A DNA stretch of 64,000 bases from Mycobacterium sp. 050128. Lineage in GTDB: Bacteria; Actinomycetota; Actinomycetes; Mycobacteriales; Mycobacteriaceae. Under the pieces are notes generated by a model that saw only the letters and a program-made list of their open reading frames with translations, was not told the origin of the DNA and did no database searches. The translations under genes were made by a program, and so were the position numbers. Where the stretch lies: NCBI RefSeq assembly GCF_036409155.1, contig NZ_JAZGLW010000002.1, positions 62,001 through 126,000 of the forward strand. Reading direction: 5' to 3'. Shown one piece after another: positions 1-64,000 of the stretch. Each line of letters starts with the position of its first letter. Position 1 is the first letter of the stretch.

Positions 1-717
1 CAGGAGTACGTAGTCGCGTCGGACACGATGCCGTTGTTCGGAGTCGACGTCGCTGAAGGCATCTCCCCCAGCGCCTACCTGGGCGCGCTCGGGACGACCG
101 GGCTCACCGCCTGGGTCGGGATCCGCGACATCGGCAAGCCGCAGCCTGCAGAGACCGTTGTGGTCTCGGCCGCGGCGGGCGCGGTGGGCTCGGTCGCCGG
201 CCAGCTTGCCAAGGCCGATGGCGCACGCGTTGTCGGGATCGCCGGCGGCCCGGACAAGTGCCGGTTGCTCACCGAGGAGCTCGGCTTCGACGCGGCCGTC
301 GACTACCGCGCCGACGACTGGGTCGCCCAGCTGCGAGCGGCCACACCCAACGGCATCGACGTCGACTTCGAGAACGTCGGGGGCGTCATCATGGACGCGG
401 TCTTCGCGCGCCTCAACATTCGCGCACGCGTGGCGCTGTGCGGTTTGATCTCCGGCTACAACGAGGCCGACCCGCCGCCGGGACCGCGCGCATTCGGCAA
501 CCTGCTGATCCAGCGCGCGACGCTGCAGGGCTTTATCGTCCTGGACCACCTGGGCCGCGCACCCGAGGCAATCAGCGAAATCGCCGGGCTGATCGCCGCG
601 GGCAAGCTGACCCCACTCGAGACGGTCGTGGAGGGTTTCGAACAGCTGCCGACGGCGATCAACATGCTGTTCGACGGCAAAAACGTCGGCAAGCTGGTGG
701 TCAAGACGTCGAGTTAG
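1..717 (+). CDS. NADP-dependent oxidoreductase, MDR superfamily (5' end outside window)
   Basis: C-terminal 238 residues of a zinc-free medium-chain dehydrogenase/reductase of the CurA / alkenal double-bond reductase type. The reading frame is open from base 1, so the N-terminal substrate domain lies off the left edge; the Met at base 28 is internal. The Rossmann nucleotide-binding segment is visible as VSAAAGAVGSVAGQLAK, followed by the NADP-binding stretch GIAGGPDKC and the family landmark DVDFENVGG. Such enzymes reduce the C=C bond of alpha,beta-unsaturated aldehydes or ketones with NADPH; the substrate here cannot be told. The gene ends cleanly with TAG and is separated from the next gene by 322 bp. 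Confidence 0.85.
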   Translation, partial: QEYVVASDTMPLFGVDVAEGISPSAYLGALGTTGLTAWVGIRDIGKPQPAETVVVSAAAGAVGSVAGQLAKADGARVVGIAGGPDKCRLLTEELGFDAAVDYRADDWVAQLRAATPNGIDVDFENVGGVIMDAVFARLNIRARVALCGLISGYNEADPPPGPRAFGNLLIQRATLQGFIVLDHLGRAPEAISEIAGLIAAGKLTPLETVVEGFEQLPTAINMLFDGKNVGKLVVKTSS

Positions 718-1039
718 GACCCTACAGCCTCGCCACGACGAGAACTTTCGAGTGATCCGTAGGCACGCACCGCGTCGCGCATCAGCCGGTCGCGATCGGC
801 GCCCGGCGCGTTGAGTTCAAGCGACGGCGTCGATCGCGTGCTGCTGGTCAGACCTCGTGACCCGCTGTCCCCGCACCGGCTTTCTTTGCTCGCCGCAACG
901 AGCCCACGCAGCTGAGCGTTACGTCGATTGACAATCGGCGTGGTCGGCAGCGGCACGAGAAGATGGGAATTATCGTGTTTGGCTACAGCACTGATTAGCT
1001 GGTGGCTACCGACAGCTTGGAACCACTAGGACGTGACAC
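718..1039. other. Intergenic region without a supportable gene
   Basis: 322 bp between the oxidoreductase and the permease. A minus-strand 80-codon frame (714-956) has no recognisable domain and no convincing ribosome site, so it is not called. The segment presumably holds the permease promoter; an AGGACG ribosome site precedes the permease ATG. No well-spaced -35/-10 pair and no clear terminator stem was found. Confidence 0.5.
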
Positions 1040-2494
1040 ATGGTCGAGGACGTCGCCGAGCTCAATCCTGCTGTGCCCCAGCTGCACCGAGGCCTGTCCA
1101 ACCGTCACATTCAGTTGATCGCGATCGGAGGAACGATCGGGACCGGTCTGTTCATGGGCGCCGGGCGAACAATCTCCCGGGCCGGCCCATCGGTGGTTTT
1201 GGTTTACGGGATCATCGGTTTTTTCCTGTTTTTCGTGCTGCGCGCGATGGGCGAGCTGCTGTTGTCGAACCTGAACTACAAGTCCTTCGTCGACTTCGCG
1301 GCCGACCTATTGGGGCCCGCGGCAGGGTTTTTCGTCGGGTGGTCGTACTGGTTCGCCTGGATCGTCACGGGCATCGCGGAACTCGTCGCGATCGCGGGCT
1401 ACCTACAGTTCTGGTGGCCCGGTCTCCCGGCATGGGTGCCGGCGCTGATCGCGGGTGTTCTGATCCTGCTCATCAATCTGTTCAGCGTGCGCAACTTCGG
1501 GGAGATCGAATTCTGGTTCGCCTTAATCAAAATCGTCGCGATCATCAGCCTGATGGTCGTCGGAGCGCTCCTGCTGGCAACCAATTTCGTTTCGCCGCAG
1601 GGACATCCCGCGACGATCGAAAACCTTTGGAACAACGGCGGTTTCTTCGCCACGGGCTTCGCGGGCATGGTCGGCGGATTCCAGGTCGCGTTTTTCGCGT
1701 TCGTGGGCGTGGAACTCGTCGGCGCCGCGGCGGCCGAGACGGCTGACCCGCGTCGCACTCTTCCTCGCGCGATCAACGCGGTGCCGCTGCGCGTGGCGAT
1801 CTTCTATATCGGTGCGCTGCTGGTGATCCTCACCGTTGTCGAATGGCGGCGGTTCGACAGCAACCAGTCCCCGTTTGTCGCGATGTTCTCCCTGGCCGGA
1901 CTTGGCGGTGCGGCGTCGATCGTCAACTTCGTCGTGATCACCGCGGCCTCCTCCTCCGCCAACTCCGGGATGTACTCCACCGGCCGCATGCTTTACGGTC
2001 TGGCCGACGAAGGGAGCGCCCCGGCGGTTTTCCGCCGGCTGAACCGCGGCGGCGTGCCGGCGTCTGCCCTGTTCGTGACGGCCGCACTGCTGCTGACCGC
2101 CATCCCCGTACTGCACGTCGGCGGTTCCGTGATCGGTGCATTCACCCTGGTGACAACCATTTCGGCGCTGCTCTTCATGTTCGTCTGGGCGATGATCCCG
2201 ATGAGCTACCTCGTCTATCGCCGCCGGCACGCACAACGCCACGCGGACTCTGCCTTCAAGATGCCCGGTGGGCGGGTGATGTGCTGGGTCGTCCTCGCGT
2301 TCTTCGCTTTCGTCACGTGGACGCTCACGACGGAAAAGGACACCTTGATCGCCCTGGCGTGGTTCCCCCTGTGGTTCGTGTTGCTCGCTGCCGGATGGCT
2401 GGTCATCCGGCGCCGCCCCGCCCACGCCGAGCGTTATCGCCACTTCTTGGTCGAGATGAACGGCCCGATCGAGGAACCCGCGCAGGCATCCTGA
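1040..2494 (+). CDS. cycA: Amino acid permease, APC superfamily (CycA-like)
   Basis: 484-residue inner-membrane transporter of the amino acid/polyamine/organocation family, most like CycA (D-serine/D-alanine/glycine:proton symporter). The first helix carries the family signature IAIGGTIGTGLFMGAG (about residues 27-42), and about 12 hydrophobic segments follow. The conserved MGELLLSN and ASSSANSGMYSTGRMLYGLA stretches are present; the cytoplasmic C-tail is short. The ATG at 1040 is preceded by AGGACG 6-9 bases upstream. It stands alone, followed by a small membrane protein gene after about 115 bp. Exact amino acid specificity is inferred from family resemblance only. Confidence 0.85.
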   Translation: MVEDVAELNPAVPQLHRGLSNRHIQLIAIGGTIGTGLFMGAGRTISRAGPSVVLVYGIIGFFLFFVLRAMGELLLSNLNYKSFVDFAADLLGPAAGFFVGWSYWFAWIVTGIAELVAIAGYLQFWWPGLPAWVPALIAGVLILLINLFSVRNFGEIEFWFALIKIVAIISLMVVGALLLATNFVSPQGHPATIENLWNNGGFFATGFAGMVGGFQVAFFAFVGVELVGAAAAETADPRRTLPRAINAVPLRVAIFYIGALLVILTVVEWRRFDSNQSPFVAMFSLAGLGGAASIVNFVVITAASSSANSGMYSTGRMLYGLADEGSAPAVFRRLNRGGVPASALFVTAALLLTAIPVLHVGGSVIGAFTLVTTISALLFMFVWAMIPMSYLVYRRRHAQRHADSAFKMPGGRVMCWVVLAFFAFVTWTLTTEKDTLIALAWFPLWFVLLAAGWLVIRRRPAHAERYRHFLVEMNGPIEEPAQAS

Positions 2495-2610
2495 CCTGCG
2501 CGTGGCCCGTCGGTCACCGACGTTGTTGGGATCGGTAGCCGGTGTGGGTGTCTGTACTTATCGCATCGACGCCGCCACGGAGGTGGCGCCCCACGAAAGG
2601 AAGACAGCAA

Positions 2611-2865
2611 ATGAACATCGTGCCGACCGGCATCCAAGAGCAGATCAATCGCGTCGATCGCCAACGGAGCCTGTACATCGGGATCAGCACCGGCCTGGTT
2701 GCAGTCTGGAGCTTTTTCCGGCTGATTTGGATGCTCTACATCGGAATGACGTTCGGCTGGTTCTTCGGAGCGATGGCTTTCCAGCTGGTGCTGTGGGGCG
2801 TGATCGGCACCGCCGCGGCGGTGGCGTCCATCGGGTTCCTGACTCGGTACAACAGAACGTCTTGA
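2611..2865 (+). CDS. Small membrane protein, two predicted helices
   Basis: 84-residue protein of unknown function. The ATG at 2611 is chosen over the upstream in-frame Met at 2542 because a strong GAAAGGAAG ribosome site lies 8-16 bases before it and the extra 23 residues are arginine-rich and unlike a real N-terminus. A polar head (about residues 1-25, ending in RVDRQRSLYIG) is followed by two hydrophobic segments (about 27-48 and 52-74) and a short basic tail. It lies downstream of the permease in the same direction and ends just before a strong bidirectional hairpin. No family is recognised. Confidence 0.6.
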   Translation: MNIVPTGIQEQINRVDRQRSLYIGISTGLVAVWSFFRLIWMLYIGMTFGWFFGAMAFQLVLWGVIGTAAAVASIGFLTRYNRTS

Positions 2866-2876
2866 GTCTGAGGGGC

Positions 2877-2912
2877 AGATAGCTCCGAACCCGGATGGGT
2901 TCGGAGCTATCT
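2877..2912. terminator. Bidirectional rho-independent-type hairpin
   Basis: Perfect 16-bp stem (2877-2892 paired with 2897-2912) around a GGAT tetraloop, positioned between two convergent genes ending at 2865 (plus) and 2930 (minus). There is only a weak T-rich tail (TTGTTG), as is usual in mycobacteria. The symmetry and location fit a terminator shared by both transcripts. Confidence 0.85.
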
Positions 2913-2929
2913 TGTTGTGGCAGCGGATA

Positions 2930-4384
2930 TTAGAGCTGAATCCAGGCCGACTTCGTCTTCAGGTAGATGTCGATGCCCTCTTTGCCGAACTCGTGTCCCC
3001 AGCCCGACTGCTTGTGGCCGCCGAACGGTACGTCGTGGTCGAACACCAACTGGCAGTTCACCTGGACGCTGCCGGCCTGCAGTCGCTTGAGCATCCGGTG
3101 GGCCCGGCTGACATCCTGCGTCCACGCGGTGGCCGCCAGGCCGTATGTCGTGTCATTGGCCAGCGCCACGGCCTCGTCCTCGTCGTCGAACGGCAGGATG
3201 GTGACGACCGGCCCGAAGATCTCCTGCTGGTAGAGCCGCATGCCCGTGTCAACGTTGGTGAGCACCGTCGGGTGCACGAAGTAACCCTTGCGGTCCAGCC
3301 GGTAGCCGCCGGTGACCACCTCGACGCCGTCGCTTTTGCCCTCGTCGATGAAGCCCATCACGCGGGTCAGCTGCTTCTGGCTGATCAGCGGGCCGCTGAC
3401 GCAGCCTTCCTCGCTCGGAGCACCAAGCTTGAACGTATTCGCCATCATGGAGATGCCTTCTACGACCTGGTCGTACACGCCGCGTTGGGCAAAGATCCGC
3501 GATCCGCAGACGCAGCCCTGGCCGGAGTGCACGAAGATGCCCAGCGACGCCATCATCAGGGCCTTGTTCATGTCGGCGTCGTCGAAGATCAGCACCGGCG
3601 ACTTGCCGCCGAGTTCGAGCGTGACCTTCTTCAGGTTGCCGGCCGATGCCCGCACGATCTCCTTGCCAACCTCGGTCGACCCGGTGAAGGCGACTTTCTC
3701 GACTCCCGCGTGCGCGGTGATAGCCGCGCCCGCGGTGTGCCCGTATCCGGTCAGCAGGTTGACCACACCCTCGGGAACGCCGGCCTCGTGGATGAGCCGG
3801 TCCAACAGCACTGCCGACAGCGGCGTCTCCTCGGCGGGCTTGACCAGCAGGCTGCTGCCCGCGGCCAGGGCCGGCGCAAGCTTCGCGCTCGCGTTGAAGA
3901 TCGGGCCGTTCCACGGGAAGATCAGCCCCACCACGCCGTACGGCTCCTTGAGCGTGTAGGCGTGCATGTCCACGTAGGCGTCCGACGCGATGCCGTCGGT
4001 CTTGACGTCGTAGGCGACGCCGTTGAGCTTCGTACACCAGCCGGCGTAGTAGCGGAAGAACTCCGAAACCGTCGACATCTGCAACTGTGCCTGCATCAGG
4101 GGCATGCCCGTGTTGAGCGAGTCGAGTTGGGCGAACTCCTCGGCGTGCTCGTCGACCAACTCCCCGATCCGCCACAAAACCTTGGCCCGCTCGCGTCCGG
4201 GAAGCTGCGACCAGACGCCCGATTCGAAGGATGCCTTCGCGCGGGCGACCGCCTCGTCCACCGCTTCCGGTCCGCAGTCGGTGAACTCGGTGATGATCTC
4301 TTCGGTCGCGGGATTGATGATCGGAATGACCTCACCCGAGCCGGTGCGCTTACTTAGGTCGTCCAGTACTGCCTGCAGAGTCAT
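2930..4384 (-). CDS. Aldehyde dehydrogenase (NAD(P)+-dependent)
   Basis: 484-residue enzyme of the ALDH superfamily oxidising an aldehyde to the acid. Landmarks: cofactor-site FPWN at 156-159 and VKPAE from 181, Rossmann turn FTGSTEVG, general-base Glu257 in LELGG, nucleophile Cys291 in SGQGC, and the EIFGPVV motif near the C-terminus. A second Cys sits two residues after the nucleophile (CVCG), as in several ALDHs. Length is normal for the family. The product is cytoplasmic. A 22-bp imperfect palindrome lies about 50 bp upstream of the start, so TetR-type regulation is likely. Physiological aldehyde unknown. Confidence 0.9.
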   Translation of the reverse strand: MTLQAVLDDLSKRTGSGEVIPIINPATEEIITEFTDCGPEAVDEAVARAKASFESGVWSQLPGRERAKVLWRIGELVDEHAEEFAQLDSLNTGMPLMQAQLQMSTVSEFFRYYAGWCTKLNGVAYDVKTDGIASDAYVDMHAYTLKEPYGVVGLIFPWNGPIFNASAKLAPALAAGSSLLVKPAEETPLSAVLLDRLIHEAGVPEGVVNLLTGYGHTAGAAITAHAGVEKVAFTGSTEVGKEIVRASAGNLKKVTLELGGKSPVLIFDDADMNKALMMASLGIFVHSGQGCVCGSRIFAQRGVYDQVVEGISMMANTFKLGAPSEEGCVSGPLISQKQLTRVMGFIDEGKSDGVEVVTGGYRLDRKGYFVHPTVLTNVDTGMRLYQQEIFGPVVTILPFDDEDEAVALANDTTYGLAATAWTQDVSRAHRMLKRLQAGSVQVNCQLVFDHDVPFGGHKQSGWGHEFGKEGIDIYLKTKSAWIQL

Positions 4385-4434
4385 GTGTTCCCTTCCCGAT
4401 CAACCCTGATCGAGCCCGGCGCTCCCGTGCCCGT

Positions 4435-4456
4435 ATGCTGAGCACCTGCTTAGCAT
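4435..4456. promoter_or_regulatory. Candidate TetR-type operator upstream of the aldehyde dehydrogenase
   Basis: Two 10-base arms, ATGCTGAGCA and TGCTTAGCAT, separated by CC; one mismatch in the inverted repeat. It is 51 bp upstream of the aldehyde dehydrogenase ATG, the usual place for a repressor site in a mycobacterial promoter. No regulator gene is adjacent, so the cognate protein is unknown. Confidence 0.5.
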
Positions 4457-4507
4457 TGCGATCGTAGCCCGGTCAAGATTTCGCCGTGTCGGCCGGCTCG
4501 GCGTGGT

Positions 4508-4978
4508 CTAGCGCTTGGCCCCGCTGATCGCCCCGTGCACCGCCGAAATGCAGCCGGCCGCATCGGGTTCGGGCCCCAGCCCGACGTAGTAACTGCCGGT
4601 TTGCTCGCCGCCGAAGCCGGTAATCGTGAATCCGGCGGGATCGCCGGAGACCGCCTCGGTGGTCATCGACGCCTGCGCCAACGGCAGCGAAATGACCGTG
4701 GTCCCGCGCCTTGCCCCGTCGGTGGCCACGAGCAGTTGCGTCGGATGCAGCACCACCGCGGTCCAGTGCTCTTCGTCGGGATCGGCCGGATTGGCGCGCC
4801 GCCGCAGCAGCTTGCCGAACGCCGAACTGGCCGGCGGGTTTTCGCTATGCGTCAGCCAAACCTGGACATCGTTGAGGTCGACTTGACGGGACGCGGCGTG
4901 CTCGGCCAACTGGCCGCAAATCCGGCGCGGCAGTTCGACGATTCGCGCCGACCGGGTGTGACGCACGTACAGCGGCAT
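4508..4978 (-). CDS. Conserved hypothetical protein
   Basis: About 156 residues, start uncertain. The frame is open further upstream (to 5167), but its first 35 codons overlap the acyltransferase gene and read as arginine-rich junk, so the start is placed at MPLYVRHTRSARIVEL; the Met at 5014 is the alternative. The centre (WTAVVLHPTQLLVATDGARRGTT) resembles a beta-rich PH-like segment, and the C-terminus holds Gly-rich turns. It follows the acyltransferase in the same direction and is probably in its operon. Function not recognised. Confidence 0.55.
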   Translation of the reverse strand: MPLYVRHTRSARIVELPRRICGQLAEHAASRQVDLNDVQVWLTHSENPPASSAFGKLLRRRANPADPDEEHWTAVVLHPTQLLVATDGARRGTTVISLPLAQASMTTEAVSGDPAGFTITGFGGEQTGSYYVGLGPEPDAAGCISAVHGAISGAKR

Positions 4979-5060
4979 GGGTGCATCATGCCCGTGGGCC
5001 AACTCTGCCGCCATTCGCGCCGCGCAGTTTTCGGGTTGTCTGGACTCCGCCGGGCAAGGC

Positions 5061-5921
5061 TCAGTGTCCGGGCGCGATCGCCTCGCGCCACGCCAGCGGG
5101 TTGAGTCCGCGATATGGATCGGCCTCTCGAAGCTGCTGCAACTCCACCAGGATTTGTTCAAGCGCACGCTGAGTTTGGCCCTTCACGACCTCTACCCATT
5201 CCGACAACCCGATGCCAAGCGGCCTGCTGGTGTCGATCGGCGCGCCGAAGCGCAGGTACATGCGCTGCGGTCGTGGGATCAATGTCGGGCCGATTCCCCG
5301 CAGCAGTGGCATCGCCATGTCCGGTCGGCCGTTTAACTTACGGCTGAGTGCTGCACTGAATTTCGCGTAGAGACCGTCACGCGTTGTCCAACTGCGGTAC
5401 ACGTCGTCGCCGCCGACCAGACCGGCCGGCACGATCGGGTAGCCGTTTTCCACGGACAGCCGAGCGAAGCCCGAGCGTCCCCGCCACTGCAACGTGTACT
5501 CCTCGCCCTTGAATTTCCCTATCTCGCGCCCTCCGCCGGGAAACACCAGAATGGTCTGGTCGTGGGCCATCAGTTCGCGCGCGGTCTCCGGTGCGCCGAC
5601 CACCCCGCCGAATGCCGCGATCAGATCGGCGGGTAGCCCGCGCATGCGCCCGAAATTCCGGTCGGCCAGCGGCCGTACCCGGCTGCCGATCTTCCGCCGC
5701 ACCGCGTCGGAGATCATGAATATCTCGGAACCGGCCTGAGTGTGGTTGCCCACCAACAGGAATCGTCCGTCGCCGGATAGATTCTCCGCACCGTCGACAT
5801 AGGGCCGGCAAAGCTCGACCACGGGGCGGAGCCGTTCGGTCATCGTGTCGAGCACGGTGCGCAGAGTCTGGACCCGCCGATTCGGCTCCATGATGGCCGC
5901 CAGGTCGGTGCCGTCAGTCAT
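5061..5921 (-). CDS. Lysophospholipid / 1-acylglycerol-type acyltransferase (Rv1428c-like)
   Basis: 286-residue member of the PlsC/LPLAT acyltransferase superfamily, which moves acyl chains onto lysophospholipids or related lipids at the membrane. The block-I motif appears as NHTQAG (the catalytic His of the NHx4D box, with the acidic residue shifted), and block III as FPGGGREIGKFKGEEY, a variant of FPEGTRS. The ATG at 5921 overlaps the preceding methyltransferase stop by 8 bp (ATGACTGA), so the two are translationally coupled and the longer start at 5954 is less likely. The altered box suggests the DGAT-like LPLAT subgroup. Substrate not determinable. Confidence 0.75.
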   Translation of the reverse strand: MTDGTDLAAIMEPNRRVQTLRTVLDTMTERLRPVVELCRPYVDGAENLSGDGRFLLVGNHTQAGSEIFMISDAVRRKIGSRVRPLADRNFGRMRGLPADLIAAFGGVVGAPETARELMAHDQTILVFPGGGREIGKFKGEEYTLQWRGRSGFARLSVENGYPIVPAGLVGGDDVYRSWTTRDGLYAKFSAALSRKLNGRPDMAMPLLRGIGPTLIPRPQRMYLRFGAPIDTSRPLGIGLSEWVEVVKGQTQRALEQILVELQQLREADPYRGLNPLAWREAIAPGH

Positions 5922-6726
5922 GGTCGGGCAACTGGGGACGGGAGAAGACGACAATGTTTGACGGTGGACCGAACCGTGTTGGCGCGGACGATGTTTGGAT
6001 TCGCATTCCCGGATCCGCGGCCCGGCCGAGCGTCTCGAGAGCCGACAGGCTGTAGGCGCGCAGCGCGCTGATGAATCCGTCGTGCAGGCCCGGCCAGATC
6101 CAGGACCATGGCATGCGCGCCAGATTGATCGGCAGGGCGGTCACCGGAAGCAGCAAGGTGCGCAGGGGCGATTGTCGCTTGAGGTCGATGACCAGGAACC
6201 GCTTGCCGACGCGCGTGGCCTCGGCGATTGCGCGACAGGCGACCGCCGGCGGCAGGTGGTGAAATGCGAGCGCGAACACGACCAGGTCGTAGCAGCCGTC
6301 GGGGGCGTCGATGGCGGTGGCGTCGACGACCTGGGTACGCGCCCGCGGGTGGTTGCCCAGCTCGCCGGCGGCGATGTTGGCGACCGAGGTCGGGTCCAGA
6401 TCACTGACCGTGACGGTAGCCGTCGGATGCAGATCCAGGATCTTCGCCGACAGCTTGCCGTGGCCCGCACCAAGTTCCAGGATGCGCGGATTCGGGACGT
6501 GGGCAACGAGCTCCAGCGCGGTGCGTGCGTAGTTCTCGTGCTGGTTGGTCAGAGTGCCCAACCGGTCGAGCATTCCGATGACCTTCTGCTTGACCTCGTC
6601 GGGGACATCATCGCGGTCGAGATACTCCAACGCGTCCGTCTGAAAACGCCGGTCCAACCAGGTCGCCTCGGGGCCTCCCCGTGGCATCGTTTCAATCGCC
6701 TGCTCGACAACACTGGCTGCATTCAT
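5914..6726 (-). CDS. SAM-dependent methyltransferase (class I)
   Basis: 270-residue class I methyltransferase. Motif I is ILELGAGHGKLSAKIL (about residues 82-97), motif II carries the acidic VSDLDP, and the YDLVVFALAFHHLPP stretch is the usual motif IV region of Methyltransf_11/25 proteins. The ATG at 6726 is chosen over the longer frame because GTGAGG sits 5-10 bases upstream and the extension is Arg/Pro-rich and crosses the divergent promoter. Its last bases overlap the acyltransferase start. Divergent from a TetR gene with a palindromic operator between them, so it is likely repressed by that regulator. Target molecule unknown; the acyltransferase partner suggests a lipid. Confidence 0.8.
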   Translation of the reverse strand: MNAASVVEQAIETMPRGGPEATWLDRRFQTDALEYLDRDDVPDEVKQKVIGMLDRLGTLTNQHENYARTALELVAHVPNPRILELGAGHGKLSAKILDLHPTATVTVSDLDPTSVANIAAGELGNHPRARTQVVDATAIDAPDGCYDLVVFALAFHHLPPAVACRAIAEATRVGKRFLVIDLKRQSPLRTLLLPVTALPINLARMPWSWIWPGLHDGFISALRAYSLSALETLGRAADPGMRIQTSSAPTRFGPPSNIVVFSRPQLPDHD

Positions 6727-6766
6727 GATTGCCTCACTTTCTGTCTGGTTGCCACCACTATAACAA

Positions 6767-6780
6767 ACGAACCAGTTCGT
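6767..6780. promoter_or_regulatory. TetR operator in the methyltransferase/TetR divergent promoter
   Basis: 14-bp perfect inverted repeat ACGAAC-CA-GTTCGT, lying 41 bp from the methyltransferase ATG and 18 bp from the TetR GTG. Placement between a repressor gene and its divergent target is classical for autoregulated TetR systems. Confidence 0.7.
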
Positions 6781-6797
6781 CTGCGTATGATGTTTTC

Positions 6798-7370
6798 GTG
6801 CGATCCACGACGGAGCTCCGCGACGAGATCCTCGCCGCGGCGCGCGCTGAGTTCGCCCAGTACGGGTTGGCCGGAGCGCGCGTCGATCGCATCGCGCGCA
6901 TTGCCAGCGCGAGCAAGGAACGCCTCTACGCACATTTCGGTGACAAGGAAACCCTCTTTCGCGACGTGGTCGCCACCGACGGAGCCGAGTTCTTTCGGGC
7001 CGTCGAGCTGCGCCCCGATGCGGTCCCCGAGTTCGTCGGCGGGGTCTTCGATCTCGCGCAGCGCCGGCCCGAACACATCCGGATGATCACCTGGGCGCGA
7101 TTGGAGGGCTTTCCGCTCGACAAACCCGAGGTGGACGGCGTGCATCCGCCCGAGAAGGCCATCGCCGCCCTGCGAGAAGCGCAGGCCGAAGGTTATGTCG
7201 ATCCGGCGTGGGAACCCGAGCAGCTGATCGTTTTGCTGTTCGCGATTGGCTTGAGCTGGGCGCACTTTCCCGATCCCGCGCTCGCAACGGCGGATCCAGC
7301 CGTTGTCGCCAGCCGTCGCGCCGCCGCCGTCGAAGCGGCCGCCCGCGTTGTCAGACCCCCAGAACGGTAG
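6798..7370 (+). CDS. TetR family transcriptional regulator
   Basis: 190-residue one-component repressor. The N-terminal helix-turn-helix is clear: RDEILAAARAEFAQYGLAGARVDRIARIASASKERLYAHFGDKETLF (about residues 7-53). The C-terminal ligand domain is helical and divergent. The GTG at 6798 is preferred; an ATG-initiated extension from 6729 would run through the operator. It is divergent from the methyltransferase/acyltransferase operon and 12 bp upstream of an alcohol dehydrogenase on its own strand, so it probably controls both. Ligand unknown. Confidence 0.85.
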   Translation: MRSTTELRDEILAAARAEFAQYGLAGARVDRIARIASASKERLYAHFGDKETLFRDVVATDGAEFFRAVELRPDAVPEFVGGVFDLAQRRPEHIRMITWARLEGFPLDKPEVDGVHPPEKAIAALREAQAEGYVDPAWEPEQLIVLLFAIGLSWAHFPDPALATADPAVVASRRAAAVEAAARVVRPPER

Positions 7371-7382
7371 ATTCCCGTCGCG

Positions 7383-8690
7383 ATGGGGTGCTGCGAATTC
7401 CCGGCTGTGGCCGAGGGCTGCGACGGAGCCTTCACCGTCGATTCTTCCCGGATCACGTTCGGGCGCGGCTGTCTCGCGGAGTTGGGTGAGCGAGCCGCCG
7501 CGCTGGGTGTGCGCCGGGTGGCCCTTTTCTCCGATGCGAGAGTGGCCGGCCTGCCCATCTTCGCCACAGCACGCGACTCGCTGGTCGCGGCCGGTGTGGA
7601 CGTGGTCACCTACACCGACGTACACGTGGAACCAACGGACGCATCCTTCGCCGAGGCGACGCGCTTCGCCCGGGAGGCGAGGCCCGACGGTTATGTCTCG
7701 CTCGGCGGCGGGTCGGTCATCGACACGTGCAAGGCCGCCAATCTCTACGCCACCTACCCGGCGGACTTCCTGGCTTACGTCAACGCGCCCATTGGCGATG
7801 GCGCGCCGGTTCCCGGACCGCTCAAGCCGCACATCGCCTGTCCCACCACCGCGGGCACCGGCAGTGAGGTCACCGGCATCGCGATATTCGATCTGCTGTC
7901 GTTGACGGTCAAGACCGGAATCGCCTCGCCCGCGTTGCGGCCCACCGAGGCGCTCGTCGACCCCGATTGCACGGCGAGCCTGCCCGCCGGAGTCGTCGCC
8001 GCGGCGGGCCTCGACGTTCTGTCGCACGCCCTCGAGTCCTACACCGCGCGCCCTTACGTGCACCGGCCCGCTCCCCCGCGACCCAGCCTGCGGCCGATGA
8101 GTCAGGGCGCCAATCCGTGGAGCGACCTGGGCTGCAGCGAAGCGCTACGGGTACTGGGCCGCAATTTGGAGCCGGCGGTTCGAGACGCCTCGGACAGCGA
8201 GGCGCGTGAGCAGATGATGTGGGCCGCGACGCTGGCAGGGATCGCCTTCGGCAATGCGGGCGTGCACGCGCCCCACGGCATGGCCTACGCGGTCGCCGGG
8301 CTGGTGCGGGACTTCCACCCCGCGGGCTACCCGGACGATGAGCCGCTGGTGCCGCACGGCATGTCCGTGATCGTCAACGCGCCCGCGGTATTTCGGTTCA
8401 CCGCACAGGCCAGCCCGCAACGGCACACCGAGGCGGCCCGGCTGCTGGGCGCCGACACCCGAGACGCCGGACCCGACGACGCGGGCGAGGTGCTCGCCAC
8501 CGAACTCATCCGCGTCATGCGCGCGGTGGGCATGCCCAATGGGCTTGGCGGGGTGGGCTACACACCCGACGACATCACCGCCCTCACCGAGGGCGCCTTC
8601 CCCCAGCAGCGCCTGCTGCAGAATGCGCCGCGCGAGATGAGCAAGCCGGTGCTGGCCGATTTGTTCGGCTCCGCGATGCGCTACTGGTAG
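7383..8690 (+). CDS. Iron-containing alcohol dehydrogenase, hydroxyacid-oxoacid transhydrogenase type
   Basis: 435-residue group III (iron-type) dehydrogenase, closest in layout to ADHFE1/HOT, which couples oxidation of 4-hydroxybutyrate to reduction of 2-oxoglutarate. Visible: nucleotide-binding [18 protein letters not shown], the [12 protein letters not shown] loop, and metal ligands in [14 protein letters not shown] (Asp and His), [13 protein letters not shown] (His) and PHGMSV. The insertion [28 protein letters not shown] is typical of the HOT subgroup and separates it from short alcohol dehydrogenases. Probably co-transcribed with the TetR gene 12 bp upstream. Substrate assignment is inference. 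Confidence 0.8.
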
Positions 8691-8696
8691 CCGCGC

Positions 8697-9599
8697 TTAC
8701 GCGCTGACGAGCTCGGGGTGGAACTTGATCGCCATGCGTCGCATGCCGTCACGCCAGTCGACCGTCGCGGGGCCGACGAGCTCGCGCATCCGGCTGGCGT
8801 CGGTGGGGTTACCGCGCAGCGCCTGGCCGCTCTCCTCGAACACCGGCTCCTTGCCGACCAGTGATCCGAGGTAGGTGCACCATTCCTGCAGGCTGACGTT
8901 CTGTTCGCCGCACCAGTTGAGAGTGGTGGCCGGCACCGACGCCACCGCGAAGAGCTTCGGAATGCTGGCGATGATGTCATCCTCGTGAATCGGGGTGTAG
9001 CGGGCCGGCCCGCCGGCCGGGACCGGAATCGGGATGCCGGCCAGCATCATCTCCATGTGATAGAACGGCCACCCGCCGTTGTCGCCGTAGGGGACGTTGA
9101 GGCGGGCGATCGTCGTGGGCACGTTCAGGGCGCGCGCCATCGTCCGGGCGACGACCTCGCCGGCAATTTTCGAGATGGAATAGGTGGGGAACAGCGGCTT
9201 GTGGTTGTCACCCAACGCGGCGTCCTCGGTCCGGACTTCGTCGCCCGGCGGGTCGTAGACAGCCCCAGATGAGCAGTGCACGAAGGCTTTTGCGCTACGG
9301 CAATGCGCCATCAGCAGTCCCACGGATTCGGCGTTGGCGGCCAGATCCCTGTCCCAGTGGCCGCTCTTGGCCACGGCGAGATTCAGGACGTAGTCGAAGT
9401 CGTTTGGAAGACCGGCGAAGTCGCCGGCGGCCAGGTTGACCGTCTGGCACCGCACGCCCGCCTTCTCGAGATCCTCGCGAACCGCGGGATTGGTGAACCG
9501 GGCGATGCCCCATACTTCGTTGTCGGCCGCCAGCGCCTTGGCGACGGGGGTGGCAACTTGTCCGGTCGGACCGGTGATCAGGATCTTTGAGCCGCGCAT
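8697..9599 (-). CDS. NAD-dependent epimerase/dehydratase (extended SDR)
   Basis: 300-residue extended short-chain dehydrogenase/reductase. The N-terminal Rossmann turn is ILITGPTGQVATPVAKAL, the acidic/basic cofactor discriminator follows in GIARFTNP, and the catalytic Tyr-Lys pair is YSISK with an upstream Ser in HCSSGAVYD. C-terminal segments (HEDDI, LNWCGE) are typical of sugar-nucleotide epimerase-like proteins. It converges on the alcohol dehydrogenase (6-bp gap) and is divergent from the alpha/beta hydrolase at 9659. Substrate unknown. Confidence 0.8.
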   Translation of the reverse strand: MRGSKILITGPTGQVATPVAKALAADNEVWGIARFTNPAVREDLEKAGVRCQTVNLAAGDFAGLPNDFDYVLNLAVAKSGHWDRDLAANAESVGLLMAHCRSAKAFVHCSSGAVYDPPGDEVRTEDAALGDNHKPLFPTYSISKIAGEVVARTMARALNVPTTIARLNVPYGDNGGWPFYHMEMMLAGIPIPVPAGGPARYTPIHEDDIIASIPKLFAVASVPATTLNWCGEQNVSLQEWCTYLGSLVGKEPVFEESGQALRGNPTDASRMRELVGPATVDWRDGMRRMAIKFHPELVSA

Positions 9600-9658
9600 G
9601 CGCTGATGGTAAGCGATGCTCGCGTGGCCGCGACCATCGGCGTAACGTCGCGCGCGTC

Positions 9659-10480
9659 ATGGCAGATTCGGTGCGGTTCGTCGACGCGAATGGGCTCAGA
9701 TTCGCCTATCTCGAGGAGGGCTCGGGCCCCCTCGCGTTGATGCTGCACGGGTTCCCCGACACCGCGCATACCTGGGACCAGCTGCGCCCGGCGATCGCGG
9801 CCAAAGGCTATCGCGCGGTGAGTCCCTTCATGCGCGGCTATGACCCCAGCGGGATCCCGGACCGCGACCCCGATCAACAGACCCTGGCCCGCGATCCGCT
9901 GGCGTTGATCGAAGCGCTCGGGGCGCGCGACGCCATCGTGATCGGCCACGATTGGGGAGCCTTAGCTGCCTACGGCGCGGCCGCGCTGGGCCCGGATCGC
10001 GTGAAAAAGCTTTTCGTCATCGGCATTCCGCATCCGGCAGCCCTCAAACCGACGTTGCGCAAGGTCTGGGGCGTGCGCCATTTCGTGGCCTACAAGCTGC
10101 CGGGGGCGCCGAACCGCTTCGCGCGCAACGACTTCGCGGCGCTACCCGCCATATACCGGCGATGGTCTCCGACCTGGAACCCGGATCCGAGCGAATTCGA
10201 TGCCGTGCGTGCGAGCTTCGCGAATCCGGCGAGTCTCAACGCCGCCTTCGGCTACTACCGAAAGCTCTCCCCGATACCGAGCGCGGCGCTGAAGGCGCGG
10301 ATCAAGGTGCCGACGGTTGCCTTTGCCGGACTGGACGATCCGGTCGCCGAGCCTTCGGATTATCGGTTCGCCGCCCGGATGTTCGAGGCCGACTACGTGG
10401 TCGAGGAAGTTCCCGGCGGGCATTTCATGCACCGAGAACATCCCGAGGAATTCACCGAGCGGTTGTTGACTCACCTCTGA
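9659..10480 (+). CDS. Alpha/beta hydrolase, epoxide hydrolase / haloalkane dehalogenase type
   Basis: 273-residue alpha/beta hydrolase. Oxyanion motif HGFPDTAHTW near residue 30; nucleophile elbow GHDWGA with Asp in place of Ser, the hallmark of epoxide hydrolases and dehalogenases; a C-terminal catalytic His in GGHFMHREHPEEF. The ATG at 9659 is used because the upstream extension (from 9587) overlaps the divergent epimerase promoter and has no domain content. A short lid suggests a small hydrophobic substrate. Monocistronic. Confidence 0.8.
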   Translation: MADSVRFVDANGLRFAYLEEGSGPLALMLHGFPDTAHTWDQLRPAIAAKGYRAVSPFMRGYDPSGIPDRDPDQQTLARDPLALIEALGARDAIVIGHDWGALAAYGAAALGPDRVKKLFVIGIPHPAALKPTLRKVWGVRHFVAYKLPGAPNRFARNDFAALPAIYRRWSPTWNPDPSEFDAVRASFANPASLNAAFGYYRKLSPIPSAALKARIKVPTVAFAGLDDPVAEPSDYRFAARMFEADYVVEEVPGGHFMHREHPEEFTERLLTHL

Positions 10481-10596
10481 CCGGATCATCGTCGCCGTGC
10501 GGACGAGAATTTGTGCCTGTGGCAGCCGCTCGCCTCGGTAGAATCAATGTAATCCGCCTCGGTGCCGGCGCATACATAGCTAGGAGCAGGACGCAC

Positions 10597-11382
10597 ATGA
10601 CATCCATGTCGCACGATCCGGCCGTTGCCATCATCGGCGGCCAATTGACGGCAATGGGCGCCGGCGCCTTGGCTGCCGGAGCCGCCGCGGCACCGATGGT
10701 GACCGCGCTGGTGCCCGCGGGCGCCGAGGAAGTCTCGATGCAGGCCGCAATGGCGTTTGCCGCCGAGGCCAGCAAGGCATTGGCCGCTCACGCCGCCGCC
10801 CACCAAGAGATTTCGCGGACGGGCGCGGCGTTGGTGAACATCACCCGGATGTACGCCCAGACCGACGCGACCGCCGCGGGCGCCCTGCAAACCAACGCGG
10901 CGCGCACCACCGCCGTCGCGTTCGAAAGCGCCGGCGCGCCCATGTCGAGTTCGTTGGCCAGTCCGGCTCCGGCCACCCGGCTGCTGCGGGCCGAAACGGT
11001 GCCCGGCGCGGCCGGAACGCCGGCCCGCACCCCGGCGTTGGCCAACCTGGTCGAAGGCGCGGCCGTCGCGCCGGCCCCCGCGGCCGGGGCGGCCTCGATG
11101 CCTACGGCCATGAGCGCGGCATCAACACTGCTCAGCGCCGGCAGCGCGCCGCTGAGCACCCTCAGCTCGCTGGGCTCGTCGCTCGGTTCGGTCGGTCAGG
11201 GTGGTTTGGGCGGCGCATCGGCAGGCGGTGCATCTGCCGGCGGAGCCGCCGCGAGTGCAGCGGGCGCGAGCGGAGCAGCAGCGGGCGGAACGGGTCCAGC
11301 CCTGGCGTCCTCGCTGACCGACGACGGCACCCCGGACGGCAAAGATGCCGAAGGCAAGCACGCCGGCGGGGAGCTGATTTAG
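10597..11382 (+). CDS. PE family protein, PE35-like domain with Ala/Gly-rich tail
   Basis: 261-residue protein, probably exported by a type VII (ESX) system. Residues about 4-98 form a PE domain resembling PE35 (Rv3872) as I recall it: it begins MSHDP, continues through LVPAGAEEVS, and ends with the YxxxD/E secretion signal YAQTD at 86-90. Residues about 100-261 are a low-complexity Ala/Gly/Ser region (ASAGGASAGGAAAS) ending in an acidic/basic tail DGTPDGKDAEGKHAGGELI. The ATG is preceded by TAGGAGCAGG. PE proteins normally pair with a PPE partner from the same operon; none is present, nor any ESX gene. Confidence 0.8.
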   Translation: MTSMSHDPAVAIIGGQLTAMGAGALAAGAAAAPMVTALVPAGAEEVSMQAAMAFAAEASKALAAHAAAHQEISRTGAALVNITRMYAQTDATAAGALQTNAARTTAVAFESAGAPMSSSLASPAPATRLLRAETVPGAAGTPARTPALANLVEGAAVAPAPAAGAASMPTAMSAASTLLSAGSAPLSTLSSLGSSLGSVGQGGLGGASAGGASAGGAAASAAGASGAAAGGTGPALASSLTDDGTPDGKDAEGKHAGGELI

Positions 11383-11394
11383 CGGCTTGCCGCG

Positions 11395-12579
11395 TTACAG
11401 CCCCGGCTGGTCCTCGATGATGCCCAGCCATATCTGCGCGGCGTCGATGGCCACCTTCTCACTGATAAAGGCGTGTTGAGTGCCGGTGTAGATGTCGCGG
11501 AACGCGCGCTCGAGTCGGGTGCCCTCGCGGATCGAGCTGGTCCCCGCCACCAGGTGGGCCCATTCGGCGCAGCTTCGCGCCGTATCGGTCGCGTAGACAG
11601 CGGCTACCCGCATATCCGCGCGCAACGCCGGGGTGAGGTCGTCGCCAGCGGCCACCGCGGCCTCGGCGGTGGTGAAGGCGTCGAGCACCAGAAGGCGCGC
11701 CGCGCGCCAGGCCGCGCGATGGTGCGCGAGGCCCTTTTGGAAGGTGGGACGGCTGGCCAGAGACGCCATGTCGCTCATCCGGAATTTGGTAGCGGCGAGT
11801 TCCTGCACGTCGTCGAGCATGCTCTTGGCCACGCCCAGCGCCCACGACGCGTGGCCGGCGGCGGTGACCGGCATCAGGCCCATCCGGGTGGCCGGCGACG
11901 TCCCGCGATGCGGCCTGCGGGCGAACAGTTCGAAGGTGCGGCCGGCCGGGACGAACACATCGGTGACGCTGTAGTCGTAGGACCCGGTTCCCTTGAGTCC
12001 CTGGACATGCCATCCGTCGTTGAAGCTGACCTGGTCTCGTGGCAGCACGGCCACGTGCATCTCGGGCAGGCCTTCGCTGATCCAACGCATCTCACCGTTG
12101 TCCAGCGGCAGAAATCCGGCCGCTACATATTCGGAATGGCCGATGCCGGAACCGAAACTCCACGAGCCGCTTAGCTGATAACCGCCGTCGACGACGATCC
12201 CCTGTCCATTGGGAAAGAACTGGCCGCCCAGTGTCACGCGGTTGTCGTGCCTGGTGAACACCTCGGCGAAGCCCTCGTCGGGCAGATAGGCCGCCGCGGC
12301 GAACGACGACGGCAGATTGGCGATGCCGACCCACCCGAATGAGCCGTCCTGCCAAGCCATTTCGATCCAAGTCTCGATCATCTCGGTAAACGACGGCTCG
12401 AGACCGCCGGCCACCGCGGGATTGAACGACGACATCAGTCCGCTGGCCCACATCTGGTCCACGATCGGCGTGGAAAGCGTGCGGATCCGCTCGGACTCCG
12501 CGGCTTGCTCGGCCACGAGGTCGCGCATGCCGCGAGCCAGCGAAACCACGCGGTCCCTCGTATCGGCTAACGACGTCAT
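11395..12579 (-). CDS. Acyl-CoA dehydrogenase-fold flavin monooxygenase (group D, HsaA-like)
   Basis: 394-residue protein of the acyl-CoA dehydrogenase superfamily, closer to two-component group D flavin hydroxylases (HsaA, HpaB-like, DszC) than to true dehydrogenases. Seen: the helical N-domain, the WVGIANLPSS and LSGSWSFGSGIGHSEYV strands, the SYDYSVTDVFVPAGRTFELF segment that closes the beta-domain, and the helical C-domain with a conserved GTSSIREGTRLERAFRDI motif. The ATG at 12579 follows an AAGGAG site. No flavin reductase gene is adjacent, so reduced flavin would come from elsewhere. It converges on the PE gene with a 12-bp gap. Confidence 0.75.
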   Translation of the reverse strand: MTSLADTRDRVVSLARGMRDLVAEQAAESERIRTLSTPIVDQMWASGLMSSFNPAVAGGLEPSFTEMIETWIEMAWQDGSFGWVGIANLPSSFAAAAYLPDEGFAEVFTRHDNRVTLGGQFFPNGQGIVVDGGYQLSGSWSFGSGIGHSEYVAAGFLPLDNGEMRWISEGLPEMHVAVLPRDQVSFNDGWHVQGLKGTGSYDYSVTDVFVPAGRTFELFARRPHRGTSPATRMGLMPVTAAGHASWALGVAKSMLDDVQELAATKFRMSDMASLASRPTFQKGLAHHRAAWRAARLLVLDAFTTAEAAVAAGDDLTPALRADMRVAAVYATDTARSCAEWAHLVAGTSSIREGTRLERAFRDIYTGTQHAFISEKVAIDAAQIWLGIIEDQPGL

Positions 12580-12680
12580 CGGCGCTCTCCTTGTCGATCC
12601 CGGGAACTGATACCGGTGACCGTACCAATTACCCAAAGTGTCTAGCCATCGAAATCGCGTGTTACTGGCGCCTTTAGTGT

Positions 12681-13127
12681 TCAGCGCAGCCCGGGCCCCG
12701 GGACGGGGTCGACATCGCGCGCGGTAAGGGTGTTGCCGCACACGTCGCAGGCGAGGCTGACGTGCGCCTCACCTGGGCAGTCGCGATGGTGGAAGTGCAC
12801 GGGCGGTCCGTCCGGGGCCATGTACCGATCGCCCCAGTCGCGCAGCGCCATCAACACCGGATAGACGTCCTGGCCTTTTCGGGTGAGCCGGTACTCCTCG
12901 TAATTGCCGTCGGAGGACTTCGTTTTGGTCAGGATCTCGTGCTCGACGAGGCGGTCGAGCCGGTCCTGCAGCCTGCTGCGCGAAATTCCGAGAGCGGCCT
13001 GGAAAGCGTTGAAACGCCGGACCCCGTTGAACGCGGTCTTGAGGACCAGTAACGTCCACCGATCCCCCAGGACCACCAGCGGCCTGGTAATCGAGCAGGG
13101 GAAATCGGCGAGTTCCTCGTAGCGCAT
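12681..13127 (-). CDS. HxlR family winged-helix transcriptional regulator
   Basis: 148-residue DNA-binding protein. The HxlR signature runs from CSITRPLVVLGDRWTLLVLK through the recognition helix region FNAFQAALGISRSRLQDRLDRL to the wing YEEYRLTRKG and YPVLMALRDWGDRY. The conserved Cys near residue 11 is kept; in several HxlR proteins it senses electrophiles. An extra C-terminal segment has three Cys and several His (HHRDCP, ACDVCG) resembling a small zinc ribbon. It is divergent from an alpha/beta hydrolase, with several half-sites between. Confidence 0.85.
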   Translation of the reverse strand: MRYEELADFPCSITRPLVVLGDRWTLLVLKTAFNGVRRFNAFQAALGISRSRLQDRLDRLVEHEILTKTKSSDGNYEEYRLTRKGQDVYPVLMALRDWGDRYMAPDGPPVHFHHRDCPGEAHVSLACDVCGNTLTARDVDPVPGPGLR

Positions 13128-13159
13128 GGCACCGATCGTACCTGCAGCGGTTTCAAAAA

Positions 13160-13198
13160 GAGACCACTCCTGTTAGCGTTTGGTCTCGAATTGAGACT
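13160..13198. promoter_or_regulatory. Repeated GAGACC/GGTCTC half-sites (candidate HxlR operator)
   Basis: Three related half-sites lie in the 88-bp divergent promoter: GAGACCA at 13160-13166, its inverted copy TGGTCTC at 13181-13187, and GAGAC at 13193-13197. The last two form a tight inverted repeat GTCTC-GAATT-GAGAC (13183-13197). Spacing and position suit dimeric winged-helix binding between the HxlR gene and its probable target. Confidence 0.6.
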
Positions 13199-13215
13199 GA
13201 TCGTCGGGAGGGCGT

Positions 13216-14091
13216 ATGACCACCGCACTGGAAGAATGGCGCAACGGCGGAGAGACGGTGGTAATGACCCTGCGCGGTACGCCGCGGAGGGTCTTCGTCC
13301 GTCGGGTTGGCCAGGGCGCGCCGTTGATTCTGCTGCACGGGTTTCCCGCGTCGTCGTTCGAATGGTCGGCGATCGAGCCGGAGTTGGCACGCCACCACGA
13401 GGTGATCAGTTTCGACTTCCTCGGCTACGGCGCGAGCGACAAGCCGCTCGGACACCGCTACAGCGTGTTCGAACAGGCCGACCTGGCCCAGGCGGTCATC
13501 GCCGCATACGCTGCGTCGGCGCCGACGGTGGTCGCCTACGACTACGGCGCGATCGTGGCAACCGAGCTGCTCGCCCGTCGGGAAGAAGGGGGTGCGGACA
13601 TCAAGCGATGCATCCTTCTCAACGCCGGCCTCTTCGCCGATCGATATCGGCCACGAATCGCGCAGCGCGCCAGCCTGATTCCGGTGGTGGGGGCGCTGCT
13701 GGCACGGGTCTTCACCGAGTCGATGTTTGTTCGCACCTGGGGTGAGGTGTTCTCCCCCGAGCATCCACTCGACCGCGAACTCGCCGTGCTGCACTATCAC
13801 GCGTTCCGGGAAAACGATCCCGGACGCGACATTCAGCGAAAGCTGTTGCGCTACATACCAGAACGTGCCGCCAATAAGGTTCGCTTCGAAGGCGCACTGA
13901 CTCGCACCGCTGTCGCGCTCTCGTTCCTTTGGGGCATGCGTGATCCGGTGTCGGGTGCGGCGATCGCCGAGGAACTTCACAACCGAATGCCGGCGGCCGA
14001 TCTGATCGAGTACGACGACGCCGGCCACTGCCCCCACATCGAGATCCCCGAGCGAATCGCCGCCGACATCCTGGCGCGGAGCACAGAGTAG
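13216..14091 (+). CDS. Alpha/beta hydrolase with Asp nucleophile
   Basis: 291-residue alpha/beta hydrolase. Oxyanion motif LLHGFPASSFEW; nucleophile elbow AYDYGA, where Asp occupies the nucleophile site as in haloalkane dehalogenases and epoxide hydrolases, although the preceding Gly-His is replaced by Ala-Tyr. A catalytic acid is likely in GMRDPV and the His is in DAGHCPHIEIPE. It is divergent from the HxlR gene and probably its target, possibly a detoxification pair. It is unlike the 9659 hydrolase beyond the shared fold. Confidence 0.8.
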   Translation: MTTALEEWRNGGETVVMTLRGTPRRVFVRRVGQGAPLILLHGFPASSFEWSAIEPELARHHEVISFDFLGYGASDKPLGHRYSVFEQADLAQAVIAAYAASAPTVVAYDYGAIVATELLARREEGGADIKRCILLNAGLFADRYRPRIAQRASLIPVVGALLARVFTESMFVRTWGEVFSPEHPLDRELAVLHYHAFRENDPGRDIQRKLLRYIPERAANKVRFEGALTRTAVALSFLWGMRDPVSGAAIAEELHNRMPAADLIEYDDAGHCPHIEIPERIAADILARSTE

Positions 14092-14112
14092 CGGCGGCCC
14101 TACTGTGGGCTG

Positions 14113-14493
14113 GTGCGCTGGATCGTCGACGGTATGAACGTCATCGGGAGCCGCCCCGACGGTTGGTGGCGGGATCGTGACGGTGCGATGGTCGCTTTGG
14201 TAGACAGATTGGACAACTGGGCCAGCGCACGAGGAGACACGGTGACGGTGGTGTTTGAGCGACCGCCTTCGACTCCCATCACGTCGACGGTGATCGAGAT
14301 CGCGCATGCGCCCAAAGCGGCCGCGAACTCGGCCGACGACGAGATCGTCCGACTGGTTCACGCCGACCCCAGACCGGACGAGATCCGGGTCGTGACGTCC
14401 GATCGGGCGCTGACCGACCGGGTGCGAAGCCTCGGTGCCTCCGTCATCGGAGCGGAACGCTTCCGCCAGCTCGTCGATCCGCGGGACCGATGA
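14113..14493 (+). CDS. NYN domain (PIN-like) RNase-type protein
   Basis: 126-residue YacP/Rae1-like protein with the PIN-like NYN fold. The N-terminal DGMNVIGS carries the first metal-binding Asp; later acidic residues appear in DDEIVRLV and VVTSDRALTDRV, which together make the usual three- to four-Asp metal site of these nucleases. The start is GTG at 14113. The last bases overlap the next gene as ATGA, indicating translational coupling. A role in RNA cleavage is inferred from the fold. Confidence 0.8.
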   Translation: MRWIVDGMNVIGSRPDGWWRDRDGAMVALVDRLDNWASARGDTVTVVFERPPSTPITSTVIEIAHAPKAAANSADDEIVRLVHADPRPDEIRVVTSDRALTDRVRSLGASVIGAERFRQLVDPRDR

Positions 14494-15449
14494 CCACCGG
14501 CCGGGTCGAGCCCGCGACCAACCGAGTCTGCGAACTCGCGCAGATCGACATCCCGATCGTCCAGGCGCCGATGACCTACATCGCCGGCGCTCAGCTCGCC
14601 GCCGCGGTGTCCAATGCCGGCGCATTGGGAATCATCGAGACCACCTCCGATCAGGGGCGGGCCGACATTCAGCGGGTGCACACCCTCACCAGCGGTTCGG
14701 TGGGCGCGAACATCGCACTGCTGTTCAACCGTGACCTCGCGGTCGTCGACCTGCTTGTCGCCAACGGCATTCGGTTCGTCACCACCTCGGCCGGGAGCCC
14801 CGCGCTGTTCACCGAGCGGCTGCACGACGCGGGCATCACCGTGTTCCACGTGGTGGGCACCCTGGCAGCGGCCAAGAAAGCCGTCGACGCCGGCGTGGAC
14901 GGCCTCGTCGTCGAGGGGGTCGAGGGCGGCGGGTTCAAGAACCGGTTCGGGGCGTCGACGATGGTGCTGCTGCCTTTGGTGGCCGCGCACGTCGACATCC
15001 CGATCGTCGCCGCCGGCGGGATCTGCGACGCCCGATCGATGGCCGCCGCGTTCGTGCTCGGTGCCGAAGCCGTTCAGATGGGCACGCGGTTGCTGGCTTC
15101 GGCGGATTCGCCGGTGCACGGCAACCTCAAACAAGCCGTCGTGGCGGCCGACGAGACCGGCACCGTGTTGCTGCCGCTGGACGGCAAGCGAATGATGCGT
15201 GTCATCCGGACTCCGGCCGCCGAAAAGCTGGACAAGTCAGCCTCTTTCGAGCAGGGTGGCGCGGCGTTGCAACGCGTCCAGCGACTCTATTTCGAGGGCG
15301 ATATGGACGCCAGTGTCGCCAACACCGGTCAGGTCGCCGGCCGGATCGACGACCTCCCACCGGCCGCCGAGATCATCAAGCAAATGTGGGCCGGGTGCCG
15401 CGAGGTGCTGGCCGCCACCGCCGATCGGCTGCGGCCCGGCCAGCCCTAG
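14490..15449 (+). CDS. Nitronate monooxygenase (2-nitropropane dioxygenase family)
   Basis: 319-residue FMN-dependent TIM-barrel enzyme. Features: N-terminal IPIVQAPMTYIAGAQLAAAVSNAGALGII, the VEGVEGGGFKNRFG loop near the flavin (a variant of the usual GxEAGGH), PIVAAGGICDARSMAAAFVLGAEAVQMGTRLLAS for phosphate binding. Usual family activity is oxidation of alkyl nitronates, though many mycobacterial members have unknown substrates. The catalytic-type His of class I enzymes (EAGGHRG) is not kept at the motif, so classification as a true nitronate monooxygenase is uncertain. Coupled to the NYN gene by a 4-bp overlap. Confidence 0.75.
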   Translation: MTTGRVEPATNRVCELAQIDIPIVQAPMTYIAGAQLAAAVSNAGALGIIETTSDQGRADIQRVHTLTSGSVGANIALLFNRDLAVVDLLVANGIRFVTTSAGSPALFTERLHDAGITVFHVVGTLAAAKKAVDAGVDGLVVEGVEGGGFKNRFGASTMVLLPLVAAHVDIPIVAAGGICDARSMAAAFVLGAEAVQMGTRLLASADSPVHGNLKQAVVAADETGTVLLPLDGKRMMRVIRTPAAEKLDKSASFEQGGAALQRVQRLYFEGDMDASVANTGQVAGRIDDLPPAAEIIKQMWAGCREVLAATADRLRPGQP

Positions 15450-15757
15450 CTTGGGTGGGTGTTGACGGCGAAGTCGACCTGCTCGCCGTTGACCTTGGTG
15501 ATCTTCATGTTGGCGGTGTACTCCTTGCCCTCCGGGCCGGTGAAGTGACAGTCGAACTGGACGCCGACTTTGGCCTCTACACCGTCCGGGCAGTGCACAT
15601 CGGCGGGACGAAAGCCGGTCTGCTTGGCGACGACGTCGACCACCGATTGCGCTGCGCCATCGGGCTTGACCGTCGACTTGCTGCTGCAGCCGGCCAGCGG
15701 CACCGCAATCGCGCTGACGAGCACGGCCGCGGACGCGGCTTGGACGAAACGCATCAT
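15446..15757 (-). CDS. DUF4333 lipoprotein
   Basis: 103-residue predicted lipoprotein. A signal peptide ends in the lipobox LAGC with the acylated Cys at residue 24. The mature part carries the DUF4333 pattern: QTGFRPADVHCPDGVEAKVGVQFDCHFTGPEGKEYTANMKIT, with two Cys likely forming a disulfide. Many actinobacterial cell-surface proteins of unknown function share this domain. It converges on the nitronate monooxygenase with a 4-bp overlap. Confidence 0.85.
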   Translation of the reverse strand: MMRFVQAASAAVLVSAIAVPLAGCSSKSTVKPDGAAQSVVDVVAKQTGFRPADVHCPDGVEAKVGVQFDCHFTGPEGKEYTANMKITKVNGEQVDFAVNTHPS

Positions 15758-16040
15758 TGCGCGGTTACTCCTTTGTCTGCCGAGCCCGAGGCTTGCGCGA
15801 CGGGAATCGACAGGCTAACACGGCCCAGTGCCGACACCACAGCTCAGAAGCGGCGGATGGCCCGCGCTGCAAACCAATGTTCACGCTGTCCGGAAACCGG
15901 CGTCGGAGCCGGATACGGTGACCGCCATTAGCTCCCCGGCGTCTCCCGCGAGGCGGTTGGTCCGGCCCGGGACGCCCCGGCGACGGCCCGGGCGTCTACT
16001 GGCTGCCGTTTACCCGGACGCACAGCTGTGCCGGTTCGCC

Positions 16041-16697
16041 CTACTGAGGCGGAATCGCCGGCGGCGGATACACGCCACGCAGGATCCACGGGAGCCAATT
16101 GATGCCGTACTCGATCTCGTCGCTCGCGTCATAGTCGGGACTGGGATCAAGTGGGACATTCTCCTGTAGCGCTACAGCGGGCGGCGGTGCTCCCCTGGGT
16201 GGCACGGCAACAGGGCGGTCGGGTTGTCCGTAGACGGCGACCACGACGGTGCGATCCCGCGCGTTCTCCGACCACACCCCGATCTGGCTGTTGGCGCAGT
16301 CGGACATGATCGCGAAATACCCCGGGTTGTAGTACCACTGGTTGATCAGCTCGATGCCACTGATCGCGATCGCGGGATTGAGCGCGACCGTCTCGGCTAC
16401 CCGCCCGTGGAAACCGGCGGCGTTCGCGCGGTCTTGCGGCGTGGACCCGTCAGAGCCAATGTCGTCGTTGAGGTTTCGGTTGGTGAGGACGTCGACCGCA
16501 TGCCGTTGGGCGGCGAATTGCAATTGCGGATTGATCTTCACGTCATTGGTGCAGCCGGCCTGATGCTGAACGGTGAAGACGTTGGCCACCACGCTGTCGT
16601 TGAGCCGCTTGTTGTCGGCCTGCGCGGTGGGCATACCGAACACGGCACCGGTGGCGGTGCACAGCGAGGCGAGCAGGGCCAGTGGTCGATGACGCAT
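16041..16697 (-). CDS. Secreted CAP/SCP-domain protein (Rv1975-like, end of mce3 operon)
   Basis: 218-residue secreted protein. A signal peptide (about residues 1-28, ending AQA) precedes a CAP fold: VVANVFTVQHQAGCTNDVKINPQLQFAAQRHAVDVL, then AAGFHGRVAETVAL and WYYNPGYFAIMSDCANSQIGVW, with two Cys placed for a disulfide. The C-terminal 60 residues are Pro-rich. The ATG at 16697 follows a GGAAGG site; the upstream frame has no signal peptide. Position and length fit Rv1975, the last gene of the M. tuberculosis mce3 operon. A lipid-binding role, as for some CAP proteins, is only a possibility. Confidence 0.75.
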   Translation of the reverse strand: MRHRPLALLASLCTATGAVFGMPTAQADNKRLNDSVVANVFTVQHQAGCTNDVKINPQLQFAAQRHAVDVLTNRNLNDDIGSDGSTPQDRANAAGFHGRVAETVALNPAIAISGIELINQWYYNPGYFAIMSDCANSQIGVWSENARDRTVVVAVYGQPDRPVAVPPRGAPPPAVALQENVPLDPSPDYDASDEIEYGINWLPWILRGVYPPPAIPPQ

Positions 16698-16723
16698 GTC
16701 GGTTTTCCTTCCGATTGGCTCCG

Positions 16724-17101
16724 TCAGCCGCCCGCGGCCGGCGGTCGGTAGTGGGCTGCGGAGTTTCGTAGTTGCCAGATCAGCGCGGGGCACAACTCGT
16801 TAGCCGCTTGGCTGATCAGGTAGGAGGCCTGATATTCGTCGGCGGTGTTGAAGTCGGCCTTCACATCGCCCATGACCTGGGCGTAGCTGCGGCCCTGAGA
16901 TACCTTGTCGCAGATGCTGTGTCCGTAGCTCAAGGCGGCATCGGCGTTGGCGAAGTGATAGCCGGGCCGCATCGTCACGTTGACCAGATAGGCCACCGTG
17001 TCCGCGTGCGCGCGCGGCGCCACCGCCGTCGGGAGTAACAATGCAGTTGCCAAAGCCGCCGCCGCGAACGGCTTTTCGGCTGGGCCCAGACGCGTTTGCA
17101 T
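16724..17101 (-). CDS. Secreted DUF732 protein (Rv1974-like)
   Basis: 125-residue protein with a signal peptide (about 1-33, ending AHA) and a DUF732 domain: DTVAYLVNVTMRPGYHFANADAALSYGHSICDKVSQGRSYAQVMGDVK, then AYLISQAANELCPAL (reads SYLISQAANELCPAL), with two Cys expected to pair. The length equals that of Rv1974 as I recall it, and the position between Rv1973- and Rv1975-like genes fits. Just 10 bp separate it from the upstream gene, so it belongs to the mce3 transcript. Function unknown. Confidence 0.75.
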   Translation of the reverse strand: MQTRLGPAEKPFAAAALATALLLPTAVAPRAHADTVAYLVNVTMRPGYHFANADAALSYGHSICDKVSQGRSYAQVMGDVKADFNTADEYQASYLISQAANELCPALIWQLRNSAAHYRPPAAGG

Positions 17102-17111
17102 GGTTGTGCGC

Positions 17112-17687
17112 TCAGATCGGGTCGAATTGTGAGATCAGCCAACGTCCGTCGATCTTGTCGAGGGTCACACGGACGCTGGATGCGGTGTTGGTCGGCGCGT
17201 TCTGGCCGACGATGACGGTCTGGTTCACGAAGAGCAGCACGACGGCGTGGTCCGTGGCGGCCGATACCGACGCGGCGCCGGGGACGGTGGCCACCGCGGA
17301 GATCTGCTTCTGCTTCGAACCGGGGATCACCACGTCGTGCGTCAGTTTCGTGTAGGCGTTCAGGAATGTACCGGTCAGCCGGCCCTGCGCTGCCTCGAGA
17401 TCCTGCTGCACGGTGTCGGGCCGATAGGACAGCAGCGCGACGGTGCCGTCGGTCGCGGCCTGCACGGATTGCGCACGGGCAGCGGCGTCGTCGTGCACGC
17501 AGGCCGCCCGCCATTTCAGATGACCCGCGCCGCCGGCCAGTGACAACGCCAGCGCGGGCAACAGCGCGTAGGCGATCAGCCGCGACCAGCCGATACGGCG
17601 CCGCGCCGGGCTCCGATCGGTTTCCGGCGTGTCGGCGGTTTCGGTGTCAGAACGCTCGCCCACCGGTGGCGAGTCCAGCGCGCTCAC
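17112..17687 (-). CDS. Mce-associated membrane protein (Mas type, Rv1973-like)
   Basis: 191 residues. The GTG at 17687 overlaps the upstream stop as GTGA, which fixes the start; a longer frame to 17756 is rejected. A basic cytoplasmic head (to about residue 35) is followed by one transmembrane helix (ARLIAYALLPALALSLAGGAG-like stretch, about 38-56) and a periplasmic domain of the Mce-associated/NTF2-like fold: AQGRLTGTFLNAYTKLTHDVVIPGSKQ, ending GRWLISQFDPI. Mas proteins stabilise or assist Mce complexes (known for OmamA/Rv0199-type proteins). Confidence 0.8.
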   Translation of the reverse strand: MSALDSPPVGERSDTETADTPETDRSPARRRIGWSRLIAYALLPALALSLAGGAGHLKWRAACVHDDAAARAQSVQAATDGTVALLSYRPDTVQQDLEAAQGRLTGTFLNAYTKLTHDVVIPGSKQKQISAVATVPGAASVSAATDHAVVLLFVNQTVIVGQNAPTNTASSVRVTLDKIDGRWLISQFDPI

Positions 17688-18286
17688 GGCACGAATCCGA
17701 CATTGGAGACCTTCACCTGATCCCCCACCTTCTGCACGGTGATCCGCATCCGCCACACCCGCGGAACCGGGTCGCTTTCACCGGCATTCGAGGTCTGCAC
17801 GGACACCGCAACCAGCGCGTCGGCGCCGCCGACGTGCTGCGCCTCAAGGCCCGCCTCGGTGATGGTGCCGACCGTGACGGCCTTGGCTTGCTGCAGTACC
17901 TCGATGAACGGCTGTGAGCGCTTGGAGAAGTCGTTGTAGAACTCGCCCGTCGCCCCGTCCAGAATGCGATGCACATCGGCGTCGGCATGCCGATAGTCGA
18001 TGGTCGTCAGGTTCAGCGCGCCCTGCCGGGCCGCGTGCAGCAACTGACTGCGCTCGGCCTGCCCCTGCTGTGCCTGGTGAACACGAAAGCCCAACCAGCA
18101 CAACAGCACCGCCAGTGCAACGGCGACGGCCACACCGAACAGTGCCGCGTAATGCGGCGCGGATCGTTTCAGCCGGGTCGGCGGCGCGGCATCCGCCTTT
18201 GCCGCATCGGGTTCGACGTGTTGGTCCCCGGGATCGGCCTCGAGGTGCTCGACGTGCACCTGTTCCGACTCAGTCAGTAGCGACAT
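17684..18286 (-). CDS. Mce-associated membrane protein (Mas type, Rv1972-like)
   Basis: 200 residues. The Met at 18286 is chosen because GGAGG lies 6-10 bases upstream, within the longer frame that starts at 18307. Acidic cytoplasmic head (about 1-45), one transmembrane helix (about 48-66, YAALFGVAVAVALAVLLCWL), then a periplasmic NTF2-like domain with DATGEFYNDFSKRSQPF-like and GRVWRMRITVQKVGDQVKVSNVGFVP-like segments. Tandem arrangement with its paralogue at 17112 by GTGA overlap matches the end of mce3 in M. tuberculosis. The gap to mce3F is 45 bp. Confidence 0.8.
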   Translation of the reverse strand: MSLLTESEQVHVEHLEADPGDQHVEPDAAKADAAPPTRLKRSAPHYAALFGVAVAVALAVLLCWLGFRVHQAQQGQAERSQLLHAARQGALNLTTIDYRHADADVHRILDGATGEFYNDFSKRSQPFIEVLQQAKAVTVGTITEAGLEAQHVGGADALVAVSVQTSNAGESDPVPRVWRMRITVQKVGDQVKVSNVGFVP

Positions 18287-18331
18287 ACCGTCCTCCATCC
18301 GCATCATGCTGGGTGAGTCTTGTCATCACCG

Positions 18332-19759
18332 TCAGTTCCCCGGCGGCAGCAGCATCGATTGCCATGTCTTGTCTTTCGGCGCGGTTTGAGCCAGGTCGGA
18401 TCGCGTGTATTGACGCCCGTCGGGCCCGGTGTAGGTGCCGGTCGCCGGGTCGTACTGAGCGGCCGCGATTGGCGGCGCCGGCCCGGGCGGCAGCTGCGGG
18501 ATGTCCTGACCGCTCAACGTGGCGTTGGGGTCGCCCTTCCAGTTGTAGCCGTCGTTGAGCGGCACATACTGTTCGTTGCTCTCACACATTTTCACGGTCG
18601 GCGCGCGCTTGCCGGGCACGGTTTCACAGGGGATGTTCCGGGCGCCACGAACATTGAGCTGCGAATCCTGCGGGACTCGGCAGTATAGGTCGCCGGCCGG
18701 GCGGCCCGGGTAGTCTTCGGCCGAGGCGACGCGCTGCTGTTGGGCCGGAAGGAATCCCGTGGTGCACGGTGGCGGCAGGTTGAGGTTCAGATTGAAGCTC
18801 AGATACTGACCGCGGTAGGCCTGCTTGGTGTTCAGGTTGGCGAGAATGCCGGCCTGCTCGGCACCGATCGACATCGGGAATACCACCAGCAATTGCTCGA
18901 GGTCATTTTGATAGGTGAGGGCGACCTGGCCGACGCTGACCAGGTTCGCCAGCAGGATCGGCAAGGTGGGTTGCACGCGCTCGATCAGTTGACGTACCTC
19001 CCCCAAGGCGGGCCCGCCCTGATCGATGACGTTGGCCACAGTTGAATCGTGGGTTTGCAATTCAGTGGTGACCGTGGCCAGGTGTGATGCCCACCCGGCA
19101 ATCGCGTCCGACGTGTGGTTCTGCGAATCGAGTACCGGCTGCGCCTGGTCGATCAGCGCCGTCAGCGGGTCGAGATTCTTACGAGCATCGCTCGCCAGAT
19201 CCGAGGTGCCGACGATCAGCCGGGAAAGCTCCGGACCGAGCCCGCCCACCGCGGTGTACGACTCGTCGACGACGGTCTTTAAGTTCTCGTGTGGGATGGC
19301 GCCCAGCGCCGTATTCGCCGCGCCGAGAAGGGCGTTGATGTCGGGCGGCACCGAGGTATCAGCCAGCGCAATGACGTCGCCGTCCTTCAGCGGGCGCGAC
19401 GTCGCGTTGCGGGGCAACAGCTCCACATAGGATTCGCCGATCGCCGTGTGGCTGTGCACCTCGGCTTTGAGGTCCGACGGAATGTCGATACCGGACTTCA
19501 GGGAAAGCACTGCCTGCACGCCGGTGTCGGTCAGGCCCACCGATTCCACCCGGCCGACTTCGAAGCCGCGATAGGTGACGTTGCCGGTGCCATAGAGCCG
19601 GCCGGATTCCGGGAGCTCCATCGTCACCGTGTAACGGCCGACGCCGAACAACATGGTCGGCAGCTTGACGAAGTGCAGGAAGGTGATCGCCAGCACGGCC
19701 AGCGCAATCACGGTGAAAACGGCCAGCTGCACGATGATTCGTCGCGGTAGATGCAGCAT
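18332..19759 (-). CDS. mce3F: Mce3F, MCE-family lipid-transport protein
   Basis: 475 residues: one N-terminal membrane helix (about 8-28), an MCE domain (about 36-118, including GRLYGTGNVTYRGFEVGRVESV and YVELLP), a long helical needle-forming region, and a Pro-rich tail with paired Cys. MceA-F subunits are thought to form a hetero-hexameric periplasmic tunnel carrying lipids to the YrbE permease. The ATG directly abuts the mce3E stop. Last of the six mce genes, followed by two Mas genes. The mce3 identity rests on synteny with mce3R and mel2. Confidence 0.85.
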   Translation of the reverse strand: MLHLPRRIIVQLAVFTVIALAVLAITFLHFVKLPTMLFGVGRYTVTMELPESGRLYGTGNVTYRGFEVGRVESVGLTDTGVQAVLSLKSGIDIPSDLKAEVHSHTAIGESYVELLPRNATSRPLKDGDVIALADTSVPPDINALLGAANTALGAIPHENLKTVVDESYTAVGGLGPELSRLIVGTSDLASDARKNLDPLTALIDQAQPVLDSQNHTSDAIAGWASHLATVTTELQTHDSTVANVIDQGGPALGEVRQLIERVQPTLPILLANLVSVGQVALTYQNDLEQLLVVFPMSIGAEQAGILANLNTKQAYRGQYLSFNLNLNLPPPCTTGFLPAQQQRVASAEDYPGRPAGDLYCRVPQDSQLNVRGARNIPCETVPGKRAPTVKMCESNEQYVPLNDGYNWKGDPNATLSGQDIPQLPPGPAPPIAAAQYDPATGTYTGPDGRQYTRSDLAQTAPKDKTWQSMLLPPGN

Positions 19760-20905
19760 CTAGGGCCCCTGATCCCAGCGATACGGCGTGGTCAGCGGAT
19801 TGCCGGGGGTGCCCCGATAGCCCGCGGTGCACGGGCTGGGGAACTGGCCGATGGTACGACCCCACTGCAGCTCCAGCTGGGTCAGGTGACACTCCCATCG
19901 AGTGCCGGTCAACAGACCCTGGTCGATTCGGCTGAGCGTGAGGTCGACGATCGCGGTCAGGTTGGCGTAGTCGCCGCGCTGGAAATTCTGGAACGTCTCG
20001 TTCGGAAACGGGAAGGTCGCCAGCAGGGAAAGCGATCGTGTCAGGGCCGGTCCCGCGTTGGCGAGGGATTCCAGCACCGGCCCGACTTGATGTAGCTCCT
20101 TGATCAGATTCGTCTTGGTCTTGTTGACCGAATCAACGGTCAGGGCACTGAATTTGCTCAATTGGTCCGCCGCAGCGACGAGTTTGTCGCGCTCCTCGTT
20201 GAGCACCGCGAGGGCATCGGGGACGGTCGCCAAAGCGCGGTCCAGCACCGGTTGCTGGGCGGCGAACTTGCCGACCACGCGGTTCAGGCTTTCCGTCGCC
20301 GCGATGATGTCGCCGGACTGGTCGTTGAGGTTGGCCGAGAATTTGTCCAGCTGCGAGATCAAACTGCGCACGTCGTGTTCACGACCGCGAAACGCCGTGC
20401 TCAACGCCTCGGTGATGTCCTGTACCTGACCCAGGCCGCCCCCGTTGAGCACCAACGACAGCGCCGCCAGGGTCTGCTCGGTGCTGGGGTAGGCGCCGCC
20501 GTGCGCCAGCGGAATGACGGAGCCGTCGCGCAGTTGTCCTTGTGGCGCTTCGTCTTTCGGCGGGTTCAGTTCGATGTGGTAGGAGCCTAGCAAGCTGGTG
20601 GTGCCGATCTTGGCCGTCGCGTTGGCGGGCAGGGCGACGCCACCGCCAAGCTGCATGGTCACCAATGCATGCCAGCCTTGACGCTCGATTTTCGTCACGT
20701 GGCCGATCGTGACGTCGGCAACGCGGACGCGTGAGTTCGGTTGAATGTTGTTCACGTCCGGCATTTGCGCCTGGATCACAAACGACCCCGGCCCTTCGCC
20801 CTGGGTTCCGGGCAGCGGCAACGAATTCAGTCCCTGCCAACCGCAGCCGGATATCGCGAACCCAACCGCCAACAGACTCGCCGCGCAATCGCGCACGGTT
20901 CTCAT
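19760..20905 (-). CDS. mce3E: Mce3E lipoprotein (LprM-like)
   Basis: 381-residue MCE-family lipoprotein. Signal peptide with lipobox ISGC (acylated Cys21), an MCE domain (about 38-115, QMPDVNNIQPNSRVRVADVTIGHV) and a helical domain. In every mycobacterial mce operon the fifth mce gene encodes the lipoprotein subunit, and this one keeps that place. The ATG shares one base with the mce3D stop (TGATG), and the stop abuts mce3F. It would anchor the Mce tunnel to the outer face of the inner membrane. Confidence 0.85.
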   Translation of the reverse strand: MRTVRDCAASLLAVGFAISGCGWQGLNSLPLPGTQGEGPGSFVIQAQMPDVNNIQPNSRVRVADVTIGHVTKIERQGWHALVTMQLGGGVALPANATAKIGTTSLLGSYHIELNPPKDEAPQGQLRDGSVIPLAHGGAYPSTEQTLAALSLVLNGGGLGQVQDITEALSTAFRGREHDVRSLISQLDKFSANLNDQSGDIIAATESLNRVVGKFAAQQPVLDRALATVPDALAVLNEERDKLVAAADQLSKFSALTVDSVNKTKTNLIKELHQVGPVLESLANAGPALTRSLSLLATFPFPNETFQNFQRGDYANLTAIVDLTLSRIDQGLLTGTRWECHLTQLELQWGRTIGQFPSPCTAGYRGTPGNPLTTPYRWDQGP

Positions 20906-22194
20906 CAGCCACCCCCGGGCGGCATCATCATGCCGCGCAGGCCCGCGGCGGGGTCGGTCGGCACCGTCGCGTCCACCGGCGGGCCGGGAGCCGGTGGTGG
21001 CGCGTTCGTCGCGGGCGGAACGAAGTCGGGCCGCATCGAATCCTCGCTGTAGGTCACCTCATTGGGCCTCGCCTGCGCCCCGATGAAGAGGTTCTCGCCA
21101 ATCGGCGGGTAGTTGTATTGACGGTTCTTCACGATCGGCGCCATGTACTGCGCGCAGAGTTTCGCCGCCTGCTCGCCTCCCAACCGCGAGGCGGCCTGAA
21201 TTGCGCCGCACAGGAACGCGATTGGGTTCGCCATGTTGTTGCCGGCCAGGGCGCCGGTCAGCGCACCGTTGGATGGCTCAAAGATGTTGTTGAAATTCTG
21301 CAATACCGTCGGGCTGATGTGCAGGGTCTGCTTGATGTCGTCGAGGCTGTCGACCAGCACCTTGCTGATCGACGTGAGCCTGTCCGATGTGGTGCCGATC
21401 GCCTCGCGGTTGTCGGCGGCGAAGCTCTGCACATCTGCGACAACCGCGTTGAGGTCCTCGGCCGCTTGAGCGACTTTGTTGGGATCATCGGCCAGCAGCG
21501 AGGACGCCGAGGCCAGGTTCGAGTTGAGCTGCTCGAGCAGATCCGCGCTGTCGTGCAACGCCGTCACCAGTGTCGACAGATTCTTCAGGGTGGAGAAGAT
21601 GTCCTTGCTGTGGTCGCCGAGCGCCGAAATTGCCTGCGACAGCTTGATAATGGCGTCGCGGATGGTAGGTCCTTGCCCGCGCAGGTTGTCGGCGGCGGTG
21701 TTGATGAGTGCACCCAGCGTGCTCACATTGCCCGGCCGGGTGGGCTTCAACAATTCGGTCAACCGCTGAACTTGTGCGCGTAGGTCGTCCCACTCGACCG
21801 GTACCACGGTGCGGTCCTGCGGTATCACCGCCCCGTCGGCCATGGTGGGCCCGCCGGCATAGGGCGGCGTCAACTGAATCGCACGGCCCGACACCAGTTG
21901 GGGCGACAGGATCGCCGCCGTGGCGTTGGCGGGGACTCGGTACCTACGGTCGAACGAGAAGGTGATCTTGGACCGCAGTGGCTGTGGCTCGATCTTGAGG
22001 ATGGCGCCAACTGGCACGCCCCGGATGCGCACGTCGTCCCCGGCAAACACGCCGTTGCTGTTGTCGAAGTACGCGACCACGACGATGCGGGCGGCCGCAC
22101 CCGCGCTTCTCATCGCTACGATCACGCCCGCGACGAGCACCAGGATGAGGGTGGTCGCCAACACGGTTCGAGACCGCCGGAGTTTCGTTGTCAC
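20905..22194 (-). CDS. mce3D: Mce3D, MCE-family protein
   Basis: 429 residues. The GTG at 22194 overlaps the mce3C stop as GTGA; the longer frame (to 22317) has a Pro/Arg-rich lead that is the antisense of the mce3C tail, so it is rejected. One membrane helix (about 9-28), an MCE domain (about 38-115, FAGDDVRIRGVPVGAILKIE), a helical region rich in Leu/Asn, and a Pro-rich C-terminus ending MMMPPGGG. Subunit of the Mce3 complex. Confidence 0.85.
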   Translation of the reverse strand: MTTKLRRSRTVLATTLILVLVAGVIVAMRSAGAAARIVVVAYFDNSNGVFAGDDVRIRGVPVGAILKIEPQPLRSKITFSFDRRYRVPANATAAILSPQLVSGRAIQLTPPYAGGPTMADGAVIPQDRTVVPVEWDDLRAQVQRLTELLKPTRPGNVSTLGALINTAADNLRGQGPTIRDAIIKLSQAISALGDHSKDIFSTLKNLSTLVTALHDSADLLEQLNSNLASASSLLADDPNKVAQAAEDLNAVVADVQSFAADNREAIGTTSDRLTSISKVLVDSLDDIKQTLHISPTVLQNFNNIFEPSNGALTGALAGNNMANPIAFLCGAIQAASRLGGEQAAKLCAQYMAPIVKNRQYNYPPIGENLFIGAQARPNEVTYSEDSMRPDFVPPATNAPPPAPGPPVDATVPTDPAAGLRGMMMPPGGG

Positions 22195-23462
22195 CGTTGG
22201 CCTCCCGGCGCCAACGCTGGTGGCCCGGGCGGTGGACCGCCGGGCGGCGGGGCCGGCTGCGGCTCCCGGTAGGGATAGCAGCCGGGGCCGGGCAACGGCA
22301 CCCCGGGTGGACCGCACGGATGATCGCCGGGGTTGCCGGTGATCGCATCGGGAAGATTCAACCGCGGCTCGCCGGCCTGGCCCGTCCGCGGATAAGGGAT
22401 CGGCAACGCCGGGGTTCCGGGCTGGCCGGTCGGCGGGTCCGTCAGCTGCGACGGCAGCAGGGTCGCCGGATCCAGCCCCAGGTCGGAGAACGCGGCGCTG
22501 ACGAACGGCTGAACGAACTGTCCCGGCAGCAGATTCACCACATAAGCCTTGAAAAACGGGCCCGACGACAGCGATTCGCCCAGCGACATGACGTAGCTGT
22601 TGATCAGCGGAATGGCCTTGCGTACCTGTTCTTTTCGGCTCTCAACGATTGCCAGAACGCCGTTGAGCTTGTCCAGGGTCGGCCGCAGCTGCTGGCGGTT
22701 CTCGGCGATAAATCCTTGCAATTGCCGCGAGACCGCCGAGATATTCGTCCAGATTTGATCCAGCGCGGAGCTTTGTGTCCGCAGCTGCGCCAACACCGCA
22801 TTGGTGTCGCGCACCAACGTGACGATCTCGTCGGTCCGTTTGGCCAGCACCCCGGTGGCTTTGGCCGCGTTGTCTAGCAGGCCACGCAGTTGAGCGTCGC
22901 GCTCGTCGAGCGTTTGGGCGAGGCGGGCCACTCCTTTGAGGGCATTCCGGAAATCCGCCGGGGTGTCGGCGAAGGTCTGCGCCATGGTGTCCAGCGATTC
23001 GGACAGCCGGTTGGTGTTCAGTCCACTGATCGTGGTGGCCAAATCGCCGAGTGCGTCCGGCAATTGGTAGGGCGACGTCGTCCGATCGATCGGGATGGGT
23101 CCCTCGAGCCGGCCCTCGCCCCGCGGCATCACGTCGAGGAACTTGCTGCCCAGCAGGCCTTTGGTTTTGATCGCCACCTCGGTGCGGTTGCCCAGCCGAA
23201 TGTTGTCGTCAACGTTGAATGTCACCCGCACGCCGGGCCCGTCGAGCTCGATGCTGGATACCTTGCCCACCGGGTAGCCCGAGACTTCTACCGTATTGTC
23301 GGTTCGCAGCCCGCCCGCGTCCGCGAAATACGCGGAGACGGTCTTGCCCTGATCGAGGAATGGCAGGTTCTGGTATTGCAGTGCGGCCACCACCATTGCG
23401 GTGATTGCCACGATGCCGACGGCGCCGATGGCCAGCCGGTTGCGTTCGCCGAATGATTTCAT
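22191..23462 (-). CDS. mce3C: Mce3C, MCE-family protein
   Basis: 423 residues. The ATG at 23462 overlaps the mce3B stop (ATGA), supporting this start over the Met 12 bases upstream. A membrane helix (about 11-28), an MCE domain (about 36-114, with GGLRTDNTVEVSGYPVGKVSSIEL and LGSKFLDVMP), a helical domain, then about 85 residues very rich in Pro and Gly. MceC proteins typically carry such a Pro-rich tail. Part of the Mce3 importer. Confidence 0.85.
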   Translation of the reverse strand: MKSFGERNRLAIGAVGIVAITAMVVAALQYQNLPFLDQGKTVSAYFADAGGLRTDNTVEVSGYPVGKVSSIELDGPGVRVTFNVDDNIRLGNRTEVAIKTKGLLGSKFLDVMPRGEGRLEGPIPIDRTTSPYQLPDALGDLATTISGLNTNRLSESLDTMAQTFADTPADFRNALKGVARLAQTLDERDAQLRGLLDNAAKATGVLAKRTDEIVTLVRDTNAVLAQLRTQSSALDQIWTNISAVSRQLQGFIAENRQQLRPTLDKLNGVLAIVESRKEQVRKAIPLINSYVMSLGESLSSGPFFKAYVVNLLPGQFVQPFVSAAFSDLGLDPATLLPSQLTDPPTGQPGTPALPIPYPRTGQAGEPRLNLPDAITGNPGDHPCGPPGVPLPGPGCYPYREPQPAPPPGGPPPGPPALAPGGQR

Positions 23463-24487
23463 TTCGGTGCACACCGTCCGGTGGCCTGACCGGCGACCTT
23501 GATGTAGACGGGTTGGCCGCCCTTACCGTTGACCTTGAGCACGACGTCGCACAGGTAGAACGCGAAGAAGTCGCCGTACATGCCCTGGCGAACGAGCGCC
23601 TGGTACTTGTCCGGCAGCGTGTTGAGCAGATTGTCGAGGTAGTCGCGATCGGCGAGAGCGATGTCGGCGACCCGATCGGTCTCGTGCACCACCTTCGAAA
23701 ACGGCGCGCGAGCTTGCGACAGCAAGTCGGTGATCGAGCCGGCCGCCGCGTTCGTGTAGGCCACTGCATTGGAGATGTCGGTCTTGTGTTCGGCGAGCCC
23801 GTGCACCAATTGCGACAACGACACCACCGCTTTGTCCAACCGATCGCTTTGGCCCCCAAGCGAACCCAAAACCACGTTGAGGTTGTTGACGACCTGTCCG
23901 ATCAGCTGATCGCGGTCCGCCAAGGTGTTGGTCACCGCGGCGGCCTGACCGAGAAATGACGTGATCGTGGGACCCTGCCCCTGAAACATCTGCAATAGCT
24001 GTTCGCTGAGCGCGTTCACCTGCTGGGGGTTCAGTGCACGAAACAGTGGCTTGAAACCACCGATCAGGGCATCGAGATCCAGCGCAGGCTTGGTGCGGGC
24101 GAGCGGAATCGTTTGGCGCGGAGCAAGTATGGCCAGTCCGCCGACGCCTTCTTCCAGCGCCAGGTAGCGGTCGCCGAACAGGTTGTCGTATCGGATCACC
24201 GCCTCGGTTCCCTGTGTCAGGGTCACCGAATTGTCGGCCGTGAACTCAACGCGCACCGTCGCGTCCGGGTTGATGGAGATCTTTTCGACCTTGCCGACCT
24301 CGACGCCGGCGATGCGCACCAGCTTGCCCTCCCTGAGGTTGGACACGTTGGTAAACTCGGCGTAGTACGTCTTGCCGTCACCGAAACGCGCTTCGCCGAA
24401 GACGGCAAACAGTAACCCGCCGGTCAGCAGGCACACCGACAGGAAGATTCCCAGGCGCAGTGCGACGCCTTTCAGGTTCTCCTGCAT
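23459..24487 (-). CDS. mce3B: Mce3B, MCE-family protein
   Basis: 342 residues, the same length I recall for M. tuberculosis Mce3B. The ATG at 24487 has GGAGAGGAA just upstream; the frame beyond is antisense to the mce3A tail. A membrane helix (about 9-30), an MCE domain (about 40-118, NVSNLREGKLVRIAGVEVGKVEKI, then FGDRYLAL), and a helical C-domain without a Pro-rich tail; two Cys near the C-terminus (YLCDVV, GRCAPK) may pair. Confidence 0.85.
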   Translation of the reverse strand: MQENLKGVALRLGIFLSVCLLTGGLLFAVFGEARFGDGKTYYAEFTNVSNLREGKLVRIAGVEVGKVEKISINPDATVRVEFTADNSVTLTQGTEAVIRYDNLFGDRYLALEEGVGGLAILAPRQTIPLARTKPALDLDALIGGFKPLFRALNPQQVNALSEQLLQMFQGQGPTITSFLGQAAAVTNTLADRDQLIGQVVNNLNVVLGSLGGQSDRLDKAVVSLSQLVHGLAEHKTDISNAVAYTNAAAGSITDLLSQARAPFSKVVHETDRVADIALADRDYLDNLLNTLPDKYQALVRQGMYGDFFAFYLCDVVLKVNGKGGQPVYIKVAGQATGRCAPK

Positions 24488-24527
24488 CGTTCCTCTCCTG
24501 CTTGGCTTTTGGTGGTCGTGTCCGGGG

Positions 24528-25883
24528 TCACGGCGGCGGTGGACCTGGCTCGGCGGGCGGCGGAGCAGGCGGCACCCCGGGCCACAGCGGTACTCCACCC
24601 GGTCCGTACAGCGCCGCGCCGTAGGGCGGCCCTCCGGGGTTCGGCCCGATCGCCGGCCCGGGAATGCACTGGCGGATCGAGGGCGGCTTGGGTTGCGCGC
24701 GTGTCACCGGGAAGTAGTCCGCCCAGCAGGGATGCCCGAGGCCGGGGTTGGGCCTGATATCGAGCCCGGTCCCCCACCCGGTGTTGGTGACCAGTTCGCG
24801 GACCGGGAAGTTCCTGCTGGCATCAGGCAGTGATCCGCACCCCGGCTTTCCACCGGGACCGCCCTTGGCCGCGACCAGCGGCACGTTGTCCGGAAAGACG
24901 TACGGGTCGTTGCCCAACAACAGTGCGACGTCGAGTTGCAGCGTGCGCCCGTCGGCACCACCCCACGCCGAATAGCCGCCGTTGTCGAGATACCACTTGG
25001 TGCCCTGCAGGAAGCAGGTGTACTCGGGGTTGTATTTGAGGAGCAGGTTCGTGGTCGGTTCGAGGATGTTGACCGATGCGACGAGATTATCTCTGCTGTA
25101 GCCAAGCAGATTGGCGCCGGAATTGGCTACGCCAATGACGTTGAGCAGCAATTTATCCAGTTGATTTGAGTGATTCACGACGGTCGTGCTGGTCGTACTT
25201 GCGGCATTCAGAATCGTCAGGATGTCCTGGGCGGCGGCACTATAGGTGTCGCCGAAGGTCTTAAGGGCATGCCAGTCCCCCCGGATCGTTTCGCTGCGCT
25301 CGTTGAGCGCCGCCAGCACGTCGTTGAGGTCGGTGGTGGCTTTGCCTATCCGCTCCCCCTGGCCGCGTACGGCGTCGGCTACCGCGGTCAGCACCGCGTT
25401 GAGTTTGAGCGGATCGATCATGTTGAGCAGGTCGACGACGTTCTCGAAGACGGTGTTGATCTCCGTGCTGACGTTCTTCGAATGTAGGACGGCCCCGGCG
25501 GACAACCGTGCGCGACTCGGATTCTGCGGTATCACCAGGTCGACGAACTTGGCGCCGAACGCGGTGGTGGCGCTGATCTGGGCCTCGACATTGGCTGGGA
25601 TGTAACGGATTTGATCGGGCTCGATCTCGAGCTTGAGGCGGGTCCCGTTCTTGTCGTCAGCGATCTGGTTGACCCGGCCCACCTGGACACCGCGCAGCAT
25701 CACCTTGGCGCCGGTATCCATCACCAGCCCGGACCGGTCCGCGGTCAGCGTCACCGGTACGTAGGACCGCAGGGTGCCGCTGAAGGACATCGCCGTCGCG
25801 AGGACAACCACACCGATCGCCCCCAACAGAATCAGCGTCCACCACGCGTCGTGCAGACGGTGTTTTCCGGGCCCGCGACTCAT
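24528..25883 (-). CDS. mce3A: Mce3A, MCE-family protein
   Basis: 451 residues. The ATG at 25883 lies 4 bases after the yrbE3B stop. A membrane helix (about 13-32), an MCE domain (about 41-118, with DTGAKVMLRGVQVGRVNQI and FGAKFVDLVIP), a helical domain and a C-terminal region with several Cys ending in a Pro-rich stretch (WPGVPPAPPPAEPGPPPP). First of the six MCE subunits. The ribosome site is weak, consistent with translational coupling. Confidence 0.85.
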   Translation of the reverse strand: MSRGPGKHRLHDAWWTLILLGAIGVVVLATAMSFSGTLRSYVPVTLTADRSGLVMDTGAKVMLRGVQVGRVNQIADDKNGTRLKLEIEPDQIRYIPANVEAQISATTAFGAKFVDLVIPQNPSRARLSAGAVLHSKNVSTEINTVFENVVDLLNMIDPLKLNAVLTAVADAVRGQGERIGKATTDLNDVLAALNERSETIRGDWHALKTFGDTYSAAAQDILTILNAASTTSTTVVNHSNQLDKLLLNVIGVANSGANLLGYSRDNLVASVNILEPTTNLLLKYNPEYTCFLQGTKWYLDNGGYSAWGGADGRTLQLDVALLLGNDPYVFPDNVPLVAAKGGPGGKPGCGSLPDASRNFPVRELVTNTGWGTGLDIRPNPGLGHPCWADYFPVTRAQPKPPSIRQCIPGPAIGPNPGGPPYGAALYGPGGVPLWPGVPPAPPPAEPGPPPP

Positions 25884-25887
25884 GCCA

Positions 25888-26736
25888 CTAGCTCGCCAGG
25901 TGGAAGTTAGGGGACTGGCCATAGATGGCCAGCGTCATGATGACGATCGCGATCGAGGCGAGAACCATCGAGGCGCGCACGGCGCGGCCGACGGCTTCGC
26001 CGACGCCGGCAGGCCCGCCGTGTGCGGTGTACCCGTAGTAGGTACACACCAGCATGATCATCAGCGAGACGACGACGACCTCGAACGACGACCACAGCAC
26101 ATCGGTCGGGCGCAGGAATGTGTTGAAGTAGTGGTCGTACACACCGGAGCCCTGCCCATAGACCGCCGTGGTCCCGATGCGGGCCGCGAGATAGGCCGTC
26201 ATGAGCCCGACGCAAAACAGCGGGATCGCCACCACCACTCCCGCCAGTACCCGTGTGCTGGCCAGGTAGCTGACGCTGCGGATCCCGATCACCTCGAGCG
26301 CATCGATTTCCTCGTTGATCCGCATCGCACCCAGCTGGGCGGTGGCGCCGGCGCCGACGGTGGCGGCCAGTGCGACCATGACGGTTCCCGGCTGAATCTC
26401 GCGGGTGTTGAAGAACGCGGATGCGAAGCCGGTCAGGGCTTCCACACCCACGGAGGCGAACTGGTTGTAGCCCTGCACCGCGACGATTGCGCCGGTCGTC
26501 ATCGCCAAGAACCCGACGATGACGACGGTACCGCCGATCACCGCGAGAGTCCCGACGCCCAAACCCATTTGCGCGATCACCCGCAGCAGCTCGCCTCGGT
26601 AGTGCATGACTGCGTCGGGGATCCCCGCGATGGTGCTGACATAGAATCGCACCTGCGAGCCCATTCGATTCCACTCGCCCGCAACAGATCTGGAAATGCG
26701 CTGTACGTTTGTTCTGCTCGGAACGCTGACCGTCAT
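25888..26736 (-). CDS. yrbE3B: YrbE3B, MlaE-type ABC permease subunit
   Basis: 282-residue integral membrane protein of the MlaE/YrbE permease family, with about six hydrophobic segments. The coupling-helix region with the conserved Glu-Glu-Leu/Ile-Asp-Ala sequence is visible as MRINEEIDALEVIGI, followed by the conserved VGTTAVYGQGSGVY region. It pairs with YrbE3A as the membrane channel under the Mce hexamer. The ATPase MceG is not encoded here; in mycobacteria a single unlinked mceG serves all mce systems. Confidence 0.85.
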   Translation of the reverse strand: MTVSVPSRTNVQRISRSVAGEWNRMGSQVRFYVSTIAGIPDAVMHYRGELLRVIAQMGLGVGTLAVIGGTVVIVGFLAMTTGAIVAVQGYNQFASVGVEALTGFASAFFNTREIQPGTVMVALAATVGAGATAQLGAMRINEEIDALEVIGIRSVSYLASTRVLAGVVVAIPLFCVGLMTAYLAARIGTTAVYGQGSGVYDHYFNTFLRPTDVLWSSFEVVVVSLMIMLVCTYYGYTAHGGPAGVGEAVGRAVRASMVLASIAIVIMTLAIYGQSPNFHLAS

Positions 26737-26745
26737 CGGTTCACC

Positions 26746-27645
26746 TCACGACACCATGAACGGCATACCGACGGCGGTGACGATGATGTTGATGACGAAC
26801 AAGACGATGAAGGCAAACACCACGGTCTCGTTCACCGCCCGGCCGACGCCCGCCGGGCCCCCACCGACCGACATGCCCTTGTAACAGGCGATCAGCCCCG
26901 CCATCAGCCCGAACAAAGTCGCCTTGATCATCGAGATGATCACGTCGATCGTGTGGGTAAGGGTGGTCAGACCCGCCACCCACGCACCCGCCGAGACGTG
27001 CATCAGGAATACCGAACAGAAGAACGCGCCGATCAGGCCAGTCGCGGTCACCACCGAACTCAGGGCCAGGGAGACGGTGGTGGCTGCCAACACCCGCGGA
27101 ACCGCCAGCGCTTGAATCGGGTTGATGCCCATCACACGCAGCGCGTCGAGTTCCTCGCGGATGGTGCGGGCGCCCAGGTCGGCACACATGGCGGTGGCCC
27201 CCGCGCCGGCTACGACCAATACCGTGACTATCGGGGCACTTTGGTCCACGGTGAAGATCGCGCAGCCGGTGCCGGAAAAATCTGCCGCGCCGATATCGGT
27301 CAGCAGGACATTGAAGAGAAAGCCCGAAATCACCGCCCACGGGATCGTCATCAACACCCCCGGCAGTGTCGACACCCGCGCCACAAACCAGCACTGATGG
27401 AGGTATTCACGCCACGCGAACGGTGGCCTGAAGATGGACACGAACGTCTCCACAGACATCACGAAGAAGTCGCCCATCGCGCGGACCGGCTTTGCTGCCT
27501 GACCCACCACCATCACCATCGCGGCGTACACCGCCTGGATTCGACGCCGTTTCGTCGGGTGGAGTTGCTCACGTGGCCCCCCGGACAGGTCGAAGTGGAC
27601 GAGTGACATCCGCGAGGGTACGCGGAGGCGAGCCATCATGTCCAT
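26746..27645 (-). CDS. yrbE3A: YrbE3A, MlaE-type ABC permease subunit
   Basis: About 299 residues; the start is uncertain among ATGs at 27645, 27639, 27636 and an internal one at 27609, none with a strong ribosome site. Longer N-terminus than YrbE3B. The coupling-helix motif appears as ARTIREELDALRVMGINPIQ, and the C-terminal GGGPAGVGRAVNETV closely matches the equivalent stretch of YrbE3B. First gene of the mce3 operon; a 17-bp motif shared with the mel2/echA13 promoter lies about 68 bp upstream. Confidence 0.85.
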   Translation of the reverse strand: MDMMARLRVPSRMSLVHFDLSGGPREQLHPTKRRRIQAVYAAMVMVVGQAAKPVRAMGDFFVMSVETFVSIFRPPFAWREYLHQCWFVARVSTLPGVLMTIPWAVISGFLFNVLLTDIGAADFSGTGCAIFTVDQSAPIVTVLVVAGAGATAMCADLGARTIREELDALRVMGINPIQALAVPRVLAATTVSLALSSVVTATGLIGAFFCSVFLMHVSAGAWVAGLTTLTHTIDVIISMIKATLFGLMAGLIACYKGMSVGGGPAGVGRAVNETVVFAFIVLFVINIIVTAVGMPFMVS

Positions 27646-27712
27646 AGCCAATACGCATGGTTAGCGCTGAAATATCCGTATATAGCGAAGCAAGAGACCA
27701 TTTATGCGTGAT

Positions 27713-27729
27713 GATGTATTTTGTTAGTA
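27713..27729 (-). promoter_or_regulatory. Candidate Mce3R operator upstream of yrbE3A
   Basis: TACTAACAAAATACATC on the minus strand. It matches the copy in the melF/echA13 promoter (37464-37480) at 14 of 17 positions and the copy at 29099-29115 at 12 of 17; the core CAARATACWT is common to all three. Assignment to Mce3R is inferred from the known regulon, not from a published site. Confidence 0.6.
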
Positions 27730-27822
27730 CCGCTGCAACGCCGGACGGGCGGCCGGGTGCCCGGCTGTCTAGGGCCCAGTTTCGAGACCCGCCTCCGGGC
27801 CGTGTCACGTTGGTCGAACGGG

Positions 27823-28020
27823 TCACTCCGGAACCAACTGCAGCGCACCCGACGGGCACAGGTTCACCGCGTTCCGCACCCGGCGCGCCAGGTCGGTGTC
27901 CGCAACCTCGTCGGAGACGAGCAGCACCACGCCGTCGTCGTCCTGATCGAAGAACTCCTCGGCGGTCATCACGCACATTCCGGCGGACATGCAGATCTCG
28001 CGGTCCGCAGCGACTTTCAT
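27823..28020 (-). CDS. [3Fe-4S] ferredoxin, P450-partner type
   Basis: 65-residue ferredoxin. Cluster ligands Cys10, Cys16 and Cys55-Pro give the CxxAxxC...CP pattern of mycobacterial single-cluster ferredoxins, where the fourth ligand position is replaced (Ala13 here), predicting a 3Fe-4S cluster. These proteins usually deliver electrons to a neighbouring cytochrome P450. The ATG overlaps the SnoaL-protein stop (ATGA); the longer open frame to 28197 is antisense to that gene. The only P450 sequence nearby is the tail in the gene at 28418, so its partner is missing or elsewhere. Confidence 0.9.
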   Translation of the reverse strand: MKVAADREICMSAGMCVMTAEEFFDQDDDGVVLLVSDEVADTDLARRVRNAVNLCPSGALQLVPE

Positions 28021-28421
28021 GAGAAGGCCTGCAGGGTGAGCGCCGAGTTCATGAAATCCCGGAAGTGCAACCAACGGCCGTCGCGCAGCGTAATGATATG
28101 CGCGAACTCGGATTCCCATTCGTGCCCGGTGGCGAGCCGCCGGAAGCGTTGCCGGCCCCAGGTGGCGAGTTCGTCGCCTTGGGCGATGAACTTCCACTCC
28201 TCCATCTCGACGATCTCGATGTTCTCCCCGACTTTGGTGAAGAACATCGTCGCTTCATCGATGCCGTGGTAATCGCCTGCGTAAGGGATCGTCTCGGTGC
28301 CATAGTAGGTAATCCGCACCTCGGGATCGAGATACCTCAGCGCGATTGGCAGATCGCCGGCGGGGACCGCGGCGTAAATGGCCCTGGTGGCCGCGATATT
28401 GCGGGACTCGTTGGTGGTCAT
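28017..28421 (-). CDS. SnoaL-like / NTF2-fold protein
   Basis: 134-residue protein of the SnoaL/NTF2-like fold: N-terminal helix (NIAATRAIYAAVPAGDLPIALRYLDPEVRITYYG), the AGDYHGIDEATMFF motif, then beta strands AHIITLRDGRWLHFRDFMNS. Members include isomerases, cyclases, dehydratases and non-catalytic binding proteins, so the reaction is not predictable. It is coupled on both sides by ATGA overlaps, to the SCP2-P450 gene upstream and the ferredoxin downstream. Confidence 0.85.
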   Translation of the reverse strand: MTTNESRNIAATRAIYAAVPAGDLPIALRYLDPEVRITYYGTETIPYAGDYHGIDEATMFFTKVGENIEIVEMEEWKFIAQGDELATWGRQRFRRLATGHEWESEFAHIITLRDGRWLHFRDFMNSALTLQAFS

Positions 28422-28891
28422 GAAAGGTGAAGGGGCAGACGGACATAGGCGTGGGTCAGCAGGCTGGCGGTCTGCTTGGTGCCGGGGTCGTCGGTAAGAC
28501 CGATCGACTGGTAACGATCGAGCACGGCATTGAGCACCGCCATAACCTCCAGGCGGGCCAGCGAAGCGCCGAGGCAGAAGTGCCGCCCGTGAGCCTTGAT
28601 CTGGCCCGTGGCGAGGCCGACGGTGAGGTTGTAGTCCCCGCGCCAGAACCGGTCTGCCACATCGGCGGGCATCGTCATCGTGATATCGGGTTTCAGATCG
28701 CTTGGGCCGCAGATGACTTGGAAGTCCTCGCGCAGCGCGACGGTCAGTTCGTAGGCGGGATCGGTATAGAAGACCCGCAGCACGATGTTGGCGGCGCGGA
28801 ACTTGGGCCCGGACTGCGGGTGATCGCCCGCGTCGCGAAAGACGCCCCCGATGTATTTGTCGATCTCACTGCAATCGGTGAAGAAACTCAT
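28418..28891 (-). CDS. Chimeric protein: SCP2 sterol-binding domain fused to cytochrome P450 tail
   Basis: 157 residues. Residues 1 to about 103 read as an SCP2 (sterol carrier) domain: VFRDAGDHPQSGPKFRAANI, LRVFYTDPAYELTVAL, then DITMTMPADVADRFWRG and VGLATGQIKAHG. Residues about 104-157 are the extreme C-terminus of a P450: RHFCLGASLARLE with heme-ligand Cys106, then LTHAYVRLPLHLS. The Phe-Gly-x-Gly that should precede the His is replaced by the end of the SCP2 domain, and all earlier P450 helices (I-helix AGxET, ExxR) are absent. It cannot be a working P450. A deletion between an SCP2 gene and a P450 gene is the simplest origin. The start at 28891 lacks a good ribosome site; upstream residues show no domain. 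Confidence 0.75.
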   Translation of the reverse strand: MSFFTDCSEIDKYIGGVFRDAGDHPQSGPKFRAANIVLRVFYTDPAYELTVALREDFQVICGPSDLKPDITMTMPADVADRFWRGDYNLTVGLATGQIKAHGRHFCLGASLARLEVMAVLNAVLDRYQSIGLTDDPGTKQTASLLTHAYVRLPLHLS

Positions 28892-29030
28892 GATTGGCAA
28901 TGCAATCACCGCGGCGATGCCAGGGTCAGACCCCAAAGGAGAAGTCTTGGTGCCCCGAACGGGGGAAGTGCCGTCGTGCAGCGGTCGGCCCCGACGCTCG
29001 GCCATTCCCGCCACACTTGGCATATGTCCA

Positions 29031-29067
29031 TCACCGATATCGGATCTACTAGTGCGATATCGGGTGA
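29031..29067. promoter_or_regulatory. Inverted repeat in the cassette's divergent promoter
   Basis: Arms TCACCGATATCG (29031-29042) and CGATATCGGGTGA (29055-29067) are reverse complements except for one extra C; each contains the palindrome GATATC, and a 12-bp centre separates them. It lies between the divergent genes at 28891 (minus) and 29140 (plus), 30 bp from the candidate Mce3R motif. It may be an operator or, in a transcript, a stem-loop. Confidence 0.5.
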
Positions 29068-29098
29068 ATGACACTGCTATCGCTTATATATTCCAAAT

Positions 29099-29115
29099 AA
29101 TGTATCTTGGCGGTA
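29099..29115 (-). promoter_or_regulatory. Candidate Mce3R operator upstream of the epoxide hydrolase-mce3R unit
   Basis: TACCGCCAAGATACATT on the minus strand, 24 bp before the ATG of the limonene-epoxide-hydrolase-like gene, which precedes mce3R. It shares CAARATACWT with the sites before yrbE3A and in the melF/echA13 promoter. If real, it would make mce3R autoregulated. Confidence 0.5.
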
Positions 29116-29139
29116 ATGCGCTGAGGAGGATCCGTTCGC

Positions 29140-29532
29140 ATGACCGATACCAAGGAAGCCAGCGAGAAGCTCGTCCGAGACTTTCTCGGGTCCTGGCAGG
29201 GGCGCAGCTTGGACAGCATCTGCGCCGGTTTTGCCGACGACGCGGTCTACCACAATGTGCCTGTCGATCCGATCGAGGGCATCGACGGTGTCCGCGCGGT
29301 TTTCCAGGCGTTTCTGGACGCGTTCTCCGATGCCAAGCTGGACATCCTCAGCCTGGCCGCCGAGCCGGGTCTGGTGCTCGCCGAACGCATCGACTACTTC
29401 ACGATGAACGACGGCCGCAAAGTCATACTCCCGGTGACCGGCGTGTTCGAGGTCAAGAACGGCAAGATCGCCCGCTTCAGCGACTACTTTGATCTCGCGG
29501 ACTTCGAGCGGCAGAGCGGAATGAAGCTGTAG
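29140..29532 (+). CDS. Limonene-1,2-epoxide hydrolase family protein (EphG-like)
   Basis: 130-residue NTF2-fold epoxide hydrolase. The family's Asp-Arg-Asp centre is intact: Arg83 and Asp85 in ERID, and Asp115 in RFSDYFD; the water-positioning Tyr37 and Asn39 (YHN) are also kept. M. tuberculosis EphG (Rv2740) is of this type and acts on bulky lipophilic, including cholesterol-derived, epoxides. A GAGGAGG site precedes the ATG. It lies 55 bp upstream of mce3R on the same strand and probably shares its transcript. Divergent from the SCP2-P450 operon. Confidence 0.85.
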   Translation: MTDTKEASEKLVRDFLGSWQGRSLDSICAGFADDAVYHNVPVDPIEGIDGVRAVFQAFLDAFSDAKLDILSLAAEPGLVLAERIDYFTMNDGRKVILPVTGVFEVKNGKIARFSDYFDLADFERQSGMKL

Positions 29533-29587
29533 CCGATGCATCTGGCAGGATTGATAATTCGAACGCGCACGAAGGGGGTCGGAGTCG

Positions 29588-30781
29588 ATGGAGACCGTCT
29601 CCCAGCCCGTTAGGCGCCGCCCGAAAGACCGAAAGCAGCAGATTCTGGACCAGGCCGTCGGGCTGTTCATCGAACGCGGCTTCCATTCGGTCAAGTTGGA
29701 GGACATCGCCGAGGCGGCGGGAGTCACCGCGCGCGCGTTGTATCGCCACTACGACAGCAAGCAGGCGTTGCTCGCCGAGGCGATCCGGACCGGTCAGGAT
29801 CAGTATCAAATCGCGCGTCGCCTGACCGCCGGTGAGGCCGAGCCGTCACCCCGGCCGCTCAGCGCCGATCTGCCCGACCACATCGCCGCGGCCGTGGCAT
29901 CGCGGTCCCTGACCGTGTTGTGGCAGCGCGAGGCCCGTTACCTCAACGAGGCCGACCGGGCACAGGTGCGTCGCCGGATCAACACGATCGTTGCCGGAAT
30001 GCGCGACAACGTGGTCTTGGAGGTGCCCGGCCTGAGCCCGCTGCACGCGGAGCTGCGCGCGTGGGCGGTCGCGAGCACGCTGACCGGCCTAGGCAGGCAC
30101 AACCTCACGCTTCCGGCCGATCAACTCAAAGAGCGCCTGTACCAAGCATGTATGGCTGCGGCCAAGACGCCTCCCGTCGCGGAGTTGACACCGCTAGAGG
30201 CCGCGCGGGACGAGGACGGGGTGCTGTTCTCGCGCTACGAGACCTTGCTCGCCGCCGGTGCGCGACTGTTCCGCGCGCAGGGATATCCGGCCGTCAGCAC
30301 CAGTGAAATCGGCAAGGGCGCCGGGATCGCCGGTCCTGGCCTGTATCGGTCCTTCTCATCGAAACAGGCCATCTTGGATGCGCTCATCCGCCGCCTCGAC
30401 GAGTGGCGGAGCCTCGAGTGTATCCGTGCTATCCACGCGAATTCTGAAGCAGCGCAACGTCTTCATAGTCTGGTGCAGGGGCACGTTCGGATCAGCCTGG
30501 ATGCTCCCGACCTTGTTGCCGTTTCGATCACCGAAATCTCGTACGCCTCTGGCGAGGTGCGCGACGGATATCTGAGAAATCAGGCCGACCGCGAAACCGT
30601 CTGGATCGAGCTGATCGCCGAGCTGGTCCCCGAGACCACCCTCGTCGAGGGGCGGCTGCTGGTGGCGGCGGCGATCAGCTTTATCGAAGACGTCGCTCGC
30701 ACATGGCATCTCACGCGATACGTCGGAGTCGCGGACGAACTCACCGCGATTGCCTTATCCATCCTGACCAGCCGGTCCTGA
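29588..30781 (+). CDS. mce3R: Mce3R, tandem-TetR transcriptional repressor
   Basis: 397-residue protein with two complete TetR DNA-binding domains: the first about 16-66 ([21 protein letters not shown]), the second about 217-268 ([21 protein letters not shown]), each followed by a helical ligand-type domain. This double layout and length are those of M. tuberculosis Mce3R (Rv1963c), which represses mce3, Rv1933c-1935c and Rv1936-1941; all of those sets are in this window. Because one chain carries both halves, it can bind non-palindromic sites, consistent with the non-palindromic shared motif. It converges on melK with an 11-bp gap. Confidence 0.9.
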
Positions 30782-30792
30782 ATCGCGACGGT

Positions 30793-31563
30793 TCACCACA
30801 GCGCGGCGATGGTTCCGCCGTCGGCGATCTGCGTGGTTCCGGTGATCATCGATGCATCATCGGACAACAGGAACGCCACGATGCTGGCCATCTCCTCGGG
30901 TGCGGCCATCCGCCCCTGCAAGCGGGAAATCAGCTCGCGCGCGCCGCCGTCTCCGAGTGTCTCGTCGAACATCGTCATCGCGATCTGCTGCATCGGGGTA
31001 TCAACGAATGCCGGCAACAGCGCGTTGGCGCGGATATTGGACGCACGGAGTTCCGCGGCGGTGACGCGGCTGAGGTGGCTGATGCCGGCCTTGGACACAC
31101 CGTACGCCGCGCTGCCGCCCACGCCGATGTGGCCGGCAAGCGAGGACATGTTGACGATGGCTCCCCCGCCCCGCTGGACCATTCGCGGCGCCGCATGTTT
31201 GGTGCACAGCCAGGCGCCGCGCAGGTTGATCGCGATGACACGATCGAAATCTTCGACCCGCGTCTCGATCAGGGGGGCGAAATGAACGACACCGGCATTG
31301 GCGACTAGCTTGTCCACGCCGCCGAACGATTCGACGCAGGCGTCGACCATGCCGCTGACCTGTTGCTCGTCGCTGACATCGACCTGATAACCGATTGCGC
31401 CAGAACCGATCTTGGTCGCGGCGGTATCGGCGGCGCCGCCATCGATGTCCGCGCACAGCACGCCACACCCCTCGGCGACGAGTCGCTGCGCCACCGCGAG
31501 TCCGATGCCGGCTCCCGCGCCGGTGACGATCGCGGCCTTACCGGCCAGGTCTGAATGGCTCAA
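30793..31563 (-). CDS. melK: MelK, short-chain dehydrogenase/reductase (Rv1941-like)
   Basis: 256-residue classical SDR, the same length as I recall for Rv1941. Cofactor turn TGAGAGIG, NAGV strand, catalytic Ser in NMSSLAG and Tyr-x3-Lys in YGVSK; the C-terminal DGGTIAALW closes the fold. Acidic Asp after strand 2 (CADIDG) favours NAD(H). Last gene of the mel2 operon; its ATG overlaps the melJ stop (ATGA). It would oxidise or reduce an alcohol/ketone in the lipid pathway; substrate unknown. Confidence 0.85.
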   Translation of the reverse strand: MSHSDLAGKAAIVTGAGAGIGLAVAQRLVAEGCGVLCADIDGGAADTAATKIGSGAIGYQVDVSDEQQVSGMVDACVESFGGVDKLVANAGVVHFAPLIETRVEDFDRVIAINLRGAWLCTKHAAPRMVQRGGGAIVNMSSLAGHIGVGGSAAYGVSKAGISHLSRVTAAELRASNIRANALLPAFVDTPMQQIAMTMFDETLGDGGARELISRLQGRMAAPEEMASIVAFLLSDDASMITGTTQIADGGTIAALW

Positions 31564-32636
31564 CCCGCCGCCGCCAACGTATGAGTTCCGATGCCGTCCT
31601 CACGAATCGCCCCGAACATCACAAGGCCAAATCCTGGCATGTCGTCGGAGAGTTTTAGGGCGTACAACCCGAGATCGCGCAAGATCCACGCGACGGTCTC
31701 TGGCATCGGGTCACCATGGGCGGCGTCGTGCCGGGCGAACAGGCCACAGGCCCCCGGCCGTCCGGATGGACGCAGGTACACAACCACACCGCTCCCCTGG
31801 GCGGACATCCGCGCCAGCGCGCCATTGAGTTCCTGGCCGCATCCGCACACCTTCGAGCCGAACACATCTCCGGTCAGGCACTCGACGTGAACATGAAGCG
31901 GCACAGGCACTCCGGGGCCGGCCGAGCCGATGATCATCGCCAGATGCTCGCCACTGTCGTGTGCGTCGCGGAAGCCGATAACCCGCGAATCGCCCGCCCA
32001 GGTGGGCAGGATGGTTTGCGTCAGCCGAATCACCTGAGGTTCGGTCCGGCGCCGGTACGCCACCAGCTCACCGATCGAGACGATCGGCAGCCCATGTTCG
32101 ACGGCAAATTCGGTCAGCTCGACGCCGGACGCCATCAGCGCGGGATGGCGCCGCGAGACGATTTCACACAGCGCGGCAGCGCGCCGCCGGCCCGCCAAGC
32201 TCGCGAGGTCGACGGCTGCCTCGGCGGGCCGGGGCCGGACGAGAACCCCGTCCGTGCCGGCTTCCAGGGGGACCACGTGTCCCGGACGTAGGAAATCCGA
32301 AGCCTCGGATACACCGGATGCCAGCGCGGCGATGGTGCGCGCACGATCGCTTGCCGAGATTCCCGTGCCCGTCCCGCGAACGTCCACTGACACGCAGAGC
32401 GCTGTGCTCCGGTGGCACATCGGCGGGAGGTTCAGCCGCTCGCATTCGGAACCCGGCAGTGCGACGCGCACATACCCGGAGGTATGGCGAATCATGAAGG
32501 CCAGCAGCGCAGGGGTTGCGGCGTCGGCGGCGAAGACAAGGTAGCCGTCGCCGCCCGAATCATCGTTGACGACAACGGGTTGGCCGGTCGCCATCGCGGT
32601 GATCGCGCGTAGCACCCGCACATCGGTGGTTTTCAT
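31560..32636 (-). CDS. ribA1: MelJ / RibA1, divergent RibBA-type GTP cyclohydrolase II homologue
   Basis: 358 residues with the layout of RibBA: an N-terminal DHBP-synthase-like domain (about 1-195) and a C-terminal GTP-cyclohydrolase-II-like domain (about 200-358). The zinc ligands of the latter are kept (Cys253, Cys264, Cys266 in ECLTGDVFGSKVCGC). Other catalytic motifs are eroded: the acidic DDxxRENEGD box reads NDDSGGDG, GHTEA reads RPAEA, YLRQEGRGIGL reads YLRPSGRPGACGL, and the LLTNNP nucleotide loop is replaced. It corresponds to Rv1940 in the mel2 locus. Riboflavin synthesis activity is doubtful; flavin-related or new chemistry is possible. Confidence 0.8.
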   Translation of the reverse strand: MKTTDVRVLRAITAMATGQPVVVNDDSGGDGYLVFAADAATPALLAFMIRHTSGYVRVALPGSECERLNLPPMCHRSTALCVSVDVRGTGTGISASDRARTIAALASGVSEASDFLRPGHVVPLEAGTDGVLVRPRPAEAAVDLASLAGRRRAAALCEIVSRRHPALMASGVELTEFAVEHGLPIVSIGELVAYRRRTEPQVIRLTQTILPTWAGDSRVIGFRDAHDSGEHLAMIIGSAGPGVPVPLHVHVECLTGDVFGSKVCGCGQELNGALARMSAQGSGVVVYLRPSGRPGACGLFARHDAAHGDPMPETVAWILRDLGLYALKLSDDMPGFGLVMFGAIREDGIGTHTLAAAG

Positions 32637-32651
32637 CGAGAATCCACCTAC

Positions 32652-33710
32652 CTACTTACTCAGCCCGCCAAGGAAATCGAGCAGCAACCGGTTGGTCTCC
32701 TCCGGCGCCTCCTGCTGAATCCAGTGCCCGACATCGGCAATCATGTGGGTCCCACGATAATTCGGCATCACTTCGGGTGCGCGGTCGACGGCCTCGGCGC
32801 CCCAGGTGGTGCCGACGTCGTACTGGCCACCGACGAACAACGCGGGCGGCGTCAGCGGCTCACCTTCCTGATCGGCCAGGTCGTGCCAGTCGTTGTCGAT
32901 GTTGTGATAGAAGCTCAGCGGGCCACCGAAGCCCGAACGCTCGAACTCGCCCGCGTAGAAGTCGACATCGGCGTCGGTGAGCCAATCCGGCATCGATTCC
33001 GGGTAGATGAAGGCGTCCTTGAGCCGTGCGCCTTCGGCCATGCAGAGCGGGCCGGCGCGGATCACGTCGATGGGATCCATCGATGCCAGGTCGACGCCCG
33101 CGTCGACCGCTGCTTTGGTGGCCGCGATCATCCCTTCGCCGGAGACCGTATAGGTCAGCCCGATCAGCCAGCCTCGCACATCCTCTTCGATCTCGGCGAT
33201 GATCCCGTCCTGCGCGGAGAAGTAGTCCTGGTACCAAACCCGGCCTTCGCCCGCGAGCTCCACGTGATAGTCATTGGGACGGTGCTCACCGAAGGGGCTG
33301 CCCGGCAAGCCAATCACGCCGCGACCCGCGAACGGAACGCTGATCCCGACCACGCCGGCGCACCTGTCCGGATGCAACCAGGCGAACGTCCACGCGACGG
33401 GCGCACCCCAGTCATGACCTATCACGATGGCTTTGTCGGCACCGTAAGCGTCGACGACGCCGAGCACGTCGCCGACCAATTCCTTGATGCGGTAGGCCGA
33501 TTGCACGCGGTACTTCGACGAACGTCCGTAGCCGCGCTGATCGATTGCCACCACCCGGTACCCCGCGGCGGCCAGTGCGGGAATCTGATGACGCCACGAG
33601 TACCAGGACTCCGGAAAACCGTGCAGCAACAGCACCAGCGGACCCTGGCCGTCTTCGACAGCATGAATCCGGGTGCCTCGGCAGTCCAAGAAACGGTGAA
33701 CCTGCGACAT
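32652..33710 (-). CDS. ephB: MelH / EphB, alpha/beta-fold epoxide hydrolase
   Basis: 352-residue epoxide hydrolase. Oxyanion HGFPESW at 30-36, nucleophile Asp100 in GHDWGAPVAW, catalytic His329 in DVGHWIQQEAPEE, and a lid with Tyr residues of the epoxide-activating type. M. tuberculosis EphB (Rv1938) has 356 residues with the same arrangement and opens epoxides to diols. Third gene of mel2, 22 bp after melG. The next gene is melJ, 15 bp on, so the small flavin reductase gene melI (Rv1939) is absent. Confidence 0.9.
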   Translation of the reverse strand: MSQVHRFLDCRGTRIHAVEDGQGPLVLLLHGFPESWYSWRHQIPALAAAGYRVVAIDQRGYGRSSKYRVQSAYRIKELVGDVLGVVDAYGADKAIVIGHDWGAPVAWTFAWLHPDRCAGVVGISVPFAGRGVIGLPGSPFGEHRPNDYHVELAGEGRVWYQDYFSAQDGIIAEIEEDVRGWLIGLTYTVSGEGMIAATKAAVDAGVDLASMDPIDVIRAGPLCMAEGARLKDAFIYPESMPDWLTDADVDFYAGEFERSGFGGPLSFYHNIDNDWHDLADQEGEPLTPPALFVGGQYDVGTTWGAEAVDRAPEVMPNYRGTHMIADVGHWIQQEAPEETNRLLLDFLGGLSK

Positions 33711-33732
33711 CTTCGCCTTTCTTGTCGAGGAT

Positions 33733-36267
33733 CTATCGGGTGTGGCCCGGTGCCGAACTACCTACGGCTACGAGCGAGTTTGCGGCATCGATTGCTGGTA
33801 CGGTGCGATTTTCGTAGTTGCGTGCGATCAGCGTCTTCTGCCCCGACAACCGCGTCCGCGCCCACTTGCCGATGACCCGACTCGCCATCCGGGGTGTCAT
33901 CAGCGCCAGCGGGGGCTTGACAAGATGCAGGACGGCCAAGAATTCGCGGTACGCGTCGAGATCGTCGTGCACCAATTCCGTCAGACGATCCATATACCAG
34001 GTGAGGATGCGGAAATAGAACGGACGCTTCTTGTCGACGTCTTTCATCCAGTCGAAGCGCAGATTCTGTTCGCGGATCACGAACCAGGCGGTGTGGGCCA
34101 TCTTCGCGATCGACTTGTAGTAGCGGCGCGGCAGGTCTTGGTGTCCCGCGCCGTATTTGGCCAGCAGCAGCTGCATTTCCCGAACTTCCTTTAGCGCCAA
34201 GCTCATACCTAAGCCGGATACCGGATCGGCGCTGGTGTAGGCGTCCCCGACGGCAAGCAGCGCGCGCGGCAGGTGGCGCTTCTTCTCGTAGTGCAACCAG
34301 AGCATGTTCGGATAGCGGAAGTTGTATATCGCAGAAGCCGGTTCCAACCCGTCGATGTTTTCGCCCACCACCGGCGAGGGCATCAGATCGGCGAATTCGC
34401 GGAACTCCCGGGCGGTGCGCGGCGGCGAGTAACAGTTGTAGGCGACCAGGGATGTCGAAAGGATCGTGCGCGAGCTGTCGGTGTAGTACTGCGCGGCGTA
34501 GGTGTCCTCGAAGGGACGATACGCGTAGCAGATCACCATGACCTTGTCCTGCCATTGCCGCTCCGGCGGAACGCGGTGCTGCATCGTCGAATAGAAGCAG
34601 TTGATGATGTCTTGTTCGACCTCGGGCGCTCCGACGCCGATGCGATCCAAGAATTCCGGCACGCGGGTGTTCTTGCCCGATGCGTCGACGACGAATTCGG
34701 CCGGCACCACCTCGAATTCACCGTCTTTACTGATGGCAACTCCGACGATGGCGTTGTTCGCGCGGTCGAATACGAGGTCGTCCACCTCCGACTCGTAGCG
34801 GAAGTCGATCTTCGGCTCGCCGTCGAGGCGGCGTCGTACGCACCACTCTAGCAACGGCCTTCCGGCACAGACGATCTCAATGTCACTGGTGCCGGGCTTC
34901 TTCCAGCTTCCGCCCAACCGGATTCGGTACTGGGCTGCCATGTCAACCTTGAACGCGCCCTCACGCACCATGTCGTCGACGATGCCGGGAAAGAAGCGCT
35001 CCAACTCGATCTGACCGGCGGTCAGCAAGTGGTGCAGGTGCCAGCCCTGTGCCGCGCCCGGCCTGCCCTCTCGCCGACGGTGCGGATCGTCGGCTTCCAG
35101 AACGATGACCCGATCAAAGGTCTCACTGAGTACCTTCGCGGCGGCTATGCCCGCGATGCTGCCGCCGATGACTACCGCGGTCCCGCGGCCGCGCCGGCGG
35201 ACCTCGGCAATGTCGATGCTTGTCGGGTCGAGGTGGACCGGATTGCGCCGCCGCGCTGCCCCACTAGGGACGAACTTTTCGTAGTAGAGCCCCACACGAT
35301 GGAAACCGTTGTTGTCCAACCATGTTCGGGTTGTTTCGACCATCGGAGCCGGTCCGCACAAATAGACGTCGGCGTCGCCTCCGGACAGCATCCGCTCGTC
35401 CAGGAGATCCGTGACCAGGCCGATCGGCCCATGCCATTCGGGGCTCGGGCGCGCGACGATGACGTGCACTTCGACCGCCGTCACCCGGTCTCGCAGCGCC
35501 TTGAGTTCGTCGAGCTTGCACAGGTCTTCGCTGGACGTCACTCCGTAGAGCAGATAGACGGGGTGGGCCGTATCGGCGCTCAGGCTCTCGGCCATCGCCA
35601 GGATCGCCGACAAACCCGTGCCGCCGGCGACCAGGATCACCGGCCGGACCACGGGGCGCAGACCGAAGCTGCCCTTGCTGCACCGCAGCGCGATACGGTC
35701 ACCGGGCTTCGCGCGATCGCGCAGGTAGTTCGACATCACCCCGTCCGGCAGCAGCCGGATGATGAATTCGAGCTGACCGCTGCCGTCGGCGGGATGTGCG
35801 TAGGAGTAGTTGCGCCACGTGTTGGTGCCGGGCACCCGCAGTTGGGCGAACTGACCCGCCTGGTAGTCGAGTGCGCCCGTCCTGGACGAGACCTGCACCC
35901 GCAACACGGCGGTGCTGGGTGACAGCAAGTCGACCGCGGTCACCACTGCGTCACACGCGACCAGGCGCGCCGCGTTGTCGTCGGCCGGATACTGCAGTTC
36001 GATCCGGCAATCTGAAGTGGCAAAAGTCTGACAGGTCAGAATCTTTCGTGCATCGCGCTCCACATCGGAAAGACCCTCGGTGCGGCCCATCTCGTACTGG
36101 CCCCAGGCGCAGCTGGCCACACACGTGCCACAGATTCCGCTTTGGCATTCGCTGACGATCGCTACGCCGTGTTCTTCGGCGGCGTCAAGGACCGTCTGGT
36201 CCTCCCGCACCGGCATCGTCTTGTGTGTTCCGTCCGAGTACCCGACGGTTACTTCGCGATCCGCCAT
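33733..36267 (-). CDS. melG: MelG, ferredoxin-reductase-oxygenase fusion (Rv1937-like)
   Basis: 844-residue three-module flavoprotein. (1) An N-terminal [2Fe-2S] plant-type ferredoxin, ligands Cys41, Cys46, Cys49 and Cys79. (2) A ferredoxin-NADP-reductase-like unit (about 105-335): flavin motif RNYSYAH, NAD(P) motif GGTGLSAILAMAE and CGPAPMVE. (3) A C-terminal group A FAD monooxygenase/halogenase-like domain (about 360-844): VVIGGSIAGIAAAKVL, then AVGDAYTSADPVSGLGMSLALKE. Rv1937 (839 residues) has this size. One chain could pass electrons from NAD(P)H to a flavin oxygenase. mel2 genes were linked by others to survival in macrophages and oxidative stress. Confidence 0.85.
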   Translation of the reverse strand: MADREVTVGYSDGTHKTMPVREDQTVLDAAEEHGVAIVSECQSGICGTCVASCAWGQYEMGRTEGLSDVERDARKILTCQTFATSDCRIELQYPADDNAARLVACDAVVTAVDLLSPSTAVLRVQVSSRTGALDYQAGQFAQLRVPGTNTWRNYSYAHPADGSGQLEFIIRLLPDGVMSNYLRDRAKPGDRIALRCSKGSFGLRPVVRPVILVAGGTGLSAILAMAESLSADTAHPVYLLYGVTSSEDLCKLDELKALRDRVTAVEVHVIVARPSPEWHGPIGLVTDLLDERMLSGGDADVYLCGPAPMVETTRTWLDNNGFHRVGLYYEKFVPSGAARRRNPVHLDPTSIDIAEVRRRGRGTAVVIGGSIAGIAAAKVLSETFDRVIVLEADDPHRRREGRPGAAQGWHLHHLLTAGQIELERFFPGIVDDMVREGAFKVDMAAQYRIRLGGSWKKPGTSDIEIVCAGRPLLEWCVRRRLDGEPKIDFRYESEVDDLVFDRANNAIVGVAISKDGEFEVVPAEFVVDASGKNTRVPEFLDRIGVGAPEVEQDIINCFYSTMQHRVPPERQWQDKVMVICYAYRPFEDTYAAQYYTDSSRTILSTSLVAYNCYSPPRTAREFREFADLMPSPVVGENIDGLEPASAIYNFRYPNMLWLHYEKKRHLPRALLAVGDAYTSADPVSGLGMSLALKEVREMQLLLAKYGAGHQDLPRRYYKSIAKMAHTAWFVIREQNLRFDWMKDVDKKRPFYFRILTWYMDRLTELVHDDLDAYREFLAVLHLVKPPLALMTPRMASRVIGKWARTRLSGQKTLIARNYENRTVPAIDAANSLVAVGSSAPGHTR

Positions 36268-36295
36268 TGCTTTGCTCTCTTTCGGCCGGCGACCG

Positions 36296-37405
36296 CTAGA
36301 CGATCGCGGCGAGGGGTTTCTTGGCGATGCGGGCGTTGAGTTTGGGCATGACTTCTTCAGCCAGCAGCCTCAGGGACTCTTTCCAGGGGCCCGGGTTCTC
36401 GACATAGTCGAATCCGAGTACCAGGAGGTGCCCGAACCCGCCCACCTGGTCATAGGTGGCCTCGAGTTTGTCGACCACCGTCTCCACGGAGCCGACCACG
36501 AAGGTGTTCTCGGCGAGGTATTCCGGCGTCACGTCCTCGTCGGGCACCGACGGGTTGTGTTTGTAGAACTTGGTCATGCCGAACATGCGGAATGTCGGCA
36601 GCACGTATTCGCGCATGTTGCGCCCCATCGTGCCGTCGACGGCGTAGCGGAAGGCCTGCTCGTCGGTCTCGGCGACGAAAACCTCACGGACCAAGCGCCA
36701 ATCACGGCGATCTGGAGTCCGGCCACTGCGCGCCGCGCCTTCTAGCACTGCGTCCCAATGTGTCGCGACGTATTCGGTGTTGAGGTCGAGACTCATCGGT
36801 AGGTAGCCGCGCTCGCCGGCAAGCTTGAGTGTCTCGGAGCCCGCGCTGAACCCGGTAACCCCGATCGGGGGATGCGGCTTCTGGAAGGGCTTGATATGAC
36901 GCTTCATCAGGCCCTCGAACATCGGGGCGATGCCGTTGGCGTTCCAGTACTTTCCGCGGTGTTCCCAGGGCTGGTCTTCGGTCCAGATGCGCAACATGAT
37001 TTCGAGCGCTTCACGAGTCATCTCGCGATGCTCACCGTTCTTGCCATCGACGTCATACAGTGCCCAGTCGCCCGGAATTCCACTTGCTCCGACGCCCAAC
37101 ATGAATCGGCCCTGAGCGAGATGATCGAAATAGGCCACCCGATGGGCCAATTCGACCGGGTGGTGATACGGCAGCAGGTGTGCGCCGGGCGCGAGCTTGA
37201 TGGACTTCGTCCGCAGCAGTGCCTGCGCCAACAGCAGGTCGGGGGCGCAGATCGGCTCCCAGGGCACCGTGAAGTGTTCGCCGACCCACGCTTCGACGTA
37301 CCCGAGTTGATCGGCCAGCTCGATCATGTCGAGGTCCCATTGGGTGGCGTCGTACAGCGAGCGCTCCGGTGGGTGGGCCGGCATCAGGAATATTCCGATC
37401 TCCAT
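36296..37405 (-). CDS. melF: MelF, luciferase-like LLM monooxygenase (Rv1936-like)
   Basis: 369 residues, the length I recall for Rv1936. Bacterial-luciferase-like TIM barrel: EIGIFLMPAHPPERSLYDATQWDLDMIELADQLG at the start (split here into its two strands), WVGEHFTVPWEP, and GVGASGIPGDWALYDVDG, then PPIGVTGFSAGSETLKLAGERGYLPMS. It would use reduced flavin to oxygenate a lipid aldehyde or ketone. First gene of the mel2 operon, divergent from echA13. The promoter between them holds a candidate Mce3R site 58 bp upstream of this start. Confidence 0.85.
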   Translation of the reverse strand: MEIGIFLMPAHPPERSLYDATQWDLDMIELADQLGYVEAWVGEHFTVPWEPICAPDLLLAQALLRTKSIKLAPGAHLLPYHHPVELAHRVAYFDHLAQGRFMLGVGASGIPGDWALYDVDGKNGEHREMTREALEIMLRIWTEDQPWEHRGKYWNANGIAPMFEGLMKRHIKPFQKPHPPIGVTGFSAGSETLKLAGERGYLPMSLDLNTEYVATHWDAVLEGAARSGRTPDRRDWRLVREVFVAETDEQAFRYAVDGTMGRNMREYVLPTFRMFGMTKFYKHNPSVPDEDVTPEYLAENTFVVGSVETVVDKLEATYDQVGGFGHLLVLGFDYVENPGPWKESLRLLAEEVMPKLNARIAKKPLAAIV

Positions 37406-37463
37406 GGGTCAACCCTTCTCGATTCTCGTGGGCCGCGAAGCTGGTGCTCTAGGTATACCACAG

Positions 37464-37480
37464 TACTAGCAAGATACTTC
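37464..37480 (+). promoter_or_regulatory. Candidate Mce3R operator in the melF/echA13 divergent promoter
   Basis: TACTAGCAAGATACTTC on the plus strand, 14 of 17 identical to the site before yrbE3A. It is 59 bp from the melF start and 146 bp from the echA13 start, so one bound repressor could control both directions. The octamer at 37477-37484 (CTTCGCTA) also recurs inverted near yrbE3A (27683-27690). Confidence 0.6.
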
Positions 37481-37626
37481 GCTACTTACAAGAGCCAATT
37501 TGCTTGGGACTTTACCCAGAAGACGCTCAGATATGCGCGTATTGACTATGGACATCTTGAGGGCGTGCCGCGTAACCTCGCACAGGTCACCCGTTCAGGG
37601 GGAAGTAGGCAGTAAAAGGAGCCGCC

Positions 37627-38568
37627 ATGAACGTCAACGGACTCCATCCGGTCGATCGCCGGAAGAGTTCCGAGTCGCAATTCGACTTCATCGGATATGA
37701 GACGCTGGACGAGGGTCGAATCGCGGCGATCACCCTGAATCGCCCGAAACAGCGAAACGCGCAGACGCGCGGAATGCTGGTCGAGTTGGGGGCCGCCTTC
37801 GAGCTCGCCGAGGCTGACGACACGGTCCGGGTCGTGATCCTGCGGGGAGCGGGCCCCGCCTTCTCCGCCGGCCACGATCTCGGATCCGCTGACGATGTCC
37901 GTGAACGCGCACCGGGCCCGGGTCAACACCCCAGCTACCAATGCAACGGAGGAACGTTTGGCGGGGTGGAGTCGCGCAATCGTCAGGAGTGGCACTACTA
38001 CTTCGAAAATACGAAGCGGTGGCGGAATCTCCGCAAGATCACCATCGCGCAGGTCCACGGCACGGTGCTGTCCGCGGGCCTGATGTTGGCCTGGTGCTGC
38101 GATCTGATCGTCGCAAGTGAGGACGCCGTGTTCGCCGACGTCGTCGGCACGCGCCTGGGCATGTGTGGCGTCGAGTATTTCGGCCACCCGTGGGAGTTTG
38201 GGCCGCGCAAGTCGAAGGAGCTGCTGCTCACTGGCGACTGCATCGGTGCCGACGAAGCGCACTCGCTGGGAATGGTCAGCAAGGTTTTTGCGACAAGCGA
38301 ATTAAGCACCAACACAATCGAATTCGCCCGCCGCATCGCAAGGGTCCCCACCGTGGCCGCACTGCTGATCAAGGAATCGGTGAACCAGACGGTCGATGCC
38401 ATGGGATTCACCACCGCACTCGACGGCTGCTTCAAGATCCACCAGCTCAATCACGCCCACTGGGGTGAAGTCACTGGCGGGAAGCTGTCGTACGGAACGG
38501 TCGAGTACGGACTCGACGACTGGCGTGCCGCGCCGGAGATCCTGCCCGCATCCAAACAACGGCCGTGA
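37627..38568 (+). CDS. echA13: EchA13, enoyl-CoA hydratase/isomerase family
   Basis: 313-residue crotonase-fold protein, near the size of Rv1935c. RIAAITLNRPKQRNAQTRGM is the start of the crotonase core, GAGPAFSAGHDLGSADD forms the first oxyanion-hole region, and GTVLSAGLMLAWCCDLIVASEDA the second. The usual catalytic Glu pair of hydratases (positions about 144 and 164 in the rat enzyme) is not evident (GTRLGMCGVEYFG), so isomerase or hydrolase chemistry is possible. An AAAGGAG site precedes the ATG. First gene of a four-gene operon with fadE17, fadE18 and a double fadD. Confidence 0.85.
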   Translation: MNVNGLHPVDRRKSSESQFDFIGYETLDEGRIAAITLNRPKQRNAQTRGMLVELGAAFELAEADDTVRVVILRGAGPAFSAGHDLGSADDVRERAPGPGQHPSYQCNGGTFGGVESRNRQEWHYYFENTKRWRNLRKITIAQVHGTVLSAGLMLAWCCDLIVASEDAVFADVVGTRLGMCGVEYFGHPWEFGPRKSKELLLTGDCIGADEAHSLGMVSKVFATSELSTNTIEFARRIARVPTVAALLIKESVNQTVDAMGFTTALDGCFKIHQLNHAHWGEVTGGKLSYGTVEYGLDDWRAAPEILPASKQRP

Positions 38569-38580
38569 TCCAGGCCCGCA

Positions 38581-39813
38581 ATGGACATCACTTACCCGCC
38601 CGAAGCCGAAGCATTCCGGTACCAGATTCGTGCATTCCTGGCTGAACACCTCCCGGCCGGCTGGTCGGGAGCCGGCGCGTTGTCGCCGGCCGAGCGCGAG
38701 GCATTCGAGTTGCGCTGGCGGCGCGCGCTTTCGGCCAGCGGCCTGGTTGCCGTGTCCTGGCCGCCGGAATACGGCGGGGGCGGTCTGTCGCCCATCGAAC
38801 AGGTGGTGCTCGCCGAAGAGTTTGCCCGGGTCGGCGCGCCCGAGCGGGCCGAAAACGACCTGCTGGGTATTGATTTACTGGGCAATACACTGATCGCGTT
38901 GGGATCCGAGGCGCAAAAGCAGCATTTTCTGCCACGCATCCTCAGCGGCGAAGATCGCTGGTGCCAGGGATTCTCGGAGCCCGACGCCGGCTCGGATCTG
39001 GCATCGGTTCGGACCCGAGCCGTGCTCGACGGCGATCAGTGGTTGATCAACGGTCAGAAGATCTGGACGTCGGCCGGTCTCACCGCCAACTGGATCTTCG
39101 TGTTGGTGCGGACGAATCCCGACGTGCCCAAGCACAAAGGGCTCTCCTTCTTGCTGGTGCCGATGGAACAAACCGGCGTCGAGGTTCGCCCGATCGTCAA
39201 CGCGGCGGGACACTCGTCGTTCAGCGAAGTCTTCTTCACCGATGCCCGCACCGGATCCGCCAACGTAGTGGGCGGGGTGGGTAACGGATGGCCAACCGCG
39301 ATGACGGCGCTCGGGTTTGAACGCAGTTCGCAACTCACCACCGCGGCCATCGATTTTGGTCGCGACTTCGAGCGGCTGTGCGCACTTGCGCGCGAACGTG
39401 GAATGAACACCGACCCGCATATTCGAGATGAGTTGGCGTGGTGCCTTTCCCGGATTCAGATCATGCGCTACCGCGGTTACCGTGGCCTCACTTTGTCGCT
39501 GAACGGGCGGTTGCCCGGTGCCGAGGCCGCGATCACCAAAGTCATTTGGAGCGAATACTTCCGGCGCTACACCGATCTCGCCGCCGAAATCCTGGAACTG
39601 GACGCGCTCGGCCCGGTCGGGCCCGGAAACGGTGGGGCGCGCCTGGTCCCGGAGGCGGGCACGCCCAACTCCCCCGCCTGCTGGATGGATGAGCTGCTCT
39701 ATTCTCGGGCCGCCACGATCTATGCCGGCAGTTCGCAAATACAACGCAATCTGATCGGCGAGCAACTACTCGGGCTCCCGAAGGAACCACGTCCGGAAGC
39801 CAGGCAAGGCTGA
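38581..39813 (+). CDS. fadE17: FadE17, acyl-CoA dehydrogenase subunit
   Basis: 410 residues, matching Rv1934c. ACAD landmarks: [21 protein letters not shown] (flavin/substrate loop), [29 protein letters not shown] and the C-terminal [27 protein letters not shown], the FAD-contacting helix signature. It begins 12 bp after echA13 and is followed 7 bp later by fadE18. The M. tuberculosis pair was shown to form an alpha2beta2 acyl-CoA dehydrogenase of the type used on steroid side chains and other bulky acyl-CoAs; the same pairing is expected here. Confidence 0.9.
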
Positions 39814-39820
39814 AACCTCA

Positions 39821-40897
39821 ATGGACTTTCGCTACAGCGCCGAACAAGACGACTTCTGCGCGTCGCTGCGTGGCTTCCTTCGCGAGCACACCCGCATCCG
39901 AGAAGCGACCCACGACGGCCGGCTCTGGAAACGGCTGTGCACCGAGCTGGAGCTGCCGGCGCTGCACACACCGCTCGAATATGGCGGCACCGGCGCCACC
40001 GTCGTCGAAACCGCCATCGCGTTCGGTGAATTGGGACGCACGCTGACTCCGGTTCCTTTCGCCGCTACGACGTTCGCGATCGAGGCGATTCTCCGGCTGG
40101 GTGATGACGAGCAACGCAAACGCCTGCTGCCCGGCCTGCTTTCCGGCGATCAGATCGGCGCGTTCGCGGCCGGCGGCCACCGGGTGACCGACGCGTCGGC
40201 GGCGACGGTACGCGCGCAGCGCCAGGGCAGTCGGGTCGTGCTCACCGGCGAGTGCACCCCGGTATTGCACGGCGGGCTCGCCACTCTTTTTGTGGTGCCG
40301 GCGTTGGCCGATGACGGTGTGCGTCTGCATGTCGTCAGCGCGGACTCGCCCGGGGTCGCGGTCGTCGGCCTGCCCTCCTTCGACATCACCCGCCCCGTCG
40401 CGACGCTGCAGCTGGTGCAGGCTCCGGCCGATACCTTGTCGGCGGGCTCCACCGACGACGTCGAACGGGTGCTGGACGTGGCGCGGGTGCTGCTGGCCGC
40501 CGAGATGCTCGGCGGCGCCGAGGCGTGTCTCGAGCTTGCGGTCGGATATGCCCGCAGTCGAGAGCAATTCGACCGTCCCATCGGGTCGTTTCAGGCGGTC
40601 AAACACGCGTGCGCCGAGATGCTGATCGAGATCGATGCGACCCGCGCGGCGGTGATGTTCGCCGCGATGAGCGCTGCCCTCGGAAATGAGCTGCAGGTCG
40701 CCGCGCCGCTGGTGAAGGCCCAGGCCGCGGATACCTATGTGTTGTGCGCCGGAACCGCCATCCAAGTCCACGGCGGCATCGCCTTCACGTGGGAACACGA
40801 TCTGCACCTGTACTTCCGCCGGGCCAAGAGCACCGAGGCACTGTTCGGCAGCAGCACCCGGAACCGGGCGCTGCTGGCCGACCGTGCGGGCCTGTAG
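39821..40897 (+). CDS. fadE18: FadE18, acyl-CoA dehydrogenase partner subunit
   Basis: 358 residues, near Rv1933c in size. Shorter and more divergent ACAD: FRYSAEQDDFCASLRGFLREH, LEYGGTGATVVETAIAFGELG, then the C-terminal REQFDRPIGSFQAVKHACAEM and IQVHGGIAFTWEHDLHLYFRRAK, the latter typical of the partner chain in heteromeric FadE pairs. Several glycine/serine residues of the first flavin loop are missing, in line with sharing active sites with FadE17. Ends 6 bp before the double acyl-CoA synthetase. Confidence 0.9.
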   Translation: MDFRYSAEQDDFCASLRGFLREHTRIREATHDGRLWKRLCTELELPALHTPLEYGGTGATVVETAIAFGELGRTLTPVPFAATTFAIEAILRLGDDEQRKRLLPGLLSGDQIGAFAAGGHRVTDASAATVRAQRQGSRVVLTGECTPVLHGGLATLFVVPALADDGVRLHVVSADSPGVAVVGLPSFDITRPVATLQLVQAPADTLSAGSTDDVERVLDVARVLLAAEMLGGAEACLELAVGYARSREQFDRPIGSFQAVKHACAEMLIEIDATRAAVMFAAMSAALGNELQVAAPLVKAQAADTYVLCAGTAIQVHGGIAFTWEHDLHLYFRRAKSTEALFGSSTRNRALLADRAGL

Positions 40898-40903
40898 GAA
40901 TCC

Positions 40904-43900
40904 GTGGCTGACACCGGCATCACGCTCAGCGACGTGCTGGCTCGCCACGCACGGGTGCGGCCCGACAACCTCGCGCTGGTCGATGCGCGCCGGCGGTGTA
41001 CGTTCGCGCAACTCGACGATCGGACGACCCGGCTGGCGAATGTGTTGTCGGCGAACGGGGTTGCGCCGGGCGACCGCGTCGCCGTGGTCGGCTTGAATTG
41101 TCTTGAGCTAGTGGAAGTCTGGCTTGCAACGCTGCGCCTGGGCGCCGTGGCAGTGCCGGTCAACTTCCGTCTGGTCGCTGACGAGATCGCGTATGTGCTC
41201 GCCGACAGTGGCTCCGTCGTGGTGGTCGTGGACTCGGCGTGCGCACCGGCCGTCGCGCGGGCGCACACCAACGCACCGTCGGTGCAGACCGTTCTGACGA
41301 TCGGCGACCACCTGGACGACCTGGTCGCTGCGGCAGAGGGCCGTGCGGTCGAAGTCGCAGTCGCGGACGAGGCGTCCGCGTTCATCATGTACACCTCGGG
41401 TACGACGGGTTTTCCGAAGGGCGCGGTGATCAGCCACCGCAATCTGTACTTGCACGCGGTGAGTGTGATCGCCACCCTGGGTCTCGGTGCGGACGACAAC
41501 TGCTGGATGGCGCATGCGCCGCTGTTCCATGTCGCCGGAGTCTCGGGGATGTTGCCGACGTTCCTGACCGGCGGCACCGTCGTCGTCCCGCCATCGGGCG
41601 GCTTCGACCCCGAGGCCACCATGCGGATGATCGCCGCCGAGCGAGTCACGTCGTGCTGGATGACGCCGGCCCAATGGCAGCTCGTGTGTGCGCTGCCCGA
41701 CCTTCGGTCCTGCGACCTCGACCGGCTGCGTCGGGTGTGGTGGGGCGCGGCGCCCGCGTCAACCACATTGCTGCGCACCATGTTCGAGACCTTTCCGCGC
41801 GCCGAGGTGATCGCCGCATTCGGTCAGACCGAGTGCAGCCCGATCACGTGCCTGCTGCGCGGCGACGACGCGATCCGCAAGATCGGATCGGTGGGCACCC
41901 CGATGCTGGGCGTCGAGGTCCGCATCGTCGACGACGAGATGAACGACGTTGCGCGGGGCGAAGTCGGCGAGATCGTGTACCTCGGGCCGCTTCTGATGAA
42001 GGAGTACTGGAACCGGCCGATCGAGACCGCCGAGGCCTTTCGGGGCGGTTGGTTTCATTCCGGCGATCTGGTCCGCCAGGACGGCGAGGGCTACATTTAT
42101 GTCGTCGACCGCAGGAAAGACATGATCATCTCGGGCGGAGAGAACATCTACAGCGCCGAGGTGGAGAACGTCGTGGCAGCGCACGACAAGGTCGCCGAGG
42201 TCGCGGTCATCGGAGCGCCCGACCCGAAATGGGGCGAGATCCCGATCGCAGTGATCGTCCCGCGCGACCCCGCGAATCCGCCGACCGACGACGAAATCGA
42301 GACGCACTGCCGCGTGCACCTTGCTGCCTACAAACGGCCGCGCCGGCTCGTGGTTGTGGAAGCCTTGCCGCGCAACGCCAACGGCAAGGTGCTCAAGAAC
42401 GAGCTGCGACTCCGGTACAGCGCCGCGGATTCCTACGACGCCGGTCCGGTCGACACTCCCCTGCTCGAAGAGACGATCGGGGCGAACTTCGAGCGCACCG
42501 TGCGCAGCTATCCGGACTCCGAGGCGCTTGTCGACGTGGCCGGCGGGCGGCGGTGGACCTATGCCGAGCTCAACGCCGAGATCGATTGTGTGGCCCGCGC
42601 ATTGATGGCGGCCGGCATTCAGACCGGGGACAGGGTAGGAATTTGGTCGCCCAACTGCCCGGAATGGACCATCCTTCAGTACGCCACGGCAAAGGTCGGC
42701 GCGATCCTCGTCTCGGTCAACCCCGCGTACCGCACGTACGAGTTGTCGCATGTGCTGCGCGATTCGGGGACTCGGCTGCTGGTGTCCGCGACGACGTTCA
42801 AAACGTCCGACTATTGGATCATGATCGCCGATATACGCGCCGAGCTCCCCGAATTGTCGGATGTCGTGTTCCTGGGCACCGAGGACTGGGAGCGGCTGCG
42901 ACTGCGAGCCGATGCGGTAACCGGCGACCAATTGCGTTGCCGGCTGGCCGGACTGAAACCCTGGGATCCGATCAACATCCAATACACCTCGGGCACAACG
43001 GGTTCCCCCAAGGGGGCGGTCCTGTCGCACCGCAACATCCTCAACAACGGGTACTACGTCACCGAATGCATTGGGCTTCGACCCGGGGACCGGCTGTGCA
43101 TCCCGGTGCCCTTCTACCACTGCTTCGGCATGGTGATGGGCAATCTGGGCTGCACCACGCACGCGGCCACCATGGTGATTCCGGCGCCCGGGTTCGATCC
43201 CGCCGCGACGCTGGAAGCGATCGAAACCGAGCGCTGCACGGGACTCTACGGCGTGCCCACGATGTTCATCGCGATCCTCGGCCACCCCGACCTTGGCCGC
43301 CGCGACGTGTCGTCATTGCGGACCGGCATCATGGCCGGCGCGACGTGCCCGGTCGAGGTGATGCGGCGCTGCGTCGACGAACTGCACCTGTCGGAGCTGT
43401 CGATCGCCTACGGAATGACCGAGACGTCCCCGGTGTCCTGTCAGACCCGGATCGACGACGACCTCGCCCACCGAACGGAAACCGTCGGCCGCGTTCATCC
43501 GCACGTCGAGATCAAGGTCATCGACGCGAGCAGCGGCGAGATCGTCAAGCGGGGTCAGCCCGGCGAGCTGTGCACTCGCGGCTACTCGGTGATGCTCGGC
43601 TACTGGCACGATGACGGCAAAACCCGCGAGGTGATCAATCGCGACGGCTGGATGCACACCGGCGATCTCGCGGTGATGGCCGACGACGGCTACTGCGCGA
43701 TCGTCGGGCGCATCAAAGACGTCGTCATCCGCGGCGGGGAGAACGTGTATCCGCGCGAGATCGAGGACTTCCTGCACACCCACCCCGACGTCGATGACGC
43801 GCAAGTCGTCGGTGTTCCCGACGCCAAGTACGGCGAGGAGATCTGTGCCTGGATCAAGATGCGGCCAGACCGCCCACCGTTAGATGCCGAAGCCCTACGG

Positions 43901-44038
43901 GCCTTCTGCGCCGGGAAACTCGCGCACTACAAGATCCCCCGCTACATCCACATCGTCGACGAGTTCCCGATGACCGTCACCGGGAAGGTTCGCAAGGTCG
44001 ATATGCGGGCCGAAACGGTCCGGCTACTGGGACTATGA
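40904..44038 (+). CDS. Double acyl-CoA synthetase: two complete FadD domains in one chain
   Basis: 1044 residues, twice the usual FadD length, with two full ANL adenylate-forming modules. Module 1 (about 1-505): P-loop [14 protein letters not shown] at 162, [28 protein letters not shown]10 Lys495 in [10 protein letters not shown]. Module 2 (about 515-1044): P-loop [13 protein letters not shown] at 694, [26 protein letters not shown]10 Lys1028 in [10 protein letters not shown]. The linker ([21 protein letters not shown]) looks like the natural N-terminus of the second enzyme, with no stop and no in-frame ATG/GTG between. Each module activates a fatty acid with ATP and CoA. GTG start, 6 bp after fadE18; no counterpart is recalled at this place in M. 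tuberculosis. Confidence 0.9.
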
Positions 44039-44045
44039 CCCGAGA

Positions 44046-44543
44046 CTAGGCGCCCAGCGCTGCCAGTGCCGCGTCGTAATCGGGCTCCTCGGCGATCTCG
44101 GGCACCAGTTGTGCGTAGGCAACGTTGCCGTCGGCGCCGATCACCACGACGGCCCGGCCGAGCAGCCCGGCCATCGGACCGTCGGCGATCGTGATGCCGT
44201 AGTCCTCGCCGAAGCTGTCGCGGAACGCCGAGGCCGTGGTGACGTTCTCGATGCCTTCTGCGCCGCAGAACCGCTTCTGCGCGAACGGCAGATCCTTGGA
44301 CACGTTCACCACGGTTGCACCGCCGCCGGCGGCACGCTCGTTGAATTTCCGCACGCTGGTCGCACACACCGGGGTGTCGACCGACGGAAAGATGTTCAGC
44401 AGCACGGACTTACCGCTGAACTGGTCGCTGCTGACCACACCCAGATCGGCGCCGGTTAAATTGAAGGCGGGAGCTTTGGATCCGACGGCAGGAAGCTCGC
44501 CGACAGTGTTGATCGCGTTTCCTCGCAGGGTTATCTGTGCCAT
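44046..44543 (-). CDS. tpx: Thiol peroxidase Tpx
   Basis: 165-residue atypical 2-Cys peroxiredoxin, the same length as M. tuberculosis Tpx (Rv1932), with peroxidatic Cys60 (PSVDTPVC) and resolving Cys93 (KRFC) at the same numbers. The TPX family pattern is full. It reduces hydrogen peroxide, alkyl hydroperoxides and peroxynitrite using thioredoxin. The ATG at 44543 is fixed by [18 protein letters not shown]. It converges on the double FadD with a 7-bp gap and is divergent from the GlxA-like regulator. Confidence 0.95.
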
Positions 44544-44620
44544 GGGCACAGTCTGCCAAGGCCGCTTGAGCGACCCGGGATCAGGTCCGGCTCGGAGTCG
44601 ATGTCCTGATTCGTGGGGTA

Positions 44621-44654
44621 CTAGGCCTAGACGACATACCCTGGTTGGGCCAAC
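44621..44654. promoter_or_regulatory. Palindromes in the tpx / GlxA-like divergent promoter
   Basis: Two small perfect palindromes: CTAGGCCTAG at 44621-44630, and GTTGG-G-CCAAC at 44644-44654, ending 9 bp before the regulator ATG. They could be regulatory half-sites; symmetry and location are the only support. Confidence 0.35.
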
Positions 44655-44663
44655 ACTGAATCC

Positions 44664-45614
44664 ATGGTTCGCAAGGTCGTTATCGTCGGCTTTCCGGGTG
44701 TGCAGGCACTCGATGTCGTCGGGCCCTACGACGTGTTCACCGGCGCAGCGCTGCTGACCGACGGCGGATACGACGTCGTCTTGGCCTCGGTGCCGGGCCG
44801 GCCGATCACCACCCCGACCGGCCTCGCGTTCGTCGGCGCCCCGCTGCCCGATCCGGACGACCAGATCGACACGGTCGTGCTGCCCGGCGGTGGCGGCGTC
44901 GACGCCGCTCGGCACGACGCGGACCTGGTGACCTGGATCAAAGCCGCCGCGGGCAGCGCGCGCCGCGTCGTCACCGTCTGCACGGGCGCCTTTCTCGCCG
45001 CCGAGGCCGGGCTGCTGGACGGCTGCCGCGCCACCACCCACTGGGCCTTCGCCGAGCGGCTGGCCGGAGAGTTCCCCGACGTCGAGGTCGATCCCGATCC
45101 GATCTTCGTGCGGAGCTCCGAGGTGGTGTGGACGGCCGCGGGTGTCGCCGCGGGCATCGATCTCGCGCTGTCCCTGGTCGAGGACGACCACGGAACCGAG
45201 ACCGCGCAGACCGTCGCCCGCTGGATGGTGCTGTATCTGCGCCGCCCCGGCGGGCAGACGCAATTCGCGGCGCCGGTATGGGTGCCGCGCGCCAAACGCG
45301 TCTGCATCCGCGAGGTGCAGGAGGCCATCGAGGCGCAGCCGGGAGCCGCGCACAGCATCGGTGATCTGGCTCGCCGGGCAACGATGAGTCCGCGGCATTT
45401 CACTCGGGTGTTCACCGATGAGGTCGGCGAGGCGCCCGGTCACTACGTCGAACGGGTCCGCACTGAAGCCGCCCGCCGGCAGTTGGAAGAAACCGACGAC
45501 ACCGTTGTCGCGATCGCGGCCCGATGCGGCTTCGGCACCGCAGAAACCATGCGGCGCAACTTCATTCGTCGTATCGGTGTTTCTCCGGACCAGTACCGCA
45601 AGACGTTTGCCTAA
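44664..45614 (+). CDS. GlxA-family AraC-type regulator with DJ-1/PfpI domain (Rv1931c-like)
   Basis: 316 residues. N-terminal DJ-1/PfpI (class I glutamine amidotransferase-like) domain, about 1-190, starting [21 protein letters not shown], with the nucleophile-elbow Cys in [18 protein letters not shown]-terminal AraC double helix-turn-helix, about 215-316: [20 protein letters not shown] and [35 protein letters not shown]. Synteny fits Rv1931c, divergent from tpx as in M. tuberculosis. Probably senses a small molecule; targets unknown, with the adjacent DJ-1 gene a likely one. Confidence 0.9.
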
Positions 45615-45644
45615 GTTGATTGCTGATCAGAGAGGACCGCACCG

Positions 45645-46400
45645 ATGACCCAGATCGCCTTCGTGGCTTACCCCGGATTCACCGCGCTGGACATGATCGG
45701 ACCGTACGAAGTGCTGCGCAATCTGCCCGGCGCCGAGGTGCGGTTCGTCTGGCACGAGTCCGGGCCGATCACCGCGGACTCCGGCGTACTGGTCATCGGC
45801 GCCACGCATTCACTGGCCGAAACCCCCTCGCCCGACGTCATTCTCGTGCCCGGCGGACCGTCGACTCCGGTGCATGCCCGCGACGAGGTGCTGCTGGACT
45901 GGCTGCGTTCGGCGCATCGAAACGCGAGCTGGACGGCGTCGGTGTGCTCGGGCTCGGTGATCCTGGCCGCGGCCGGCCTGCTCGAGAGCCGCCGGGCGAC
46001 GTCACATTGGCTGGCGATCCCGATGCTGAAGGGATTCGGCGCGATCCCGGTCAGCGACGAGCGGGTCGTGCGCCAGGACAACGTCATCACCAGTGCCGGC
46101 GTGTCCGCGGGACTGGACCTCGCGTTCCGGCTGGCCGCTGAGATCGGGGGCGAGGGCCGCGCCAAGGCGATCCAGCTCGCGATCGAATACGACCCGCAGC
46201 CACCGTTCGACTCCGGTCACATGTCGAAGGCGTCGGCAACCACGAAAGCCGCTGCCACCGCACTGCTCTCGAAGGACAGCGCCAAGCCGGCCAACCTCAA
46301 GGCGACGACGATGATCGCCTGGGATCAGGCACTGTCGGCGGTCCGGTCACGGCGCCGCAAGCGACAGCCGGACCTCGCCGCGGTTTCTCCGAAGGCTTAG
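45645..46400 (+). CDS. DJ-1/PfpI family protein (Rv1930c-like)
   Basis: 251 residues. DJ-1/PfpI fold (about 1-190): IAFVAYPGFTALDMIGPYEVL, ILVPGGPSTPVHARDE, and the elbow Cys in WTASVCSGSVILAAAGLLE. It aligns well with the N-terminal domain of the preceding regulator but lacks the AraC part; instead a 55-residue basic tail (KASATTKAAATALLSKDSAKPANLK and RSRRRKRQPD) follows. Isocyanide hydratase and glyoxalase-like activities occur in this family. 30 bp after the regulator, likely one operon. Confidence 0.85.
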   Translation: MTQIAFVAYPGFTALDMIGPYEVLRNLPGAEVRFVWHESGPITADSGVLVIGATHSLAETPSPDVILVPGGPSTPVHARDEVLLDWLRSAHRNASWTASVCSGSVILAAAGLLESRRATSHWLAIPMLKGFGAIPVSDERVVRQDNVITSAGVSAGLDLAFRLAAEIGGEGRAKAIQLAIEYDPQPPFDSGHMSKASATTKAAATALLSKDSAKPANLKATTMIAWDQALSAVRSRRRKRQPDLAAVSPKA

Positions 46401-46876
46401 TGCGCGTTGGGTTGCAGGAACTCGGTGGACGCGAACTGCCCGCCCGCTTCCATCCACGCCGCGACGGCCCCCGGCGCGTCGCGGTTGGGGTTGTAGATGT
46501 CTTCCTCGCTGGAGAACAGGCCGTTGCCGGCGTAGACCAGTCGAGTCCAGTTCGGGAACCAGAACGGTTCCCCGTTCGGGTCGGTCGGGTGGTCGAGCAG
46601 GTTCTTGATCATGATGACGACGGCGTCATTCTCCTCATCGTAGGCAATCCAGTCGCTGGGAAAGCGCATGTGCGGGAACGGCGCCATGACGGCGACGATC
46701 CATTCCCGGACCGCCTCGCGGCCGTGAAAGACGCCGTAGTGGTGTTCGATGTAGACAACGTCCTCAGTGAACAAATCCGCAAAAGGTGCCCAGTCGCCGG
46801 AGGCGCTGCACTCTTCGGCCACGGTTGTGTAGTGCTCGACGGCTTGCTCGATTTCGGCTCTGCTGAAGTTGCCCAT
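46397..46876 (-). CDS. SnoaL-like / NTF2-fold protein
   Basis: 159 residues. SnoaL_4-like: SRAEIEQAVEHYTTVAEECSASGDWAPFADLFTEDVVYIEHHYGVFHGREAVREWI, then MRFPSDWIAYDEENDAVVIMIKN, with His/Tyr/Asp placed around the cavity (EHHYG). The start at 46876 (MGNFSRAE) is next to the divergent promoter; the longer frame crosses the SDR gene's start. Divergent from the SDR with a KstR-like box between them, so both may belong to a sterol-type regulon. Reaction unknown. 4-bp convergent overlap with the DJ-1 gene. Confidence 0.8.
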   Translation of the reverse strand: MGNFSRAEIEQAVEHYTTVAEECSASGDWAPFADLFTEDVVYIEHHYGVFHGREAVREWIVAVMAPFPHMRFPSDWIAYDEENDAVVIMIKNLLDHPTDPNGEPFWFPNWTRLVYAGNGLFSSEEDIYNPNRDAPGAVAAWMEAGGQFASTEFLQPNAH

Positions 46877-46887
46877 AGCGGACACAC

Positions 46888-46901
46888 TAGAACGTGTTCT
46901 G
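46888..46901. promoter_or_regulatory. KstR-like palindrome between the SnoaL protein and SDR genes
   Basis: TAGAACGTGTTCTG contains the perfect 12-bp palindrome AGAAC-GT-GTTCT (46889-46900). It meets the published KstR pattern TnnAACnnGTTnnA at seven of eight fixed positions (final A is G). It is 12 bp from one start and 34 bp from the other. Other TetR proteins bind similar sites, so KstR is a suggestion only. Confidence 0.55.
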
Positions 46902-46934
46902 GTTTTACGGGGCCCGTCCGGATAGGGATATCGC

Positions 46935-47702
46935 ATGAGCGTGTTGGAGTTGTTTGACTTGCGCGGCAGGACGGCTCTGGTGACCGGAGCGTCCACCGGT
47001 ATCGGCAAAAAGGTGGCCGAGGCCTATCTGCAAGCCGGTGCACAAGTGGCCATTGCGGCACGCCATACCGAGGTCTTGGCGGAGGTCGCCGCCGAGCTCG
47101 CTGCGGCCGGTGACAAGGTCGTGCCGATCACCTGTGACGTGACCCAACCCGATCAGGTGAACCGCATGGTCGACCAGGTGATCACGGAGATGGGCGGCAT
47201 CGACATTGCCGTCTGCAATGCCGGGATCATCAATCTGAAAGCGATGCTGGACATGTCGCCGGAGGAATTCCAGGCCATCCAGGACACGAACGTGAACGGC
47301 GTCTTCCTCACCGCGCAGGCGGCGGCCCGCGCGATGGTCAAACAGGGCCGCGGCGGCGCCATCATCACCACCGCCTCGATGTCCGGCCACATCATCAACG
47401 TTCCGCAACAGGCGGGCCACTACTGCACCTCCAAGGCCGCGGTCATCCACCTGACCAAGGCGATGGCCGTCGAGCTCGCGCCGCACAACATCCGGGTGAA
47501 CAGCGTCAGCCCGGGCTACATCCTCACCGAGCTCGTCGAACCGATGGCCGAATATCACCGGCTGTGGGAGCCCAAGATTCCGCTCGGCCGCATCGGCCGG
47601 CCGGAGGAACTCGTCGGCCTCTACGTCTACCTGGCCAGCGACGCGTCCAGCTACATGACCGGTTCGGACGTCGTGATCGACGGCGGCTACACCATCCCGT
47701 GA
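46935..47702 (+). CDS. Short-chain dehydrogenase/reductase (Rv1928c-like)
   Basis: 255-residue classical SDR, the length I recall for Rv1928c. TGASTGIGKKVAEAYLQAG cofactor turn; basic Arg-His after strand 2 (IAARHTE) favours NADP(H); CNAGI; catalytic Ser in TASMSGH and Tyr-x3-Lys in YCTSK; C-terminal GSDVVIDGGYTIP. Resembles gluconate/sorbitol-type SDRs but with no sure substrate. Its position beside Rv1927- and FadD31-like genes follows M. tuberculosis order. A KstR-like box precedes it. Confidence 0.85.
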   Translation: MSVLELFDLRGRTALVTGASTGIGKKVAEAYLQAGAQVAIAARHTEVLAEVAAELAAAGDKVVPITCDVTQPDQVNRMVDQVITEMGGIDIAVCNAGIINLKAMLDMSPEEFQAIQDTNVNGVFLTAQAAARAMVKQGRGGAIITTASMSGHIINVPQQAGHYCTSKAAVIHLTKAMAVELAPHNIRVNSVSPGYILTELVEPMAEYHRLWEPKIPLGRIGRPEELVGLYVYLASDASSYMTGSDVVIDGGYTIP

Positions 47703-47706
47703 GAAC

Positions 47707-48459
47707 TCACTGAACCAGGCACGGGCGGCCGAAGCGGGTTCGTACACCCGGTGAATACAGGCCGCGCATTCGATCGCCGGCTCGCGGCACCGCACTGGCG
47801 TCGATCAGTTCGTCAGTCAGCTCGAGGATGTGGGCCGCGCGCAGCGGCCACGGTCCGTGCGCGTTGGGCACCCACCACGTCCGGCCGGCCCAGCGCGTGT
47901 GCGCGCCCCAGCGAGCGGTGAGCCAGACCTCCAACGGCGTCGGCTCCACCTCGTCGCCGACGGCGACGGTCAGCCGGGTGCGCAGGCCGCGGCGCGGCCA
48001 CCGCCGCACGCTGTCATAGGTGATGTGGTTGCTGTCGCGGGTTATCCGCATCTTGGCCCAGGTGTAGGGGATGCCGAGGCCGATCCGGGTGACGGGGACG
48101 ACGGCCAGGCGAGCGGTTTCCAGTGACCGGAACAGGACGCCGTGTCGAGCGGCGTCGTCGATCGAGTACAGCCGGACGTTGGTCTCGGCGAAGCTGCCAA
48201 AGTACGGAAGCCGCAGTGCGGTAACGACTTTCGTGCTCGTCATCATGAACGGGACCAACGCCACGTAGGTCAGCCCGTCGGCGAAAACGTCGGGACGCGT
48301 CCCCGGTGGATACAGGTGTGCGACGGTGTCGGGCTGGACCGGCCAATGCACGAACGTCAGGTCGCTCCACTGTTGGTCGAAGGTGACCGGGCCTGGCAGC
48401 GGTGGCGGTATGACCGGATAACCGGCGAGCGACTCATCAGGTTGCCCGTGTGCGGTCAT
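47707..48459 (-). CDS. DUF2071 (YqjF-like) protein (Rv1927-like)
   Basis: 250-residue protein of the DUF2071 family, a fold related to acetoacetate decarboxylase. Landmarks: FDQQWSDLTFVHWPVQPDTVAHLYPPGTRPDVFADGLTYVALVPF (split across strands), SFAETNVRLYSIDD, then the C-terminal LTARWGAHTRWAGRTWWVPNAHGPWPLRAAHIL. The catalytic Lys of acetoacetate decarboxylase is not identifiable. It corresponds by place and length to Rv1927. Converges on the SDR with a 4-bp gap. No function is established for the family. Confidence 0.75.
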   Translation of the reverse strand: MTAHGQPDESLAGYPVIPPPLPGPVTFDQQWSDLTFVHWPVQPDTVAHLYPPGTRPDVFADGLTYVALVPFMMTSTKVVTALRLPYFGSFAETNVRLYSIDDAARHGVLFRSLETARLAVVPVTRIGLGIPYTWAKMRITRDSNHITYDSVRRWPRRGLRTRLTVAVGDEVEPTPLEVWLTARWGAHTRWAGRTWWVPNAHGPWPLRAAHILELTDELIDASAVPRAGDRMRGLYSPGVRTRFGRPCLVQ

Positions 48460-48492
48460 CTCATCATCGTGACACGCCCACGGCTCAACGCA

Positions 48493-48861
48493 TCAGGAGC
48501 CGTCGAGCATCCACTGCCGCGCTTCCTCCAGTTGTCCAGCGGGAAAATGCCGGATCTCGGCCGACACGAAATGCGGGGCCAGACGCTCGGCGACATCCCC
48601 CAGTTGCGAGTCGGTCACCACCCCGATTTTCTTGACGTGCCGGTGGTGGTCCCGAACGAAACGCAGGTGGGTGATCATCGACCCAAAACTGTCCCAACCC
48701 GGGAACGACGCCGCGTTGATAATCAGGCCGGCAAGGTCGCCATGGGCCTCGATCAGGGGGTCAACCGCTTGCGCGAGTGCGACGAAATCTTGCTTGTCGA
48801 GCGCGGCCTTCGGTCGCACCTCCAAGATGGAATGCTCTTTGTCCAAATCGTATTCGATCAT
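48493..48861 (-). CDS. STAS/SEC14-type (SpoIIAA-like) protein
   Basis: 122 residues. Matches the SpoIIAA-like/DUF3478 group: MIEYDLDKEHSILEVRPKAALDKQDFVALAQAVDPLIEAHGDLAGLIINAASFPGWDS, with FVRDHHRHVKKIGVVTDS and AEIRHFPAGQLEEARQWM after it. The ATG at 48861 has GAGGAG about 7 bases upstream; the longer frame to 48960 adds a Ser/Thr-rich head with no fold. Related proteins are small cytosolic or membrane-associated lipid- or partner-binding modules of unknown job. Confidence 0.75.
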   Translation of the reverse strand: MIEYDLDKEHSILEVRPKAALDKQDFVALAQAVDPLIEAHGDLAGLIINAASFPGWDSFGSMITHLRFVRDHHRHVKKIGVVTDSQLGDVAERLAPHFVSAEIRHFPAGQLEEARQWMLDGS

Positions 48862-48977
48862 GCCCGGCTCCTCGATGATCGCGGTATTGGTCGCCGATGA
48901 TGGCGATGCGGTCATGATGCCGAGCGCCGACAGGTGTTGATAAGGGTCCAAAGGCATCACGCAGCTCCTGAAAGGCC

Positions 48978-49634
48978 CTAACCCTCAATCTCACCGGAGA
49001 TTCCCCGCTCGATGCTGGCCTGCGTAGTGGCGGGCAACACGATCAGCCCATCGAGTTCTTTGCGGGCCGACTCGTAGGCGGTTTGCCGCTCCCGCGGCGC
49101 GGCGGCTGCGTCCGATGCCATCCGCAACAGGCGCTGGGCGCGCGTGATGCGCTGTTGTTCATCGCGGGAGAAGTCGTTGCGGCGTCTGCGTATTGCCTCG
49201 GCCTCGGCGACGTTGAACGCGGTCACGTAATCCTCGACGGCGACTTGATAGCGCGCGGCGGATTCGCGGTCGTCGAGCAGATCCTCGGCCTTGACGGGTC
49301 GCAACAGGTCCGCGCGCAGCTTGGCCTTGTGAAAGGCGACGGTGAGCGGATCGCGCAGATTCGTCATCAGCGGGAAGTCGAGCAGCTTGGCGAAGTCGAG
49401 TTCGTACTCCAGCCAGCGGGTGTCGGTGCGGTGGTGTTCGTCGAGGATCCGTCGCAGCGATCGCCATTGCGCGGCTTGACTGGTGGCGGTGGGTTCGGGC
49501 AGCGGCGCCGTGGGCTCTGGCGCGTCGGCGGCTCGCCGCTTGTTCGCGCCGAAGGCGCGCACCGCGCCGATAGCCAGGCCCACCAGCGGCAGCAGCAGAA
49601 TGAGGAGCTCCGCCAGCCGGATGATCAGACCCAT
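48978..49634 (-). CDS. Membrane-anchored helical protein, unknown function
   Basis: 218 residues. An N-terminal membrane helix (about 3-25, LIIRLAELLILLLPLVGLAIGAV) is followed by a Pro/Ala linker and a mostly helical, highly charged cytoplasmic region (about 55-218) with many Arg/Glu heptads (AEAEAIRRRRNDFSRDEQQRITRAQ, read in two parts), likely coiled coil. The ATG at 49634 is taken because translation starts right at the hydrophobic segment. Similar topology is common in actinobacterial proteins of unknown role. Lies between the STAS and fadD31 genes, same strand. Confidence 0.65.
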   Translation of the reverse strand: MGLIIRLAELLILLLPLVGLAIGAVRAFGANKRRAADAPEPTAPLPEPTATSQAAQWRSLRRILDEHHRTDTRWLEYELDFAKLLDFPLMTNLRDPLTVAFHKAKLRADLLRPVKAEDLLDDRESAARYQVAVEDYVTAFNVAEAEAIRRRRNDFSRDEQQRITRAQRLLRMASDAAAAPRERQTAYESARKELDGLIVLPATTQASIERGISGEIEG

Positions 49635-49674
49635 ATGGCCAGGATGCCACCGGGAGCGTCGTGCGGCCGAGTTG

Positions 49675-51504
<1,830 letters not shown>

Positions 51505-51598
51505 ATCCGCAGTCTAGGTGGGCCGCGATACTGCGCTTCGGATCCGGCCGTCGGCTAGAGTCCGAGTCGACACCGCCGCGGGGGCCTTGAGGAGCAAC

Positions 51599-51976
51599 GT
51601 GGACTCTGCCGATCAGCACCCCGAGACGCGCGAGGGCGCATTGGCCCGAGTGCTCGCTTATCGCACTCGGTGGCGGGCCAAGGCGATGCCGGTTCGGGTG
51701 AGCCTTGCCGTCCTGGGCGGCGTGCTGCTCGTCGCCTCCATTCCGCTGATCGTGTTGCTCCCCGAAGTCGGGATCCCCGCGCTGCTGGTCGCTTTTCGCT
51801 TGCTCGCGGTCGAAGCGCTTTGGGCCGCGCGCGCCTACGCGTGGACGGATTGGCGCTTTTCCCAACTGCAGCACTGGTTTCATCGCCAGTCCCGCGGTGT
51901 TCGCGCCGCCATCGTCGCGAGCCTGATTCTGCTGGCGGTGGCAATCGTCGTTGTCTTTGTCTACGAGTTCATTTAG
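51599..51976 (+). CDS. Small membrane protein (Rv1924c-like)
   Basis: 125 residues, near the 126 I recall for Rv1924c, in the matching place divergent from fadD31. The GTG at 51599 has AGGAG 5-9 bases upstream. A hydrophilic head (ADQHPETREGALARVLAYRTRWRAKAMP, across the first 35 residues) is followed by two joined hydrophobic segments (about 37-78), a loop WAARAYAWTDWRFSQLQHWFHRQ (about 80-100) and a last helix (about 104-124). Looks like a TIGR02611-type protein (putative transmembrane PGPGW); no function is known. Confidence 0.75.
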   Translation: MDSADQHPETREGALARVLAYRTRWRAKAMPVRVSLAVLGGVLLVASIPLIVLLPEVGIPALLVAFRLLAVEALWAARAYAWTDWRFSQLQHWFHRQSRGVRAAIVASLILLAVAIVVVFVYEFI

Positions 51977-52070
51977 GGCCACGCGGCGGCAACCAATCTA
52001 GAGTTACCTGAGCGTTTCCCCTATTCAACGAGAGCACGATGCGTGCACCCCGCGCGGTAAAGGCGGCCCA

Positions 52071-53477
52071 ATGACGACCACAAGAGAAGAACATGTCGGG
52101 CGTCGCGGCCTCATGCAGCGATTCACGATGCTGTGCGTCCGGTATGTCGAACGCTTGATGCCGGACCCGTATTTGTTCGCGGTCATTTTGACTCTGATCG
52201 TGGTCGCACTTGTTGCCTTACTCGTTCGGGGTGCGACGCCTACCGGGGTCCTCAAAGCGTGGTACGGCGGAGTATGGGGAGCGCAGAACATCTTCACCTT
52301 CGCGTTCCAGATGGTGCTGATTTTGGTCACGGGTTACACGCTGGCCGAGGCACCCATCGTGAAACGGGCCATCATCGCACTCGCCGGCAAGCCGACGAAC
52401 CAGGTGCAAGGGGCCCTGCTGTGCTTCGGCGTCAGTAGCCTCTTCTCGCTGTTGAACTGGGGGCTGGGCCTGGTGGCAGGTGCACTGGTCGCGCGACAGG
52501 TCGCAAAGCGGCTCCCCAACGTGCATTTCGGTTACCTGATCGCGACCGGGTTTATGGGCTACCTGGTCTGGACGCAGGGATTGTCGTCATCGATCGCGTT
52601 GGCCAACACCGATACGACCAGCCCCATCAACGTGATTCACAAGATGACCGGACTGATCGTGCCGTTGAAGCTGACGATTTTCCAGCCCTACAGCTGGGTC
52701 GCCGTGGTCGCGATGGTCGCGCTGGTCGCCGCCACGATCTGGCGGATGGAGCCCGATGAAAGCCTCGAACCCGACCCGGCGGTGTTCGACGAAGAGCCGG
52801 TACCGGATCCGCCCCAGGGTCCGCCGACGTTCGCCGAGCGGCTGGAGAGCCTCTGGATTCTCAACGCCCTCGTATTCGCGGCCGGCATAACGTATTTCGT
52901 GCTGAGCGGCTTCGCGCTGAACATCTCGTCGATGATCATGTTGTTCACCGTCACCAGTGCGTTGCTGCATGGCACGCCGATTCGCTTTATTCGCGCGTTT
53001 TCCGGTGCGGCGAAAGTGTCCGGCCCATTGCTGCTGCAGTATCCCCTGTACGGCGGAATCGCCGGCCTGCTGGGTTATTTGCCGGTGGGATCCGGTCGCG
53101 CGCTGCAGACGGTGCTCGCCGAGGCCCTGGTGCGCGGCGCCGATCAGTACACGCTGCCATTCCTGACATTCGTTGGCTCCGTTATTATTTCGCTGTTCGT
53201 CCCGTCCGGCGGCGGGCACTGGGCGGTGCAGGGGCCCATCGCGGTGGGCTCGGCGCTGGCCATCGGCCAGCATTCGCCGGCCTACCTGGGGCTGATCTCG
53301 ATGTCGGTCGCGGTCGGCGAGGGTGTCGCCAACATGATTCAGCCGTTCTGGTTGTTGCCGGTGCTCGCGATCGCGAAGCTCAACGTGCGTCAGGTAATGG
53401 GCTTTACGGTGATCGCGTTCCTGATCGGTTTCGCGGTGTCCGGGGCCGCGGTTCTCATCGCCCCGCACGTCTTGTGA
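52071..53477 (+). CDS. Short-chain fatty acid transporter, AtoE family
   Basis: 468-residue integral membrane protein with about 11 hydrophobic segments, matching AtoE/TIGR00366 carriers for short-chain fatty acids. Landmarks: LMPDPYLFAVILTL near the N-terminus, LFSLLNWGLGLVAGALVAR, GFMGYLVWTQGLSSSIAL, and VPSGGGHWAVQGPIAVGSALAIG near the C-terminus. A charged cytosolic loop (MEPDESLEPDPAVFDEEPVP) splits the two halves. It overlaps the following amidase as GTGA, so the two are coupled. Substrate by family only. Confidence 0.85.
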   Translation: MTTTREEHVGRRGLMQRFTMLCVRYVERLMPDPYLFAVILTLIVVALVALLVRGATPTGVLKAWYGGVWGAQNIFTFAFQMVLILVTGYTLAEAPIVKRAIIALAGKPTNQVQGALLCFGVSSLFSLLNWGLGLVAGALVARQVAKRLPNVHFGYLIATGFMGYLVWTQGLSSSIALANTDTTSPINVIHKMTGLIVPLKLTIFQPYSWVAVVAMVALVAATIWRMEPDESLEPDPAVFDEEPVPDPPQGPPTFAERLESLWILNALVFAAGITYFVLSGFALNISSMIMLFTVTSALLHGTPIRFIRAFSGAAKVSGPLLLQYPLYGGIAGLLGYLPVGSGRALQTVLAEALVRGADQYTLPFLTFVGSVIISLFVPSGGGHWAVQGPIAVGSALAIGQHSPAYLGLISMSVAVGEGVANMIQPFWLLPVLAIAKLNVRQVMGFTVIAFLIGFAVSGAAVLIAPHVL

Positions 53478-55019
53478 AGTCGACGCGTCTGTCACCGACC
53501 GCGCGGGTGGCCGCCGCCTATCGCGCCATCGCCGAGGCCGACCGGCCCGAGGTCTGGATCACGCTGCGCGAACAGGCCGACGTGCTCGACGATGCCGTGG
53601 CCGTCGAACACCGCCTGGCCGCGGGTGAGCGGTTGGCCCTGGCGGGGCTGGTGGTCGCGGGTCAAGGACAACATCGACGTGGCGGGTCTACCGACCACCG
53701 CGGGATGCCGCGAGTTCGCGTACCAGCCGGCGACCACCGCGGTCGCCATCGAACGGCTCCGCGACGCGGGGGCCGTCGTGCTCGGTAAGACGAATCTCGA
53801 CCAATTCGGTTGCGGGTTGGCCGGCACCCGCAGTCCCTATGGCGCCGTGCGTAATTCGCGTCATCCGAACTTGGTCTCGGGAGGGTCGAGTTCGGGTTCG
53901 GCCGTCGCCGTGGCGCTGGGCATCGCCGATATCGGCATCGGCACCGACACCGCCGGATCGGTTCGGGTCCCCGCCGCGCTCAACGGTCTGGTCGGCATCA
54001 AACCCACCCTCGGGATCATCCCCACCCATGGGGTCGTCCCGGCCTGCGCGAGCTACGACGCGGTCTGCGTGCTGGCGGCCGACCTCGCTCTGGCCGAAAC
54101 CGCGGTCGCCGTGATGGCCGGACCCGATCCGCGCGAGCCCCGCAGCCGCCGGTGGCCCGCCGACGTTCGCCTCGCGGCGCCGGACGCCCCACGGCTGGCG
54201 ATCCCGGAAGCTGCGAACCTCGCCGCGCTGCGCCCCGGCTACCGCGAGGCGTTCGCGCAGTCGGTACGTCGTGCGAACGACGCCGGGTTCGGCGTCCAGC
54301 CCGTCGATATCTCCGTCCTGCTGGATGCCGCGTTGCTGCTCTATGACGGCGCGATCGTCGCCGAACGATACGCGGCCGTCGGCGCATTCCTCGACACCGC
54401 ACCGGCGAGCGCGGATCCCGTTGTCGCGTCGATCATTACCGCGGCGCGCGAGGTCACCGGCCCGGCCTTCGCCGCCGATCTGGACGCGTTGGTACGGGCA
54501 CGGGCCGATGCCGCTTGCCTGCTCGACGGTTTCGACGCGTTGCTGCTGCCCACCACCACCGAACATCCCTCGCTGAGTGAGGTAAGCGCTGATCCCGTCG
54601 GGATCAGCCGTCGCATGGGCACGTATACCAATTTCTGCAATCTGCTCGACATGGCCGCGGTCACCGTGCCCGTCGCGCCGACGCCTGCCGGCACTCCGTT
54701 CGGCGTGACGATCGTGGTCCCCGCCTTCAACGACCAAATCGCTGCCGACATCGGCGCACGATTGACCGGCACCGCCTCGGAACCGTTGGTCCGAAGCGGG
54801 GTCGAACTAGCGGTATTCGGACAGCCACTGCATCGGCAGCTAAACCGACTGGGCGCCCGGTTCGTCGAACACATCCGGACGCCCGACGCCCGGCCGGGTG
54901 AATTGTTCCGGATCTCCGAAGCCGGCCTGGGAAGTTTGGTTGCCGCCTTGCCCGCGCCGATGGCTTTGACCAATCTCGAACTCGAGGACGGCCGTACGGT
55001 CACCGGTGTGACCGGCTGA
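53474..55019 (+). pseudogene. Allophanate hydrolase (amidase signature family) broken by one extra base
   Basis: Together two frames encode one amidase of about 514 residues. Frame 1 starts at GTG 53474 and runs to LALAGLVVA; the homology then continues in the next frame at KDNIDVAGLPTTAGC. One surplus G in the GGG at 53659-53661 accounts for the shift: removing it gives LVVAVKDNIDV. The Ser-cisSer-Lys triad is otherwise intact: Lys in VKDNID, cis-Ser and Ser in GGSSSGSAVAV and GTDTAGSVRVPA. The C-terminal AtzF domain is present but short (ends LELEDGRTVTGVTG), lacking the usual last 20 or so residues. Could be a sequencing error in a GC-rich run or a real mutation. Confidence 0.8.
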
Positions 55020-55045
55020 CGGCGGCGAAAAGTTTTGGTAGCGAA

Positions 55046-56137
55046 CTACATCCAGAGTTTCGCGATCGAACCGGCCAGGGCTTCGGGGTCCTGCTCATCG
55101 GTGTTGCAGCTGATCGCGACGGACGTCGTCCGGTCCTTGCTCACCCGAAACGCGGTCACGAATCCACCCCATTCGCCGTCGTGATCGAGTGTGCCGTTGG
55201 CTAGCAGGAAGATTCCCGCGCCGTAGCGGTCACCACCGCCCGCATCGGTGGGCACCGCCCCGCTCAGTTGCGCGCCGAGCAATGCGGTGCCGCCCACCCG
55301 GCCGGTTCGGTAATTGTCGGCCCAGTCGACCAGTTGGGTGGGCGTGGTCTGGATGCCGCCGTCGCCGACCTGTTCCCAGCCGGTCGCGGTGGCGTGGTAA
55401 TCGTCGCTGTCCGCTTCGTAGCCGACGGCCTTGCCGGGAATCGGCCCCGACGGATCCAGGACCATGGCCAGGCCGAGCGGATGGAAGATCTGTTCGGCGA
55501 GGAACTGCGGCAACGGTTCCCGCGCCACCCGGCGGACAATCTCGCCGAGCAGCAGATAATTGGAGTTCGAGTATTCGAACTGGGAGCCGGGTGCGAACTT
55601 CAGCTTCGGCATCGCGGCGACCGCGCGCACCGCCTGATCCTGGGTGGTGCGGTCGCCGAACTGATACCCCTGCGCCTCCAGCAGTCCGACGTAGTCGGGG
55701 ATGCCGCTCGTCTGGTGCATCAGTTGTCCGACGTTGACGATGCCCGCCCAGGCCGGCAGCTCGGGCAGATGCCGGGACAGCGCGTCGTCGAGCGTCAGCC
55801 TGCCGGCGTCGACGAGCAACAGCAGCGCCGAGGCGGTGAACTGCTTGGACACCGACGCGATATCGAACACGGTCTCCGAAGTCAGCGGGGCCTCGGCCGC
55901 CACGTCGGCCAGGCCGCGCACCCCGGTCCAGACGACCTTGCCCTTGACGCCCACCGCGGCCGAGCACCCCGGAGCCGCTTCGTCGATCGCGTCGTTGAGA
56001 ACTTTCTGGCTCGCCACCTTCGCGGCATCAGCGTTAACCGGTACGGCCGGGCTGGTTTTCGGCGCGGCGTGCTGACCACTGCCGCAGGCGCCGAGCAACA
56101 ACGCGATTGCGAGAAGGAGCGCCGGCCGTTTCGCCAT
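55046..56137 (-). CDS. Beta-lactamase-fold serine hydrolase lipoprotein (Rv1922-like)
   Basis: 363-residue lipoprotein of the class C beta-lactamase/penicillin-binding-protein fold. Lipobox LGAC with Cys18. Catalytic SxxK is SVSK in FDIASVSKQF, the second element YxN is YSNSNY, and the C-terminal His-x-Gly-like box reads HDGEWGGF. Rv1922 (371 residues) is the likely equivalent by place. Members act as carboxylesterases, D,D-peptidases or lactamases on the cell surface. It has a tandem paralogue just upstream (56171-57371), 33 bp apart. Confidence 0.85.
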   Translation of the reverse strand: MAKRPALLLAIALLLGACGSGQHAAPKTSPAVPVNADAAKVASQKVLNDAIDEAAPGCSAAVGVKGKVVWTGVRGLADVAAEAPLTSETVFDIASVSKQFTASALLLLVDAGRLTLDDALSRHLPELPAWAGIVNVGQLMHQTSGIPDYVGLLEAQGYQFGDRTTQDQAVRAVAAMPKLKFAPGSQFEYSNSNYLLLGEIVRRVAREPLPQFLAEQIFHPLGLAMVLDPSGPIPGKAVGYEADSDDYHATATGWEQVGDGGIQTTPTQLVDWADNYRTGRVGGTALLGAQLSGAVPTDAGGGDRYGAGIFLLANGTLDHDGEWGGFVTAFRVSKDRTTSVAISCNTDEQDPEALAGSIAKLWM

Positions 56138-56170
56138 ACCGTGAATGATGGCGTGTCTGCGCGCAATCCA

Positions 56171-57371
56171 CTACATCCAGAGCTTCGCCAACGAGTCGGT
56201 CAGGGCTTCCGGGATCTGGTCGTCGGTGTTGCAGCTGACGGCGATGGACGTCTGCCGGTCCTTGCTGACGCGGAATGCCGTGACGAAGCCGGGCGAGGCG
56301 CCGTCGTGGTCGAGCGTGCCGTCGGCCTTGATATAAATCCCTGCGCCGTAGTGCACCGGGATGCCGGGCCCGATCTCCACCGCCCCGGCCAGCTGCGCCT
56401 CCAGCAACTTGGGCCCACCCACGCGACCGGTTCGGTAGTTGTCACCCCACTGAACCAGCTGGCTGGGCGAGGCTTGGACCGCGCCGTCGCCGATCTGTTC
56501 CCACGCCGAGGTGGTCATCCGGTATCCGTCGCTGCCGCCGGCATAGGAGATGGCCTTGTGTGGAACCTGGCCGACGGGATCCATCACCATCCCCAGGCCG
56601 AGCGGGCCAAAGATTTCCGTGCTGAGGAACTGCGGCAGCGGCTGCCCCGACACCCGGTGCACGATCTCGCCGAGCAACAAATAGTTGGAGTCGGAGTACC
56701 GGAATTGGCTGCCCGGCTGATAATTCAGCTTTGGCACCGCCGCCACCGCCTGCAGCGCCTGCTGCTGCGTGGTCCGGTCACTGACCGCGAACCCCTGCTT
56801 CGCCAGCAGCCCTTCGTATTCGGGTATACCGCTGGTTTGGTGGATCAACTGGGTGATCGTGACGGTGGCGGCCCAGCTAGGGAATTCCGGCAGATGCTGG
56901 GCGAGCGTGTCGTTGAGGGTGAGCTTTCCCGCGTCCGCGAGCAACAGGGCGGCCGTGGCGGTGAATTGCTTGGACACCGAGCCGACATCGAACACCGTGT
57001 CGGGGGTCGGGGGTGATCTTGTCGCCGGTCGCCGTGTCGGCGATGCCGCGCACTCCGGTCCACACGACGGTGCCCTTGGACCCCACTGCGGCCGAGCAGC
57101 CGGGTGTCGTGGCGTTGACCGCGTCGTCGAGCACCCGCTGACTGTTGGCCTTGACCAGCGGGTTGTCGTTGGTGGTGACGGCGGCGCTGCTGGTAGAGGT
57201 GGGCGCTTTCGACGCGGGCGTAACGGTAACCTTGTCGCAGCCGCTGAGCGACAAGACGGCCGCGCACACCACCAGCGATACTCGCGTGTGCCGACGGAGT
57301 AGGCACCCCACGCCACGCCCTCCGAAGTCAGACGGTCGGCTCGAAATCATCTGTCCACCAAAGTTTTTCAT
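56171..57371 (-). pseudogene. Paralogous serine hydrolase lipoprotein broken by a 7-bp duplication
   Basis: About 397 codons when repaired. The N-terminal part (from 57371, or ATG 57350) has a signal peptide with lipobox LSGC and reads to TATGDKITPD; the frame is then lost. The remainder (from DTVFDVGSVSKQF down to 56171) is in another frame and is full: SVSK, YSDSNY, HDGASPGF. A tandem copy of 7 bases (57000-57013) explains the shift exactly: deleting one copy restores GDKITPDTVFDV. About 60 percent like its neighbour at 55046 by eye. Recent, possibly reversible inactivation. Confidence 0.85.
57000..57013. repeat. 7-bp tandem duplication causing a frameshift
   Basis: TCGGGGG occurs twice in a row. 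One unit suffices to keep the lipoprotein gene in frame, so the second is a slippage-type duplication; loss of one unit would restore the gene. Confidence 0.85.
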
Positions 57372-57554
57372 CACGCATTGGAATTCCCGCCCGGTGTCTG
57401 GCCTCGTTCGCCCGCTACCGCCCGGAACCCGCACACGGTGAGTATGCACGTGAGGCAGCCGTGTGTGCCGGATTTCACCGGCCTTCGCGCGAGCGTCGGC
57501 CCAGGTCCGCACCCCGGGACCGGGTCCGTGGCGGTGGCGGTAGGGTACGCGGCT

Positions 57555-58001
57555 ATGTCGGGTCGCAAGTTTTCGTTCGAAGTCAATCGGACCTGTAGTG
57601 CGCCTGCCGCAACGGTGTTCGGGCTGCTGGCGGACGGCGCCAATTGGTCGAGCTGGGCCAAACCGATGGTGCTGCGCTCGAGCTGGGCGCGCCAAGGTGA
57701 CCCGGCGCCGGGCGGGGTAGGCGCGATTCGTCAGATCGGTGTGCCTCCGATCCTGGCGCGCGAGGAGATCGTCGAGTACGAGCAGGATCGCCGACAGGTC
57801 TACAAGTTGGTCGGGCCGTCTCCGGCCAAGGATTACCTGGGCGAGGTGGTCCTGACGCCCAACGCGGCCGGCGGTACCGACATCCGCTGGTCGGGATCGT
57901 TCGTCGAGAGAATTCGCGGAACCGGGCCGGCGACGCGCGCGGCGCTGGGCGGTGCGGTCAAGCTTCTCGCGGATCGGCTGGTGAAGGCGGCCGAGCGCTG
58001 A
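57555..58001 (+). CDS. SRPBCC (START/Bet v 1-like) protein (Rv1919c-like)
   Basis: 148-residue SRPBCC-fold protein: KFSFEVNRTCSAPAATVFGLLADGANWSSWAKPMV at the start, VGAIRQIGVPPILAREEIVEYEQDRRQVYKLVG in the middle, and GGTDIRWSGSFVERIRG, then a long C-terminal helix. The fold binds hydrophobic ligands in a deep cavity; many members are polyketide cyclase-like or lipid carriers. The ATG at 57555 is chosen because the upstream frame (from 57378) has no fold content. Order fits Rv1919c. Ligand unknown. Confidence 0.8.
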   Translation: MSGRKFSFEVNRTCSAPAATVFGLLADGANWSSWAKPMVLRSSWARQGDPAPGGVGAIRQIGVPPILAREEIVEYEQDRRQVYKLVGPSPAKDYLGEVVLTPNAAGGTDIRWSGSFVERIRGTGPATRAALGGAVKLLADRLVKAAER

Positions 58002-58015
58002 TCTGGCGGCGCGGG

Positions 58016-58309
58016 CTAGGGGTTGTTGGCCTGTTGTTCGGTTAGCTGCGCCTGCTGCATGTCTTGCTGAAACTGCTGCTGCGCCGCTTCGTTTTGTTGC
58101 TCGGCCTGCTGCTCGGACAACAGCAACTGCTGCTGGGCCAATTGCTGTTGTAGTTGCGCGTCGTCGTTGTCGTCGGCGGCGAAGCGCATGTGGCCGAACG
58201 TGCCGGTGGTGACCTCTGCATGGGCCGCGTCGACAAAGGCCGGTATCGCGATGCCCGCGACGCCGGCGAAGACGATCCGCATGAACTGCTTCTGACGAGG
58301 GGTGCTCAT
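58016..58309 (-). CDS. Secreted glutamine-rich small protein
   Basis: 97 residues. A signal peptide (about 1-31, ending AHA; Met1 at 58309 or Met10) is followed by a short acidic patch (DDNDDA) and a 45-residue stretch that is about half Gln (LQQQLAQQQLLL, EQQAEQQNEAAQQQFQQDMQQ), predicted to be one long helix, ending NNP. No family recognised. It converges on the SRPBCC gene (14-bp gap) and is divergent from the FAD hydroxylase. Confidence 0.65.
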   Translation of the reverse strand: MSTPRQKQFMRIVFAGVAGIAIPAFVDAAHAEVTTGTFGHMRFAADDNDDAQLQQQLAQQQLLLSEQQAEQQNEAAQQQFQQDMQQAQLTEQQANNP

Positions 58310-58434
58310 GCTCCAGGTATGCGCCGCGTTCTTAGCTCTGAGCTGGGAAGCGGCTAGCGCCGCACTATGAAAACCGGCGCTGTCAGTCGTGCCGACGTTT
58401 GTCGACCCGCCTCCCCACTATTAAGCTGGCCTAA

Positions 58435-60009
58435 GTGATTGACGTCGTCATCGCCGGTGGCGGCCCGAACGGGCTGATGCTGGCCGGCGAACTGGCATTG
58501 AACGGGATCCGTCCGGTGGTGCTGGACCCGATGCCCGGCCCTAACCCCATGCGGCGAGCCAACGGCGTTATCGGACAAGGGGTTCGAATCCTGGACCACC
58601 GCGGCCTCTACGGCGTCCTCGCGGGAACCTCGGACCCGCCGCGGCTCAACCCTCGCCCGATGTTCGCGGCCCTCCCGTTGGATCTCACGTCGATGACCGA
58701 CTCGCAGGTCTTCCTGCTTCCCGTTCAGCAACCCAAGCTGGTTCAGGCGCTTGCCGATCGGGCTCTGGAACACGACGTCGACATTCGATGGGGCCACGCG
58801 CTCACCGATTTCGACCAGGACGCCGCCGGTGTCACGGTGGACGTCGCCGGGCCCGGCCACACCTACGCGCTGCGCACCAAGTATCTGATCGGCGCGGACG
58901 GCGGCACCAGCATGACGCGCAAGCTGGCCGGCATCGATTTCCCCGGGATGTCGTCGTATGACCTCGTCGCTCGCATGGGATTCGACGTACTTCCGCCCGC
59001 AGACTGGATCGACCCGGTCAGCGGCGGACTGGACATTCCCGGGTTCGGCCGAGTGCCGCCGCTGCAGTTCCATCGGGCCGATCAGGGCGTGTTCGCCTAC
59101 GGCGCGCTCGGGGGCCGCGCGGCGATGATTGTCTTCGAGCTGGACAGAGCGGCCCGCGAGGAGCCCTTGGCCGACATCGACGACCAACCACCGATGAGCC
59201 TGGCCGAACTGGAGGCCAGCGCCAAGCGGGTGCTGGGTGCCGATGTGCCGCTGCGGCCCGTGTCACCCGACGCGCCGCTGGATCTGCGCAGGTTCACCGG
59301 GATCAATTCCAGGATCGCGTCGCGGTATCAAGCGGGACGGGTGATCCTGGTCGGCGACGCCGCGCACGTCCACTCCCCGATGGGCGGGCCGGGACTCAAC
59401 CTGGGCCTGCAGGATGCGGTGAATCTCGGCTGGAAGCTTGCCGCGGTCCTGCGTGGGCACGTCGGGCCCGCCCTGCTTGCCACCTACGAAGCCGAACGCC
59501 GCCCCGCCGCCGAACGGGTCATCATGCACAGCCGCGCGCAGCTGGCACTCGTGCGGCCCGGGCCCGAGGTCACCGCGCTGCGGCAACTGTTTTCCGAGCT
59601 GCTCACCGATGCCGATATCGCCCGCCGCCTGAGCAACCTGATATCCGGGGCCGAAAACCGTTACGACACAGACCCGCATGCACATCCGCTGACCGGACAC
59701 TGGGTGCCGGAGTTCGGCGTGACGGACGGCGGTGAGGCCAGACGCGTGGCGGAGCTGGCCCGCACCGGTCGGCCCCTGCTCATCGATCTCACCGACTCCG
59801 GCTGCGTGGCCGCCGCGGTCACCGACGCCGCCGACCAGTTAACGATCGCCGTCGGACAACCGGATGGCGACGTGTCGGCCACCGCACTGTTGGTGCGCCC
59901 CGACGGTTATGTGGCGTGGGCATCGTCGGCAGCGGCACCCGATGTCGCGGAACTTCGCCGGGCGCTCGCGCGGTGGTTCGGGCTGGGCGCGACTACTTCT
60001 TCGAGTTGA
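58435..60009 (+). CDS. FAD-dependent aromatic hydroxylase-type monooxygenase
   Basis: 524-residue group A flavoprotein monooxygenase (PHBH/MhpA/RdmE-like). GGGPNGLMLAGELALNG at the N-terminus binds FAD; LIGADGGTSMTRKLAG holds the DG motif; GRVILVGDAAHVHSPMGGPGLNLGLQDAVNLGWKLA holds the GD motif; the last 110 residues resemble the thioredoxin-like C-domain of this family. It uses NAD(P)H and oxygen to hydroxylate aromatic or polyketide substrates. The start is GTG at 58435. It overlaps the convergent LLM gene by 17 bp. Confidence 0.85.
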   Translation: MIDVVIAGGGPNGLMLAGELALNGIRPVVLDPMPGPNPMRRANGVIGQGVRILDHRGLYGVLAGTSDPPRLNPRPMFAALPLDLTSMTDSQVFLLPVQQPKLVQALADRALEHDVDIRWGHALTDFDQDAAGVTVDVAGPGHTYALRTKYLIGADGGTSMTRKLAGIDFPGMSSYDLVARMGFDVLPPADWIDPVSGGLDIPGFGRVPPLQFHRADQGVFAYGALGGRAAMIVFELDRAAREEPLADIDDQPPMSLAELEASAKRVLGADVPLRPVSPDAPLDLRRFTGINSRIASRYQAGRVILVGDAAHVHSPMGGPGLNLGLQDAVNLGWKLAAVLRGHVGPALLATYEAERRPAAERVIMHSRAQLALVRPGPEVTALRQLFSELLTDADIARRLSNLISGAENRYDTDPHAHPLTGHWVPEFGVTDGGEARRVAELARTGRPLLIDLTDSGCVAAAVTDAADQLTIAVGQPDGDVSATALLVRPDGYVAWASSAAAPDVAELRRALARWFGLGATTSSS

Positions 60010-61159
60010 GCTCGTCCTGGTACTTCTTGGTCATGTGCTCGACGGCCTGGTTCTGCGACTCCGCCAGCCCTTCGCGCGCTGCGCTGGCCCGCGCGGCCGC
60101 ATCGAGCGTCGGCTGCGCCTGACCCTGGAAGTGCGGCATCACCTCGGCGGCGAACAATTCGGCGGACCGTTTGGTGGCCACCGGATTGGCCCACTCGTGG
60201 CCCATCTGAAGCATGCAGCCGAACCCACCGGACTGATCCCACATTCGCTGCACCTGCGCGCGCGCCCGCTCCGGGGTACCGATCACGCCCGCGCCGTTCT
60301 CGTTGATGACGTCGATCATCTCGTCGATCTGCTCGCCCGGCATGGTCATCTGCGGGAACGCGGCCACCTTCTGGAAGTACCGGAACCACGGCTCGAGACC
60401 GAATTTCACGTCCTCGCGCGCCTGCTTGTCGGTCTCGGCGATATGGAACGGCCCGACCAGGCTCCAGTTCCGGCGATCGACCTCGGTGCCGAACACCGCC
60501 GCGCGTTCTTCGACGATGTCCCAGTGATATTGCAGCGCATTGAAGCCCTCGATGGTCAGCGTCGCGCCGATGGAGAGCAAGCCGATGCCGTGCCTGCCGG
60601 CCAACCGGGCGCCGGTCGGGGAAGCGACCGCGGCCACCGCCAGCGGAACCCCACCGTCGGAGTACGGGGCGAGCTGCAGCTTGGCGTCGTGGAGTTCATG
60701 CGTGGGCGTCTTGGCGCTCACCGTTTCCCCCCGCAGCAGTCGGACCACGATGTCGAGGTTGGTGTCCAACAGCTCCCGGGTGTCGGTCGGGGTCAGCCCG
60801 ATCATCGACGAGTCGCTGGGCAGCGAGCCGGGGCCCACCCCGCCGATCACTCGGCCATGGGTGAGGTGGTCCAGCATCATCAGCCGGTCGGCGACCCACA
60901 GCGGGTTGTGATACGAGAGCGAGATGACCCCGGTGCAGAGTTTGATCCGCTTGGTCCGCTCGGCGGCGGCAGCGATGAAGATCTCCGGCGACGCGATGAT
61001 CTCGCTGCCGGCCGAGTGATGCTCGCCGATCCACGCTTCGTCAAAGCCCAGCGCGTCGAGGTGTTGGACGAACTCCAGGTCGCGCTGGATGGCCAGCGTC
61101 GGGTTGGTGCCCGCGCGGTGGAACGGCGCGATGAAATATCCGAACCTGAGCTTCGCCAT
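59993..61159 (-). CDS. LLM-class flavin-dependent oxidoreductase
   Basis: 388-residue luciferase-like TIM-barrel enzyme. KLRFGYFIAPFHRAGTNPTLAIQRDLEFVQHLDALGFDEAWIGEHHS at the start (across the first 50 residues), PEIFIAAAAERTKRIKLCTGVISLSYHNP, GVGPGSLPSDSSMIG and, near the end, GGFGCMLQMGHEWA. FMN or F420 could be the cofactor; it resembles alkanal-type monooxygenases and the MelF protein of this window. The ATG at 61159 is chosen from the MAKLRFGY start with AGGAGAC upstream. Ends in an antiparallel overlap with the FAD hydroxylase. Confidence 0.85.
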   Translation of the reverse strand: MAKLRFGYFIAPFHRAGTNPTLAIQRDLEFVQHLDALGFDEAWIGEHHSAGSEIIASPEIFIAAAAERTKRIKLCTGVISLSYHNPLWVADRLMMLDHLTHGRVIGGVGPGSLPSDSSMIGLTPTDTRELLDTNLDIVVRLLRGETVSAKTPTHELHDAKLQLAPYSDGGVPLAVAAVASPTGARLAGRHGIGLLSIGATLTIEGFNALQYHWDIVEERAAVFGTEVDRRNWSLVGPFHIAETDKQAREDVKFGLEPWFRYFQKVAAFPQMTMPGEQIDEMIDVINENGAGVIGTPERARAQVQRMWDQSGGFGCMLQMGHEWANPVATKRSAELFAAEVMPHFQGQAQPTLDAAARASAAREGLAESQNQAVEHMTKKYQDELNSKK

Positions 61160-61279
61160 TGAAGGTCTCCTTGCAGTCACGTTGCGGAGAACCATAACTC
61201 AGGCTGGCGACGCGGTGAACAGATCAACGGCGCGACGTCGTGGGTTGTCTCCGCCGCCGCGTGGGGCGGAGATTTGCTC

Positions 61280-61317
61280 AGCCGAGGGGGTCACAGGTCG
61301 ACCTAACCCCCTCGGCT
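61280..61317. terminator. Hairpin downstream of the Gly-rich lipoprotein gene
   Basis: 12-bp perfect stem (61280-61291 with 61306-61317, AGCCGAGGGGGT) with a 14-base loop that itself contains the palindrome AGGTCGACCT. It lies 34 bp beyond the lipoprotein stop on the minus strand. No T-run. Confidence 0.65.
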
Positions 61318-61350
61318 ACCGCAAGCACGTGTTAATGGCGCAATGCGCGG

Positions 61351-61737
61351 TCAGGTGCCACCGCAGATGTTGCCGACGCAACCGCCGCCACCACCGGGTC
61401 CGCCGCCGCCACCTCCGACGCCGGGGATGCTGCCGCTACCGCCGCCGGGGCCGCCACCACCGGTGGGACCGCCCGGAACGCTGCCGCCTCCGCCACCCGG
61501 TCCGCCACCGCCGGTCGGTCCGCCGGGCACGGTGCCACCGCCGCCGCCCGGTCCGCCACCGCCGGTCGGTCCGCCGGTATCCGGGGCCGTTGACGGCGCG
61601 ACGCTGGACGTCGTGGTGGACGTCGTAGTTGTGGTGCCGCTAGGTGCCTTGTTGCCGCCTCCGCCGCAGCCAACCGTCAAAACGAGCATGGCGGCACCGC
61701 CGAAAAGCGCAACTGCGGTCCGAGCTTCCGTTCTCAT
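61351..61737 (-). CDS. Glycine-rich lipoprotein with 17-residue repeats
   Basis: 128 residues. Lipobox LTVGC with Cys24; then a Thr/Ser-rich linker (about 34-52), three 17-residue Gly/Pro repeats (55-105) and a final Gly-rich segment ending GGCVGNICGGT with a Cys-x4-Cys pair. The ATG has GGGAGGGGAG upstream. It looks like a surface-exposed, flexible, wall-associated tail; no catalytic fold. The neighbouring small secreted protein also ends with a close Cys pair. Unrecognised family. Confidence 0.7.
   Translation of the reverse strand: MRTEARTAVALFGGAAMLVLTVGCGGGGNKAPSGTTTTTSTTTSSVAPSTAPDTGGPTGGGGPGGGGGTVPGGPTGGGGPGGGGGSVPGGPTGGGGPGGGSGSIPGVGGGGGGPGGGGGCVGNICGGT
61423..61575. repeat. Three 51-bp tandem repeats inside the Gly-rich lipoprotein gene
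   Basis: Units encode GGPTGGGGPGGGGGTVP, then the same with SVP, then a copy with GGGSGSIP. High similarity and in-frame length (51 bp) suggest copy-number variation among strains. Confidence 0.75.
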
Positions 61738-61823
61738 CAGACTCCCCTCCCGACACTCAGCGAACTCATTCGTTGGTACCCGTTGGTGCCTTTCGCAAAC
61801 CGCGCGACTTTGCAGCGGACATG

Positions 61824-61859
61824 CCGGTGGCCCATCTCGTAGTCGAGATGGGCCACCGG
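61824..61859. terminator. Strong hairpin between two small secreted-protein genes
   Basis: Perfect 16-bp stem (61824-61839 with 61844-61859) around a TAGT loop, 34 bp past the stop of the small secreted protein (minus strand) and 87 bp before the lipoprotein start. Best explained as the terminator of the upstream gene; no U-tract. Confidence 0.75.
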
Positions 61860-61892
61860 TTGCTTGGATGTGGGGTGATGTGGGGTGGGTGC

Positions 61893-62123
61893 CTAGCCGC
61901 AGTTGAGGCCCGAGATGCAGGCGACGAGGACTGCCTTGTGCACACTGCCGGGCGCGACCGCCACGTTCTGGCTCGCCGCCGTGAGGCTCGACGAAGAGTG
62001 GGTCACCGGGGCGGGCGCGGCGGCCGCGGCTGGGCTGGGCCCGACGCCGCCGACTCCGACGACAAGTGCGAGTGCGCCCGCCGCACCGAAGGTCGTGATC
62101 GTCATCTTGGTTGAAGACTTCAT
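61893..62123 (-). CDS. Small secreted protein with C-terminal Cys pair
   Basis: 76 residues. A signal peptide (about 1-38, TFGAAGALALVVGVGGVGPSPA core, ending AAAA) leaves a mature piece of about 38 residues ending AVLVACISGLNCG, with a Cys-x5-Cys loop. The ATG at 62123 has AAAGGA 7-12 bases upstream, beating the longer frame. No family is recognised. Same strand as the next lipoprotein, separated by a terminator, so transcribed on its own. Confidence 0.65.
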   Translation of the reverse strand: MKSSTKMTITTFGAAGALALVVGVGGVGPSPAAAAAPAPVTHSSSSLTAASQNVAVAPGSVHKAVLVACISGLNCG

Positions 62124-62343
62124 CGAAGTGTCCTTTCGCCGTTCTGTTCGGTTTGCTGCACGTCTGTCCAATAGCTAATGTACACCTATGCAACTGTTGC
62201 TAAAAGCGAAAGTGCCCAGTGTGATTGCTTTCACGTTTGGCGGTTATCGCGCTGCGCGCCCAGTGCGCGTACAGCACAACGACGCCGTCGTCCGTCAAGA
62301 GCACTAATCGCGGCGCGGTGAACCCGCGGCATCACGAAATCCT

Positions 62344-62368
62344 GGCCCGCCAAACAGTTTCGCGGGCC
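62344..62368. terminator. Hairpin downstream of aceA
   Basis: 7-bp GC stem GGCCCGC / GCGGGCC (62344-62350 with 62362-62368) with an 11-base loop, beginning 16 bp after the isocitrate lyase stop on the minus strand. Modest strength, no U-tract. Confidence 0.5.
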
Positions 62369-62383
62369 GGTCGGCCGTGCCGG

Positions 62384-64000
62384 CTAGTCTTCCTTGGTGA
62401 TCAGCTTGCGCAGCGCCACCCGATCCTGCTTGAGCAGCTCGGCGATGCGCGGCTTGTTCACCTCGGCGACGATGATCTCGCCAACCTCGGGGTAGACCTG
62501 GCTGAAGATCCCGTGCGACTTCATCTTCTCGGTCTGATACAGGTTGTCCTCGGTCGGCGTCACGTAATAGACCGCATCGGCCTTGAAGCGATGCACCAGC
62601 CAAAGGTGGATCAGCGTCATCAGCCGCTTCTGGCGCAGCTTCTCGCTGAAGGTGTTCTGGTCGCGCACCTGCAGGATGCTGCGGCCGTGCCGGTCCTTGA
62701 TCGGGTCGACGACGACGTTGGCCAGCTGTTCTTGAGGGTCAGAACCTTCGCCTCTGATCCCGAGCTCCAGCACGTCCGAGCCGGCGCGGCGGGGCCGCAG
62801 CGTGACCCGAAGTTTCTCGCCCAGCTGGTAGTGCTCGCTCCAGAGCGCCAGCCACTCCTCCAGCAGCTTCTTGGGCACCTCGGTCTGCACCAGATGCTGG
62901 TGCTGGGTCGAGCCCTTGCCCATCGCCTTGGTGGTCGCGGTGCGGCCCGACGACGCGGCCAGCGCGGCGTCGCTGCGCGGCCCACCGACCAGCGTCTGCG
63001 GCGTGCGGTAGGGCGACTCGACCAGGCGCATCTTGCGCTGCAGCCGGGCCAGCGCCAGCATGCCGTCCTGGCGCAGGTTGGTGGCGAACTCCTCGGCGGC
63101 GACGCCGTCGATCTGGTGCCCGCCGTAGGTGATGAAGTTGAAGACGAAGCCCATCTTGCCCAGCTCCGCCGGGAACTGCTTCATCTCTTCGTCGGTCATG
63201 CCGGTGGTGTCCCAGTTGAACGACGGCGAGAGGTTGTAGGCCAGCATCTGGTCGGGGAACTCGGCGTGAATCGCGTCGGCGAACTGCTTGGCGTCGGCCA
63301 GGTCCGCGGTCTTGGTCTCCATCCAGAGGATGTCGGCGAACGGCGCCGCGGCAAGCGATTTGGCGATCGCGTAGGGAATGCCGCCGCGCACCTGGTAGTA
63401 GCCCTCGGGCGTCCTGGCCAGCTCGGGGCTCCAGTCCGGCGCGGCACCCAGCTCGCGGGCCTTCTCGCGAGCCGCGTAATGCGACGTCCGGGCGGCGAAC
63501 TTGCGCCACTCGTCGGGGCTCATGGTCGCCGGTTCGTCGTGTTCGCTTTCGCCGAATGCCAACACTTCCGCCACGGCATCGGCGTAGGTCATCAGCCCGG
63601 CGTCGTCCTCCCAGGCGGCGACGAACCGCGACTCGACCTGGTCGAAGAGGTCGTCGATCGAGTGTTGGCCGTCCTGCCGCCACTGGGTGACCGCATCGGA
63701 GACCAGGCCCAGGATGCCCTGGCGCTCGAGCCAGGCGTTGGCGATGCCGTACTCGCCGTCGGCGAGCGCATAGAGAAGATGGCCGTTGAGCTCCTTGACG
63801 CCCAGCTCGTAGAAGCGCCGCATCAGCGCCAGGAAACAGGCCTTGTAGGACGGAATGTCCAAGTTGGTCGCGCCGAGCAGGAACGCTTGGTCGCGCTCGT
63901 CGGAGTTGCTGTCGATCAGGTTCGCCGCCTCGGCGTCGGTTCGGGCGACGATGATGCCTGGTACCCGCATGACGTCGAGCTGGAAGCGGGCGGCGTTGAG
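62384..64000 (-). CDS. aceA2: Isocitrate lyase 2 (AceA, large type), 5' end outside window
   Basis: C-terminal 538 residues; the frame is open to base 64000 so the start lies off the right edge (the Met at 63970 is internal). [23 protein letters not shown] is the conserved segment just after the KKCGH active-site motif, which must lie upstream of the window. [15 protein letters not shown] and [19 protein letters not shown] are conserved, and a large C-terminal extension past residue 300 of this piece marks the long (about 766-residue) ICL2 form. It splits isocitrate to succinate and glyoxylate in the glyoxylate and methylcitrate cycles. In M. tuberculosis H37Rv the gene is split in two (aceAa/aceAb); here the visible part is uninterrupted. 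Confidence 0.9.

What the first reader, a model, noticed from the sequence alone, without database searches (positions are those of the whole stretch)
27713..37480. A shared 17-bp motif at three promoters: candidate Mce3R operator
TACTAACAAAATACATC (27713-27729, minus), TACTAGCAAGATACTTC (37464-37480, plus) and TACCGCCAAGATACATT (29099-29115, minus) share the core CAARATACWT. They fall exactly in the promoters of yrbE3A, melF/echA13 and the epoxide hydrolase-mce3R unit. The motif is not palindromic, as expected for a single chain carrying two unequal TetR domains.
Basis: seen in the sequence. Interest (0 to 1): 0.8.

Follow-up and report, generated by a model that had tools for sequence, protein, structure and literature searches.

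The report
Two-site Mce3R operators, fixed spacing
The short DNA motif beside three gene groups in this mycobacterium is the upstream half of a two-site switch whose halves lie 73 bases apart, and the repressor protein Mce3R likely binds both halves to keep predicted fat- and sterol-handling genes off.

Summary
The three sites exist as written. The 17-bp motif (E1) is not a chance match: the 6.73 Mb genome holds only the two good copies, and a 21-bp form occurs in 68 of 69 genomes with an Mce3R orthologue and 0 of 327 without. A second conserved site (E2, GCGTATTGGCTATGGACAT) lies 73 bp downstream, same strand, at all three promoters. E2 is a diverged direct repeat of E1 and covers a predicted -35 box. 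In 69 Mce3R genomes the scan found 162 E1-E2 pairs, all 72-75 bp apart, although much of the DNA between is not conserved. This geometry reproduces the published M. tuberculosis Mce3R operator (two asymmetric 25-bp sites, 53 bp apart), so E1 is likely its weaker 'region 1' and E2 its high-affinity 'region 3'. The window's Mce3R keeps all 20 DNA-contact residues compared. The third site is weakest; it lies between LEH-mce3R and an SCP2-like remnant. Limits: no M. tuberculosis DNA could be read, binding is untested, and the target genes travel with mce3R, so co-occurrence does not prove who binds.

The parts
37464..37480 (+). E1 site, LLM/echA13 promoter (conserved CACAG directly before it, 37459-37463)
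37537..37555 (+). E2 site, LLM/echA13 promoter; contains predicted -35 TGGACA 37549-37554
37573..37578 (+). predicted -10 TAACCT of echA13, 18 bp after TGGACA
   Evidence: read; conserved in the alignment; promoter form in 110 of 162 pairs
27713..27729 (-). E1 site, yrbE3A promoter
27638..27656 (-). E2 site, yrbE3A promoter; contains predicted -35 TGGACA 27639-27644
27615..27620 (-). predicted -10 TACCCT of yrbE3A, 5 nt before ATG 27607-27609 (predicted leaderless start)
   Evidence: read; same form in 32 of 49 yrbE3A pairs
29099..29115 (-). E1 site (weak), between LEH-mce3R and the SCP2-like remnant
29024..29042 (-). E2 site (weak), 73 bp from the site above
29588..30781 (+). mce3R, double-TetR repressor, 397 aa
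   Evidence: two TetR_N stretches; 707.8 bits to Mce3R 9b7y; 20 of 20 contact residues identical
29140..29532 (+). LEH-type epoxide hydrolase gene just upstream of mce3R
   Evidence: PF07858, 75.5 bits
28418..29023 (-). remnant ORF: SCP2-like front joined to a P450 tail
   Evidence: weak P450 match below cut-off, SCP2 match only in a relative (L178)
26746..27609 (-). yrbE3A (MlaE permease), first gene of the mce3-type operon
   Evidence: PF02405; start ATG read
36296..37405 (-). LLM (melF-type luciferase-like monooxygenase), first of five mel2-type genes down to 30793
   Evidence: PF00296
37627..38568 (+). echA13-type enoyl-CoA hydratase, first gene of a unit with two acyl-CoA dehydrogenases
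   Evidence: PF00378; gene name recalled

Best explanation
The motif is the upstream site (E1) of a paired operator that Mce3R likely binds to repress the yrbE3A (mce3) operon, the divergent LLM/mel2 and echA13 units and its own LEH-mce3R unit; the downstream site (E2), a diverged direct repeat of E1, starts 73 bp further on at all three promoters. E2 covers the predicted -35 box of the forward gene, so a repressor there would block RNA polymerase. E1 lies upstream, where a divergent promoter may sit. One Mce3R chain has two unlike DNA-reading heads and fits one asymmetric site; two chains form a dimer (published). The constant spacing, about seven turns of DNA with a largely unconserved gap, suggests that E1 and E2 act as one cooperative unit, which would explain the published gain in affinity when both sites are present; bridging by the dimer is the likeliest way. 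Shown here: both sites, direct repeat, spacing, genes, contact residues. Inferred: binding by this Mce3R, repression, cooperation, bridging.
For: Only the two good E1 copies in 6.73 Mb; exactly three E1-E2 pairs in the own genome by an independent pattern, 69 of 69 Mce3R genomes positive, backward control 0 of 69. Matrix scan: 162 pairs, offsets 72 (5), 73 (101), 74 (50), 75 (6), nothing else in 66-81; reversed DNA 0. At LLM/echA13 the E1-E2 distance has SD 0.65 bp against 14 and 25 bp to the flanking genes. Gap +51..+72 29% identical, E1 85%, E2 89% (81 distinct segments). E1 and E2 match in one register and strand, 1 of 5000 shuffles as good. 26 of 27 yrbE3A pairs without a divergent gene found keep 73 bp, the other 72. 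E1 form in 68 of 69 Mce3R genomes, 0 of 327 others. DNA-contact residues identical 20 of 20. 25 + 53 bp counted from 37459 lands on 37537, the first base of E2, matching the published site layout (PMC11667970). Distant double-TetR relatives' loci: 0 pairs in 15 loci.
Against: No binding was measured and no M. tuberculosis DNA was read, so E1 = region 1 and E2 = region 3 is by layout only; the paper's '-100 bp from the start codon' fits E2 only if the annotated start is further in than ATG 27609 (otherwise it would fit E1). LLM is found only in Mce3R genomes (46 of 46 hits in 248 genomes), so co-occurrence cannot tell an Mce3R site from any other site of this locus. [quoted passage not shown] the solved dimer instead held two separate duplexes. 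No pair one helical turn shorter or longer was seen, stricter than looping alone needs. The third pair scores low (E1 24.4, E2 15.1 bits). 52 of 162 pairs lack the -35/-10 form I looked for.
Confidence: 0.72

Rival explanations
1. E1 and E2 are two independent Mce3R sites, one for each of two back-to-back promoters; the spacing is fixed only by how the promoters are packed, with no contact between the bound repressors.
For: Most pairs lie between divergent genes (70 LLM/echA13, 22 yrbE3A with LEH or mce3R, 43 others). A CAAG tetramer that could be a divergent -35 follows E1 in 69 of 70 LLM/echA13 pairs. The published probes were judged too short to loop.
Against: 27 yrbE3A pairs with no divergent gene found keep the same spacing (26 at 73, 1 at 72). 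CAAG is absent in 42 of 43 pairs that do face LEH or mce3R. Published affinity rises about 20-fold with both sites (Kd 2.4 against 49-59 nM).
Confidence: 0.18
2. E1 and E2 are sites of another regulator or of an activator and promoter elements of this locus, and Mce3R acts elsewhere.
For: The motif travels with the target genes as strictly as with mce3R; E2 overlaps a predicted -35 box and is followed by a conserved -10 region.
Against: Layout matches the footprinted M. tuberculosis Mce3R operator; E2 is far longer than a -35 box and resembles E1; the sites sit at the promoters of the published Mce3R regulon and nowhere else in the own genome.
Confidence: 0.08
3. Chance resemblance of AT-rich promoter DNA.
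For: The 10-bp core alone is not enriched in the window (3 found, 2.17 expected); the third site is beyond 2 mismatches of YTANCAARATACWTS, whose 35 two-mismatch hits are no more than the 42 of the backward control.
Against: Genome-wide uniqueness of the full motif, conservation in 69 genomes, fixed pair spacing.
Confidence: 0.01

Closest known systems
Mce3R operator upstream of yrbE3A in M. tuberculosis (Panagoda et al. 2024, PMC11667970; DNase footprints by Santangelo et al. cited there)
   Same: Double-TetR repressor with identical contact residues; two asymmetric sites of about 25 bp, 53 bp apart, with a third conserved unbound stretch between; before yrbE3A.
   Different: Here the pair is seen at three promoters and in 69 genomes, the two sites are shown to be direct repeats, and the spacing is shown to be constant. 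In the window genes lie between mce3R and yrbE3A, and each side has its own pair.
KstR2 and Fad35R, ordinary TetR-family repressors of lipid genes
   Same: Related DNA-binding domains: both are among the solved chains matched (KstR2 4w1u/4w97; 4g12, named Fad35R in the paper).
   Different: They bind as homodimers of one chain type (PMC11667970); palindromic operators (recalled). E1 is not palindromic (best self match 8 of 18).
Lac repressor with two operators and a short DNA loop (titles and abstracts seen, otherwise recalled)
   Same: A protein with two DNA-binding units and two operators roughly 6-8 turns apart.
   Different: Unrelated protein; asymmetric direct-repeat sites; one spacing only (72-75 bp), not several one turn apart. 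Looping here is inferred.

Membership tests
Mce3R (double-TetR repressor) | Two TetR DNA-binding domains in one chain of about 400 aa | tested here: met
   397 aa, TetR_N with 2 stretches
Mce3R (double-TetR repressor) | DNA-contact residues of the solved complex | tested here: met
   20 of 20 identical; 258 of 306 aligned positions identical (letters)
Mce3R operator | Two asymmetric sites, 25 bp each, 53 bp apart | tested here: met
   E1-E2 start distance 73 bp from TACT, 78 from CACAG; 72-75 bp in 162 of 162 pairs found
Mce3R operator | Site is not a palindrome | tested here: met
   best self-complement match 8 of 18 positions
Mce3R operator | Same bases as the M. tuberculosis footprints | not testable with these tools
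   no M. tuberculosis DNA or probe letters could be obtained
Mce3R operator | Nanomolar binding by Mce3R, stronger with both sites | not testable with these tools
   needs protein and DNA
Mce3R regulon | Sites at the mce3, mce3R, Rv1936-type and Rv1935c-type promoters and not elsewhere | tested here: met
   exactly 3 pairs in the own genome, at these promoters; Rv correspondence of gene types partly recalled

The most novel reading that the evidence does not exclude
Mce3R represses through an obligatory, fixed-length DNA bridge: its dimer clamps two directly repeated asymmetric sites 76-77 bp apart (E1 TACTAGCAAGATACWTC, E2 TATTGGCTATGGACATC in register) into one small closed complex at every target in the genus, so the spacing, and not the sites alone, is the operator.
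Probability: 0.25. Interest if true: 0.72.

Novelty: new member of a known kind. Interest (0 to 1): 0.52.

Why it matters
Mce3R-regulated genes are linked to cholesterol metabolism, oxidative stress and lipid transport (PMC11667970 abstract), and mce3R mutations are reported in contezolid-resistant M. tuberculosis isolates (PMC12472310, passages). The authors of the solved complex left open whether Mce3R loops DNA between its sites. A consensus for both sites, a spacing rule that holds in 69 genomes and a complete local set of targets make that question directly testable, and let anyone predict Mce3R targets in other mycobacteria: here also an SCP2-like gene, an alpha/beta hydrolase and a LuxR-type regulator in different clades.

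Tried and rejected
Chance: rejected. The 10-bp core as the motif: not specific. Extra sites elsewhere in the own genome: YTANCAARATACWTS gave 2 perfect matches plus 35 at 2 mismatches against 42 for the backward control, so no credible extra target. Co-occurrence as proof of the binder: I asked for genomes with LLM but no Mce3R; none in 248 at E 1e-170 (46 with LLM, all with Mce3R; G031 has Mce3R but no LLM hit at that cut-off), so the test is uninformative. CAAG after E1 as part of the core operator: rejected, since it is in 69 of 70 LLM/echA13 and 10 of 22 yrbE3A pairs with a divergent gene, but in only 1 of 27 yrbE3A pairs without one and 1 of 43 other LEH/mce3R pairs; that last count also speaks against CAAG as a general divergent -35. 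Published probe letters: five motif strings were in 0 papers.

Rows dropped: of 44 loci I kept 29 (69% identity or more) as orthologues and used the other 15 as the distant set. In one search only loci with a site visible were listed (for example L014, L016, L018, L024 and L030 have no yrbE3A row). The list was cut, so stray hits away from the locus (at least G081:C23, G076:C7 and G224:C1:857976) are not fully counted.

Full report
Check of the observation. The three sequences stand at the stated places and strands. With up to 3 mismatches the 17-bp consensus occurs twice in the window, where shuffles give 0.05 on average, and twice in the whole 6.73 Mb genome, where the backward pattern gives 9. 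The third site differs at 4 positions, and its 10-bp core is no more frequent in the window than chance, so it needs other support.

Setting. Gene order: yrbE3A (-), SnoaL-like and SCP2-like/P450-remnant ORFs (-), LEH and mce3R (+), five mel2-type genes (-, 30793-37405), then an enoyl-CoA hydratase, two acyl-CoA dehydrogenases and an AMP-binding protein (+). Mce3R has two TetR domains, matches the solved M. tuberculosis protein at 707.8 bits and is identical at all 20 DNA-contact positions compared (positions from PMC11667970).

Conservation. In 29 named orthologous loci the motif recurs at the same promoters, though not every locus shows or holds every promoter. The exception, G160, carries a 3-mismatch site in the same place (seen in L019, a contig of the same length). 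With 148 more genomes, a slightly wider pattern is in 68 of 396 and Mce3R in 69 of 396 (47 + 15 + 7): 68 of 69 against 0 of 327. The backward pattern is found in 2 of 396. LLM is found only in genomes with Mce3R (46 of 248), so this shows that the motif belongs to the locus and does not by itself name the binder.

The missed half. Aligning the LLM-echA13 gap of the window and 20 relatives shows a second block, GCGTATTGGCTATGGACAT (E2), about as conserved as E1. The same block lies 73 bp downstream of E1, same strand, at echA13 (37537-37555), yrbE3A (27656 down to 27638) and, in a weaker form, beyond the third site (29042 down to 29024). In named loci where a site was visible, the window included, E2 is at +73 to +75 in 21 of 21 LLM/echA13, 25 of 25 yrbE3A and 13 of 14 LEH-class cases; the exception, L009, has the yrbE3A E1 at +73 and E2 at +146.

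Census. I fetched the locus from the 69 Mce3R genomes. Scanning both strands with matrices for E1 and E2, and allowing offsets of 66-81 bp, gives 162 pairs: 5 at 72, 101 at 73, 50 at 74, 6 at 75, none at other offsets; 69 of 69 genomes have at least one, and reversed DNA has none. Pairs sort into 70 at LLM/echA13, 49 before yrbE3A (22 of them with LEH or mce3R divergent) and 43 others divergent from LEH or mce3R. A separate pattern of 14 fixed positions finds pairs in 69 of 69 whole genomes, 0 backward; in the own genome it finds exactly three, the three described here. A few hits in other genomes lie away from the locus, and that list was cut. Loci of the 15 distant relatives have no pair.

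Spacing is constrained, much of the sequence between is not. At LLM/echA13 the E1-E2 distance has SD 0.65 bp, while the distances to the flanking genes have SD 14 and 25 bp. In 81 distinct segments the stretch +51..+72 is 29% identical, close to what base composition alone would give (my estimate), against 85% in E1, 89% in E2 and 61% in a middle stretch at +33..+50. E1 and E2 match each other best in one register and strand; 1 of 5000 column shuffles scores as high. They are therefore likely two copies of one asymmetric site in direct repeat, 76 bp apart in register.

Comparison with the known operator. In M. tuberculosis, Mce3R binds two asymmetric 25-bp sites 53 bp apart within a 104-bp conserved stretch with a third, unbound region between; both together give Kd 2.4 nM, without region 1 49-59 nM, regions 1-2 alone more than 100 nM; the solved dimer holds two duplexes, each at region 3 (PMC11667970: abstract, two methods sections and the whole Results section). 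Counting from the conserved CACAG before E1 (37459), 25 + 53 leads to 37537, the first base of E2, and the middle stretch falls where region 2 should be. E1 is therefore likely region 1 and E2 likely region 3. The paper puts the high-affinity site about 100 bp before the annotated yrbE3A start; here E2 is 29-47 bp and E1 104-120 bp before ATG 27609, so this fits E2 only if the annotated M. tuberculosis start is further in (a 265-aa protein, recalled). No M. tuberculosis DNA could be read to settle it.

Mechanism. After E2 a TRGACA-N16..19-TANNYT promoter follows in 110 of 162 pairs; before yrbE3A the -10 is directly followed by a start codon in 32 of 49, a predicted leaderless start. Repression at E2 would thus be by covering the -35 box. 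What E1 covers is less clear: a CAAG tetramer that could be a divergent -35 follows E1 in 69 of 70 LLM/echA13 pairs and 1 of 27 yrbE3A pairs without a divergent gene found, but also in only 1 of 43 other pairs facing LEH or mce3R. Those 27 yrbE3A pairs keep the same spacing (26 at 73, 1 at 72), which argues that E1 and E2 work as a unit. Bridging by the Mce3R dimer is the reading I favour; it is inferred, the authors judged their 123-bp probes too short to loop, and exact spacing without full-turn alternatives is stricter than looping alone requires.

Targets. Behind the third pair the forward gene differs by clade: SCP2-like in the window's relatives (L178), an alpha/beta hydrolase (L182), a LuxR/GAF regulator (L188). 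In the window the SCP2-like part runs into a P450 tail; the stretch 28596-28985 has no match in the fetched 17.5 kb of the nearest relative, G277.

Literature. 64 papers hold 'Mce3R', 30 of them seen as a listing; no paper in the library holds any of five strings of the motif. In the listings only PMC11667970 treats the Mce3R operator, as far as titles and abstract starts show; subscription papers are mostly not held. PMC2277422, PMC10843139 and PMC12472310 were seen as passages only.

Noticed in passing
window 28418-29023 (-): An ORF whose front matches SCP2-like proteins of relatives and whose end carries a P450 heme-type motif: a fusion remnant of two genes, lying directly behind the third E2 site.
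   Followed up: partly
window 29140-29532 (+): An LEH epoxide hydrolase gene precedes mce3R here and in most orthologous loci. The M. tuberculosis mce3R-yrbE3A 'intergenic' region is 880 bp (PMC2277422), long enough to hold such a gene or its remnant; not checked.
   Followed up: no
window 37497-37514 (+) and 27679-27696 (-): A third, moderately conserved stretch (TTTGCTTGG..ATTTAC) between E1 and E2, at the place of the published unbound 'region 2'; its role is unexplained.
   Followed up: partly
window 30793-37405: Here and in most named orthologous loci mel2-type genes directly follow mce3R; in M. tuberculosis they are about 20 genes apart (recalled), so the regulon seems to have been split there.
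   Followed up: no
L216 and L217 (G125:C1): Genome G125 holds the locus twice; in the second copy the mce3R match is in two pieces, while both copies keep E1-E2 pairs.
   Followed up: no
L009; L175 (genome G259): Two E1-type sites 73 bp apart followed by E2 after another 73 bp: three elements in one row.
   Followed up: no
L188:6415-7398 (-): In several Mycolicibacterium-like genomes the gene across from mce3R is a LuxR/GAF regulator behind an E1-E2 pair, a possible further layer of control.
   Followed up: partly
window 40904-44038 (+): A 1044-aa protein with two AMP-binding (acyl-CoA ligase type) domains ends the echA13 unit.
   Followed up: no
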